Assembly (NCBI GenBank): GCA_028873925.1
Contig: JAPPNA010000115.1
Coordinates: forward strand, 1-48,236
Length of the DNA stretch: 48,236 nt
DNA from: Bacteroidota bacterium
Lineage (GTDB): Bacteria > Bacteroidota > Rhodothermia > Rhodothermales > Bin80
Direction of reading: 5' to 3'
This document shows positions 1 through 48,236 of the stretch, one piece after another. The notes beneath the pieces are model-generated. The model was not told where the DNA came from. It did not search any database and saw only the letters and a list, made by a program, of their open reading frames with translations. The stretch's first letter is position 1, and every line of letters starts with the position of its first letter. Position numbers and translations under genes: made by a program.

Positions 1-77
1 AGGCGGGTCTGCGCTTTGCGATCCGTGAAGGCGGGCGGACTGTTGGTGCCGGTGTCGTGTCCAAAATTCTTGACTGA
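1..77 (+). CDS. tuf: Elongation factor Tu, C-terminal end (partial)
   Basis: The window opens inside this gene; reading frame 3 gives about 24 residues ending in the EF-Tu tail (FAIREGGRTVGAGVVSKIL then D and a TGA stop at 75-77). This beta-barrel domain 3 tail is nearly invariant in EF-Tu, which delivers aminoacyl-tRNA to the ribosome. Its position before tRNA-Trp and secE is the standard order in Bacteroidota and many other bacteria. The start lies outside the window. Confidence 0.93.
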   Translation, partial: AGLRFAIREGGRTVGAGVVSKILD

Positions 78-86
78 TCAATACCC

Positions 87-162
<76 letters not shown>

Positions 163-182
163 ATAGCTGACAGCACAATTCA

Positions 183-380
183 ATGAAGAAATTGGCGATG
201 AAGGCCCGCAATTATGTGGACGAGGTGTCTACGGAAATTCGCAAGGCCAGTTGGCCGCGCCGTAAGGAGCTGGTCAGCCACACGATCGTCACGCTGGTGG
301 CGAGTGTGGCCCTGGCCCTGTTCATATTCGGGGCCGACCGGGTCATCAGCTACATTCTTGATATCATATATCCCGGATAA
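183..380 (+). CDS. secE: Preprotein translocase subunit SecE
   Basis: This 65-residue protein has the SecE pattern: an amphipathic N-terminal part with the EIRKASWPRRKEL motif (about residues 18-30), then one membrane span (about 36-60, VTLVASVALALFIFGADRVI). SecE clamps SecY in the inner-membrane protein channel. The length fits the short one-span SecE of most bacteria. The start ATG has an A-rich leader with no Shine-Dalgarno sequence. It ends 2 bases before nusG, as expected for the secE-nusG pair. Confidence 0.96.
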   Translation: MKKLAMKARNYVDEVSTEIRKASWPRRKELVSHTIVTLVASVALALFIFGADRVISYILDIIYPG

Positions 381-382
381 GC

Positions 383-961
383 ATGCCGTTACCGCTGGTC
401 GCTCAGGAGCCTGCCTGCAAGTGGTATGCCCTGCAGACCTTCTCGGGCTACGAGAAAAAGGTCAAGGAATTCATAGAGACCGTGCTTGAACGCGAAGGCC
501 TCCGCAAACAGCTCCAGGAGATCCTGATTCCGACGCAGAACGTCTTTGTGATGCGGGCCGGAAAGAAGCGTACCCAGGAGAAGACGGACTTTCCGGGGTA
601 CATGCTGGTGAACATCATCCTGGATACGCGCATGCGGTATGTCTTCAAGGAGCAGGTGTTCAAGGTCAAGAAGGAGGCCATCAAGTGGCTGCCCAATCGG
701 GACAACCCCGAACCGCTGCACCATATGGAGGTGCAGCGCATTCTGGGCCGGATTGATGATGCCCGCGAGTCGGGTGATAAACCGGAGCTGCCGTACGAAA
801 TCGGTGATCGGGTCCGCGTTATTGATGGTCCATTCAAGGAATTTGCGGGCCATGTGGACGAAATCCTGCCGGATAAGCTCAAAGTGCGGGTGATGGTGTC
901 CATATTCGGGCGTAAGACACCCGTTGAACTGGATTACCTCCAGGTGGAAGCGGAAGAATAA
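383..961 (+). CDS. nusG: Transcription termination/antitermination protein NusG
   Basis: This is a 192-residue NusG. It has an N-terminal NGN domain (WYALQTFSGYEKKVKEFI near residue 13, then PGYMLVNIILD near 72) and a C-terminal KOW domain (GDRVRVIDGPFKEFAGHVDEI near 140-160). NusG binds the clamp of RNA polymerase and links transcription to Rho or the ribosome. The start is 2 bases after the secE stop, which implies translational coupling. Nothing in the sequence is unusual for the family. Confidence 0.97.
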   Translation: MPLPLVAQEPACKWYALQTFSGYEKKVKEFIETVLEREGLRKQLQEILIPTQNVFVMRAGKKRTQEKTDFPGYMLVNIILDTRMRYVFKEQVFKVKKEAIKWLPNRDNPEPLHHMEVQRILGRIDDARESGDKPELPYEIGDRVRVIDGPFKEFAGHVDEILPDKLKVRVMVSIFGRKTPVELDYLQVEAEE

Positions 962-1045
962 AAATCTGATTACTTGGGAACCTGCCGATTTTCCGCTCGT
1001 TCACTTGGGCTGCACCTGAAAATCTATCGGTATTGATCGCGAAAT

Positions 1046-1486
1046 ATGGCCCCGAAAAGAAAGCCTGAGACTCTGATCAAACTGCAGATCAAGGCCGGAC
1101 AGGCGAATCCGGCACCGCCGATTGGCCCGGCGCTGGGACAGCACGGAGTCAACATTATGGATTTCTGCAAGCAGTTCAATGCGGCGACGAAGGACCGCAT
1201 GGGTCTCACGCTGCCGGTGGTCATCAGCGTGTATAAGGATAAGTCGTTCACGTTCATCGTCAAGAGCCCGCCGGCGGCCGTGCTGTTGATGAAGGCGGCC
1301 GGAATAGAGAAGGGAGCGGATGATTCCATTCGCAGCAAGGTGGGCACGGTCACCTGGGAGGCATGCCGCGACATCGCCTCGCAGAAGATGGAGGACCTGA
1401 ACGCCTATGATGTGGATCGGGCCGCTGCCATGATTGCGGGTACGGCGCGGTCCATGGGGCTGGTTGTCATGGGACGTCCGGCATAA
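1046..1486 (+). CDS. rplK: 50S ribosomal protein L11
   Basis: The protein has 146 residues and the L11 signature: [20 protein letters not shown] near residues 10-30 and the rRNA-binding C-terminal half. L11 forms the GTPase-associated centre with 23S rRNA and contacts elongation factors. The ATG follows an A/T-rich leader (AAAATCT 21 bases upstream, then GCGAAAT) with no Shine-Dalgarno. The 84-base gap after nusG could hold a regulatory leader, but I see no firm structure in it. Confidence 0.97.
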
Positions 1487-1543
1487 CGGAAACACAGGCG
1501 GGAGCCGCGTGCCGCGGCGTTGGCACCGCATAAAATCTTGAAT

Positions 1544-2254
1544 ATGGCAAAGAAAGGGAAGCGGTATCGGCGCGCCCTGGAGGCAATCAAAAGCGCTGGC
1601 GGCGGACCGTTCACGCTGGATGAGGCCACCGGTGTGGTCAAGCAGTCCGGCGCGGCAGGATTTGATGAATCTGTGGATATAGATCTTCGATTGGGCGTGG
1701 ATCCCCGCCATGCGGATCAGATGGTGCGGGGCAGCGTAGCGCTGCCGCACGGCACCGGCAAGAGGCTTCGGGTCCTGGTGCTCGCGAAGGAAGCCAGGCA
1801 CGCGGAGGCAAAGGAGGCCGGGGCTGACCATGTGGGGCTTGATGACTATGTCCGGCGAATCCAGGAGGGATGGACCGATATTGATGTCGTCATCGCCACG
1901 CCGGATGTGATGGCGAAAGTCGGCCGGCTGGGTCGGATTCTGGGTCCGCGCGGACTCATGCCGAACCCCAAGAGCGGTACGGTGACGATGGATATCGGTG
2001 AGGCGATCCGCCAGGTTAAGGCCGGCAAGATTGACTTTCGCGTTGATAAGCAGGGGAATCTGCACACCGGTATCGGTCGCGTATCCTTTACGGTGGAACA
2101 GCTCCAAGACAATGTCCGCGCATTTATCCTGGAGGTGCTGCGGCTGCGGCCGGCATCCGCCAAGGGGACGTATGTGCGCTCGATCACGCTTTCGACCACC
2201 ATGGGACCGGCAGTCCCGGTGGCCAGGTCGGAAGCGGTAAACATTGCACGATAA
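1544..2254 (+). CDS. rplA: 50S ribosomal protein L1
   Basis: This is a 236-residue L1, which builds the mobile stalk at the ribosomal E site and in many bacteria represses its own mRNA. Recognisable parts are [13 protein letters not shown] at the N-terminus, the [21 protein letters not shown] segment near residue 37 and the [15 protein letters not shown] signature near 126-140. A TTG at 1520 is in frame. I prefer ATG 1544, because L1 proteins normally begin MAK-K and the extra residues do not resemble the family. Confidence 0.96.
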
Positions 2255-2256
2255 CC

Positions 2257-2781
2257 ATGTCACTGACGAAAGCGGAAAAGGCGGCGGAGATTGACCTGAT
2301 CGCAGAAAAGCTGAGCAGCCATCTGGCGGTGTATCTGACGGATTTTGTGGGGCTGGATGTGGAGGGTATGAGCCATCTGCGGCGGAAGTTTCGTGCCTCC
2401 GGCATTGAGTACCGGGTCGTCAAGAACACGCTGCTGCGGTGTGCAATGGAGGAGAAGGGCGGCTATGACGAGCTGTTTGAGTTTCTCCACGGGCCTACGG
2501 CTATTGCACTGACCAATGAGCCCAGTTCGCCGGCACGGGTCATCCGGGACTTCAGGAAGACTTCGGATTCCGGGCGGCCTGAACTGAAGGCGGCATTTGT
2601 GGACGGAGCCGTGTTTGGCGGGGAGCAGCTTGATATGCTCGCCCGACTGAAGTCCCGGGACGAGATCCTGGGCGATGTGATTGCGCTGCTGCTGTCGCCG
2701 GCGGCTACGCTGGCGGGGGCGGTTCAGGCCCCCGGCGGTACGTTGCTGGGGATCCTGGAATCCCTGCAGGAGCGCACCTGA
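2257..2781 (+). CDS. rplJ: 50S ribosomal protein L10
   Basis: The protein has 174 residues. The N-terminal rRNA-binding domain includes SHLAVYLTDFVGLDVEGMSHL and YRVVKNTLLRCAMEE (about residues 22-70). The C-terminal helix, which anchors L7/L12 dimers, ends the protein. L10 forms the base of the stalk that recruits translation factors. It starts 2 bases after the rplA stop, so coupling is likely. Confidence 0.96.
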   Translation: MSLTKAEKAAEIDLIAEKLSSHLAVYLTDFVGLDVEGMSHLRRKFRASGIEYRVVKNTLLRCAMEEKGGYDELFEFLHGPTAIALTNEPSSPARVIRDFRKTSDSGRPELKAAFVDGAVFGGEQLDMLARLKSRDEILGDVIALLLSPAATLAGAVQAPGGTLLGILESLQERT

Positions 2782-2855
2782 TTATACTTTTTCATCCTTA
2801 ATGTGCGGCGCAGCCCGTTGAAGGGTAGAGACCGCCGCCGGAAAATCTTAGAACC

Positions 2856-3236
2856 ATGGCAGATCTGAAATCACTCGCAGAACAACTTGTGTCGCTCACC
2901 ATCAGGGAGGCCAGTGAGCTGGCTACCCTGCTCGAAACCGACTACGGTATCAAACCCGCGGCATCCGCTGCGGTCGTGATGCCTGCCGGTGCCGGCGCTG
3001 CGGAAGAGGCGGCCACCGAAGAGCAGACGGAATTCACCGTATTGCTCAAGTCCTTCGGCAAGAGCAAAATCGGGGTCATCAAGGAGGTTAGGGCCATTAC
3101 CGGCCTGGGCCTGAAGGAGGCCAAAGCCGTCGTTGATGGGGTGCCCAATGCAGTCAAGGAAAACGTCTCCAAAGAGGAGGCGGAAGAGGTAAGGACGAGG
3201 CTGGAAGCCGCAGGCGCGGAAGTCGAAGTCCAGTAA
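2856..3236 (+). CDS. rplL: 50S ribosomal protein L7/L12
   Basis: The protein has 126 residues: an N-terminal dimerisation part ([21 protein letters not shown]), an Ala-rich hinge (about residues 36-55) and the globular factor-binding domain ([20 protein letters not shown], then [13 protein letters not shown]). L7/L12 dimers attach to L10 and recruit GTPase factors. The 74-base gap before it is larger than its neighbours' gaps. It contains an AT-rich patch (TATACTTTTT at 2783-2792) that could be a weak internal promoter boosting rplL; I could not match a -35 box. Confidence 0.96.
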
Positions 3237-3270
3237 AGGCCTTTTTTCTCTACCAGTTGCCAGAGTCTAT

Positions 3271-6200
3271 ATGTCACAGAACAATGGTCAGCATATAGAG
3301 CGCAGGAATTTTGCCCGTTCGCGCTCAGTGCTGGAGTACCCGGATTTTCTGGATATCCAGCTAGGGTCCTACGAAGACTTCATGCAGGCCAAGGTGCCGG
3401 CAGACGAGCGCAGGCAGGATAAGGGGCTGCAGAGTGTCTTCAATACGCACTTTCCGATTGAGGATACGCGGGGTCGGTACACGCTTGAGTTCATCAACTA
3501 TGACTTTGAGCAGCCCAAGCACACGGTGGAGGAGTGTCTGGCGCAGGGGCTGACCTATTCGAACGCGCTCAAGGTGAAGCTTCGCCTGTCCACGAAAGAG
3601 GATGAGGACGAGGACGAGCCGGATGCGTCCCTGGAACAGGATGTATATCTGGGCGATCTGCCAGCCATGACCGAGCGGGGCTCCTTTGTTATCAACGGAG
3701 CCGAACGGGTGGTTGTCTCCCAGCTGCACCGCAGTCCGGGGGTCTTTTTCGGGCAGGCGCGTCATGCCAACGGCACGCGCCTGTATTCGGCGCGCATCAT
3801 TCCATTCCGCGGATCGTGGATTGAATTCACCACCGATGTTCACGGCATCATGTGGTCATACATCGACCGCAAGCGCAAGCTGCTTACCACGACGATGCTG
3901 CGTGCGTTGGGATTCGGCGAGGATGAAGACATCATCCGGCGCTTCAATCTGGCCAAGCCGTACAGTGCGCGGACCCGGACCTCATTCAGGCGCGCGCTGG
4001 GCCGTGAACTGGCGTTTAATGTTACGCAGATGGTGACCCCCGAGCGCATGATTGATCCGGAAGAGGGGCATTTCGAGGGGTACATTGAGGCCGAAACTGG
4101 TCTTGTAATCGCCATTGAAGTCCGTGAGAATGAGGAAATCGTGGAGATCGTTGATAAGCAGACCAAGACGGTGTTCCAGCACATTGAGAAGGAAACCGGG
4201 GCGGTCATTGAGTATGTGGACGAGATTACCGGAGAGGTCGTTAGCGAGGAGAAAATCAAGCGGCTCATCCGTCCCGCCGGCCACATACTGATTGAGGACG
4301 ACTGGGAGGATCTGAAGCAGTACAAGGTCGCGCAGTTGTGGGTGCTGCATGAAGATCAGGCGGACCACACCGCTGTGGACACCGGTCCGCTGCGCGATAC
4401 GCTGCGCAAGGACAAGACTTCCAGTCAGTCCGAGGCGCTGGTGGAGTTTTACCGGGTGCTGCGCGATGCGGATCCCCCGGATGTGGATGCCGCCCGCGGC
4501 GTACTGGAACGGCTGATTTTCAATGAGAAACGGTACGACTTGGGCATGGTCGGCCGGCACCGGATCAACAAGAAGCTGTCGCTGACCGTGCCGCCGGAAA
4601 CGGTAACGCTGACGGTCGACGATATCGTGGCCATCATTCAGAGACTGCTGGAGCTGAGGTCCGGTCAGAGCGGACTTGACGACATTGACCATCTGAGCAA
4701 TCGGAGGGTTCGGACCGTCGGCGAACAGCTCAGCACGCAGTTTTCAGTCGGTCTGAGCCGTATGGCCCGAATGATCCGTGAACGCATGAATATGCGTGAC
4801 AGCGATCGGGTAACGCCTCAGTCGATTGTAAATTCACGCACGGTGTCCAGCGTGATCAACACGTTTTTCGGCACCAATCAGCTGAGCCAGTTCATGGATC
4901 AGACCAATCCGCTTGCAGAGCTGACGCATAAGCGGCGGATGTCGGCCCTGGGGCCGGGCGGACTGACGCGTGAGCGTGCCGGATTTGAGGTGCGTGATGT
5001 GCACTACACCCACTACGGGCGGTTGTGTCCGATTGAAACACCGGAGGGCCCGAATATCGGGCTGATTTCCTCGCTATGCGTGCATGCGGGTATTAACCGG
5101 TTCGGGTTCATTGAAACGCCGTACCGAATTGTTGAGGAGGGCCGGGCGACCGACAAGATCGTCTACCTATCTGCTGAAGAGGAGGATGAGGCGATTATCG
5201 CGCAGGCCAATGCGCGCATCAGTGACGCGGGCGAATTTCTGGATTCGTTTGTGCGGTGTCGTCATCGTGGAGAGTTTCCGTCGGAGCCGCCCGCACGTAT
5301 CCAATTCATGGATATTGCGCCCAATCAGATCGTCTCACCCAGTGCCTCCATCATTCCGTTTCTGGAGCATGATGATGCTAATCGCGCGCTTATGGGTTCC
5401 AACATGCAGCGCCAGGCCGTGCCGCTGCTGCGGGCGGAGGCTCCGATTGTAGGCACCGGACTGGAAGGCAGGGTGGCGCGGGACTCCCGTGCAGTGCTGT
5501 TGGCGGAGGGTCCGGGTGTGGTGGAGTATGTGGATGCGCGGCGCATTGTGATCCGGTATGATCAGTTGCCGAATGAGCGCAAGGTGTCGTTTGCCGATCC
5601 GGTGAAGACGTACGATCTGACCAAGTTCCGACGCACCAATCAGGATACCTGTATCAACCAGAAGCCGGTCGTAAAGGTGGAGCAGCGTGTTGAAGCGGGC
5701 ACGGTGCTGTCGGACGGATTTGCGACCGAACGCGGCGAATTGGCCCTGGGCAAGAATGTGCTGGTGGCCTTTATGCCGTGGTGCGGGTACAATTTTGAGG
5801 ATGCTATTGTGCTGTCGGAACGTCTGGTGACCGATGATGTGTACACATCGGTGCACATTGAGCAGCACGATGTGGAGGTACGGGCGACCAAGCGGGGTAC
5901 GGAAGAGCTGACCCGTGAAATTCCGAACATCTCCAAGGAGGTCACCAAGGACCTGGATGAGCGCGGCATTATACGGATCGGAGCAGAGATCAAGCCGGGG
6001 GATTACATCGTCGGCAAGATCACACCGAAAGCGGAAGCCGACCCCACGCCGGAGGAAAAGCTCCTGCGGGCTATTTTCGGCGATAAGGCCGGAGATGTTA
6101 AGGATGCTTCGCTGAAGGCTTCCGCCTGGATGAACGGGGTGGTGATTGACACCCAGTTGTACAGTGTGGGCCGTCAGGATCCGCAGACTCGGCGACAGGA

Positions 6201-7284
6201 GCAGCAGCAGCTTGTGGCCATTGAGCGCGAGTACGAGCGGAAAATCGACGAGATCAATGATCAGCTGAGGGAGAAATTCCTGGCGCTCATTGAGAACTAC
6301 GCGGCGGCTGAAGACATCTGTATGGCGACCGGAGATCAGGAGGTGATTGTGTTTGCAGGCACCGTGATGGAGCGCAGCCATTTTGACGACTGCCCGGTGC
6401 ATGAGCTGGCCTTTCCGATCACGGTGTCCGCCACGCGCGTTCGCAATACGCAGCTCAAGAAGCTGATAACGAACTACCGGCAGGCCGTTAAGGACGCGGA
6501 GTCACGGATGAAGCGCAGTAAGCACCGCATCCAGTCCGGCGACGAGCTTCCGGCCAATCTGCTGCAGCTGGCCAAGGTCTATATCGCAAAGAAGCGCAAG
6601 ATCCAGGTCGGCGACAAGATGGCCGGACGCCACGGCAACAAGGGAGTGGTCGCCCGCATTGTGCCGGTGGAGGACATGCCGTTTCTTGAAGATGGTACTC
6701 CGGTGGACATCATCCTGAATCCCCTGGGCGTGCCTTCCCGGATGAATCTGGGCCAGATTTACGAGACACTGCTGGGTTGGGCCGGCGACAGGCTCGGGAC
6801 GACCTTTGCAACGCCAAGCTTTGACGGACCAACCATGGATGACCTGGTGTCGGCCATGGAGCAGGCGGATCTGCCCGTGGATGGCCGGGCGCAGCTCTTT
6901 GATGGCCGTACCGGTGAGCCGTTCGATCAGAAGACGACGGTAGGCAAGATCTACATGCTGAAGCTGAGCCACCTGGTTGACGACAAGATCCATGCCCGAT
7001 CCATCGGTCCGTACAGTCTGATCACGCAGCAGCCGCTGGGCGGGAAGGCACAGCGCGGCGGCCAGCGATTGGGCGAAATGGAAGTGTGGGCCATGTACGC
7101 CTACGGTGCCTCCAATGTGTTGCAGGAAATGCTCACCTACAAGAGCGATGATGTGCACGGACGCTCAAAGGCCTACGAAAGCATTGTGAAGGGCGACAAT
7201 ATGCCGGAGGCGGGCATCCCGGAGAGTTTCAATGTGCTGGTTCGTGAGCTCCAGGGCCTCGGCCTTGAGGTTAAGCTGAGCTAG
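3271..7284 (+). CDS. rpoB: DNA-directed RNA polymerase subunit beta
   Basis: This 1337-residue protein spans the whole beta subunit. The rifampicin pocket (about residues 530-565) reads FGTNQLSQFMDQTNPL, then THKRRMSALGPGG. The positions usually mutated in resistant strains carry the sensitive residues, so susceptibility of the target is expected. The catalytic-side GDKMAGRHGNKG motif and the C-terminal GGKAQRGGQRLGEMEVWA clamp segment are present. A highly charged stretch near residues 270-340 with TGxV repeats looks lineage-specific. The ATG is 34 bases after rplL, and rpoC follows after 33 bases, giving the usual rplJL-rpoBC operon. Confidence 0.98.
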   Translation: MSQNNGQHIERRNFARSRSVLEYPDFLDIQLGSYEDFMQAKVPADERRQDKGLQSVFNTHFPIEDTRGRYTLEFINYDFEQPKHTVEECLAQGLTYSNALKVKLRLSTKEDEDEDEPDASLEQDVYLGDLPAMTERGSFVINGAERVVVSQLHRSPGVFFGQARHANGTRLYSARIIPFRGSWIEFTTDVHGIMWSYIDRKRKLLTTTMLRALGFGEDEDIIRRFNLAKPYSARTRTSFRRALGRELAFNVTQMVTPERMIDPEEGHFEGYIEAETGLVIAIEVRENEEIVEIVDKQTKTVFQHIEKETGAVIEYVDEITGEVVSEEKIKRLIRPAGHILIEDDWEDLKQYKVAQLWVLHEDQADHTAVDTGPLRDTLRKDKTSSQSEALVEFYRVLRDADPPDVDAARGVLERLIFNEKRYDLGMVGRHRINKKLSLTVPPETVTLTVDDIVAIIQRLLELRSGQSGLDDIDHLSNRRVRTVGEQLSTQFSVGLSRMARMIRERMNMRDSDRVTPQSIVNSRTVSSVINTFFGTNQLSQFMDQTNPLAELTHKRRMSALGPGGLTRERAGFEVRDVHYTHYGRLCPIETPEGPNIGLISSLCVHAGINRFGFIETPYRIVEEGRATDKIVYLSAEEEDEAIIAQANARISDAGEFLDSFVRCRHRGEFPSEPPARIQFMDIAPNQIVSPSASIIPFLEHDDANRALMGSNMQRQAVPLLRAEAPIVGTGLEGRVARDSRAVLLAEGPGVVEYVDARRIVIRYDQLPNERKVSFADPVKTYDLTKFRRTNQDTCINQKPVVKVEQRVEAGTVLSDGFATERGELALGKNVLVAFMPWCGYNFEDAIVLSERLVTDDVYTSVHIEQHDVEVRATKRGTEELTREIPNISKEVTKDLDERGIIRIGAEIKPGDYIVGKITPKAEADPTPEEKLLRAIFGDKAGDVKDASLKASAWMNGVVIDTQLYSVGRQDPQTRRQEQQQLVAIEREYERKIDEINDQLREKFLALIENYAAAEDICMATGDQEVIVFAGTVMERSHFDDCPVHELAFPITVSATRVRNTQLKKLITNYRQAVKDAESRMKRSKHRIQSGDELPANLLQLAKVYIAKKRKIQVGDKMAGRHGNKGVVARIVPVEDMPFLEDGTPVDIILNPLGVPSRMNLGQIYETLLGWAGDRLGTTFATPSFDGPTMDDLVSAMEQADLPVDGRAQLFDGRTGEPFDQKTTVGKIYMLKLSHLVDDKIHARSIGPYSLITQQPLGGKAQRGGQRLGEMEVWAMYAYGASNVLQEMLTYKSDDVHGRSKAYESIVKGDNMPEAGIPESFNVLVRELQGLGLEVKLS

Positions 7285-7317
7285 GCACATATTGATCCAC
7301 TGTTAATCCCATAGAAC

Positions 7318-10300
7318 ATGCCATTCGGACACACCCCGACGACGCAGGGGGCCTTCAACAAGATCACCATCAGTCTCGCCTCGCCCGAAGTTATCCTTGA
7401 AAGGAGTAACGGCGAGGTGCTCAAGCCCGAGACGATCAATTACCGCAGCTTCAGGCCTGAAAAGGAAGGGCTGTTCTGCGAGAAAATTTTCGGGCCGACA
7501 AAAGACTGGGAGTGCCATTGCGGCAAATACAAGCGTATCCGCTACAAGGGTATCATTTGTGACCGCTGTGGTGTGGAGGTAACCGTAAAGAGCGTCCGGC
7601 GGGAGCGGATGGGGCACATTGCGCTGGCGGTGCCGGTAGTACACATCTGGTATTTCCGTACGACACCCAACAAGATCGGTCATCTGCTGAAGCTTCGGAC
7701 CAAGAAGTTGGAGAAGGTCATTTACCATGAGGAGTATGTCGTCGTGCAGGCCGGTTGCGCCGCTGAGCACGGTACAGAAGACAACCAGCTGCTCAAGGAA
7801 GAGGAGTATTACGATGTTCTGTACCGGATTCGCGAGGACAACAACCGCCTGTCGGACGACGATCCGGACAAGTTCATCGCGATGATCGGGGGTGAGGCGA
7901 TTGAGTTTATGCTCAAACGGCTGCGTCTGGATGAGCTTTCTCACGAGCTCCGCTTCCAGATCAAGACTGAAACCAGTCAGCAGCGTAAGGCGGAGGCTAT
8001 CAAGCGTCTGACGGTGGTGGAGGCATTCCGCGGTGCGAACCGCCGGATGGACAACTATCCGGAGTGGATGGTGCTTCGGGTGGTCCCGGTGATACCGCCC
8101 GAGTTGCGCCCGCTGGTGCCGTTGGAAGGCGGCAGGTTTGCCACCAGTGATCTGAATGATTTGTACCGGCGGGTCATTATCCGCAACAACCGGCTGCAGC
8201 GCCTGATTGACATCAAGGCCCCTGAGGTGATCCTGCGCAACGAAAAGCGGATGCTTCAGGAAGCGGTAGACAGCCTGTTTGACAACTCCCGCAAAGTCAA
8301 TGCCGTGCGCAGTGACTCCAACCGGGCGCTCAAGAGTCTTTCCGACATGCTCAAAGGAAAGCAGGGGCGTTTCCGTCAGAATCTGCTGGGCAAGCGGGTG
8401 GATTATTCAGGTCGGTCGGTGATCGTGGTGGGCCCGGACCTGGACCTGCACCAGTGCGGGCTGCCCAAGGAGATGGCGGTAGAGCTGTTTAAGCCGTTTG
8501 TGGTGCGCAAGCTTATTGAGCGCGGCGAGGTGAAGACGGTCAAGAGTGCCAAGAAGAAGGTGGAAAGCCGGACCGCTGAGGTATGGGATATTTTGGAGAA
8601 GGTGATTGAGGGACGGCCGGTGATGCTGAACCGGGCTCCCACGCTGCACCGGCTGGGTTTCCAGGCGTTCCAGCCGGTCCTTACCGAGGGTAAGGCGATT
8701 CAGCTGCATCCGCTGGTCTGTACGGCCTTCAATGCGGACTTTGACGGCGACCAGATGGCGGTGCATGTGCCGCTGGGGCATGATGCCTGTCTGGAGGCAA
8801 TGGTGCTTATGCTTTCAAGCCACAATATTCTGTCGCCTGCGCATGGCGGACCGATCACGGTTCCGACGCAGGACATGGTCTTGGGGCTGTATTACATGAC
8901 CAAGTCCCGGTCCAATATCCAGGGCGAAGGCATGCGTTTTTCCTCAACGGCAGAGGTACGTCAGGCTCATGACCAGGGTCAGGTGAAGATCCATGCCCGG
9001 ATTACGGTCCGTACGGCGGAAGGGGAGATGGTTGACACGACCGTGGGACGCGTGTTGTTCAACGAAGTGGTGCCGGATGGTATGCCGTATATCAACGATG
9101 TGCTGACGAAGAAAAACCTCCGGCGCATCATTGGGGAAGTGCTCAAGGGTACGAGCTATCCGGAGACGGCCCGGTTCCTGGACGAAATCAAGCGGGCCGG
9201 ATTTGAGCACGCGACAACGGCGGGGCTCACTTTCTCAGTGGCGGAGATCGTGGTGCCGGATGAGAAGATCAGCCTCATTAACGAAGCGCAGTCAAAGGTG
9301 GCCAAAGCCCGCCAGAACTACGAGATGGGCTTCATCACCGACAATGAGCGCTACAACCAGGTGATTGACATCTGGACGCGGACCACCAACAGTGTTTCGG
9401 AAGTGCTCTTTGAGACGCTCAAGAATCATGAGGAGGGCTTTAACGCCATCTACATGATGGCCGACTCGGGTGCACGAGGCTCTAAGGAACAGATCCGGCA
9501 GCTGGGCGGGATGCGGGGTCTGATGGCTAAGCCTCAGAAGAGCCTTGTGGGGTCCGCCGGCGAGATCATTGAGAACCCGATTGTCTCCAACTTCAGAGAG
9601 GGCCTCAGTGTCCTGGAGTACTTTATTTCCACGCACGGTGCCCGTAAGGGTCTGGCGGACACGGCGCTGAAGACGGCGGATGCGGGGTATCTGACCCGCC
9701 GCCTGGTGGATGTGGCGCAGGATGTGATCATTACGCAGTACGACTGTGGTACGCTGCGGGGCATCGGCATTACCGCCCTGAAGGATAACGAGGCAATTGT
9801 AGAGCAGCTGGCCGATCGCGTACTTGGGAGGGTATCGCTGCATGATGTGCGCGATCCGCTGACCAATACATTGATCGTGCAGGCGAATGAGATGGTGGAC
9901 GAGGCCAAGTCCCGGCATATTGCGGAAACGAGCATCGAACGGGTGGAAATCCGCTCCGTGCTGGCTTGCGAGGCCAAGAGGGGCGCGTGCGCGTTGTGTT
10001 ACGGCCGCAATCTGGGCACCGGGCGCCTGGTGGAGCAGGGCGAAGCCATCGGTGTAGTGGCTGCCCAGTCCATTGGTGAACCGGGTACGCAGCTAACCCT
10101 GCGCACCTTCCATGTGGGAGGCACTGCGAGCCGTATTGAGGCCGAAAGCACGATCCAGAGCAAGTATGGGGGGCTGGCGGTCTATGAGAACCTGCGTACG
10201 GTGGAGTACCAGAGCGATTCCGGTCCCAGGCAGGTGGTATTGACGCGTCAGGGCGAAATCAGGATTATTGACGCGGACAAACGTCAGCTGTATTCTTCGG

Positions 10301-11622
10301 TCATCCCATACGGGGCGGAAATCCTGGTGGCGGATGGTGAAATGGTTGATAAGGGGCAGGTGCTGGCCAGTTGGGATCCCTATAACAGCGTGATTCTTTC
10401 GGAAATCTCCGGCGAGGTCCATTTCCACGATATTGCGGAAGGCCGGACGTATCGCGAGGAATCGGACGAGCAGACCGGCTATAAGGAAAAGGTGATCACC
10501 GAGAGCCGGGAAGCCAACGTTACGCCGGAATTGCGGGTGGTTGTGGACGTATTCAACCGGCGAGAGTATCCCTTGCCGGTACGGGCCCGGCTCCAGGTGG
10601 AAGAGGACGACTATGTGCAGGCGGGTCAGGTATTGGCCAAGATCCCGCGTCAGTCCGCCCGGACGCGCGACATTACCGGGGGTCTGCCGCGTGTGACGGA
10701 ACTGTTTGAGGCGCGAACGCCTTCTGCCCCGGCGGTTGTCAGCGAGATTGACGGGATTGTGACCTTCGGCAATCGTCGACGCGGTTCCCAGGAAGTCATA
10801 GTTACCAGCCGTGATAAGGTGGAGTCACTCAGCTACATGGTTTCGCTCCAGAAGCACCTGCTGGTGCATGAGCACGACTATGTGCGGGCGGGCGAGGCCT
10901 TGTCCGATGGTCAGATTGCCCCCCATAACATATTGCGCATCAAGGGCCCGCGGGCGGTGCAGGAGTACCTGGTAAATGAGATCCAGGAGGTCTACCGTCT
11001 TCAGGGTGTGTCGATTAATGATAAGCACATCGAGGTGATTGTCCGTCAGATGATGCAGAAGGTTCGGGTGACGGATCCGGGTGATACCTCGCTGCTGGAG
11101 GCCAACAGGATTGACCGGTTTGCTCTAGAGGAATTGAATGACGACCTTTATGACAAATTTGTGGTCACCGATTCCGGTGATTCCGGTCTGCGGATTGGCT
11201 CTCAGATTGACCGGCGGCAGCTGCGTGAGTCCAATTCAGAAATGCGGAGGCGGGACTTGCGCGCCGTCACGGTGCGAGAGGCACAGCCGGCAGTCGGCGA
11301 GCCGATCCTGCTTGGGATTACGCAGGCGGCGCTGGCCACGGAGTCGTTTGTATCGGCCGCCTCATTCCAGGAAACGACAAAGGTACTGACCGAAGCGGCG
11401 ATTGGGGCCCGTGTTGACCCATTGTACGGGCTCAAGGAGAATGTGATTGTGGGCCACTTGATTCCGGCCGGCACGGGTCAGCGGCGTTTCCGCGACCTAG
11501 TGGTTGGGTCAAGAACGGAACTGGAGGAGATTCAGCTTGCCATCAGCACGGCCGCCGAAGAGGCGGAAGCCAGTGGAGATGGCGCACCGGTAACGGGTCG
11601 GGCCACGCTTGCCCTGGAGTAG
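7318..11622 (+). CDS. rpoC: DNA-directed RNA polymerase subunit beta'
   Basis: This is a 1434-residue beta' subunit. The N-terminal zinc site [20 protein letters not shown] is near residue 64. The catalytic magnesium loop [12 protein letters not shown] is near residues 472-483. The second zinc cluster ([14 protein letters not shown]) is near 883, and the trigger-loop region follows. It is the catalytic partner of RpoB. The tail after about residue 1395 is Ala/Glu-rich and poorly conserved. The last 24 bases of the gene are part of an imperfect direct repeat that continues beyond the stop. Confidence 0.98.
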
Positions 11623-11689
11623 CCAACGGTCATCGGTCGTCAAGCGGGCCACGCTTGCCTTGGAGTAGCCATCGGTCGTCAGGCGGGCC
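11599..11689 (+). repeat. Imperfect tandem repeat of the rpoC 3' end
   Basis: The final codons of rpoC with the TAG stop (11599-11624) recur at 11645-11670 with one mismatch. A second short unit, ATCGGTCGTCAAGCGGGCC at 11632-11650, recurs at 11671-11689 with one mismatch. The offsets are 46 and 39 bases, so the second copy lacks 7 bases. This looks like local slippage or duplication that copied the gene end into the intergenic space. Confidence 0.85.
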
Positions 11690-11697
11690 ATGCCCGC
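11683..11697 (+). terminator. Possible hairpin after rpoC
   Basis: GCGGGC (11683-11688) and GCCCGC (11692-11697) form a perfect 6-bp stem with a 3-base loop. A second inverted pair, CAAGCG/CGCTTG (11641-11646 and 11652-11657), lies just upstream. Neither is followed by a T-run, so a classical intrinsic terminator is not shown. The location between the + strand rpoC operon and the convergent permease gene is where termination would be needed. Confidence 0.3.
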
Positions 11698-11769
11698 ACC
11701 GGGATTGGCAACGGACACCGCCTGTCAGCCAGGTGCCATCCATATTCCCGCCAGAGTAGGTGTCAGTCC

Positions 11770-13515
11770 TCAGGCGGGCACCGTCTGGGCCACCTTAAGC
11801 AGGACGATTTCGGTGTTGTGGTAGCGTTCGTGCCGCACCGAAGAGGTCAGATGCCGGAGCATACGCAGCGAAATATCCTTTTCCAAGGATGATTCCGACA
11901 ATTCCCGCCCCAGCAGGGCAATCTTGTCCTCAATATTCTCCTGGGTGTCACTGGCCACGAATTCCAGGCTGAGACCATCCTCCTCCTGGGCAATGATCAG
12001 ATCGAGATACTTCAACTTCCTCTCGTCGACTCCCGACTGTTCCGCGCTCAGAATGAGCAGGGCCTCTTCAGCGGCCGCCTGCGCGCGGAGTATGTCGTTC
12101 GGCCTCCATTTGTACCGGGTCGCAGTCTTTTCGATGAACTCCTGAATTTCGCCCAGCGCGGTGAGGGCAAACGGTGTCTGCAGATGATGCCGGCGCCCCT
12201 TGGTTATCGCAACGAGGGTGGTAAGCAGAATCGCAACCAGACCGCCGCCCACCATACCGCTGTCCAGGATTCCGCCTGCGAAACCTCCAATCACCTCCGG
12301 GAAAATGACCCCCTGCTGCAGGCCGGCACCAATCCAGAACGCGAACCCGACAATCAGGGAGGTACGGTAGTCAATGCCGTCCTGGACCACAATGCGCATG
12401 CCGACAACAAAGAGCATCGCAATCAGCACGATGACAAATCCGGCCACTACGGGCCCGGGAATCGCCAGAAAGACGGCCAGAATCTTGGGCTGGAAGGCGA
12501 CCACCAGAAATGTGATCCCGAGTGCAATGCCCACACGACGGGCGGCCACACCGGTCAGCTCAATCATGGAGATTGAGCTCGAATAGGTGGTATTGGGAAT
12601 CGTCCCTGCCAGGCCGGAAAGCAGATTGCCAACGCCATCTGCACTCAGTGCGCCTTGAACCGCGCGGAAGTCCACCGCTCGCGGCCGCCGCCACGACACG
12701 CGCTGAACGGCAATGGAGTCCCCGATAGTTTCTATCGCCCCAATCATGGTGACAAAAATAAACGCCGGCAGCAGGGTCCAGAAGGTTGTATCCAACGAAA
12801 AGGACAGCCCCGGCCAGCCGGTAGTGGGAAAGCCGAGCCAGCTTGCATCCGCCAGCACCTGTGTGTCATAGATATTGTAGAACAGGCTGGTTACCGTTCC
12901 GAATGCCACCCCGATAATCGGTGCCCACAACCGCAGCAGCCCGGTGCCTCTAAGGGCGATGGCGGCAATGGTGACTACGGTGATCAGCGCCGTTACCGGT
13001 GCGGCCGATGCCGGCGCGGTCTCGGGCACATCGTTGAGCATGTCAAAGAGAATCGGCATCACCGTGACGGCGATCAGCATGATGACGGTCCCGCTGACTG
13101 CCGGGGTGAGGATGCGCCGGAATTTGGAAAGGTGTGCGGCAAAGAGCAACTGGAACAGCGCCGCCATTACGATAAGCGTACACATGAGCGCCGGACCGCC
13201 GGAGCGCAGCGCCTCAATGCAGATGGCAATAAAGGCACCGGATGTACCCATAAGCAGGACGTAGCCTGCTCCAATCCGGAACTTACCCAAGGCCTGCAGA
13301 ATCGTGCTGATCCCACTGACCACCAAGGCCGCCGCTACGGCCCAGGCGAGGAATTCGGGCGTGCCCCCCGCAGATCGGATGATGATGGCCGGCGTGAGAA
13401 CGATGCCGCCCAGCGTCAGTACCGCCATTTGAATGCCCAGCCCCGCAGAAAGCGGTACGGGGGGCTGGTCCGTGGGCTCATATCGAATATCAACTCCTGA
13501 AGGTGCCGTTTGCAT
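11770..13515 (-). CDS. NCS2-type (xanthine/uracil) permease with extra RsbW-like C-terminal domain
   Basis: The first ~440 of 581 residues are a polytopic NCS2 nucleobase transporter: many hydrophobic spans, LGIQMAVLTLGGIVLTPAII near the start and GAIETIGDSIAVQR near residue 260. The family imports purines or uracil across the inner membrane with protons or sodium. The last ~125 residues are soluble and unlike normal NCS2 tails. They start EIQEFIEKTATRYKW, contain AAAEEALLIL and end EIVLLKV, a pattern resembling the GHKL anti-sigma/serine kinase (RsbW) fold with a degraded N-box. Function of that tail is inference. The gene precedes no clear operon partner; the upstream gene on this strand ends 47 bases away. 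Confidence 0.8.
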   Translation of the reverse strand: MQTAPSGVDIRYEPTDQPPVPLSAGLGIQMAVLTLGGIVLTPAIIIRSAGGTPEFLAWAVAAALVVSGISTILQALGKFRIGAGYVLLMGTSGAFIAICIEALRSGGPALMCTLIVMAALFQLLFAAHLSKFRRILTPAVSGTVIMLIAVTVMPILFDMLNDVPETAPASAAPVTALITVVTIAAIALRGTGLLRLWAPIIGVAFGTVTSLFYNIYDTQVLADASWLGFPTTGWPGLSFSLDTTFWTLLPAFIFVTMIGAIETIGDSIAVQRVSWRRPRAVDFRAVQGALSADGVGNLLSGLAGTIPNTTYSSSISMIELTGVAARRVGIALGITFLVVAFQPKILAVFLAIPGPVVAGFVIVLIAMLFVVGMRIVVQDGIDYRTSLIVGFAFWIGAGLQQGVIFPEVIGGFAGGILDSGMVGGGLVAILLTTLVAITKGRRHHLQTPFALTALGEIQEFIEKTATRYKWRPNDILRAQAAAEEALLILSAEQSGVDERKLKYLDLIIAQEEDGLSLEFVASDTQENIEDKIALLGRELSESSLEKDISLRMLRHLTSSVRHERYHNTEIVLLKVAQTVPA

Positions 13516-13562
13516 TTTGTTAAGTCCAGGCGTTTACGATTTCAACAGGTACAGCCTTCACC

Positions 13563-15875
13563 TTACGGCTGCTCCAGCTCCTCAAAGGTAAAGTTGTTGA
13601 GTGAATACTGCCGCCATTGGGCAAAGTCAAAATGCCACCACTCGGCCTCGTAGACAGAAAAACCGGCATCCTCCATCAGATCACGCAGCAGTTCACGGTG
13701 GAATCGCTGTCGGGCGGTGCCTCCGGGATAGTCCGGGAAGGCGCGGGCGGTAAACTCATCGTAACCGCTGACCATGTGCGCGGTCTGTCCCGAATCCAGG
13801 TGGTAGAGCCCGAGGTCTATGGCGGCACCGCGGTTGTGGCGTGACCCGTTCGCCGGGTTAGCTACAAAGAGTCGCTGATCCTCCGGCGTAGCATCGTAGA
13901 ACATTTTGGTTACATGCCACGGCCGGTAGCCATCATAGAGCACAAAGCCGTACCCGTGGTCCCGGGCGGCCTGGTGGGCCCTAAGCAGGGCATCGGCTGC
14001 CGGCCGCTGCAGGAAGACGCGCTGCTGGGTGTAGAATTGCGCACCCATGAAATTATTGGTACCGGCGTAGCGGACATCCAGCCGGAACAGGGAGTCCAGC
14101 GAGTCGAGGTCCACGAGTTCATTGGGCCGGAATGGCCCCGATTCTTCCGGCATATCGGCGGCCAATGCTTCCGCCCGCAATTCGTCCACCGGGCGCAAGG
14201 ACGTTATTCTGAATACTTCCTGCGGATCGGCTACAGAGGTCCGCCGGTCAAATACCAGCCCTTCCAGACTGACACGGGTAGCCTGGCCCTGAGCATTACG
14301 CCGGAAAGTGAGCGTTTCGTCAACGTACAGGCCTCCAGACGGGAATCGGTACCGGTCGGCCGAGAGCTCCTCTAGCGGGTAGCGGAAGAACCATTCGATC
14401 AGCGCGTAGAGTCGGCCGCGATCTTCATAGATATAGAGCACATTATGATTCCAACCGTATTCGCCGATCAGTCCTGCCCAGTGCGGGGGTGGCTCATCGG
14501 GCAGTGCCGCGGTCTGTTTCAGAAAAATGCCATCATCGGCAATAAGCGAGTCTCCAGACACCTGAAAGGCGTATCCGTGCCCAAGCCGATCTTCGGTAAT
14601 GAATCCCCGCCGGGTCGCAAGTACCTCAAAGCGTTCTGCTCCCTTATCAATGTAGAGGCGACCGCTGCGTTCAATAAGCGCGATGTCGCCTTCGTAGTGC
14701 CCATCAATTGCACGAGCGACGGCCGAATCCACCGGGAAAGTGGCTGGCAACGGCGGCTCCGGCAGCCGCGTATTGTCCCGGTGAGCCAGAAGGAGATCCA
14801 GTGCATAAGCGGCAATCCGGTCAACCACCGGGTTCACCGCATCCAGATTGGCTACTACAGCCACACCCACGGATTCATCCGGCAGCGCATATACGCGGGT
14901 GGCGTAGCCGTACATAACCCCCGCATGTTGGACGCGCCGGTGTTCCTGCTGCCAGGAGAGGCTGAAACCGAGGCCGAACCCGCTGGCCAGGCTGTCGTCG
15001 TTGAACTGGACCGTCCACATTTCATGGAGTGATTCCGAACTCAGAATATCAGGCCGTTCGCCGCGCCGGATAGCAAACAGGGTGTTGATGAACTGCCCCA
15101 GATCACGCACTGAGGTGTACAGGTTGGCCGCCGGACCGATGCCGAGTTCAAAGACGGGGGCTTCGGTCAGGTCCGCGGTGTCGTAACGCCACATATATCC
15201 GATTCCCAGGCTGTCGCGCAGGTCTGAACGCGGGCTGAAGCTGGTCTGCCGAAGCCCCATCGGCTGGATCAATGCGGACTGCGCATGCTCATGGAATGCG
15301 GTCTGGACCGCGTTTTCAATGGCGAATCCGGCAATGCTGACTGCGGCATTGGAATACTTGGTTCGGCTCTCAGGTGCCAGAATCAGCGAGGTGTTATTGA
15401 GGCTTGCGACCGTTACGTCAAGCGTCGGAGAGGTTGCATCAAAGTAATGGCCGACAGGAGGCTCCCGTACGAGTCCTGATCGGTGGCTGAGCAGTTGACG
15501 AAGCGTCACGGGTTTGCCGAACGGATTGTGAGGGCGGAATTCCGGCAGCCAGTCAGTTATGGGCGCATCCAGCTCCAGGAGACCCTGTTCGACCTGCTGC
15601 ATTACAGCCAGCGCGGTGAACAGCTTGGACACCGATGCCACCCGGTAGACCGTGGTCGGGGTCACCGGCCGCCCGGTGGCCGGATTACTGAGGCCGTAGC
15701 CTTGTACCCAGGCTTCCTGACCATCTGCGACGATGGCGATAGAGAGTGCCGGGATCCCCTTGGAGGCCAATTCCTGCCGGATAAACGCATCCAGCGGCTG
15801 GTGCCAGTCCTCGCCGGAAGGTGAGGTGCAGCCGAAAAGCAGCAGGATCGGTATAAAAGCAAACAGACCGCGCAT
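13563..15875 (-). CDS. Lipoprotein: beta-lactamase-type serine hydrolase fused to VanX-type D-Ala-D-Ala dipeptidase
   Basis: The protein has 770 residues. A lipoprotein signal ends LLLFGC, with Cys16 as the lipidation site. Residues ~25-350 are a class C beta-lactamase/penicillin-binding-like hydrolase with Ser81-Val-Ser-Lys84 and Tyr174-Ser-Asn176. A linker region of beta character follows. Residues ~580-765 are a peptidase M15D (VanX/DdpX) domain with YDGYRPW, His680-x6-Asp687 and Glu745-x-x-His748; the spacings equal those of VanX (H116, D123, E181, H184). VanX enzymes cut D-Ala-D-Ala. Combined with a serine hydrolase, this suggests envelope muropeptide turnover or D-amino-acid peptide scavenging in the periplasm. 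Resistance to glycopeptides is not implied because no vanH/vanA partner is nearby. Confidence 0.88.
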   Translation of the reverse strand: MRGLFAFIPILLLFGCTSPSGEDWHQPLDAFIRQELASKGIPALSIAIVADGQEAWVQGYGLSNPATGRPVTPTTVYRVASVSKLFTALAVMQQVEQGLLELDAPITDWLPEFRPHNPFGKPVTLRQLLSHRSGLVREPPVGHYFDATSPTLDVTVASLNNTSLILAPESRTKYSNAAVSIAGFAIENAVQTAFHEHAQSALIQPMGLRQTSFSPRSDLRDSLGIGYMWRYDTADLTEAPVFELGIGPAANLYTSVRDLGQFINTLFAIRRGERPDILSSESLHEMWTVQFNDDSLASGFGLGFSLSWQQEHRRVQHAGVMYGYATRVYALPDESVGVAVVANLDAVNPVVDRIAAYALDLLLAHRDNTRLPEPPLPATFPVDSAVARAIDGHYEGDIALIERSGRLYIDKGAERFEVLATRRGFITEDRLGHGYAFQVSGDSLIADDGIFLKQTAALPDEPPPHWAGLIGEYGWNHNVLYIYEDRGRLYALIEWFFRYPLEELSADRYRFPSGGLYVDETLTFRRNAQGQATRVSLEGLVFDRRTSVADPQEVFRITSLRPVDELRAEALAADMPEESGPFRPNELVDLDSLDSLFRLDVRYAGTNNFMGAQFYTQQRVFLQRPAADALLRAHQAARDHGYGFVLYDGYRPWHVTKMFYDATPEDQRLFVANPANGSRHNRGAAIDLGLYHLDSGQTAHMVSGYDEFTARAFPDYPGGTARQRFHRELLRDLMEDAGFSVYEAEWWHFDFAQWRQYSLNNFTFEELEQP

Positions 15876-15942
15876 TCGGGAGGTTAGAAGGAATTAGATT
15901 AAGCCACCGCCCACATGACCCTGCGGGGCCGGTGCACATCCC

Positions 15943-16758
15943 ATGAAAGTAGTCAAAATATTCATTTATCCGGTCAAGTCAACCCATCGCATCCGAGTGG
16001 CGGAGGCGGCGGTCAACCCGTGGGGACTGCAGCATGATCGGCGCTGGATGGTGGTCGACGATGCTGCCGGATTTCTGACGCAGCGTGAAGAGCCGCGCCT
16101 GGCCCAGGTGCAGGCGGACATTACTAGCGAAGGGCTTGTGCTGACAGCGCCCGGCATGGCGGCCCTGGCGGTCGCGTTCCCGGAGGGAGCAGAAGAGGAT
16201 GTGACCATCTGGAAAGACTCGGTCAGATCGGTAGCGGCAGATGAACTGTCAGGCACCTGGTTTACCCGATACCTTGGGCGGCCCTGCAGACTGGTGTACA
16301 TGCGGGATCCGTATGCCCGGCCGGCAGACGCAACCTTCGCCCGGCCCGGATCGGTCGTTTCCTTTGCTGACGGATATCCGTTGCTGATGACATCCGAAGC
16401 ATCCTTGGCGGACCTGAACCGGCGTATGTCTGAAGCGGTGCCCATGACGCGTTTCCGGCCCAATGTGGTGATCGATGGCCGGACCGCCTTTGAGGAAGAC
16501 ACCTGGAAGCGGATTCGGATCGGCCAGATGGCTTTTGACGTGGTAAAGCCGTGCACGCGCTGTGTAATTACGACCATCGATCAGGAGTCGGGGCACCCTG
16601 TGGGTCGCGAGCCCCTACGCACGCTGAACGCATTCAGAAAGTATGGCGGCAACGTCTATTTCGGAGAAAATCTGGTCCCCGTAAACACCGGCACGATCCG
16701 GGTTGGGGATGAAGTGGAGCTGCTTGAGCGGCGTGCAGCGGCCATGCCCTCGGGTTAG
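15943..16758 (+). CDS. MOSC domain protein (YcbX-like)
   Basis: The protein has 271 residues. The MOSC N-terminal beta-barrel begins at once (IFIYPVKSTHRIRVAEAAV, then GLQHDRRWMVVD). The MOSC domain follows, with FRPNVVIDG near residue 171 and the conserved Cys segment KPCTRCVITTID near 203. The family uses or transfers sulfur/molybdenum cofactor, often for detoxifying N-hydroxylated compounds. There is no ferredoxin domain at the end, unlike E. coli YcbX. A molybdoenzyme (MsrP) is encoded 1.3 kb downstream on the other strand. Confidence 0.87.
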   Translation: MKVVKIFIYPVKSTHRIRVAEAAVNPWGLQHDRRWMVVDDAAGFLTQREEPRLAQVQADITSEGLVLTAPGMAALAVAFPEGAEEDVTIWKDSVRSVAADELSGTWFTRYLGRPCRLVYMRDPYARPADATFARPGSVVSFADGYPLLMTSEASLADLNRRMSEAVPMTRFRPNVVIDGRTAFEEDTWKRIRIGQMAFDVVKPCTRCVITTIDQESGHPVGREPLRTLNAFRKYGGNVYFGENLVPVNTGTIRVGDEVELLERRAAAMPSG

Positions 16759-16764
16759 CGGCCC

Positions 16765-16793
16765 TTGCTATTGATCATTAGATGGGATATAAT
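16765..16793 (+). promoter_or_regulatory. Sigma-70-like promoter upstream of the HNH gene
   Basis: TTGCTA (16765-16770), a 17-base spacer and TATAAT (16788-16793) are followed directly by GTGTAC. It has the best match to a vegetative promoter in the window and shares its -35 core, spacing and TATAATGTGTA string with the msrP promoter. The start site would be near 16800, leaving a leader of about 90 bases. Confidence 0.6.
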
Positions 16794-16891
16794 GTGTACT
16801 GGAGTGGTCAGACTCAGCCGTATAGCGCTTTCCCGTTACAGCCTCTTGTCATAGGGCCAACCGTCGCTCAGCAAATGCATCTGCGGAGTCG

Positions 16892-17392
16892 ATGAAGGCA
16901 CATGTGCTGGTCTTGAACCAAGACTTCAGCGCACTTACGGTGTGCAGTGTGCAGCGGGCGTTTGTGCTCATTCACTTGGATAAGGCCGACTTAGTTGAGT
17001 CTCTGCCCCAAGCGGTACTGCGCACCCCCCGGCGGCATTTTGCCTGGCCCAGTATCGTGCGGTTGCGCTCGTATGTCCGGGTGCCGTTCCGGCGTATCAT
17101 GCTGTCCCGCAAGAATGTTCTGCGCAGGGACGGATTTCGATGTCAGTACTGCAATCAGCGGGAGCGTCTGACTGTGGATCATGTGGTGCCGAGGTCGCGG
17201 GGCGGGAAGGATCAGTGGACCAATCTTGTGGCGGCGTGTATTCGCTGCAACAACAGGAAGGGCGATCGGACACCGGAGGAGGCGCGAATGAAACTGCGTC
17301 GCAAGCCGTTTCGTCCGAGTCACGTTACGTTCATTCGGGACTATGTGGGGCAGGTGGAGGATTCTTGGAAACCGTACCTATTTCTGAGTTGA
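16892..17392 (+). CDS. HNH endonuclease
   Basis: The protein has 166 residues. The N-terminal ~75 residues ([18 protein letters not shown]) are typical of a widespread stand-alone HNH family. The nuclease core has zinc-binding Cys84-x2-Cys87, catalytic Asp96-His97 in [13 protein letters not shown], Asn111 and Cys116-x2-Cys119. The family is found in most Bacteroidota and many other phyla as a chromosomal gene. A role in DNA repair or recombination is often assumed but unproven. There is no intron, phage or restriction context here. The next gene follows after 44 bases. Confidence 0.9.
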
Positions 17393-17436
17393 ACCGGCCG
17401 CCGGTGCAGGAGCGTTCAACTGGGAAACCTGCCTTG

Positions 17437-17952
17437 ATGGAGAAGGGAATTGCTCGGGCCTTATGGATTGTGCCACCGCTCCTGTTGGGCCTGTCCGTCC
17501 ACCAGGCCAAGGTGTCCCGCGATCTGAAGTCCACCTGGGTGCTGGGGCAGCCTGCCATGGCCCAGGTGCTGGCCTTTGAGAGCCGGGACCGGGCGGATGT
17601 GACTTACGGGTATCTGGATTTGCAGGTGGAGCTTGCATCCGGCGAGGTATTGCGGCGGGAACGACTGTCGCTGCCTCAGGTGTTCTGGCACCGGGTACGG
17701 GGACAGGATTCTCTGGAGGTGCGCGTCATGGTAGACGCACCTCAGCCGGTGGTGATTGCACGCCTGATGCCGGCCCATTGGCTGGTGGCAGCTGCGCAGT
17801 CAGGCGCGTGCCTTATGGGAGCCCTTCTCGTTCTGGCTGCCGCCTGGGCGTGGAATAGGGCGCTGCGCCCTTCAGTCGGGCAGAGGGAGGATCGCGTCAG
17901 CGGCCATCCTCCCGGCTGGCTTCAGCTCCTGCGGCGAAAGCGCCGGCGTTGA
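17437..17952 (+). CDS. Small membrane protein (DUF3592-like)
   Basis: This 171-residue protein has a membrane span near residues 8-22, a beta-rich extracytoplasmic stretch (VLGQPAMAQVLAFESRD, then ASGEVLRRERLSLP) and a second span near 125-147 (SGACLMGALLVLAAAWAW). It ends with a basic tail RRKRRR. The two-span layout with a central exported domain resembles DUF3592 proteins, whose function is unknown. The open frame extends upstream into the HNH gene; I chose ATG 17437 because it precedes the first hydrophobic span. Function not recognised. Confidence 0.6.
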   Translation: MEKGIARALWIVPPLLLGLSVHQAKVSRDLKSTWVLGQPAMAQVLAFESRDRADVTYGYLDLQVELASGEVLRRERLSLPQVFWHRVRGQDSLEVRVMVDAPQPVVIARLMPAHWLVAAAQSGACLMGALLVLAAAWAWNRALRPSVGQREDRVSGHPPGWLQLLRRKRRR

Positions 17953-18091
17953 ATTCACAGTGTGGATCACCTTGCGGTGTAAAACCCCGGTAAAACAGTA
18001 TCTGGGACCATGCTACTTGATAAGATACTTTAACTTCCAATTCTCCCTCTGCGCTGACTGAGCACAGAGTGTCCGCTCCGAGCACGCCATC

Positions 18092-19135
18092 TCAGCGGAT
18101 GATGGGTCCGGCAGGCTGCCGGGGTTCGTCCGGGTACAATCCGGCCACCCACTGGTCATATCCGTTGAAGATCTGCGTTGGAATCTGCTCTTCAACGTTT
18201 TCGCGGGGCAGAAATCGCTCAGAGGCCTGGCTCCATCGCGGGTGGGGTATGTTGGGATTAACGTTGGACAGAAAGCCGTACTCGCGGGGTTGCAGCTCAT
18301 TCCAAAAGGTATTCGGCTGGTTGCGCGTAAACTGCAGGCGGACAATGGCTTTGGCCCCTTTGTATCCGTACTTCCAGGGCAGCACCAGTCGCAAGGGGGA
18401 TCCGTTCTGTTTGGGCAGCGGTTCGCCGTACATGCCGGTGGCGACGAACGCCAGCTCATTCATGGCCTCATCCATACGCAGAGCCTCAAAATACGGCCAG
18501 GGATACCAGGTGGCGATACGCTGCCCAGGCAGCTGGTTGGGTCGATTGACGCAGGTGAAGGCCACATAGTTGGCAGATGAGAGCGGCTTGCACCGCTCAA
18601 TGAGTTTGGAGAGTGAAAATCCCGTCCATGGTACGGTGATGGACCAGGCCTCAACGCATCTGAACCGGTACACGCGCTCCTCCAGCGCCATGGATCGGAT
18701 CAGGTCGGACAAATCCCACGTCTGGTCCTCTTCCACCCTGCCGCGCACCTGCAGGGTCCACGGGAACGCCTCATACGCACCGGTGTGGGGCCAGACCCGC
18801 TTGAGGTTCCCCTGATTGATGAACTCATAAAAGTTGTTGTAGGACGACGCAACCAGCCGCTCGGTCACGGGCCGTTCCGGAACCGTGTAGGCGGGATTGC
18901 GCTCGGCGGGCAGTCCGTCTCGCGGCGCGTTTTCGGGGATGGTATCCAGCGGGCCATCGGGATCGGGGGCATTGCTGCTCTGCGCATTCCGAGAGCATCC
19001 CAGGCCTCCGGTAGCCAGCGCAATGCCGCCCAGTCCGAGGGACTTGATGAATCTGCGTCGGTTGGTATAGGCGGCTTTGGTGGTGCTTGCGTTTTCCTTC
19101 AGCTGCCACGCGGGGGGGATAATGATGTTGGCCAT
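18092..19135 (-). CDS. msrP: Protein-methionine-sulfoxide reductase, molybdopterin catalytic subunit
   Basis: The protein has 347 residues and a twin-arginine signal (NRRRFIKSLGLGG, residues 25-37). The N-terminal IIIPPAWQLKENAST segment is characteristic of MsrP/YedY. Cys160 in YRFRCVEAWS is the expected molybdenum ligand of the sulfite-oxidase fold. The enzyme repairs oxidised methionines in periplasmic proteins and normally receives electrons from the haem membrane subunit MsrQ. No msrQ lies in this window. A clear promoter is 35 bases upstream. Confidence 0.95.
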   Translation of the reverse strand: MANIIIPPAWQLKENASTTKAAYTNRRRFIKSLGLGGIALATGGLGCSRNAQSSNAPDPDGPLDTIPENAPRDGLPAERNPAYTVPERPVTERLVASSYNNFYEFINQGNLKRVWPHTGAYEAFPWTLQVRGRVEEDQTWDLSDLIRSMALEERVYRFRCVEAWSITVPWTGFSLSKLIERCKPLSSANYVAFTCVNRPNQLPGQRIATWYPWPYFEALRMDEAMNELAFVATGMYGEPLPKQNGSPLRLVLPWKYGYKGAKAIVRLQFTRNQPNTFWNELQPREYGFLSNVNPNIPHPRWSQASERFLPRENVEEQIPTQIFNGYDQWVAGLYPDEPRQPAGPIIR

Positions 19136-19169
19136 AAGTGCGGTGCGGTCGTCTCAAGTGTTGATACAC

Positions 19170-19198
19170 ATTATAGGTGCTCAAAAGATCCTGAGCAA
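19170..19198 (-). promoter_or_regulatory. Sigma-70-like promoter of msrP
   Basis: On the minus strand, TTGCTC (19198-19193), a 17-base spacer and TATAAT (19175-19170) are followed by GTGTATC. The start site would fall near 19163, giving a leader of about 28 bases before the msrP ATG. The element shares TTGCT, spacing and TATAATGTGTA with the promoter at 16765-16793. Confidence 0.65.
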
Positions 19199-19289
19199 CT
19201 CCCAGGATGGCTGGCCCGGTACCTGCGCAATCCACCGGCCGCAGCCTATCTCTGCAGCGCCGGTGACTCGGGTGACTGAACGCGTTCCA

Positions 19290-20036
19290 TCAGATCTGCA
19301 CAGCACAAGGGGCATCATTGGCCGATATAAGTGTGCAGTGAAGTCCGCATTCATTCTTGGCACGATTGCGCCAGCGACCGGCGCGATCGGACTCCTCCGC
19401 CCCCACGGCGCTCGTACAGGGCCAGCATCCTATGCTTGGATAGCCGTTGTCATGCAGCGGATTATAGGGGACGCGATGTGTGCGGATATACCGCCAGACT
19501 TCATGCTTCGTCCAATGTACAAGCGGATTGATCTTGGCGATTCCGAACCTCTGATCCCATTCGACCACGCGTGCATGCGCACGCTCCGGGGTTTGTGTGC
19601 GTTGAATGGAGCTTATCCACGCGTTAGCCCGGCTCAGTTCCGCCTGCATGGGAGCCACCTTCCGGATGGAGCAGCAGAGGTCAGGATTCCGCTGCCAGAG
19701 TCGTTCTCCGTATTCGCGCGCCTGTTGGGTTAATGGAGTTGCGGGTGTCACCTGGCGAACGGTCAGCCCGTACCGGTCTTCCAGGGAACGCCAGAGCGCA
19801 TAGGTTTCCTCAAAGAACAGGCCGGTGTCCAGCGTAAAGATGTCTATGGGCAGTTGCCGCCGGCCGATCATATCCACCAGCACGCATCCTGCCGGGCCGA
19901 AGGCCGTGGCGAACACCAGTCGCGCACCGAATCGGGCCGATGCCCACTCAATCACATCGATCGCCGACCGACCCTCAAGTCCTGCGGCAGCAGCCTCCAA
20001 TTCGCCTGGGCCGAATCTGACTGAGATGTCTTTCAC
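19290..20036 (-). CDS. cysH: Phosphoadenylyl/adenylyl-sulfate reductase
   Basis: The 248-residue protein reduces activated sulfate (APS or PAPS) to sulfite in cysteine synthesis. The nucleotide-binding start is VFATAFGPAGCVLVDMI. The 4Fe-4S cysteine pairs Cys121-Cys122 and Cys204-x2-Cys207 are present, which places it with iron-sulfur APS-type reductases rather than the cluster-free E. coli CysH. Catalytic Cys230 lies in NECGLHC near the end. The start is GTG at 20036; no in-frame ATG gives the usual N-terminus. No other cys genes are in the window, so the rest of the pathway is elsewhere. Confidence 0.93.
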   Translation of the reverse strand: MKDISVRFGPGELEAAAAGLEGRSAIDVIEWASARFGARLVFATAFGPAGCVLVDMIGRRQLPIDIFTLDTGLFFEETYALWRSLEDRYGLTVRQVTPATPLTQQAREYGERLWQRNPDLCCSIRKVAPMQAELSRANAWISSIQRTQTPERAHARVVEWDQRFGIAKINPLVHWTKHEVWRYIRTHRVPYNPLHDNGYPSIGCWPCTSAVGAEESDRAGRWRNRAKNECGLHCTLISANDAPCAVQI

Positions 20037-20385
20037 CCTACCTCCGACTGAATTCTCAAGGCCCCACCACCGCTCGTAGGGATTCGGCAGTTCCGGGCCT
20101 CCGCTTCGGATCGCGGACCGCTATAGGCGCTCAGGCTGGGATTGTCTGTTTGGCTGTCCGGTACAGGACCGGGAAAATCTGTCGGCGGCAGGGTCGCGGG
20201 AAAAAGTGCATCCCAATATACGGACTCCCTACTTGCCGATGGGCGGTCCGGCACATCTTTCAGATCCGTCGCAACTGCCGGGCGGGTCAAAGTGTCACGG
20301 GCCGTAAGCTGATGCGCGGCCCAAGCCGACAGGTGGTACAACCTGCGCCGGGGCCGGGATTGGCAGCAGCAGGGAACGCGGGCAG
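20037..20385. other. 349-base intergenic stretch, no firm gene
   Basis: This separates the divergent cysH and methyltransferase genes. On the minus strand a 102-codon frame (20341-20033) ends TGA overlapping the cysH GTG by four bases. Its protein is rich in Pro, Ser, Arg and Ala with no domain I recognise, so I do not call it a gene. I see no RNA gene or strong repeat here. Promoters for the flanking genes are expected. Confidence 0.5.
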
Positions 20386-20414
20386 GTGGGTTCCAGGAAG
20401 CGGACGCAGTTTGT

Positions 20415-20422
20415 TAACTTTG
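20415..20422 (+). promoter_or_regulatory. Possible Bacteroidota-type -7 element (TAACTTTG)
   Basis: TAACTTTG fits the Bacteroidota -7 consensus TAnnTTTG and lies 23 bases before ATG 20446. No good TTTG -33 partner is visible. A weak TTCCAG box sits 17 bases upstream of TTAACT. If used, it would support the shorter start of the methyltransferase. Confidence 0.3.
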
Positions 20423-20445
20423 GGGCAGGTGCAGACCCCCAACTG

Positions 20446-21144
20446 ATGAAAGATCCGGCGGCGTTTAATTTTGATGGCGATTATGGCAGGGAGTATGAGG
20501 ACTTGGCCAGTACCGTAATTCCCGGCTATAAGGAGCTGTTCGTGGCCACGCTGGCCCTTTTGCAGCAGCGACTCCCAGAGGAGGCGCGCGTGCTGATTGT
20601 CGGCTGCGGCACCGGCCGGGAGATCAAGGTATTCGCTCCGGGTGCACCCCGGTGGCACTTTGACGCGGTGGATCCCGCCATTGAGATGATCCGCTGGACC
20701 GATCAGCTGGCCCGGTCCATCGGTGTGGAAGACCGGGTCACGCTGCATCATGCGTTTACGCATGAGCTGGACCTGTCGTACCGGTTTGACGGAGCGACAA
20801 TCATCAATGTGATGCACTTTATGCCGGATGATGGCAATAAGGACCGGCTGATCGAAAGCGTGGTTGAGCGGGTCAGGCCGGGTGGCAGTGTTATGCTTTT
20901 TGATCTCCATGGGGATCAGAATCAGGAGTACTTCCAGCTCTTTTTTGATGCTTGGATCAGTTACATGGATCTGCGCGGCTATACGGGGCAGAAGAAAGAG
21001 CGCCTGCTGAACCGGCTGGCGGCAGGTATCGCGTATGTGAGTGAAGAGCGCGTCCTGGAGATCTGCGCCCGTGCGGGGCTTAAGCTGATCCGCCGCTATT
21101 GGGGAGGGCTGCTGTATACGGCGTGGTTGTTTGAGCGCCAGTGA
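20446..21144 (+). CDS. Class I SAM-dependent methyltransferase
   Basis: The protein has 232 residues from ATG 20446, or 252 from an in-frame GTG at 20386. The SAM-binding motif I is VLIVGCGTGREIKV, followed by the acidic loop FDAVDPAIEMI and motif IV-like GATIINVMHFM. Substrate cannot be told; the small-molecule type is most likely. A TAACTTTG box at 20415-20422 would lie inside the longer version, which favours 20446. It stands alone between a divergent reductase and a membrane-protein gene. Confidence 0.82.
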   Translation: MKDPAAFNFDGDYGREYEDLASTVIPGYKELFVATLALLQQRLPEEARVLIVGCGTGREIKVFAPGAPRWHFDAVDPAIEMIRWTDQLARSIGVEDRVTLHHAFTHELDLSYRFDGATIINVMHFMPDDGNKDRLIESVVERVRPGGSVMLFDLHGDQNQEYFQLFFDAWISYMDLRGYTGQKKERLLNRLAAGIAYVSEERVLEICARAGLKLIRRYWGGLLYTAWLFERQ

Positions 21145-21157
21145 GCCCGTGTGGCGC

Positions 21158-21186
21158 TTGCAGGCGTATTAGCAGTGGCTTATTTT
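21158..21186 (+). promoter_or_regulatory. Sigma-70-like promoter (TTGCAG-17-TATTTT)
   Basis: TTGCAG (21158-21163) and TATTTT (21181-21186) are separated by 17 bases and lie 26 bases before the ATG at 21212. The TTGC core and spacing match the promoters at 16765 and 19170. The -10 box is weaker. Confidence 0.45.
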
Positions 21187-21211
21187 ACCGTATCACAAAA
21201 CTGGGCAGACA

Positions 21212-21616
21212 ATGAATCGACTCCTGGGCTGGTATCTGCTGGTGGTAGCCGTTGCCGTGGGTATCCTGTTCGTGGCAACGCCCTTGTATATGCCGGTGGA
21301 TGATTCTGAATATGTGTACCCCGTGTGGGAGATCATGAACTGGTTTATGGGGGCGGCCCTACTGATTGCGCTATGGGTCACCGCAAGTAGCTGGCGAGCC
21401 TCAAAGATCGGTGATCAGTGCTGCAGTTCGTCTTGTGACTGTCTGCTTTTCGGGGCTACCATCACGCTGGCGTTGTTGTATTTCCACAACTGGTTTGCGA
21501 CGCTGCGCTTCAATCCGCCCTCCGATTACGAGCTCATGTTGTGGTCGCTCATTGATACCGTCTTTCCGGTGATTGTCGGTGCGATCGGGCTGCAGCTGAT
21601 CAAAAAGACCGCGTAG
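21212..21616 (+). CDS. Four-span membrane protein of unknown function
   Basis: The 134-residue protein shows four hydrophobic segments, near residues 4-25, 42-60, 77-95 and 109-128. A cysteine cluster (CCSSSCDC) lies in the loop between spans 2 and 3, around residues 70-77. It is not a family I can name. The clustered cysteines could bind metal or form disulfides; that is inference. It converges with the oxidoreductase gene, whose stop is 7 bases beyond. Confidence 0.7.
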   Translation: MNRLLGWYLLVVAVAVGILFVATPLYMPVDDSEYVYPVWEIMNWFMGAALLIALWVTASSWRASKIGDQCCSSSCDCLLFGATITLALLYFHNWFATLRFNPPSDYELMLWSLIDTVFPVIVGAIGLQLIKKTA

Positions 21617-21623
21617 GGCGGGT

Positions 21624-22910
21624 CTACGGCTCAGGATATACCCAGGGACTGCGATAGGGGCGCCGAAGCATGGCGCTGGCCTCCGAGTCGCCGATAATGG
21701 TTTCCTGGGTCAGGTCCCAGTTGAGCGTGCGCCCGGTCTTGAGCGCAATCATGGCGACCAGACACATGTTGGTGGCCCGGTAGCCGTACTCAATATCGCA
21801 GGCCGGGTGCTGACCGGAGGCAATTGACTCGGTGAAGTCATCCCAGAGGGCCCGGATGTTCTGGCTGTCCGGCTGGTCAAGGACCGGATCTTCGTGTACG
21901 ATGGGGTCGCGGTCGTTACTGGGGTAGAAGGTCCATCCGTCCAGCCATCCCAGGTGCAGCGTACCCAGGGTGCCGTAGAAGTAGCAGCCGATGCTGGCGT
22001 GCTCCGCCCGATTGGCGGCATATCGGCGATGCTCCCAGGTGGCCGTGAAGTTCTCAAAGGAAAAGGTGGCAATCTGTGTATCCGGCGCGTCGCTGCCATC
22101 GGTCCGTATGTGGCGTCCCCCCGCCGAGGATATGGTGCGCGGAAACGGCTCCTCATCCATGATCCACAGAATCTGATCCAGCCAGTGTATCCCCCAATCC
22201 CCCAGCTGTCCGTTGGCGAAGTCCAGATACTGACGGAATCCGCGCGGATGTATGCTCGGATTGAAGGGGCGGAAGGGTGCCGGCCCGCACCAGCGGTCCC
22301 AATCCAGATACTCCGGCACCGAAGCATCGGGGATGATCTGGCCTGCACCTCCTCCGTAGTGTACAAATGAGCGGACCATTCCGATCCGGCCCGCATGGCC
22401 CGCCTTTACGAATTCCCGGGCAGAAATATTGTGCGGCGATACTCGGCGGTGCGTGCCTACCTGAACTATGCGCCCGGTGTTCCGGGCCCGACTGAGCATC
22501 GCTTTGCCCTCATCAACGGTATGACTGATGGGCTTTTCCAAGTACACGTGGGCCCCCGCTTCAAGCGCGGCAAGGGTCGGAAGGGCGTGCCAGTGGTCCG
22601 GCGTAGCAATGATCGCGATGTCTACAGACTCAGCCGCCAGCAGCTCGTCATAATCGGCATAGACCGAAGGGCGGTCACCGGTCAGCTGTTCAATCTCGGT
22701 GGCCGCCTGGTCAAGGTGTCGGGCATCAACATCACAGAGGCCAGCAACTCTGACCGTCCCGGAAGCCAAGGCGGTACGCAGGATGTTCATGCCCCACCAC
22801 CCGGTGCCGATCAGGGCAGTCCGGTAAGGCTGGCGGCGGGGCCGGACGCGGATAAACGGGCCGACGGCCAGACCGGCGGCGGCGTGCTGCAAAAAGCGTC
22901 TCCGGTTCAT
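21624..22910 (-). CDS. Tat-exported Gfo/Idh/MocA family oxidoreductase
   Basis: The protein has 428 residues from ATG 22910. A twin-arginine signal NRRRFLQHAAAG opens it, then the NAD(P)-binding Rossmann fold (YRTALIGTGWWGMNILR) and the family motif YLEKPISHTVDEG near residue 122. Such enzymes oxidise or reduce sugars and are often exported in Bacteroidota and Planctomycetota. The upstream frame allows 7 more residues, but ATG 22910 shares one base with the TAA of the preceding gene (TAATG), which argues for translational coupling and this start. Confidence 0.9.
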   Translation of the reverse strand: MNRRRFLQHAAAGLAVGPFIRVRPRRQPYRTALIGTGWWGMNILRTALASGTVRVAGLCDVDARHLDQAATEIEQLTGDRPSVYADYDELLAAESVDIAIIATPDHWHALPTLAALEAGAHVYLEKPISHTVDEGKAMLSRARNTGRIVQVGTHRRVSPHNISAREFVKAGHAGRIGMVRSFVHYGGGAGQIIPDASVPEYLDWDRWCGPAPFRPFNPSIHPRGFRQYLDFANGQLGDWGIHWLDQILWIMDEEPFPRTISSAGGRHIRTDGSDAPDTQIATFSFENFTATWEHRRYAANRAEHASIGCYFYGTLGTLHLGWLDGWTFYPSNDRDPIVHEDPVLDQPDSQNIRALWDDFTESIASGQHPACDIEYGYRATNMCLVAMIALKTGRTLNWDLTQETIIGDSEASAMLRRPYRSPWVYPEP

Positions 22911-24223
22911 TACTGGGCTTCCTCGTCCCAATTCTGAACGCTGGAAATATTCGGCACGCCGTAGTGCTCCCCATTCCAGCCTTCAAAACCATCCATACGG
23001 AAGGTCCAGAATCCCGTCGTCATATCGCTGATGGCGATGAGGCCATCCGCATTGCGCACATCCACGCCGAATGCACCATTGATGACGGAAATCCACTCGT
23101 CGGTCGGCGGGCCGGTGTAGGTATCGTAGTATCCCACGGTGACCGGGTTGTGCGGGTCTTCCAGACTGAAAATCTGCAGTCCGTCCAGATATCCTGACAC
23201 AAACACGTAGGGCCAGCGCACTTCGTGATTATGGACGAGATTCTTCCAGTCCGCGGTCCAGGCAGAAATGGGTTCACGAATGATGGAGGTTTCTCCATCC
23301 AAGGCAGGCTTCAGGTCGAAAATGCGCAGGGGGGCATACTGGTATTCCGCTTCGGCTACGGCGTAGCGGCCATCTGGACTCGGGGTGAAGGTGTGTCCCC
23401 AGTCCACCCCCCTGATGGAGGTCAGAGATATGCGCAGCTGCGGATTTTGCAGATCCGTTATGTCCCAGATATAGTATCCGCCCGTACCGCCGCCATAGAA
23501 GCGGTCTTCCCCGGTATCCGGGTGATACGCGGCGTACAGATCGTGGTAGGAGGTATTACGCTGGTCGCGGCCCGGAACGTCCGGCAGCGGAATCGTCGCA
23601 ATCAAGGATTCGTCAATGCGCCCGCCTACCACTTCGGTCAGATCGTACACATGAGCCTGGCCGGTCCGAACGGTGGTCAGCAGCAGGGGGCGGCCGTTGG
23701 AGTGCTTGTAAATGAAGATGTTGTGGAAGCCGCCGGGATATTCGGGGATATGTATGCGGGCGACTTCGGCTACCGCCTCCGGGTCCGGCAGTCCGGTTAC
23801 GTCAAATACGATGGCCCCGAGGTCAGTCCCGGGCCCCTGGCCGAATTCAAAGGACTGCACTACATAGTAGCGGTCCTCCCACTTAAAATATTTTACATCC
23901 ATGCCGCCGCGGTTCATCAGGAGGTCCTGATTTTCCAGTCGCCATCTCAAGATTACCCGCGGTGCGGACGGATCGCCGAGGTCAATTATGTCCATGCCTT
24001 TGGGCCCTTCCTCCAGGATGGAGGCCCGACCCACATAGGCATAAGGGCGGTTGAGTTCCTGTTCCAGTTCCATGTCGGTAACGGTCATTCGGCCACCGAG
24101 CGGCTGATGGCCGAGCACCGTGATGTTTTCCGAGCCGGGATTGTCCGGGGTCCATTGGCCGCGTGATTCAGGGGCCGTAAAGGCGACCGTAGCGGCGGCT
24201 ATCAGGAGGAGATTCCGCATCAT
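22910..24223 (-). CDS. Secreted beta-propeller protein with LVIVD-type repeats
   Basis: The 437-residue protein has a signal peptide (MRNLLLIAAATVAFTAPESRGQ). It has repeated segments of the form xVYDLTEVVGGR, YIWDITDLQNPQL, RIFDLKPALD and QIFSLEDPHNPVTVGYY. These resemble LVIVD/YncE-like propeller blades, which form extracytoplasmic binding or scaffold proteins with no known catalytic site. Its stop overlaps the oxidoreductase start by one base, so the two are one operon and may act on the same substrate. An AT-rich patch near 24256-24262 on the minus strand (TATTTTG) is a possible promoter. Confidence 0.78.
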   Translation of the reverse strand: MMRNLLLIAAATVAFTAPESRGQWTPDNPGSENITVLGHQPLGGRMTVTDMELEQELNRPYAYVGRASILEEGPKGMDIIDLGDPSAPRVILRWRLENQDLLMNRGGMDVKYFKWEDRYYVVQSFEFGQGPGTDLGAIVFDVTGLPDPEAVAEVARIHIPEYPGGFHNIFIYKHSNGRPLLLTTVRTGQAHVYDLTEVVGGRIDESLIATIPLPDVPGRDQRNTSYHDLYAAYHPDTGEDRFYGGGTGGYYIWDITDLQNPQLRISLTSIRGVDWGHTFTPSPDGRYAVAEAEYQYAPLRIFDLKPALDGETSIIREPISAWTADWKNLVHNHEVRWPYVFVSGYLDGLQIFSLEDPHNPVTVGYYDTYTGPPTDEWISVINGAFGVDVRNADGLIAISDMTTGFWTFRMDGFEGWNGEHYGVPNISSVQNWDEEAQ

Positions 24224-24266
24224 CGTGCCGGGAGGTTGGTTAGGACTGCCGCCTCAAAATACACCT

Positions 24267-24989
24267 TCACGACCTTTGTGACACCTGCCGGCAGGCCGGG
24301 TAGTCATGCCGGATCTTGTGAGGCGGTCGGCCCAGCAGAAACTGCGCCATTACGTACAGATTCCTGACCTGCTGCCGGATCGGACCGTGCGCGGCAAACC
24401 GGCGCCAGGCGGTGGTAGCCGGTATCGGGAGATATGCGAACGCTCCGCTGAGGTGCAGGTTGTGAACCATCATCTGGTCCTCCAGGATCGGCACTTCCGG
24501 GAATCCCCCAACAGCCTCAAAGGCGGTTCGCCGTACAAACAGGCCGCGATCCCCAAAAACGACGCGGTGCCAGTGCACTCGGGCGCACAGGGCATACAGG
24601 CCGGGCCAGAATCCTGCCTTGTCAAATCGGAGCTGGAATGCGCCTGCCTGGACGGCCGGGTTTCTGAGTGCACGGCGGACGGCCGCAAAGGCGTTGGGAT
24701 CCAGACGGGTATCCGCATGGACGAACAGCAGTACGGTTCCATTGGCTGCCAGGGCCCCCGCATTCATCTGGCGCGCCCGTCCGATGTCCGACGACACAAT
24801 GGTGGCGGCGGTCTCGGCTATGCGGCGTGTAGCGTCCGTAGATCCTGCGTCACTTACGATGATCTCCCAAGGCTCCGGCTGGTTCGTCAGGGAGTCCAGC
24901 GTCGCACCCAGCCAGTCTTCCTCGTTAAGGGTTGGGATTATGACGGATATGCTAACGCGCTGGCCGGGGGATCCCGAATGCGGCAGCAT
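24267..24989 (-). CDS. Family 2 glycosyltransferase (TIGR04283-like)
   Basis: The 240-residue GT-A enzyme begins SISVIIPTLNEEDWLGATLDSL. It has IIVSDAGSTDATRRIA, a metal-binding LLFVHADTRL (DxD-like) and the GGFPEVPILEDQMM acceptor loop. This matches the TIGR04283 group, named from arsenosugar biosynthesis clusters; no arsenic genes are nearby, so the substrate is open. The frame extends upstream to 25064, but that would overlap the 3' end of the restriction enzyme. ATG 24989 lies just after that gene's stop and sits 11 residues before the first conserved strand. Confidence 0.82.
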   Translation of the reverse strand: MLPHSGSPGQRVSISVIIPTLNEEDWLGATLDSLTNQPEPWEIIVSDAGSTDATRRIAETAATIVSSDIGRARQMNAGALAANGTVLLFVHADTRLDPNAFAAVRRALRNPAVQAGAFQLRFDKAGFWPGLYALCARVHWHRVVFGDRGLFVRRTAFEAVGGFPEVPILEDQMMVHNLHLSGAFAYLPIPATTAWRRFAAHGPIRQQVRNLYVMAQFLLGRPPHKIRHDYPACRQVSQRS

Positions 24990-25000
24990 TGAGCTGGGAG

Positions 25001-27853
25001 TTAGCCTCCGTTTAGAACAAGCAGTCTGTGCAGGATCAATTCGTCTGAAAGGTCGGCAGGCCAACCGTAAGATGCGGCCACAGCAGCGTCGAGTTCATTG
25101 TGAGCATTGGTTAGCCATTGCGGGCGCAGGTTGTACAGGTTGGTCAATGTTCTATCCTTAAGCCGGGTGGCGGCCCGCTGGTCACGGGGTACAAGCCGTG
25201 GCGGATAGCCCGGCACAGGCTCGTCAATACAGGCTACAAGTTCGGGTGGATTGAGCCATCGGTCCCGCTGCTCAACGAGGCTGCGGGCGGCTGAGCCGAT
25301 GGCCTGGGCATGCGGATTATCCGCCAAATCAGAAGCCGGGATATCTGGCGAGAGGCCGTTTGGGAACGGGAATTTCACGAACGTTGTAGTGTGGGTATAG
25401 CGCGGATCATTTCCCATGCCGAGCCATGTGCCCAACCGGAGGGACCATAGTTCGTGGATGCGGCTATGGAGGATGCCGAAGATGGCATCGTCGTCGCGGG
25501 CAACTACAATCACGGCGCTGGAGGGACATATTCGGCAGTCCATCCAGACAAACAGGCGGTGCTTTGAGACCCGTGGAGTTGCAATACACCGCGACAACCC
25601 GGTCAGCGCCTTGCGCATTACGGAACGGGGGGCCTGATGGAGCCACCACTTCGGACGTCTAGAGTCTTCGGGCTGCAGATCCCAAGCGGGCTTGACATGC
25701 CTTCGGACATGTTCAAACGGAGCCTCAAATAGGGCGGCATCCTCTAACTCCATTTGACAACCGAAGTCGATGATCCACTTATCAGCGGGCCGCTGTACAA
25801 TGGACTCGGCGTTTATCCATGGCCGCAGCACGTCTGAATTGGTCCGCCCGTTGGGATTTGCAGGTTCCCGTAGCCATTTCCGGGCAAGATCGCCACTGAC
25901 ATCAAATCCTCCCCCCTTAATGTCACCCTGAAACGCAACCCCGGCATTCTCAGCGAGCGGAACCGCCTTGGTCACGTCGGAAGCGACCTCATGGCTGCCT
26001 GCGGTTAAGTCCGTATAGATCACGTCCACCAGGTTTCCGTTGAGTCTGCGCTGCTGCGCCATTTCGTCATCGGCTCGGGCAAGGCACACCATGGAAACAC
26101 GTACGGCTGCTCCATCGATTATCCAAGGCTCGTCACTCCATGCGTCAAAGATGGGCTTACTGCGGGCAGCTCGTTGCAACACCAGATTGTTCCGTCCCCC
26201 GCGAATGGAATTCGTTGCGACCAGTCCCGCCCGTTTGGCGGACCGGGTGTCCATCTGCTCTCCGGCCTTTTGGAACCAATAGCAGACCAGATCGGCTGCA
26301 TGCGGAACCCGGTCCTTGTAGACAGCGAACAGCTTCGCCACATAATCGCGGCTAAGGTTAGCGTTGAGCCGCTTGCCCCCCAAGAAAGGAGGATTGCCGA
26401 TAATCACATCTGCTTCGGGCCAGTCCGGTTCTTCCCCTTCCGGCGTGAGAATGGCATCGCGGCACTCCACCGTCTCCATGGGATCCAGGATGGGCTCCTG
26501 GCTGCCTGCGTAGCCATTCCGGCGCAGCCACTGGATTTCTCCAATCCAGACGGAAACGCGGGCCAGCTCAGCCGCATAGGCGTTCAGCTCAATCCCCTTA
26601 ACATTTGCGGGACCGACATTGGGGAGGGTCCGTTGGAGTCCCAGAGCTTCAGCTTCCAGCTGCACCCTCTGTTCAAAGTCGTGCAGTGCGTGGAGTGCCA
26701 GGTACAGAAAATTGCCGGATCCGCAGGCAGGGTCAAGGACAATGAAGCTCTTGAGTCGGTCAAGATAGGAATCAAATAATTTTGCACCTTGATTCTGGAA
26801 TCGTGAGGCCGCTGACCGTGAATTAGCAGATTGTGCGCGCCCGACTTTCTTGCGAATCTCTTCTTTTGAGCGGCCCCATTCAGCCAGCAACGGACGAACG
26901 ATTACCGGGCGGATAATCCGCATAATCTTATCCTTATCCGTGTAATGTGCCCCGAGCTGTGACCGTTTATCCGGATCAAGGCCTCGCTCAAAAAGGGTGC
27001 CGAGGATGGAGGGGTCAATGTTGGACCAGTTAAGTCTTGCAGACTTTAATGTGATCCTGATCTGCTCTCTGTTCATGGGGAGGGCTGTATCGTCTTCAAA
27101 AAGTCCGCCATCAAAGTTTTTGACAGACTCAAGCCCAACCCGGCCTCCCACTGACATCGCCCGGAAAAGCATGCCCGCCAGTTCAGTGAATTCTTCGGGG
27201 TGGTCGAACGCTTCGCCAAGCATGCGGGTGAACATGTCCTTAGGAAGCAGCCCTACATCTTCTGCAAACATGCAGAAGATCAGGCGATTCACAAAATGTG
27301 CCACCTCTTCGGGTGGGTGCCCTTGATCGCGCAGCGAGTGGGCCAGCACGGCAAATGTTTCCGCGGCGCGCTCCGTGAAAGTCTGCCGGGTCTCTTGAGG
27401 TCGAAGCTTCTCAGGATCGGACATGGCCCATTTGAGCTTCTGCCGGCTGGCACCATCTAAGAGATCGTCCAAATCAAAATCATATGACTCGCTTACCGAA
27501 ATCGTCCAGTTCGTGCGGATCCGAATCCGAATCATGTCCGAGACGATCAGCAGCGGTGGATTCTCCAGCGCAAGCGCGTACTGACGCAACTGATCGAATG
27601 CCGCGTCAAGATTGCCATGTTTCCGCTTATACTCCCAGGCAAAGCAGTTCCGCTTCCAGACATCCGCCCACCCGGGAGCGCCGGAATCCTTGTTAATCCC
27701 CTTTTCAAAGCAATAGAAATTCCCGTCTGGATCAGCCTCCGCCGGCGTAGGCTCCTCAAGGAGTCGGCAAAGGTCAAGGAAGTGCTGCTGCGCTCCAGAG
27801 CGCTCCGTCAGGGTTGAATAGCGCCACTTATTTACAAAATGGCCCGGGGTCAT
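25001..27853 (-). CDS. MmeI-like single-chain restriction-modification enzyme (Type IIG/IIL)
   Basis: The protein has 950 residues. The N-terminal nuclease site is Asp64-x9-Glu74-Tyr-Lys76 (CFAWEYKRKHGNL), the same spacing as MmeI. A helical linker follows with LGTLFERGLDP and QLGAHYTDKDKI near residue 300. The adenine methyltransferase has motif I DPACGSGNFLY (about 373-383) and motif IV GNPPF (about 485). A target-recognition region (about 610-860) ends with THTTTFVKFPFP. These enzymes methylate one strand and cut at a fixed distance, with one protein giving both specificity and protection. It appears intact. No mobile element genes flank it, though such genes often move between genomes. 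Confidence 0.9.
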   Translation of the reverse strand: MTPGHFVNKWRYSTLTERSGAQQHFLDLCRLLEEPTPAEADPDGNFYCFEKGINKDSGAPGWADVWKRNCFAWEYKRKHGNLDAAFDQLRQYALALENPPLLIVSDMIRIRIRTNWTISVSESYDFDLDDLLDGASRQKLKWAMSDPEKLRPQETRQTFTERAAETFAVLAHSLRDQGHPPEEVAHFVNRLIFCMFAEDVGLLPKDMFTRMLGEAFDHPEEFTELAGMLFRAMSVGGRVGLESVKNFDGGLFEDDTALPMNREQIRITLKSARLNWSNIDPSILGTLFERGLDPDKRSQLGAHYTDKDKIMRIIRPVIVRPLLAEWGRSKEEIRKKVGRAQSANSRSAASRFQNQGAKLFDSYLDRLKSFIVLDPACGSGNFLYLALHALHDFEQRVQLEAEALGLQRTLPNVGPANVKGIELNAYAAELARVSVWIGEIQWLRRNGYAGSQEPILDPMETVECRDAILTPEGEEPDWPEADVIIGNPPFLGGKRLNANLSRDYVAKLFAVYKDRVPHAADLVCYWFQKAGEQMDTRSAKRAGLVATNSIRGGRNNLVLQRAARSKPIFDAWSDEPWIIDGAAVRVSMVCLARADDEMAQQRRLNGNLVDVIYTDLTAGSHEVASDVTKAVPLAENAGVAFQGDIKGGGFDVSGDLARKWLREPANPNGRTNSDVLRPWINAESIVQRPADKWIIDFGCQMELEDAALFEAPFEHVRRHVKPAWDLQPEDSRRPKWWLHQAPRSVMRKALTGLSRCIATPRVSKHRLFVWMDCRICPSSAVIVVARDDDAIFGILHSRIHELWSLRLGTWLGMGNDPRYTHTTTFVKFPFPNGLSPDIPASDLADNPHAQAIGSAARSLVEQRDRWLNPPELVACIDEPVPGYPPRLVPRDQRAATRLKDRTLTNLYNLRPQWLTNAHNELDAAVAASYGWPADLSDELILHRLLVLNGG

Positions 27854-28046
27854 GGAATCTCCAGTATGAATCTACTAAGGTATGTGTTGGTGCCTGATCA
27901 TGGGAGCAGGGTCGTGTTCTGCCTGTCACGAAACCGCGTGAGCCGCGGCAATTACAGCGCGATTCGGTAGATGCTCCGCGGATCAGGGTCACAGGTCGCC
28001 TAAGGGGGCCAAGTATCCAAAGGGTATGCCTTCACAGATCCCCACA

Positions 28047-29264
28047 TCAGCTGCGGTCGGTCAGGACGCTGACCCCCGGCAGGTCACGTCCCTCCAGAAA
28101 CTGCAGCATAGCTCCGCCCCCGGTTGAGACGTGCGTGATCTGGGAGGCGAGTCCGGCCCGGTGTACGGCGGCGACGGAATCACCGCCACCCACCACAGTT
28201 ATGGCATTTTTGCGGGTAACTTCAGCAAGACCGGAGGCCATAGCGTGCGTTCCGGCTGCAAAGGCAGGCTTTTCAAAGACCCCCATAGGACCATTCCAGA
28301 TAATCGTGTTGGCACGCCGGAGAATGTCCAGGTATCGCTCAACGGTTGCCGGGCCGATATCCAGCCCCATGAATCCTGCGGGAATATCCCGCGACACAGT
28401 CCTGGCTTCCGCGGTTGCCCGGAGGTCGGTACTGACGATATGATCCACGGGCAGTTTAAGCTTGCCGGCGGCTGCGACAAACATATTCAACGCATCATCC
28501 ACCCAGTCATCTTCCACCAGAGAGGCACCGGTATTGAAGCCGCGAGCCTTCAGGAATGTGTAGCTCATGGCTCCACCGATCAGGATATGGTCGGCCATGG
28601 CGGCCAGACTGCGAATTACGCCGATCTTGTCGGAAACCTTGGCCCCGCCAAGCAGGGCGACGACCGGCGGGGTAGGATGATGCAGGGCATCTCCCAGCAG
28701 GCGGAGCTCACGCTCCAACAGCAGTCCGGCAGCGGCTTTGGGGATACGTTGCGCCACCCCTACATTGGAGGCATGTGCGCGATGAGCGGTGCCAAAAGCA
28801 TCATTAACAAACACGTCTCCCAATTGAGCCAGATCCTTGGCAAAATCCGCGTCATTACGCGTTTCGCCCGGATGGAATCGGGTGTTTTCCAACAGCAGTA
28901 CGGTGCCGTCCGGCATGCTGCGTAGCGTGCGGTCCACGAGGGGTCCCGTCGTGGAATTGCAGAAGCGAACCTTACCATCCAACAGTCCGCCGAGATGTTC
29001 GGCGACGGGGGCCAGACTGAGGGACGAATTGGGCTGTCCCTTAGGGCGCCCCAGATGGCTCAGCAGGATCGCCCTGCCGCCGGCCTCCATAATGGCACGC
29101 ACCGTGGGCAGGGCTGCCCGGATCCGCGTGTCGTCCGCCACGGCATACGATACGTCCTCAAAAGGCTGAGTCGGCGGGCGCTCACTCAGCGGCACGTTAA
29201 AGTCAACCCGGACGAGTACCTGGTGTCTGTCCAGGTCCAGGTCCGCCAGCGTAAGCTTGTTCAT
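28047..29264 (-). CDS. pgk: Phosphoglycerate kinase
   Basis: The 405-residue glycolytic enzyme transfers phosphate between 1,3-bisphosphoglycerate and ADP. Landmarks are VLVRVDFNVPL at the N-terminus, the substrate-binding SHLGRPKG, FVNDAFGTAHRAHAS, ALLGGAKVSDKI and the C-terminal nucleotide loop TVVGGGDSVAAV with HVSTGGGA. It lies 10 bases after gapA on the same strand, so the two form an operon for consecutive steps. The 193 bases beyond it, up to the restriction gene, hold no feature I can support. Confidence 0.97.
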   Translation of the reverse strand: MNKLTLADLDLDRHQVLVRVDFNVPLSERPPTQPFEDVSYAVADDTRIRAALPTVRAIMEAGGRAILLSHLGRPKGQPNSSLSLAPVAEHLGGLLDGKVRFCNSTTGPLVDRTLRSMPDGTVLLLENTRFHPGETRNDADFAKDLAQLGDVFVNDAFGTAHRAHASNVGVAQRIPKAAAGLLLERELRLLGDALHHPTPPVVALLGGAKVSDKIGVIRSLAAMADHILIGGAMSYTFLKARGFNTGASLVEDDWVDDALNMFVAAAGKLKLPVDHIVSTDLRATAEARTVSRDIPAGFMGLDIGPATVERYLDILRRANTIIWNGPMGVFEKPAFAAGTHAMASGLAEVTRKNAITVVGGGDSVAAVHRAGLASQITHVSTGGGAMLQFLEGRDLPGVSVLTDRS

Positions 29265-29274
29265 CAGACAGCCG

Positions 29275-30285
29275 TTACCCGGCCAGCTCCATCAGCCTGA
29301 GCGCAACATCCACCACCCGGTTGGAATACCCCCACTCATTATCATACCAGCCGAGGACCTTGACCGTAGATCCCTGGACCATGGTGGCCAGGCTGTCAAA
29401 AATCACAGAGTGCGGATCGTGAACGATGTCGATGGACACGATCGGAGCGGAGCAGTAGGCGACTATGCCGCTGAATGCGCTCGAGGCGGCGGTGCTGAAG
29501 GCCGCATTCACCTTTTCGGCCGTGGGGCTACCGTTCACCTGGACAGTCAGATCCGTTAGTGAGCCATCCGGGATCGGAACGCGCAGAGCCATGCCATCCA
29601 GTTTGCCCTGGAGGTGGGGCAGGACCAAGCCGACCGCCTTGGCCGCTCCCGTAGTGGTTGGTACGATGGAATAGGCGGCTGCACGCGCGCGTCGGAGATC
29701 TCTGTGCGGCGCATCCTGGATCCGCTGGTCACTCGTGTAGGCGTGCACTGTGGTCATCAGTCCCTGGGTGACCCCGAAGGCATCATCCAACACCTTGATC
29801 ATCGGGGCAATGCAGTTGGTTGTGCAGCTGGCATTGGAAACAATCTCTTCCCTGCCGGTCAGCAGGTCATCGTTAACGCCGAGTACTACGGTAGCGTCCA
29901 CCTGATCTTTGGCGGGCGCGGAAATGACGACCTTGCGCGCGCCGGCTGCGAGGTGTTTCTCCGCCGCCGAGCGCGACCGAAAAAATCCCGTGGATTCCAC
30001 CACCAGGTCACACCCCAGGTCGCCCCAGGGCAGATTGCCCGGATCGCGCTCGCTCAAGACGGGGATAACCAGATCGTCAATGCGGAGGCTATTACCCTCA
30101 ACACGCACATCCCCGTTGTACCTGCCGTGTACGCTGTCGTATTTGAAAAGGTGGGCCAGCGTCTGCGCACTGGTCAGATCGTTAACGGCTGCGATAGAGG
30201 CGGAATCGTCATCACGCTCCAACAGCGCGCGGAGCACGAGACGCCCGATGCGTCCAAAGCCGTTAATGCCAAGTGTGAGTGCCAT
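29275..30285 (-). CDS. gapA: Glyceraldehyde-3-phosphate dehydrogenase
   Basis: The protein has 336 residues. The NAD-binding start is LGINGFGRIGRLVLRAL, and catalytic Cys154 lies in SNASCTTNCIAPM. It makes 1,3-bisphosphoglycerate from glyceraldehyde-3-phosphate, the step before pgk. The open frame runs 16 codons upstream, but ATG 30285 gives the family's MxxxxGINGFGR start. A small hairpin sits about 30 bases upstream in its leader. Confidence 0.97.
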   Translation of the reverse strand: MALTLGINGFGRIGRLVLRALLERDDDSASIAAVNDLTSAQTLAHLFKYDSVHGRYNGDVRVEGNSLRIDDLVIPVLSERDPGNLPWGDLGCDLVVESTGFFRSRSAAEKHLAAGARKVVISAPAKDQVDATVVLGVNDDLLTGREEIVSNASCTTNCIAPMIKVLDDAFGVTQGLMTTVHAYTSDQRIQDAPHRDLRRARAAAYSIVPTTTGAAKAVGLVLPHLQGKLDGMALRVPIPDGSLTDLTVQVNGSPTAEKVNAAFSTAASSAFSGIVAYCSAPIVSIDIVHDPHSVIFDSLATMVQGSTVKVLGWYDNEWGYSNRVVDVALRLMELAG

Positions 30286-30314
30286 TAGTTCAGAGTGTTC
30301 AGAAATCAGGAAAA

Positions 30315-30328
30315 GGGGCATCTGCCCC
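30315..30328 (-). promoter_or_regulatory. Small hairpin in the gapA leader
   Basis: On the minus strand GGGGC-AGAT-GCCCC is followed by TTTTCC, 30 bases before the gapA ATG. Stem plus short T-run resembles a weak intrinsic terminator or a leader stem that could attenuate or stabilise the gapA-pgk mRNA. It could equally be chance. Confidence 0.3.
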
Positions 30329-30457
30329 GGCAACCTCTAAATCTACGAACCGCAGGCATGGCGTTGAATGAAGATCGTTTAAATAATCCGCGAATTCCGA
30401 CCCGCCGGAAACGAAAATGGGGCCACGGAATTAGAGGGTGCACCATACTTGGGAATC

Positions 30458-31159
30458 ATGGCAAAGATAAGAGGCCCCAAGACCATCACCGGGCAGAGTA
30501 GAGATGCCGCCGGAGTCAAGGGGGGATGGATGTGGACTCTGCGGGAGTTCTACGAAGATAACAAGCGCCTCGTCACCTGGCTGGGCGTGGGGGCGGCGGT
30601 AATCGTCGCCGGCATTTTCGGCTTCAATTACATTCAGGGGGCGCAATCCAAAAGTGCCGATGAGGCGCTCGGCAGCATTCTGAAGCACTATGAGGCCGCC
30701 GAGTATCGGATTGCCCTGGAGGGCACCGGTGAGACGTTGGGACTGTTGGATGTGATTGACCGCTACGATGGTACGGCGGCGGGGAATCTGGCGCGATTCT
30801 ATGCCGGCGACGCGTTGTTCCGACTGGCGGATTACGAAGGTGCACTGGAGCACTTTGAGCAGTTTGATGCCGACAATGACATTGTGGGGGCCAGCGTCGT
30901 GGCGGGCCGCGCGGCCATTTACGAAATGAACGGCGAATTTGAACGGGCCGGCGAATTGTTTGAGCGTGCGGCCGGCTTGCAGTACAATCTGGTGCATGGT
31001 CCGCGCTATCTGATGTCGTCCGCGCGGGCGTACATGCAGGTGGCAGCGTATGACAGGGCGCGGGATGTACTGGAGGAGCTTCAGGAGGAGTATCCCGATT
31101 CAGACCTGGCCGATGAGGTTACGTACCAGTTGGGCTTCGTGAGTGCCCGTCTGAACTGA
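30458..31159 (+). CDS. Membrane-anchored TPR protein (YfgM-like)
   Basis: The 233-residue protein has a cytoplasmic N-terminus, one membrane span near residues 38-59 (LVTWLGVGAAVIVAGIFGFNYI) and a periplasmic part of helical tetratricopeptide repeats (for example YAGDALFRLADYEGALEHFEQF, then YMQVAAYDRARDVLEELQEEYPDS). The layout matches YfgM/BamD-like scaffold proteins that bind partners. I start at ATG 30458 rather than an in-frame TTG three codons earlier. It is followed after 9 bases by a response regulator, so they are likely co-transcribed. Confidence 0.75.
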   Translation: MAKIRGPKTITGQSRDAAGVKGGWMWTLREFYEDNKRLVTWLGVGAAVIVAGIFGFNYIQGAQSKSADEALGSILKHYEAAEYRIALEGTGETLGLLDVIDRYDGTAAGNLARFYAGDALFRLADYEGALEHFEQFDADNDIVGASVVAGRAAIYEMNGEFERAGELFERAAGLQYNLVHGPRYLMSSARAYMQVAAYDRARDVLEELQEEYPDSDLADEVTYQLGFVSARLN

Positions 31160-31168
31160 TGTCGGGTG

Positions 31169-32554
31169 ATGGCTGCGCCGCGCATTCTTGTAGTAGACGA
31201 CGAGGCAAGCATTCGGCGTGCGCTCCGGGAGATTCTGGAATACGAGTCCTTTGAAGTAATTGAAGCGGCTGATGGTGCGGCGGCGTTGGACTGCTTGCGG
31301 AAAAGCAGCTTTGATGCTGTTCTGCTGGACATCAAGATGCCGCGGAAGGATGGCCTGGAGGTGTTGTCGGAGTGTGTGGAAGCCTGGCCGGAATTGCCGG
31401 TGATCATGATTTCGGGACACGCGGATATCCGTACCGCGGTAGAGGCCACCCGACAGGGAGCGTTCCACTTCATTGAAAAACCGCCGGATCTTCAGCATTT
31501 GCTGGTGACTGTACGGTCCGCACTGAAAAAGGGAAAACTTGTGGTGGAGAATCGGCGTTTGCGCCAGACCCTGGCGCAGAGCAAGGAGAAGGCACTGGTG
31601 CCGATCCTGGGGGAGAGTGCGGCGATCCGGCAGACCAAGGACACCCTGGCTCGGGTTGCGCCGACGGAGGCCCGCGTGCTCATCACCGGGGAGCCCGGCA
31701 CGGGCAAGGAGCTGGCGGCCCGCTGGATTCATCACGGCAGCCCCCGATCGGAAGGCCCCATGATCGCGGTCAATTGCGCGGCGATTCCTGCCGAACTCAT
31801 AGAGAGTGAGCTGTTCGGGCACGAAAAAGGCTCATTCACCGGGGCGGTTAAGCGACGTATCGGCAAGTTTGAGCAGGCTGATCGGGGCACGCTTTTTCTG
31901 GATGAAATCGGCGACATGAGCCTATCGGCGCAGGCGAAAGTGCTGCGTGCCCTCCAGGAAAACAGGATCACCCGCGTCGGAGGGGATCGTGCCATCAAGG
32001 TGGATGTGCGAATCATTGCGGCGACCAACAAGGACCTCCGCAAGAGCATAGCCGACGAAGCGTTCCGGGAGGACTTGTATCACCGGTTGAGTGTGATTCT
32101 GGTACCGATGCCGCCGCTGCGTGAGCGCACGGGAGATGTGTCGATACTGCTGAAGCACTTTGCCCGGCAGCTGGCCCGGCGCAACGGGCTGGCCGCCAAG
32201 AAGTTTGCTCCGAAGGCCGTACGGGCGCTTTCCGCTCTGCCTTGGCCCGGCAATGTACGTGAGATCAGCAATGTGGTTGAGCGGCTGCTGATTCTGAGCC
32301 GGCAGCCGGAGATCACGGCCCGTGATGTGGCGCGGTATGTGCAGCCGACCTCTGGAGCTGCTTACGGTTTGTCTTCGCTGATGGAGGAATCCTGCGATCT
32401 TGGCGAGTTTCGTGACAGGGCGGAAAAGATGTTTCTGCACCACAAGCTGGAATCGAATGATTGGGACGTTCGTCAAACGGCCCGGGCCCTAGGTATGCAG
32501 AGCGGCTCATTAGCTGCGCGGATGCGAAAATTCAACCTCGGCGGACATGCCTGA
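31169..32554 (+). CDS. Sigma-54-dependent response regulator (NtrC family)
   Basis: The protein has 461 residues. The receiver domain is residues 1-120, with phospho-acceptor Asp54 in LLDIKMP. The AAA+ domain has Walker A GEPGTGKE, the sigma-54 contact loop GSFTGA (a variant of GAFTGA) and Walker B TLFLDEIGDM. The Fis-type helix-turn-helix is at the C-terminus (VRQTARALGMQSGSLAARM). It should activate sigma-54 promoters after phosphorylation. No histidine kinase is encoded nearby, so the sensor is elsewhere. The stop overlaps the next gene's start by 8 bases. ATG 31169 is chosen over GTG 31166. Confidence 0.93.
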   Translation: MAAPRILVVDDEASIRRALREILEYESFEVIEAADGAAALDCLRKSSFDAVLLDIKMPRKDGLEVLSECVEAWPELPVIMISGHADIRTAVEATRQGAFHFIEKPPDLQHLLVTVRSALKKGKLVVENRRLRQTLAQSKEKALVPILGESAAIRQTKDTLARVAPTEARVLITGEPGTGKELAARWIHHGSPRSEGPMIAVNCAAIPAELIESELFGHEKGSFTGAVKRRIGKFEQADRGTLFLDEIGDMSLSAQAKVLRALQENRITRVGGDRAIKVDVRIIAATNKDLRKSIADEAFREDLYHRLSVILVPMPPLRERTGDVSILLKHFARQLARRNGLAAKKFAPKAVRALSALPWPGNVREISNVVERLLILSRQPEITARDVARYVQPTSGAAYGLSSLMEESCDLGEFRDRAEKMFLHHKLESNDWDVRQTARALGMQSGSLAARMRKFNLGGHA

Positions 32555-33821
32555 CAAAGCTCCCCGCTGTGCATGTCAGTTGGCACGATGGGCGCTCGCG
32601 TCCCTTTGCGGCATGCTGTTGGGGATCGGTCAGCTGGCTCAGGCCCAGAATGGTGGCTCACTACGGGTCTTCCTGGATTGCGGCCGGTGTGATGAGTCGC
32701 GCGTTCGGACGGAGATTCCGTTTGTGGATTACGTTCGGGATCCCCAGATGGCGGATGTGCACATCTTTGTAACCACCAACTTCACGGTACTGAGCGGTCG
32801 CGAATTGGAACTGAGTTTTATCGGCCTCAATGAACACAGCCGCTCCAACATTACCCTTAAGCGTACCGTACCGCAGAATTCCTCCGGCGAAGAGGCGCGC
32901 ACGATACTGCATGACGCGATCCGTGTGGGGCTCATTCCGTTCGTGGAACAGCAGCGGCTGACGGCGGATTTTTCGGTCGTGTATTCGGGAGACCGCACCG
33001 AGACACTGGAGCAGCAGTTGGAAGCGGACCCCTGGCACCACTGGGTGTTCAATATTTACGGCGGAGATTTTGAGCTGGATCTGGAGTCCAATCGCACCGT
33101 GTTCGATTCCCGTTGGGGCTTTTATGCGGATCATCGGAGCGAGACCTGGAAGATTCGCGTTCGGCCATATTTCAACTACGATCTGGTGCGCATCAAGCGC
33201 GGCGACAATCCTACGGTCCGCAGCAGCATTTCGCGGCATGGATTGGACAGCTATCTGATCAGGAGTCTGGGTCCGCACTGGTCGCTCGGTGTGTTCGGCA
33301 CCTATCTGACGCGGAATGACCGCAACTTGGAGCATTACGGTTCACTGGTACCGGGCATCGAATACAGCCTGCTGCCGTATGAGGTGGCCACCCGGCGTGC
33401 CATCACCTTTGTTTATACGCTGGGAATGGCTTATGTGGACTACTTTGAGGAGACCATTTTCAACCGGATCGAGGAGTGGCTGCCGCGGCATGAGATCGAT
33501 GCGACCGTCGCCGTCCGGCAGCCCTGGGGCGATATATACAGCGGCGTTGAGGCTTCCCAGTACCTCCATGATTCGTCCAAGCAGCGCGCGGAAATCTTCA
33601 CCAGCCTATCCGTGCGGCTCTTCGCTGGATTCTCGCTGGATGTGGAGGGCCGCTTTGAGATGATCCGCGACCAGCTTTCGCTGCCGCTCGGAGACGCATC
33701 ACTGCAGGACGTGCTGCTGCAGCAGCGGGAGTTGGCGACGGACTATAATGTTAGTGCAGCGATTGCGGTGTCCTACACCTTCGGCTCAAGCTTCGCCAAT
33801 GTGGTCAACACGCGCTTTTGA
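32547..33821 (+). CDS. Outer-membrane beta-barrel protein of unknown function
   Basis: The 424-residue protein has a signal peptide (ASLCGMLLGIGQLAQAQ, cleavage near residue 34). An N-terminal periplasmic domain (about 38-150: VFLDCGRCDESRVRTEI, VHIFVTTN) is followed by alternating strands such as WKIRVRPYFNYDL and WSLGVFGTYLTRND. A C-terminal Phe is typical of barrel proteins. I do not know the family's role. It overlaps the NtrC-type regulator by 8 bases, implying coupled translation. Its 3' end was copied in the tandem duplication that starts at 33764. Confidence 0.7.
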   Translation: MPDKAPRCACQLARWALASLCGMLLGIGQLAQAQNGGSLRVFLDCGRCDESRVRTEIPFVDYVRDPQMADVHIFVTTNFTVLSGRELELSFIGLNEHSRSNITLKRTVPQNSSGEEARTILHDAIRVGLIPFVEQQRLTADFSVVYSGDRTETLEQQLEADPWHHWVFNIYGGDFELDLESNRTVFDSRWGFYADHRSETWKIRVRPYFNYDLVRIKRGDNPTVRSSISRHGLDSYLIRSLGPHWSLGVFGTYLTRNDRNLEHYGSLVPGIEYSLLPYEVATRRAITFVYTLGMAYVDYFEETIFNRIEEWLPRHEIDATVAVRQPWGDIYSGVEASQYLHDSSKQRAEIFTSLSVRLFAGFSLDVEGRFEMIRDQLSLPLGDASLQDVLLQQRELATDYNVSAAIAVSYTFGSSFANVVNTRF

Positions 33822-34110
33822 GTGCGTCTGCCCTGGCATGTTCCGCTCCGCGATCCACCACTCCATTTGGGGTACCCCCTTTTCCTCGGCAGCGCCAGCA
33901 TCCAACTTTGCCCGATTGCGTGGTGATCGGCCGGTGCTTACGGAGGTCGGGGCGGGATTACGATGCCGGGCCTCCATTAAATGGGGGCGCGATCGTGTCC
34001 CCCAAGCAATACCCTACAGCGCCAATTCCACCAGAAGATCCCCCGCTCAGGAACCCGAAACCGGCCAACGCGTATATCCCGTTTTGTCGGAATCACTCCA
34101 GAATGGGTAT
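33822..34110 (+). other. Duplicated leader of the secreted-protein gene, copy 1
   Basis: This 289-base stretch between the outer-membrane gene and the secreted-protein ATG holds no gene I can support, although a long frame runs through it. It is alignable with 36163-36490 but more diverged than the coding ends. A TATATC box (34073-34078) matches the -10 of copy 2, but the sequence carrying the -35 box in copy 2 is missing here. Confidence 0.55.
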
Positions 34111-35358
34111 ATGAAAAATCACAGAACTTTGAGTATCACGGTCCTGATGCTGCTGGCTATGGCTGCTGTCCCTGTGCAGGCCCAAGTTGAATTACGGCAA
34201 GGGGGTGTCAGCCTTGAACGAGGTGTGGAATCCGGCTCATCCCTTCAGCACCGATCGGGTGCCTCCGACTGTCAGGTGGGGCAGGTGCTCAGCCCCGGCG
34301 AATCCTGTACGGTCGGATCCCAGACTTTCCAGGTGCTGTCAGACGGCAGCGGCAGATTCGGTGGTATCACCGCAGGCACCAGCACAACCTTTAATGATTT
34401 TAAGCCCTCCAGAATCTCCCGGACAAACAACTGGCGCATAGATGCAGTGCCGGGATCGGTGAGTTCGGAATTCGTTGATATTCAATATGATCAGGGAGAG
34501 GCAGTCGGTGCGGGCGGCGAACGGCTTTTGTTCGCTCGCGTGCCGGAGCATGTAATAGTGGCTACGCGGTTCGCGCCCAAGACCGACTCGGGAGATGATA
34601 GAGATGTAAGACTTGAAAAAATCTGGTTTGCACCCTATTTTGAGAATCAGTTTGGGGATTCTTCACTGCCTGAAAGCTCGCCCCGGGATCTTATCGTCTT
34701 CATTTATGCGGACCAGGAAGGTGCACCGGGGGCGGAATTGTTTTCGAAAGAGTTCTCGGATACGAGGGCTTTTGATGTTGCAAGATTGACTTTGAAATTC
34801 CTTGAATTGGACCTGTCAAATGAGGGCATCGGAACGCTGCCGGATGTGGTCCACATTGCCTTTGGGAATGCGGGGAGCGACCGAAACTACTTGAACCTAG
34901 GACCCGCCCCTTACACAAAGGAAAACGTGTCCCATGTCTATCCGATTGGAGTGGGTTGGGAACCGTTGTGGGATGTGACTACTGACACCGGCCTATCATA
35001 TTGGGGTACAGTTATACCCATTCGCGCCCGCTTCCTTCTCGGCGGCACTTCGGTGAGCGTTGAGCAGGGAATTCTGCCGGAAGCGCTGGTGGTGCATGGT
35101 AATTATCCCAATCCGTTTCGGCAGGAGACACGACTTGAGTTTGACCTTCCTCTGCCAGCCCGTGTAGCCGTGGAAATCTTTGATATGACAGGTCGGCGGG
35201 TGCTGACGGTACCCCCGTCAGATATGGCGGCCGGATGGCAGCACCACATTACGGTGGATGGCCGATCGCTGCCGCCTGGACACTACTTTTATCAGATGGC
35301 AGTTTCCTCGGCGGAAGGCTCTTCCCTGCAGACGGGCCACCTCGTGCGGGTGCGGTAG
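34111..35358 (+). CDS. Type IX-secreted protein with C-terminal sorting domain (copy 1)
   Basis: The 415-residue protein has a signal peptide (TLSITVLMLLAMAAVPVQAQ, residues 6-25). A short Cys-containing module SDCQVGQVLSPGESCTVGS is near 53-71. A core of unknown function (about 85-315) is followed by a type A sorting domain (about 330-415) with NYPNPF, VAVEIFDMTGRRV and LPPGHYFYQM. This tail directs proteins through the type IX system to the cell surface, where PorU cleaves it. I start at ATG 34111, since the open frame upstream runs through non-conserved leader. The partner copy (36491-37753) has near-identical ends but a different core. Confidence 0.85.
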   Translation: MKNHRTLSITVLMLLAMAAVPVQAQVELRQGGVSLERGVESGSSLQHRSGASDCQVGQVLSPGESCTVGSQTFQVLSDGSGRFGGITAGTSTTFNDFKPSRISRTNNWRIDAVPGSVSSEFVDIQYDQGEAVGAGGERLLFARVPEHVIVATRFAPKTDSGDDRDVRLEKIWFAPYFENQFGDSSLPESSPRDLIVFIYADQEGAPGAELFSKEFSDTRAFDVARLTLKFLELDLSNEGIGTLPDVVHIAFGNAGSDRNYLNLGPAPYTKENVSHVYPIGVGWEPLWDVTTDTGLSYWGTVIPIRARFLLGGTSVSVEQGILPEALVVHGNYPNPFRQETRLEFDLPLPARVAVEIFDMTGRRVLTVPPSDMAAGWQHHITVDGRSLPPGHYFYQMAVSSAEGSSLQTGHLVRVR

Positions 35359-35562
35359 GCCTCCGGCGTGCGGTTTGCTGGCGGGGTGCTGCACGGGAGC
35401 GCCATCTGTTATGATGGGCGGTGTCCCTATGCTTCGGTGTCATCAGTCCCGGCACTATGTGACCCCCGATCCACCCGTAATCATTTGTGTAACATTGCCT
35501 GCCTAAGCCAGACACGATCGTAAGACACATGGTCACACAGGGCGGACATCACTTCATTGACG

Positions 35563-36104
35563 ATGGCATTGCTTGAGGCGGTTGGGCTGAAGAAAGGCTT
35601 CCTGACGGGAGCCGGAGTGCGGCTGGAAGTCCTTAAGGGGGTATCGCTCACCGTGCATCCGGGCGAGATCGTGGCCATCATGGGGGCTGGCGGTACGGGA
35701 AAGAGCACATTGCTCTACTTGCTGGGAGGGCTGGACCGGGCGGATCTTCTATAGACGGAGCGGATTTTCTGGCGCAGAATGATGGGGATCTGAGCAGGTT
35801 TCGCAACCGGCCAATCGGGTTTGTATTCCAGTTTCACCACCTGCTGCCTGAATTCAGCGCGCTGGAAAATGTCATCATGCTGGCCCTGATCAGCAGGGCC
35901 CCCAGGGATGCGACGCAACAGCGGGCGCGGGCGCTGATGAACGAGCTGGCCCTCATCCTGGCGGATGAGTCTTCGGGCAGTCTGGATACCCGGTCCGCGG
36001 AGTCTCTGCATCAGGAGATCATACGCCTCAGTCGGGTCCACCACCAGGCGTTTGTGATCGCAACCCACAACCCGAAACTGAGTCAGCTCTGTGACCGGGT
36101 CCTA
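35563..36104 (+). pseudogene. lolD: Degraded LolD-type ABC ATPase (copy 1)
   Basis: Compared with the intact copy at 37958, this copy has a net 10-base loss near 35745 (11 bases removed, one added) that shifts the frame to a TAG stop after about 63 codons. It also has a 93-base deletion near 35937 that removes the ABC signature LSGGEQQR. The Walker A serine is changed to glycine, and the 3' end is cut off where the second duplication unit begins. The deletion endpoints match a 15-base direct repeat (GCGCGGGCGCTGATG) in the intact gene. No functional ATPase can result. Confidence 0.93.
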
Positions 36105-36162
36105 TGCGGTGTCCTACACCTTCGGCTCAAGCTTCACCAATGTGGCCAACACGCGCTCTTGA
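36105..36162 (+). pseudogene. Tail fragment of the outer-membrane protein gene
   Basis: These 58 bases encode AVSYTFGSSFTNVANTRS and a TGA stop. The parental gene ends AVSYTFGSSFANVVNTRF. The fragment has no start of its own and has lost the C-terminal Phe. It is a passenger of the duplication and marks its left boundary. Confidence 0.88.
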
Positions 36163-36490
36163 GTGCGTCTGCCCTGGCACATTCCGCTCCGCGATACCCC
36201 CACTTCATTTGGGATAGCCCCCTTTTCCTCGGCAGCGCCAGCATCCAACTTCGCCCGAGTGTGTGGTGATCGGCCGGGGCTTGCGGAGGTCGGGGTGGGA
36301 TTCCGATGCCGGGCCTCCCTTACATCAAGGGCGCAATCATGTCCCCCACGGAATACCCCACAGCGCCAATTTCACCAGAAGATCCCCCGCTCAGGAACCC
36401 GAAACCGACCAAAATGGCCCTAAAAAATTTGCTTTTCTGTTCGGCCAACACGTATATTGCGTTCAGTCGGAATCATTCCTGAATGGGTAT
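36163..36490 (+). other. Duplicated leader of the secreted-protein gene, copy 2
   Basis: This 328-base non-coding stretch matches 33822-34110 with many substitutions plus about 39 extra bases. The extra sequence (around 36415-36447) is AT-rich and carries the -35 half of the candidate promoter at 36429-36458. I see no gene or RNA here. Confidence 0.55.
36429..36458 (+). promoter_or_regulatory. Sigma-70-like promoter of secreted-protein copy 2
   Basis: TTGCTT (36429-36434), an 18-base spacer and TATATT (36453-36458) lie 32 bases before ATG 36491. The -35 core equals those of the HNH and msrP promoters. The corresponding place in copy 1 lacks the -35 box. Confidence 0.5.
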
Positions 36491-37753
36491 ATGAAAAATC
36501 GCAGAACTTTGAGTATCACGGTCCTGGTGCTGCTGGCTATGGCTGCTGCCCCTGTGCAGGCCCAAATTGATCTACGGCAAGGGGGTGTCAGCCTTGAACG
36601 AGGTGTGGAATCCGGCTCATCCCTTCAGCACCGATCGGGTGCCTCCGACTGTCAGGTGGGGCAGGTGCTCAGCCCCGGCGAATCCTGTACGGTCGGATCC
36701 CAGACTTTCCAGGTGCTGTCAGACGGCAGCGGCAGATTCGGCAGATTCGGTTTTTTTATCACCTCAGGCACCAGCATAGCCTTGAATGATTTCAAGGCCT
36801 CCAGAATCTCCGGGACGAACAACTGGCGCATTGATGCAGTGCCGGGATCGGTGAGTTCGGAAATCGTTGATATTCAATATGATCAGGGAGTGGCATACGG
36901 TACGGGCGGCAGCGATCATTTATTCGTTGGCCTGCCGGAGGCTACCCTAATGTCTACCAGGTTCGCGCCGAAGACCGCCGCGGGAGATGATAGAGAGGTA
37001 AGACTTGATCGTATCTGGCTGGCCCCCTACTACAGCAATCAGTTTGGCAACTCTGCATTGCCCGAGTCCGCGCCCCGGGATTTCACTGTCTACGTTTATT
37101 CGGATCAGGGAGGTGAGCCGGGACAGGTATTGTTCACGAAGGAATTCCAAGATCCAAGGACTTACGCCGGTGTAACGGGCTTTGACTTGGATTTCTTTGA
37201 ATTGGACCTTTCAAATGAAGGCATCGGTGCACTGCCGGATGTGGTCCATATTGCCTATGGGAATGCGGGGAGCGATGAAAACCTTCTGACCATAGGACCA
37301 GCCCCGTATTCAGCGGAAAACATATCCCATCTGTATCCCGTTAATGGGGGATGGGCACCGTTGTGGAATTTAGTTACAGGTCAGGGCGACTCATTTCGTG
37401 AGACCGTTGTGCCCATTCGCGCCCGCTTCCTTCTCGGCAACACTTCGGTGAGCGTTGAGCAGGGAATTTTGCCGGAAGCGCTGGTGGTTCACGGAAACTA
37501 TCCCAATCCGTTTCGGCAGGAGACACGACTTGAGTTTGACCTTCCTCTGCCAGCCCGTGTAGCCGTGGAAATCTTTGATATGACAGGTCGGCGGGTGCTG
37601 ACGGTACCCCCGTCAGATATGGCGGCCGGATGGCAGCACCACATTACGGTGGATGGCCGATCGCTGCCGCCTGGACACTACTTTTATCAGATGGCAGTTT
37701 CCTCGGCGGAAGGCTCTTCCCTGCAGACGGGCCACCTCGTGCGGGTGCGGTAG
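36491..37753 (+). CDS. Type IX-secreted protein with C-terminal sorting domain (copy 2)
   Basis: The 420-residue paralogue of the protein at 34111 has the same signal peptide, the same Cys module (SDCQVGQVLSPGESCTVGS) and an identical sorting domain. The central ~230 residues differ at many positions and gaps; for example GRFG is doubled to GRFGRFG by a 9-base repeat. The core keeps matching motifs (TNNWRIDAVPGSVSSE, FELDLSNEGIG, PDVVHIA), so both fold alike. The function is unknown; a surface or secreted adhesin-like or binding role is a guess. It has a recognisable promoter, unlike copy 1. Confidence 0.87.
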   Translation: MKNRRTLSITVLVLLAMAAAPVQAQIDLRQGGVSLERGVESGSSLQHRSGASDCQVGQVLSPGESCTVGSQTFQVLSDGSGRFGRFGFFITSGTSIALNDFKASRISGTNNWRIDAVPGSVSSEIVDIQYDQGVAYGTGGSDHLFVGLPEATLMSTRFAPKTAAGDDREVRLDRIWLAPYYSNQFGNSALPESAPRDFTVYVYSDQGGEPGQVLFTKEFQDPRTYAGVTGFDLDFFELDLSNEGIGALPDVVHIAYGNAGSDENLLTIGPAPYSAENISHLYPVNGGWAPLWNLVTGQGDSFRETVVPIRARFLLGNTSVSVEQGILPEALVVHGNYPNPFRQETRLEFDLPLPARVAVEIFDMTGRRVLTVPPSDMAAGWQHHITVDGRSLPPGHYFYQMAVSSAEGSSLQTGHLVRVR

Positions 37754-37957
37754 GCCTCCGGCGTGCGGTTTGCTGGCGGGGTGCTGCACGGGAGCGCCAT
37801 CTGTTATGATGGGCGGTGTCCCTATGCTTCGGTGTCATCAGTCCCGGCACTATGTGACCCCCGATCCACCCGTAATCATTTGTGTAACATTGCCTGCCTA
37901 AGCCAGACACGATCGTAAGACACATGGTCACACAGGGCGGACATCACTTCATTGACG

Positions 37958-38656
37958 ATGGCATTGCTTGAGGCGGTTGGGCTGAAGAAAGGCTTCCTGA
38001 CGGGAGCCGGAGTGCGGCTGGAAGTCCTGAAGGGGGTATCGCTCATCGTGCATCCGGGCGAGATCGTGGCCATCATGGGGGCCAGCGGTACGGGAAAGAG
38101 CACATTGCTCTACCTGCTAGGAGGGCTGGACCGGCCGGATCAGGGCCGAATCTTCTATGACGGAGCGGATTTTCTGGCGCAGAATGATGGGGGTCTGAGC
38201 AGGTTTCGCAACCGGTCAATCGGGTTTGTATTCCAGTTTCACCACCTGCTGCCTGAATTCAGCGCGCTGGAAAATGTCATCATGCCGGCCCTGATCAGCA
38301 GGGCCCCCAGGGATGCGGCACAACAGCGGGCGCGGGCGCTGATGGAGCAGATGGGCCTGGCCGGGCGCATGGATCATCGCCCTTCCGAGTTGTCCGGCGG
38401 TGAACAACAGCGGGTGGCGGTGGCGCGGGCACTGATGAACAAGCCGGCCCTCATCCTGGCGGATGAGCCTTCGGGCAGTCTGGATACCCGGTCCGCGGAG
38501 TCTCTGCATCAGGAGATCATACGCCTCAGTCGGGTCCACCACCAGGCGTTTGTGATCGCAACCCACAACCCGAAACTGAGTCAGCTCTGTGACCGGGTCC
38601 TATACCTGGAGGCCGGTCAGCTGCATCAGCGGAACGCAGCCGCCTCATTGCGGTAA
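37958..38656 (+). CDS. lolD: LolD-type ABC transporter ATP-binding protein
   Basis: The protein has 232 residues. Walker [10 protein letters not shown] is at 41-49, the LolD-typical stretch [20 protein letters not shown] near 91-110, signature LSGGEQQR at 145-152 and Walker B LILADEP at 165-171, with HNPKL near the end. LolD powers LolCE, which releases lipoproteins from the inner membrane for transfer to the outer membrane. No LolC/E gene is adjacent. ATG 37958 is preferred over an in-frame TTG two codons upstream. nadA begins 29 bases after the stop. Confidence 0.92.
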
Positions 38657-38685
38657 ACACAAATATTGAACTGCCGCACGATCCT

Positions 38686-39684
38686 ATGACCACGGTGACG
38701 CTTCCACAACGGGTGGCCGAGATTGGGTTCATTGATCAGCCGGTGGATCCCCGCCTAGACCTGTTTGAAGCCATTGAGCGGCTGAAAGGGGAAAAGAATG
38801 CAGTACTGCTTGCCCACTACTATCAGGAGCCCGCTATCCAGGACATTGCGGATTTTATCGGCGATTCGCTCGGACTGTCCCGCCAGGCGGCTGCGACCGA
38901 TGCCGAGATCATTGTGTTTGCCGGGGTCCATTTCATGGCGGAAACCGCCAAGATTCTCAATCCGGACAAGAAAGTGCTGCTGCCGGACTTGAATGCGGGC
39001 TGCTCACTGGCGGACACCTGTCCGGCCGATGCCTTCTCCGAATTCTGCGCAAATCATCCAGACCATCTGGTCATGTCGTACATCAACTGCTCGGCGGCCG
39101 TCAAGGCGCTCAGCGATGTAATTTGCACATCCACGAATGCGGAGTATCTGCTGCGCCAGATTCCTGAATCACAGCCGGTCATTTTTGCGCCCGACCGCAA
39201 TCTGGGGCGCTGGCTCATTCGGCAGACCGGCAGGGACCTGGTGGTATGGGACGGGGTCTGTATCGTCCATGAGACCTTCAGTGAACGCAAGCTCATCGGG
39301 CTGAAGGTGGAATACCCGGAGGCGCTGGTGCTGGCACACCCCGAATGCGAGGAAGCCGTGCTGCGTCATGCGGACTACGTCGGATCCACCAGTGGAATCC
39401 GCAAATTTGCCGCGCGAAGCGAAGCCCGCACCTTTATCGTGGCTACCGAAGAGGGGATCCTGCACCAGATGCGTAAGGACTGCCCGGAAAAGACCTTCAT
39501 TCCCGCGCCGCCGGAGAGCGGATGCAACTGCAGCCAGTGTCCGCATATGCGGCTGAACACGATTGAAAAGCTCTACAACTGTCTCAGGTACGAGCAGCCG
39601 GAGATCATGCTGGAGGAGTCCGTTCGGGAGCGCTCGCTGCGCCCGATCCTGCGCATGATGGAGATGAGTACGGGCGTATCCTGA
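38686..39684 (+). CDS. nadA: Quinolinate synthase A
   Basis: The 332-residue enzyme condenses iminoaspartate with dihydroxyacetone phosphate to quinolinate in NAD synthesis, using a 4Fe-4S cluster. Features are [19 protein letters not shown], the [13 protein letters not shown] cysteine, AHPECEEAV and the C-terminal [11 protein letters not shown], giving the three cluster ligands. nadB and nadC are not in the window. It ends 4 bases from the convergent outer-membrane gene. Confidence 0.97.
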
Positions 39685-39688
39685 CCCC

Positions 39689-40996
39689 TCAGAACTCAAT
39701 TCTGAGGGCTGCCAGCGGCTCAAACCGCCGCTGAATCAGGTACCTTGGGGGATGTTCGTCGGACAGCAATTCAAACGAGTATCTGGCCTCTGTGTGAATC
39801 ATGAGCACGCCGATGAGCCGGAATGTGCTTTCAAATGCCAACGCACTCTGATCCTCCAAGGCATCGAAAAGGCTCCGGAACCCGCGCTTGCCCAACTGAT
39901 CCAGACTAAGGCCCAACTCAAGAAATTCACCGGTGCGCAGAAACAGCCTTACGTGCAGTTCGCTCATCGGCTGCGTACCATAGTGGCGACGCCAGTAGTA
40001 CCTGAACCGGAAGTTGCGCCCAACCTGCAGATTCAGTTCGGTGAGGAGCTGATGAGATGTATGCGCAGCGCGCAGCGGAACACCGGCTAAGTCCGCTTCG
40101 GTCAGCCGTTGCAGGTCGGCCCCCGATCTGACGATCCGCGCCTGCGGGTTCTGCACACTGTAGAGCGCCCCGAAATAGCCGGGGATAAACCGCTCGCTGT
40201 TGTAGAAGGTGCCCAAGCGTAGAGATACCGAGAAAAGATCAAGAAACTCATCGGCCCGCAGATCTCCGCCGAAGGCCAGGCTTTCCCCACGGCGCAGATA
40301 TCGCGCATAACTGACAAAGGGTGCAAAGATAAGGGCGGTGGACGCGAACAGATCGGACTGCAGTTCGGCGCTCCAGCCGCGCAGATCCCGGCGGGGGTCC
40401 AAGGCATAGCCGGCACTCAGCGCGGTGCGCCGGGGCAGGCGTACCCGGAGCCGACCGCCGGAGACTTCGCGCATCAGTACGTCACCCGTGAATGCGTCCA
40501 TGGTAACGGACCCGCGGGTCAGTGACAGTTCGGTGCCGATCGTACGCGCATCCCACGCGGCCTGTGTGCCGTAGTAGTTGACGAGGTGGCCGATATTGCC
40601 CAGACGCATATTCCGCAGCGGTCCCACACGCACATACACCGCCCCAAGGTCAAAGCGGGCAAAAGTAATAAGCCGAAGCAGGTCGTACCACTCGTCCAGG
40701 TCGGGCGCATAGCCGCCCAGCGGACCCAGATGCCAGCGACCGGTGAGGCGTAAATCCGCCGGATGATTGCTCCAGTCCACGCGGAAGCCCCCTGCAGCCC
40801 GCCACTGCGGCCCGATGAGGGAGAGCCCCGCCATGGGCACTATCGCCCGGCGCGGCTCCCAGATATGCCGTGACAACTGCTCAGAGAGCAGATCCCGCGC
40901 TCCGAACTGTGCCTGGGCCGAAGCTGCCTGCAGGATCAAGCAGCATACCACCGGAACAGTTGTGGCGGCTATGAAACACCTTAGCGGCATCCTCAT
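39689..40996 (-). CDS. Outer-membrane beta-barrel protein of unknown function
   Basis: The 435-residue protein has a signal peptide (CFIAATTVPVVCCLILQAASAQAQ). It has many alternating amphipathic strands (LRLTGRWHLGPL, TALIFAPFVSYARYL, RFRYYWRRHYG) and ends LAALRIEF with a C-terminal Phe, all typical of an outer-membrane barrel. I do not recognise the family. Starts at 40996 or 40990 are both possible; the longer open frame to 41086 would run into the divergent gene. It is divergent from the Lon-domain gene with only 27 bases between. Confidence 0.68.
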   Translation of the reverse strand: MRMPLRCFIAATTVPVVCCLILQAASAQAQFGARDLLSEQLSRHIWEPRRAIVPMAGLSLIGPQWRAAGGFRVDWSNHPADLRLTGRWHLGPLGGYAPDLDEWYDLLRLITFARFDLGAVYVRVGPLRNMRLGNIGHLVNYYGTQAAWDARTIGTELSLTRGSVTMDAFTGDVLMREVSGGRLRVRLPRRTALSAGYALDPRRDLRGWSAELQSDLFASTALIFAPFVSYARYLRRGESLAFGGDLRADEFLDLFSVSLRLGTFYNSERFIPGYFGALYSVQNPQARIVRSGADLQRLTEADLAGVPLRAAHTSHQLLTELNLQVGRNFRFRYYWRRHYGTQPMSELHVRLFLRTGEFLELGLSLDQLGKRGFRSLFDALEDQSALAFESTFRLIGVLMIHTEARYSFELLSDEHPPRYLIQRRFEPLAALRIEF

Positions 40997-41023
40997 ACGA
41001 AAAGGGCCAGTGTTGCCGATTGG

Positions 41024-41650
41024 ATGAGACTCCCTTTGTTTCTGTTGGGTGAGGTGTTGTATCCGGGTGAGCCGCTGCCCCTCCACATCATTGAGGAGCG
41101 GTACCGCGAGATGACATCATACTGCATCAATCGGAAGCAGCCCTTCGGAATGCTCTGCATGAATGAGGTCCGGATGGCGACCGTTGGGTGTAGTGCACGG
41201 ATTCATCGGGTCATCCACAAGTATGACGATGGGCGGATGGACATCATGGTGGTGGGCGAACGCCGGTTCCGGTGCTTGGCACTGCATAAAGATAACCTGT
41301 ATCTGACCGGAGACATAAGCTGGATCCAGGATTCTGATCCGTCGGTGGAGCGGGGATCGCTGGAGCGGGTAATCGCGCAGCACATGCGCCTCTTGGAAAT
41401 GGCCGGACGGGAAATCCATCCGGGCCTGTACGAATCGGCCGTCTGTGTGTCGTGGATCATCGGACGCAACGCCGGACTGACGCTGGAGCAGCGCCAGGAG
41501 CTGCTTGAAATGAATGCGGAGAAAATACGCATTGAGTTCCTGATCGCCCATCTGGAGAAGTTTATTCCGCGGATTGAACGCACCCGAGCATTGCGGGAGA
41601 AGATCATGACGAACGGACATTTCAAGGATTTTCCGCCGAAGGACGACTGA
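41024..41650 (+). CDS. Lon substrate-binding domain protein
   Basis: The 208-residue protein matches the N-terminal (LAN) domain of Lon protease: MRLPLFLLGEVLYPGEPLPLHI, then YREM and the GERRFRCLAL strand. It has no ATPase or protease domain. Stand-alone LAN proteins are widespread and of unclear role, possibly substrate recognition or adaptor function. Its stop overlaps the start of the next gene by one base (TGATG), so the pair is coupled. Confidence 0.88.
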   Translation: MRLPLFLLGEVLYPGEPLPLHIIEERYREMTSYCINRKQPFGMLCMNEVRMATVGCSARIHRVIHKYDDGRMDIMVVGERRFRCLALHKDNLYLTGDISWIQDSDPSVERGSLERVIAQHMRLLEMAGREIHPGLYESAVCVSWIIGRNAGLTLEQRQELLEMNAEKIRIEFLIAHLEKFIPRIERTRALREKIMTNGHFKDFPPKDD

Positions 41651-42498
41651 TGCGGCTGGGACACTTTACGCTGCATACGGTGGAATGCGGGAGATTCCGG
41701 CTCGATGGCGGAGCCATGTTCGGAATTATTCCGAAAGTGTTGTGGGCAAGGCGTATGCCCGCCGATGAGCGCAACCGGATCACCATGCACATGCGGGCGC
41801 TTCTGGTTGAGGGACTCGGACGTGTGGTGCTGATCGACAACGGGGCGGGCGACAAGTACGGGGCGAAATTCCGCGACATTTTCGCCCTTGAAGGCTGCAC
41901 GTTGGATGCCTCGCTCGCTCGCGCCGGATTCCAGGCATCCGACGTGACGGATGTGATCCTGACGCATCTGCATTTTGATCATGCCGGGGGCAGCACAAAG
42001 TGGCATAATGGACGGGCGGTGCCGCGATTCCCCAATGCACGGTATTTCATTCAGGAGGCGCAGCTAGAAAGTGCGCGCCAGCCCAATGCACGGGAAAAGG
42101 CCTCGTTCCTGCCTGAAAATTTCGAACCCCTGGCGGCCTCGGGCCAGCTCTGCGCGCTCAGGGGCCGCCAGGAGCTGCTGCCCGGCCTTACCGTCTTACC
42201 CGTGCATGGTCATACCGAAGCCCAGCAGCTGGTCCGTATCACCGGGGCGGAGGGCACGCTGGTTTATGTGGCTGATCTGCTGCCTACGGTACATCATCTA
42301 CGCGGTCCCTGGGTAATGGCTTATGACATCCGTCCCCTGCAGACTCTCCGGGAGAAGAGTGCGTTCCTGGAAAAGGCCCACGCCAAAGACTGGCAGCTGT
42401 TCTTTGAGCATGATCCCGATGTGGCGGTGGCCAGTCTTCTGAAGGGGGCGCGGGGCATTGAGGCGGGTAAGTTCCGCCCGCTCAGCGAATTGTTCTGA
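41650..42498 (+). CDS. Metallo-beta-lactamase fold hydrolase
   Basis: The protein has 282 residues. The zinc motif is His106-x-His108-x-Asp110-His111 (THLHFDHAGG), with further ligands likely in PVHGHTEAQ (about residue 183), the Asp in VYVADLLP and His in FFEHDPD near 258. The family includes lactonases, glyoxalase II and other hydrolases, and no signal peptide is seen, so it acts in the cytoplasm. The partner Lon-domain gene gives no clear clue to substrate. Confidence 0.88.
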   Translation: MRLGHFTLHTVECGRFRLDGGAMFGIIPKVLWARRMPADERNRITMHMRALLVEGLGRVVLIDNGAGDKYGAKFRDIFALEGCTLDASLARAGFQASDVTDVILTHLHFDHAGGSTKWHNGRAVPRFPNARYFIQEAQLESARQPNAREKASFLPENFEPLAASGQLCALRGRQELLPGLTVLPVHGHTEAQQLVRITGAEGTLVYVADLLPTVHHLRGPWVMAYDIRPLQTLREKSAFLEKAHAKDWQLFFEHDPDVAVASLLKGARGIEAGKFRPLSELF

Positions 42499-42594
42499 AG
42501 TGCCGGAACCCGCTGCCTGGAGACTCGTTCAAAATCCCAACCGCGACACAGCCTGCCTGGTACATAGCAACCGCTACTTTACGCGAATCACGGC

Positions 42595-45500
42595 ATGGGT
42601 GACCATGCCCATAAATCGTTGGCTATACAGCAGAACCGGCAAGGCGGCATTCAAAGCAGATCACTGGGGTGGCTCATCGCCACAAGCATGGTCTGGACCG
42701 GTGTGGCCGAAGCACAGGAGGCCCGGCTGCAACTGGTGGAGGAGAACTCCGCGCGAGCGGTCTATGAGTTGCGGGTGGACTGGGGCAAGGAGCCGGGTGG
42801 ACAGTATACCGCCCAGACGGTTGCACTGACTCTGCCATCGCTGGCGTGGCCTCAGGTGCGTGTACTTGCCTCGGCCTTTGATGAACAGTCAGCGGAGCCT
42901 CCACCGGGCGTGGCTGCTCAGCCGGCCGCGATTGTCGGACTGGGGTGGACCCGCAAGCGTCCGCAGGCCACCCTGGTAACGAACCTCGTCACGTACGATT
43001 CCACCTCCGCGCGACTGCGCCGCTACCGGCAGATGACCGTGGAGGTGGTATTTGCCCGGGGTGGTACAGCGCCGCAGGCGGATGATAATCCCCACTTGGG
43101 GGTAACCCGGAGCGTCTTGGCCGAGGGCCGGATTTTCCGCCTCCGAATTACGTCTCCGGGCGTGTATCGGATTGATCGGGAGTTCCTGGATCGTCTGCCG
43201 AATCTGGGAGTGGATCCTGCCGGAATTGATCCGGACCACATAAAAGTGTACGGTAACGGCGGCGCGCCCGTGCCCGCCCTGAACAGCGCTGATCGGGTGG
43301 CTGATCTGGCGCAGAACCGGGTGTTCGTTCAGGGGGGAGGAGACGGGTCATTCGATGCCGGGGATGCCATCTGGTTTTATGCGCACGGACCTTCGGGATG
43401 GCGAAGTGCCCAGCTTAGGGACAGTTTTCTGCGCCCGATACGGGACTTTGACGGAGAGCCCCGCCGGTACTGGCAGCACTACGTCCATCCGTTTGACACG
43501 GACAATTACTACTTCATTGAGATCGGCAGCGATACCGGTGAGCAGTATGAACGCTCGGATTTTCCGGATGACCCGGCTGCCACGCTGGTTGAACCGGTCC
43601 TGGGGCGGCATGTGGTGGATCTGGATGAGCATTTATGGGGGCGCGAGCGCGGGTATTCCGGTCACACCTGGGTAAGTCGGCTGCTGTTGGGGGGCGGACC
43701 GGGGCGCATGCTGCTTGACGACGAAGCGTTGCCGGGCCTGTTGAGCGGGGATATCCGGTACGAGGCGCGGTTGGTCATCGCCAGCAATCCGGCCGCCGAT
43801 GTCCGGTTTACTTCGGGCAGCGCAACCCTGCGCAGCGTGAATTTTGGCTCAAGTTCCTCACATGAGTCCTCGCCGATAGGGTCGGGCGGTACGGTCACCT
43901 TTACGCAGACCGTATCTCAGGGCCAGCCGGTGAGCCTGGCCATGGAGCTGGAGGATCAGGCGGGCGGTCCTCAAGCGGCGCTGGATTGGCTGCGTGTATT
44001 TTATCCCCGGCAGCTGCAGGCTGCGGAAGGTCCGCTGCGCTTTCATACGCCGCTGGCCGAGACCGGAGTGTTTGAATTCCGTCTGCACGGCTTCACCGCC
44101 GCGCCGTTCGTGCTGGACATCACCGAGCCCGGCAGTTACCGCTGGCTGGAGGCTCGGGCGCACGGGGGGACCTATCAGGTACAGGTGGCTGCGGTCAGTG
44201 CGGATCAGCCGCGCGAACTGGTGGCCTTTACGGCGGCTGATGTGCAGCCGATTGACCTGTCCATGGCCTGCCCGGGCGATGAGGGCTGCCAGGTGGCGAA
44301 CCAGAACCTGCACGGCATCCAGGGGCACCCGGAATTTCTGATCATCACGCCTGAGCTCTTCAGGTCGCAGGCAGAAGAGCTGGCCGCAATGCGGACGCAG
44401 GAGGGAATGCGGGTGGATGTGGTGGACGTGGATCAGATATTCAATGAGTTTTCGGGCGGTCAGCGGGATTTTCGGGGGATACGGGACTATATCAGGTTCA
44501 TTTACGACCGGGCCCCGGATGAGGAATCCCTGCTGCGGTATGTGCTGTTTTTCGGGGATGGTCACTTTGATTTCCGCAACTTGGACCCCCGGACCACTTT
44601 CCCCAATCATATCCCGCCCTTTGAGACGGCCGAATCCTGGAATCCGGAGACCTCCTATACGACCGATGACTACTTCGGATTGCTGGATCCCAACGAGGGT
44701 TTGTGGCCCTTTACGCGATATGACTTTGGGGGAGATTTCACGCATCTCAATGAGCGGGTGGATGTGGGGATCGGCCGGTTCACGGTGCACACCCCGGATG
44801 AGGCGCAGGTGGTAGTTGATAAGGTCCGCCACTACGAAAGTCCGGCCAGTTTCGGTCCGTGGCGCAACCGTTACCTGCTGCTCGCCGACGACGGACCGAC
44901 CGGACAGACCGGTCTGCAGGATGACAAGGATCTGCACACGCAGAATGTGGATGTGGTGGCCACCGCCATTGAGCAGGTGGCACCGGACATCAATCAGAAA
45001 AAAATCTACGCGCTTTCCTACACGCGAGAGTTCATTAATGAGTGGCGTATCCCCAAGGCCCGTCAGGACCTGCTGACCGGCATCAACAATGGCGTGCTGG
45101 TCGTCAATTTCTCCGGCCACGGGGGAGAACGGTCGCTGATGCAGGAGAATGTGCTGACGATTGATGATGCCCGTTCGCTGCAGAACTATGATGAGCTGCC
45201 GATTTTCATTACCGCTACCTGCTCATTCGGACGTTGGGATCTGGGCTATGAGCAGAGTGGGGCCGAGGAGTTTCTGATCAACCCGAACGGCGGCGCGGTG
45301 GCACTGTTTACGACGGTCAGGACCGTTTACACATCGGGTAATGCGACCACTCTCAATGTGGGACTTAATGTCGCGCTGAACAGGGAGCTGTTCCGGCGGG
45401 AAACGGCGGGCGGCCTGCCACCCCGCCTAGGTGATGTATTGCGGCGGACCAAGAATCACCAGGTGGGCTATGAAGGTAACAACAGAAAATTCAACCTGCT

Positions 45501-46629
45501 CGGCGATCCGACTATGCGTGTCGGACTGCCGCCGCAACGGGCCCATATCACGCAAATCAATGAAGTGCCGATTGAGCAGTCTGCCGGCCGGATGCGTGCC
45601 CTGGAGCAGATCTCACTGGAAGGAGAGGTTCGTACGGTCAGCGGAGTGGTGGACAGCGATTTTTCAGGTACGGTGGTGCTCGCGGTTTACGATGCGCTGC
45701 GCAATGTGCAGATCCCCCCTGAGATGTACCGCCATATGCCCAGGCCCTACTATCGGGTACGTGAGGATCTGATCTGGCGGGGGCGCGCCCGCGTCAATGC
45801 GGGACGCTTCGCCGCCAGATTTGTGGTGCCCAAAGACATTGCCTATGCGAATGAGCCCGGGCGGATTTCCGTGTATGTGTCCAATGAGACGAGCCAAGTA
45901 CAGGGATTTACCGAGAATTTCACGGTCGGCGGCACGGTTCCGTATGCGTCAGACGACACCGAAGGACCCGCAATCGAGCTGTTCCTGGGAGACGAGACTT
46001 TTACCGCCGGTCAGCTGGCGCGGCCCAATCCCATGGTGCTGGCGAAGCTGTTTGATGAAAGCGGCATCAACACGGTGGGAGCGGGTGTCGGGCATGAAAT
46101 GCTCCTGATCCTGGATGACAATGAGCAGGATGCGGTCAATGTGGGGGACCTCTACGAAGCCGACGAAAACTCATTCCAAAGCGGATCGCTCACCTTTGCG
46201 TTTGACGAGCCTCTGGCGGCAGGTCCGCATACGCTGTCACTGAGGGCGTGGGATGTACTGAACAATTCCGGTCGGGCCTCCCTGGATTTTGAGGTGTCGG
46301 ATGCTGAGCATCTGGTGATCCGCAATCTGCTTAACTACCCGAATCCGACCACGGGGCCGACGCGATTTGTTTTTGAGCACAACCAGCTGCCGGGCACGCT
46401 GGCCCGTGTACGCATTCGCCTCTATACGCTGAGCGGCCGGCCGGTGCGCACGCTTGAGACGGAAGACCTGCTGCCTGGAGGGGCCATGCAGGTTGAATGG
46501 GATGGCCTGGATGATGATTATACAAGGTTATCCCCGGGCGTGTATCTGTATAAGGTCCGGGTTGAGGTGCCGGGGCCTGAGGAGCGTCAGGTAGCCGAGG
46601 TCATCGAAAAACTGGCTGTCGTCCGATAA
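42595..46629 (+). CDS. porU: Type IX secretion system sortase PorU
   Basis: The 1344-residue protein has a signal-peptide-like N-terminus (LGWLIATSMVWTGVAEAQ). Long beta-rich N-domains are followed by a gingipain-type C25 peptidase (about 580-960). The catalytic pair is His842 in NFSGHGGE and Cys876 in ITATCSFGRWD. It ends with its own sorting-type domain (NYPNPTTGPTRFVF, SPGVYLYKVRVE). PorU cuts the sorting domain off cargo at the outer surface and attaches cargo to a lipopolysaccharide-type anchor. porV follows after 26 bases, the usual porU-porV pair. The two secreted proteins at 34-38 kb are probable clients. Confidence 0.95.
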   Translation: MGDHAHKSLAIQQNRQGGIQSRSLGWLIATSMVWTGVAEAQEARLQLVEENSARAVYELRVDWGKEPGGQYTAQTVALTLPSLAWPQVRVLASAFDEQSAEPPPGVAAQPAAIVGLGWTRKRPQATLVTNLVTYDSTSARLRRYRQMTVEVVFARGGTAPQADDNPHLGVTRSVLAEGRIFRLRITSPGVYRIDREFLDRLPNLGVDPAGIDPDHIKVYGNGGAPVPALNSADRVADLAQNRVFVQGGGDGSFDAGDAIWFYAHGPSGWRSAQLRDSFLRPIRDFDGEPRRYWQHYVHPFDTDNYYFIEIGSDTGEQYERSDFPDDPAATLVEPVLGRHVVDLDEHLWGRERGYSGHTWVSRLLLGGGPGRMLLDDEALPGLLSGDIRYEARLVIASNPAADVRFTSGSATLRSVNFGSSSSHESSPIGSGGTVTFTQTVSQGQPVSLAMELEDQAGGPQAALDWLRVFYPRQLQAAEGPLRFHTPLAETGVFEFRLHGFTAAPFVLDITEPGSYRWLEARAHGGTYQVQVAAVSADQPRELVAFTAADVQPIDLSMACPGDEGCQVANQNLHGIQGHPEFLIITPELFRSQAEELAAMRTQEGMRVDVVDVDQIFNEFSGGQRDFRGIRDYIRFIYDRAPDEESLLRYVLFFGDGHFDFRNLDPRTTFPNHIPPFETAESWNPETSYTTDDYFGLLDPNEGLWPFTRYDFGGDFTHLNERVDVGIGRFTVHTPDEAQVVVDKVRHYESPASFGPWRNRYLLLADDGPTGQTGLQDDKDLHTQNVDVVATAIEQVAPDINQKKIYALSYTREFINEWRIPKARQDLLTGINNGVLVVNFSGHGGERSLMQENVLTIDDARSLQNYDELPIFITATCSFGRWDLGYEQSGAEEFLINPNGGAVALFTTVRTVYTSGNATTLNVGLNVALNRELFRRETAGGLPPRLGDVLRRTKNHQVGYEGNNRKFNLLGDPTMRVGLPPQRAHITQINEVPIEQSAGRMRALEQISLEGEVRTVSGVVDSDFSGTVVLAVYDALRNVQIPPEMYRHMPRPYYRVREDLIWRGRARVNAGRFAARFVVPKDIAYANEPGRISVYVSNETSQVQGFTENFTVGGTVPYASDDTEGPAIELFLGDETFTAGQLARPNPMVLAKLFDESGINTVGAGVGHEMLLILDDNEQDAVNVGDLYEADENSFQSGSLTFAFDEPLAAGPHTLSLRAWDVLNNSGRASLDFEVSDAEHLVIRNLLNYPNPTTGPTRFVFEHNQLPGTLARVRIRLYTLSGRPVRTLETEDLLPGGAMQVEWDGLDDDYTRLSPGVYLYKVRVEVPGPEERQVAEVIEKLAVVR

Positions 46630-46655
46630 CCCACAAAATCTGCAGGTTCATTCCA

Positions 46656-47879
46656 ATGTTTCGTATATTCCCTTCCACTCAACTATTTGGTACCGTGCGC
46701 AAGACTCCCATGTTGCTACGCGGCTTTCTGATGCTGTCCTTGGTGGCCCTGGCCTTTGTGGCCCGCCCGGCCGCGGCCCAGATTGGCGGCGCTGCCGTCG
46801 TTTTCCTGATGATTGAGCCGGACAGTCGCGCGGCCGGCATGGGTAATGCAGGTGTGGCGGTTGCGGACAACGCCAACGCGCTGTTCTGGAATCCGGCGGG
46901 GCTGGCGGACCAGGTCGGCACTGAAGCTGCCCTGACCCACAGCAACTGGCTGCCGGAGCTGAGCAAGGACTTGTTTTTTGAGTACCTCGTCGGCAAGCAT
47001 AACATCAACAACTGGGGCACCATCGGTGCGCATGTGACGTTCTTGAACCTCGGTGAGCATGAGCACCGCGATGCCTTGAACAATTCGCTGGGTACGTTTA
47101 AGTCCTATGATTTTTCGGTAGGGGTGTCGTGGGGATTCAAAGCGTCCAAGAATCTGTCGCTCGGTACGGGTGTGCGATGGATTCAGTCCAATCTGGCGAG
47201 CGTCCAGGTGGGGGCCCAGCAGGCCGAGCCGGGCATGTCGGTCGGGGTGGATGTGGCGATGATGTACAAGGTACCGGCCTTTCTGTTGGGTGCGACCATT
47301 ACCCGCTACAACCTGGGGTTCAATCTGGCCAATATGGGCCCCAAGATCCAGTATTCGGACAGTGAGCAGAGCGACCCCATTCCGACCTTTCTTCGCGTAG
47401 GTCACGCGTTCACGTTTGAATTTGATGACTACAACAAGATCACGCTGGCCAACGATTTTTCGAAGATTCTCGTACGGCAGCGCTCAACGGAGACCTGCCT
47501 GAACCCGGAGGACCCGGAGACCTGCACCGTTTCCTACACTTCGGATCCGTTCTACAAGGCCATTTTCACATCGTGGGCACCGATTCGGGTCTTGAGTTCA
47601 GCCGTCAATGACGACGAAGAGGATTATGAAACGCTCGGTGTGTTCAAGCAGCTGCTGGTGTCGGTCGGATTTGAGTACTGGTACAACGACCTTTTCGCCG
47701 CCCGCGGCGGGTATTTCTACGAGAACCCGTACAACGGCAATCGCGAATTCCTCACATTCGGTGCCGGAATCCGCTACAATATCGTCGGAGTTGACTTTTC
47801 CTATATCTATGCGCTGGAGGAGAATCACCCGCTTGCGAACACCATGCGATTCTCGCTGCTGCTGAACTTTGCCCGATAA
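46656..47879 (+). CDS. porV: Type IX secretion outer-membrane protein PorV
   Basis: The 407-residue FadL-like barrel has a signal peptide (GFLMLSLVALAFVARPAAAQ). The conserved family start is FLMIEPDSRAAGMGNAGVA, then ANALFWNPAGLA. PorV binds cargo sorting domains as they leave the translocon and shuttles them to PorU. It directly follows porU, and both are intact. The next gene starts within or just after its stop. Confidence 0.95.
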   Translation: MFRIFPSTQLFGTVRKTPMLLRGFLMLSLVALAFVARPAAAQIGGAAVVFLMIEPDSRAAGMGNAGVAVADNANALFWNPAGLADQVGTEAALTHSNWLPELSKDLFFEYLVGKHNINNWGTIGAHVTFLNLGEHEHRDALNNSLGTFKSYDFSVGVSWGFKASKNLSLGTGVRWIQSNLASVQVGAQQAEPGMSVGVDVAMMYKVPAFLLGATITRYNLGFNLANMGPKIQYSDSEQSDPIPTFLRVGHAFTFEFDDYNKITLANDFSKILVRQRSTETCLNPEDPETCTVSYTSDPFYKAIFTSWAPIRVLSSAVNDDEEDYETLGVFKQLLVSVGFEYWYNDLFAARGGYFYENPYNGNREFLTFGAGIRYNIVGVDFSYIYALEENHPLANTMRFSLLLNFAR

Positions 47880-47883
47880 GCGC

Positions 47884-48186
47884 GTGCGCGGCCATCTTGT
47901 CGCAGCCTGCCTGCTGACCGGCCTTGGTACACAGGTGCAGGCTCAGCCCGCGGCTCCCGAGTATGATGTGGTGGCGGTGCGCGTGGAGTTCAAGCCGGAT
48001 ACAACGCGGTTTACCACCGGCGATGGCACATTCTCCGGGCTGAGCTGGCCGGTGGAAAGCCGTGTGGACCCGCTGCCGCATGATGCCGCGTACTTTGAGG
48101 CGCATCTGGCCTTTCTGAGGGACTATGTAGCGGGCGCCCCCCCCGCGCCCCCCCCCCGTACCCCGCCCCAAAAATTTAAATTATGA
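47884..48186 (+). CDS. Secreted protein, possibly M6-type peptidase (partial)
   Basis: Only the N-terminus is present: a signal peptide (LVAACLLTGLGTQVQAQ), then VVAVRVEFKPDTTRFTTGDG and VDPLPHDAAYFEAHLAFLRDY. The pattern recalls the start of M6-like secreted metalloproteases, but no catalytic HExxH is in the window, so this is tentative. GTG 47884 is the probable start; a TTG at 47869 inside porV is the alternative. The TGA at 48184 follows corrupt-looking sequence and is probably not the true stop. Confidence 0.45.
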   Translation: MRGHLVAACLLTGLGTQVQAQPAAPEYDVVAVRVEFKPDTTRFTTGDGTFSGLSWPVESRVDPLPHDAAYFEAHLAFLRDYVAGAPPAPPPRTPPQKFKL

Positions 48187-48236
48187 ACGGGGGGCAAAGA
48201 GCAGGTTTGTGCAAACCCCCCCCCCCGGGGGGGCGG
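48133..48236. other. Low-quality contig end
   Basis: The last ~100 bases consist of long C and G runs (up to about 13) separated by AT-rich scraps, unlike any other part of the window. The encoded frame turns into Pro-rich nonsense at the same point where a conserved domain should continue. It reads as sequencing or assembly error at a contig terminus, so no feature should be called from it. Confidence 0.7.

Follow-up and report, generated by a model that had tools for sequence, protein, structure and literature searches.

The window analysed here is a stretch of 48,236 nucleotides (contig JAPPNA010000115.1) from a Bacteroidota genome whose named near relatives are Rhodothermales MAGs. On its minus strand an unbroken frame, read from 15875 to 13563, encodes a protein of 770 residues (P0001) in which a serine-hydrolase domain of the S12 family is followed by two β-barrels and a VanX-type domain of the M15D group. 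The coordinates given in an earlier, sequence-only reading were correct; the strand was absent from it. The features are as follows:

13563..15875, minus strand: S12 / β-barrel / β-barrel / M15D fusion, 770 residues (P0001); a single open frame, with Pfam matches and 59 other full-length copies
15828..15875, minus strand: signal peptide and lipobox, residues 1–16 (LLLFGC, Cys16), from direct reading of the sequence
14796..15794, minus strand: S12 serine-hydrolase domain, residues 28–360 (PF00144, E 2.2e-63; Pab87, Z 41.5, rmsd 3.3, 363 aligned)
15624..15635, minus strand: nucleophile motif S81-x-x-K84 (S81-V-S-K84); S in 59/60, K in 58/60 sequences
15348..15356, minus strand: Y174-x-N176 motif (Y174-S-N176); Y in 59/60, N in 60/60
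14919..14927, minus strand: H317-x-G319 motif (H317-A-G319); H and G each in 58/60
14511..14738, minus strand: first β-barrel, approximately residues 380–455, from AlphaFold2 secondary structure; the Pab87 alignment extends to model residue 448
14241..14495, minus strand: second β-barrel, approximately residues 461–545, resembling barrels found at the C-terminus of several S12 proteins
13617..14123, minus strand: M15D / VanX-type D-Ala-D-Ala dipeptidase domain, residues 585–753 (PF01427, E 3.9e-36; VanX 1r44, Z 22.9)
13815..13838, minus strand: zinc ligands H680-x6-D687; each in 58/60
13632..13643, minus strand: E745-W-W-H748, catalytic glutamate and third zinc ligand; E in 58/60, H in 60/60
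11770..13515, minus strand: gene for an NCS2-type nucleobase permease, 47 bases downstream of the fusion on the same strand and possibly co-transcribed with it

The genes surrounding the fusion are rpoC, the permease gene and, judged by eye, MOSC-like and HNH-like genes. The permease matches the NCBIfam models pbuX (E 5e-57) and ncs2 (E 2.1e-53), both below the curated cut-offs. By eye, it carries around 140 additional C-terminal residues that read like the remnant of a histidine-kinase-type ATPase. A scan for promoters and terminators gave nothing above chance.

With E-values of 2.2e-63 and 3.9e-36, the two Pfam domain matches are not due to chance. The S12 site, read earlier from the sequence as a complete SxxK and YxN pair, is indeed whole (S81/K84 and Y174/N176), and the HxG motif is present too, with all six residues kept in 58–60 of 60 sequences. 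These are the three motifs of the S12 D-stereospecific peptidase group (DAP, Pab87 and R61), and they correspond residue for residue to S62, K65, Y153, N155, H287 and G289, which are given as conserved in the D-aminopeptidase DAP (PMC3347556). Pab87, Lip3 DL-peptidase and DAP rank among the best structural matches for the part of the protein outside the M15 domain. The S12 part and first barrel superimpose on Pab87 (2qmi; 26% identity), an octameric enzyme, and Lip3 (9sn1) aligns with the S12 and following domains over model residues 23–545 (Z 40.4, rmsd 3.8, 418 aligned), stopping short of the M15D part. DAP from Ochrobactrum anthropi (1ei5), at Foldseek rank 5, is 19% identical to the S12 half. 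Both DAP and Pab87 (CubicO) share the catalytic set and C-terminal β-barrels, but neither has an M15 domain, and for P0001 the specificity is a predicted one. The S12 proteins span esterases, amidases, cyclases and LACTB; the esterases IS11 and EstB are closely related to this half and, as human LACTB (Z 40.2) and the IS11 esterase (Z 40.1) score just behind Pab87, the fold leaves the S12 substrate unfixed. The NCBIfam equivalog cut-offs for D-aminopeptidase (39 of 443 bits) and AmpH (81 of 266 bits) were missed.

Residues ~380–555 have no Pfam coverage at E 0.01, and the domain order, S12, barrel, barrel and VanX domain, comes from structure matches to the models. AlphaFold2 predicted the whole protein, from a 60-sequence alignment, with a pLDDT of 92.0 and a pTM of 0.88; a second model of residues 455–770 had a pLDDT of 92.4. 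In this structure prediction, a check that the sequence-only reading had advised, the S12 domain and first barrel match Pab87 and the M15 part matches VanX. For the second barrel the C-terminal barrels of the IS11 esterase (Z 10.8), the Ulm16 cyclase (Z 10.7) and DAP (Z 10.2; residues 421–520 of 1ei5, rmsd 2.5, 84 aligned) are tied. The order of an S12 fold followed by one or more β-barrels is thus that of DAP and Pab87, though since the esterase IS11 has it too, the arrangement is not specific to D-peptidases. As modelled, P0001 has the build of an S12 protein such as DAP or IS11, extended by a VanX enzyme, and each component belongs to known families.

The zinc site of the second half is likewise complete. 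H680, D687, E745 and H748 are all present and kept in 58–60 of 60 sequences, and H680 lies exactly 65 residues from E745, so that the VanX-identical spacing noticed earlier is confirmed. The sequence aligns to VanX (1r44) with an E-value of 4.2e-24, and the model superimposes on it with a Z of 22.9 (rmsd 1.9 Å, 179 aligned), while VanXY, VanY and LdcB reach scores of only ~9–10. By hand count on the alignment, VanX residues Y21, Y35, R71, S114, H116, D123, D142, E181 and H184 correspond to Y603, Y615, R651 (within YDGYRP), S678, H680, D687, D706, E745 and H748, and all nine compared positions are identical in E. coli DdpX. Y603, Y615, S678 and D706, which we take to be the VanX substrate-pocket positions, are invariant (58/58) in the set of active copies. 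P0001 therefore resembles VanX and DdpX in fold, zinc ligands, catalytic glutamate, arginine and compared pocket positions; it differs in being the C-terminal part of a 770-residue protein with an export-type N-terminus, in a shorter loop between R651 and H680 than that of VanX, and in falling below both equivalog cut-offs (VanX, 98 of 320 bits; DdpX, 131 of 176 bits), although it passes the broader Pfam M15 cut-off (125 versus 27 bits).

The signal of P0001, MRGLFAFIPILLLFGC, closes with a lipobox at C16 that is plausible by eye, and to that extent the protein's description as a lipoprotein holds. Tethering would seem to be lineage-specific, as a loose lipobox pattern occurs in 28 of 59 homologues, the others having plain signal-like or anchor-like starts by eye. 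Counting the PF01427 subfamily only, P0001 is the single match in its genome (3.93 Mb, 185 contigs); Ddl (PF07478) gave four matches, one of them strong.

A search of other genomes for the fusion, as the sequence-only reading had advised, collected 59 further full-length copies from six phyla after removal of identical-core copies, the relatives being the best 80 of 116. At every one of the eleven catalytic positions 58–60 of the 60 sequences keep the residue, and 58 keep both active sites. The idea that two separate genes had been joined by error was rejected, given the unbroken frame and the recurrence of the fusion in these copies. They come from Rhodothermota, Gemmatimonadota, Acidobacteriota and Planctomycetota, and from MAGs of Pseudomonadota and Neomarinimicrobiota/Fidelibacterota; one carrier, L056, is recorded as the strain Limnoglobus roseus PX52. 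Three gammaproteobacterial MAG copies have a near-identical module nested in a Gemmatimonadota clade, so transfer or a binning error is possible. Within the window's own order, 55 of 114 genomes matched a barrel–M15 query and 18 had the full-length fusion by open-frame length and identity; two of these 18 (G023 and G044) had only a dead copy, described below.

The barrel–M15 module also occurs without S12, in 20 short rows of the M15 tree or 15 after exclusion of broken-gene pieces (L066, L073 and L075), a contig end (L070) and E. coli DdpX (L102), and the S12 half is therefore not always needed. One short form, L107 of family f5, is nested in a clade of fusions, which makes loss of its S12 domain likely. 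Other partners or orders were found as well. Locus L093 has the architecture S12–DUF3471–barrel–M15 with a different S12 domain, and two further loci are:

L094:7482-9899, plus strand: reversed fusion, barrel–M15–S12, near further S12 ORFs, in one MAG
L084:1466-4201, plus strand: D-aminoacylase–barrel–M15 fusion in an acidobacterial MAG (1rjp, E 1.8e-79)

The region of L084 corresponding to the second barrel has a DUF3471 match below the cut-off. In motif scans both halves of L093 and L094 have intact active sites. In the S12 tree the domains of 38 standard fusions group together with a support of 99. Placing the S12 domains of L093 and L094 within that clade, tested jointly, was rejected (AU p 9.5e-5); the tree was a quick one with 24 standard-fusion rows dropped at random to leave the 38, and L094 sits on a long branch. 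The pairing of these two domain types has thus arisen more than once. The M15 tree, also quick and with long branches, did not distinguish fused-first from separate-first histories, and it places the dead copies and E. coli DdpX unsurely. Among nine further pieces, chosen mostly for long ORFs, there was no second reversed fusion: five have the usual order in one ORF (L121 and L123–L126, L125 being the contig of L074), L127 is cut at a contig end with S12 before M15, in L128 S12 was not seen, and L122 and L129 have a separate S12 ORF, closer to that of L093, beside the M15 ORF. L094, from a MAG with a coverage of ~10, is therefore a single case. In its family (Gemmatimonadaceae) 85 of 148 genomes match the barrel–M15 query, fused or not.

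No conserved operon was found, the neighbours differing elsewhere from those of the window. The NCS2 permease is the next gene in the window and in four of the 18 pieces examined (L022, L023, L024 and L076). Genes were called greedily as longest ORFs, a procedure by which some antisense ORFs are wrongly assigned in GC-rich contigs. The scan covered 65 of the 90 operon-like neighbours found for the fusions, giving seven matches to PF00144, seven to a bacterial PH domain with no clear link to the fusion, four to amino-acid permeases and three to TonB-receptor domains; among the 25 of 39 neighbour families listed, most occur once. A SusD protein adjoins L068, and a class-A-like beta-lactamase and an S12 gene adjoin the broken fusion of L073. 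Fourteen of the 80 loci have extra S12 ORFs nearby; these number 29, where ~2.5 would be expected, a count in which all those of L066 and part of those of L073 are pieces of their own broken S12 domains and from which an overlap filter removed the neighbour of L027. The expectation derives from 269 matches in ~79.9 Mb of 15 genomes, partly picked for their S12 neighbours, with another model and threshold than the locus count, and the Poisson value overstates the enrichment because S12 genes also cluster with each other.

For the short forms, 10 of 47 neighbours were scanned with Pfam, the two L073 neighbours given above being among the ten, and NCBIfam was applied to part of this set and to a small number of others. 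Aminotransferases (L091, L098 and L099), an M19 dipeptidase (L091), an amidohydrolase (L086), an acetamidase/formamidase-family gene (L089), a histidine kinase (L099), and S12 and enolase-superfamily genes (L088) were found. The enolase-superfamily protein has N-acylamino-acid racemase as its closest match (2zc8, E 1.5e-98), the NCBIfam name for its group being o-succinylbenzoate synthase, and a related gene lies upstream of the fusion in L034. Pab87 is reported to degrade D-amino-acid peptides, and its gene to lie near those of an aminotransferase, a D-aminoacylase and a dipeptide ABC transporter (PMC2651629), neighbours of which the first two resemble those of some M15-module relatives.

The most unusual element of the analysis is a clade in which the full-length fusion persists with both active sites destroyed. 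It was found in all three examined genomes of the Rhodothermales family f9:

L103:1966-4398, plus strand: doubly dead copy, family f9
L104:5382-7766, plus strand: doubly dead copy, family f9
L105:5440-7833, plus strand: doubly dead copy, family f9

In the S12 domain Lys84 and the HxG motif are gone in all three and Ser81 in two, and in the M15 domain H680, D687 and E745 are lost. The test of metal-ligand loss in homologues set by the sequence-only reading thus found loss solely in this small clade, at both sites together, with the ligands otherwise conserved. The dead copies keep 2–4 of 11 catalytic residues against 78–94 of 124 other conserved residues (Fisher p 0.0002, 0.02 and, short of significance, 0.11), and are 42–48% identical to one another. 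Intact frames at such divergence suggest a retained, non-catalytic role. The dead gene adjoins rpoC convergently in G035 and G044, and the piece of G023 examined was without rpoC. The window and six close relatives show the same convergent orientation to rpoC for the active gene; it adjoins rpoC directly in G003 and G004, lies ~3 kb away in G002, and is separated from it by the permease gene in the window, G007, G009 and G011. Because of this position and the S12 tree, in which the dead copies are nested in a Rhodothermales clade (support 99), descent from the active rpoC-linked gene is suggested, the M15 tree not being decisive. An intact copy (L106) is present elsewhere in G035. The dead copies provide a ready-made way to ask whether both sites belong to a single function. 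It is conceivable, though doubtful, that the fusion is a single D-peptide unit which in f9 has become a two-domain pseudoenzyme, still recognising D-Ala peptides at an S12 site and a VanX site that are both dead, the latter lacking zinc, and serving as an envelope binding protein, a sensor or a regulator of other D-peptidases. Upstream of the dead fusion is a PepT-type tripeptidase gene in L104 (3341-4594, plus strand; scored) and one in L105 (3547-4803, plus strand) that looks PepT-type by eye, and in both loci a GntP-type transporter gene lies beyond it.

We consider it likely, with a probability of roughly 0.6, that P0001 is an exported and here probably lipid-anchored two-enzyme hydrolase that salvages peptides containing D-amino acids. 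The S12 domain would be a D-stereospecific peptidase of the D-aminopeptidase / DD-carboxypeptidase / Pab87 group, acting on longer peptides, and the M15D domain a zinc dipeptidase of the VanX/DdpX type, acting on D-Ala-D-Ala. Side by side outside the cytoplasm they could work on stem-peptide ends, D-Ala-D-Ala and debris peptides, and the free D-Ala released would be taken up as nitrogen and carbon. In E. coli ddpX is described as induced through NtrC under nitrogen depletion (PMC8743547), and an M15D enzyme can therefore serve under nitrogen shortage. DdpX activity has also been termed potentially lethal (PMC6403190); an exported dipeptidase would spare the cell's own D-Ala-D-Ala pool. Of the two-step processor proposed earlier, what stands is that a single exported protein has two hydrolase sites of different build, both intact, with conservation in 58 of 60 sequences, the structures of the parts, repeated fusion and D-amino-acid enzymes near some relatives behind it; what these sites act on, which acts first and that they serve salvage are our inferences. 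The variable gene context, the doubly dead clade and the lone barrel–M15 module count against salvage, which also does not explain the permease beside the window gene: as a nucleobase-type transporter, this Rhodothermales neighbour gives no pointer to peptides.

The same pair of activities might instead be turned on the cell's own peptidoglycan, the S12 domain trimming it as a DD-carboxypeptidase and the M15D domain clearing the D-Ala-D-Ala released. P0001 would then be a two-domain counterpart of VanXY, with which it would share the combination of dipeptide and longer-peptide hydrolysis, except that one zinc site does both there while P0001 has two chemistries in two domains and a fold match to VanXY far weaker than that to VanX. 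The R61 DD-peptidase among the S12 structural relatives, the AmpH match below its cut-off, the export-type N-terminus and the lone PF01427 match in the genome fit such maintenance of the envelope. It is nevertheless unlikely given the patchy presence of the module, as 7 of 16 same-family genomes listed, including 6 of 10 in genus g6, have no barrel–M15 match; moreover, the genes that recur nearby encode S12 proteins, permeases and receptors, and the 25 neighbour families listed out of 39 include none for wall synthesis.

Two unrelated activities carried on one polypeptide, for instance an S12 esterase and a dipeptidase, would agree with the closeness of IS11 and EstB and with the M15 module being found alone or with a D-aminoacylase. 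Yet different S12 domains were recruited anew in L093 and L094, and both sites were lost together in family f9, which argues for a shared task of the two halves and makes unrelated activities distinctly improbable. Drug resistance, with a beta-lactamase and a VanX-like dipeptidase directed against beta-lactams and glycopeptides, is suggested by the family names, the fold and a similarity to class C beta-lactamases, but that similarity is below the NCBIfam cut-off (bla_class_C, 74 of 415 bits), as is that to VanX (98 of 320 bits). VanX acts necessarily on the cytoplasmic dipeptide pool, whereas P0001 has an export-type N-terminus, and the adjoining genes of the window (rpoC, NCS2 permease, MOSC-like and HNH-like) are not van genes; we regard this explanation as very improbable.

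Relatives of VanX are known mainly through vancomycin resistance. Among the literature matches listed, judged by titles and abstract openings and with most subscription journals and preprints outside the scope, no paper on an S12–M15D fusion was found. Here the VanX module has an export-type N-terminus and, in Rhodothermota, Gemmatimonadota, Acidobacteriota and Planctomycetota, is joined to S12 or other D-amino-acid enzymes; that such pairing arose repeatedly suggests a neglected way of reusing D-amino acids from the debris of cell walls. The fusion of L113 and L114 has next to it, by eye, an apparent metal ABC transporter operon with a regulator, for which a tie to zinc supply is possible.
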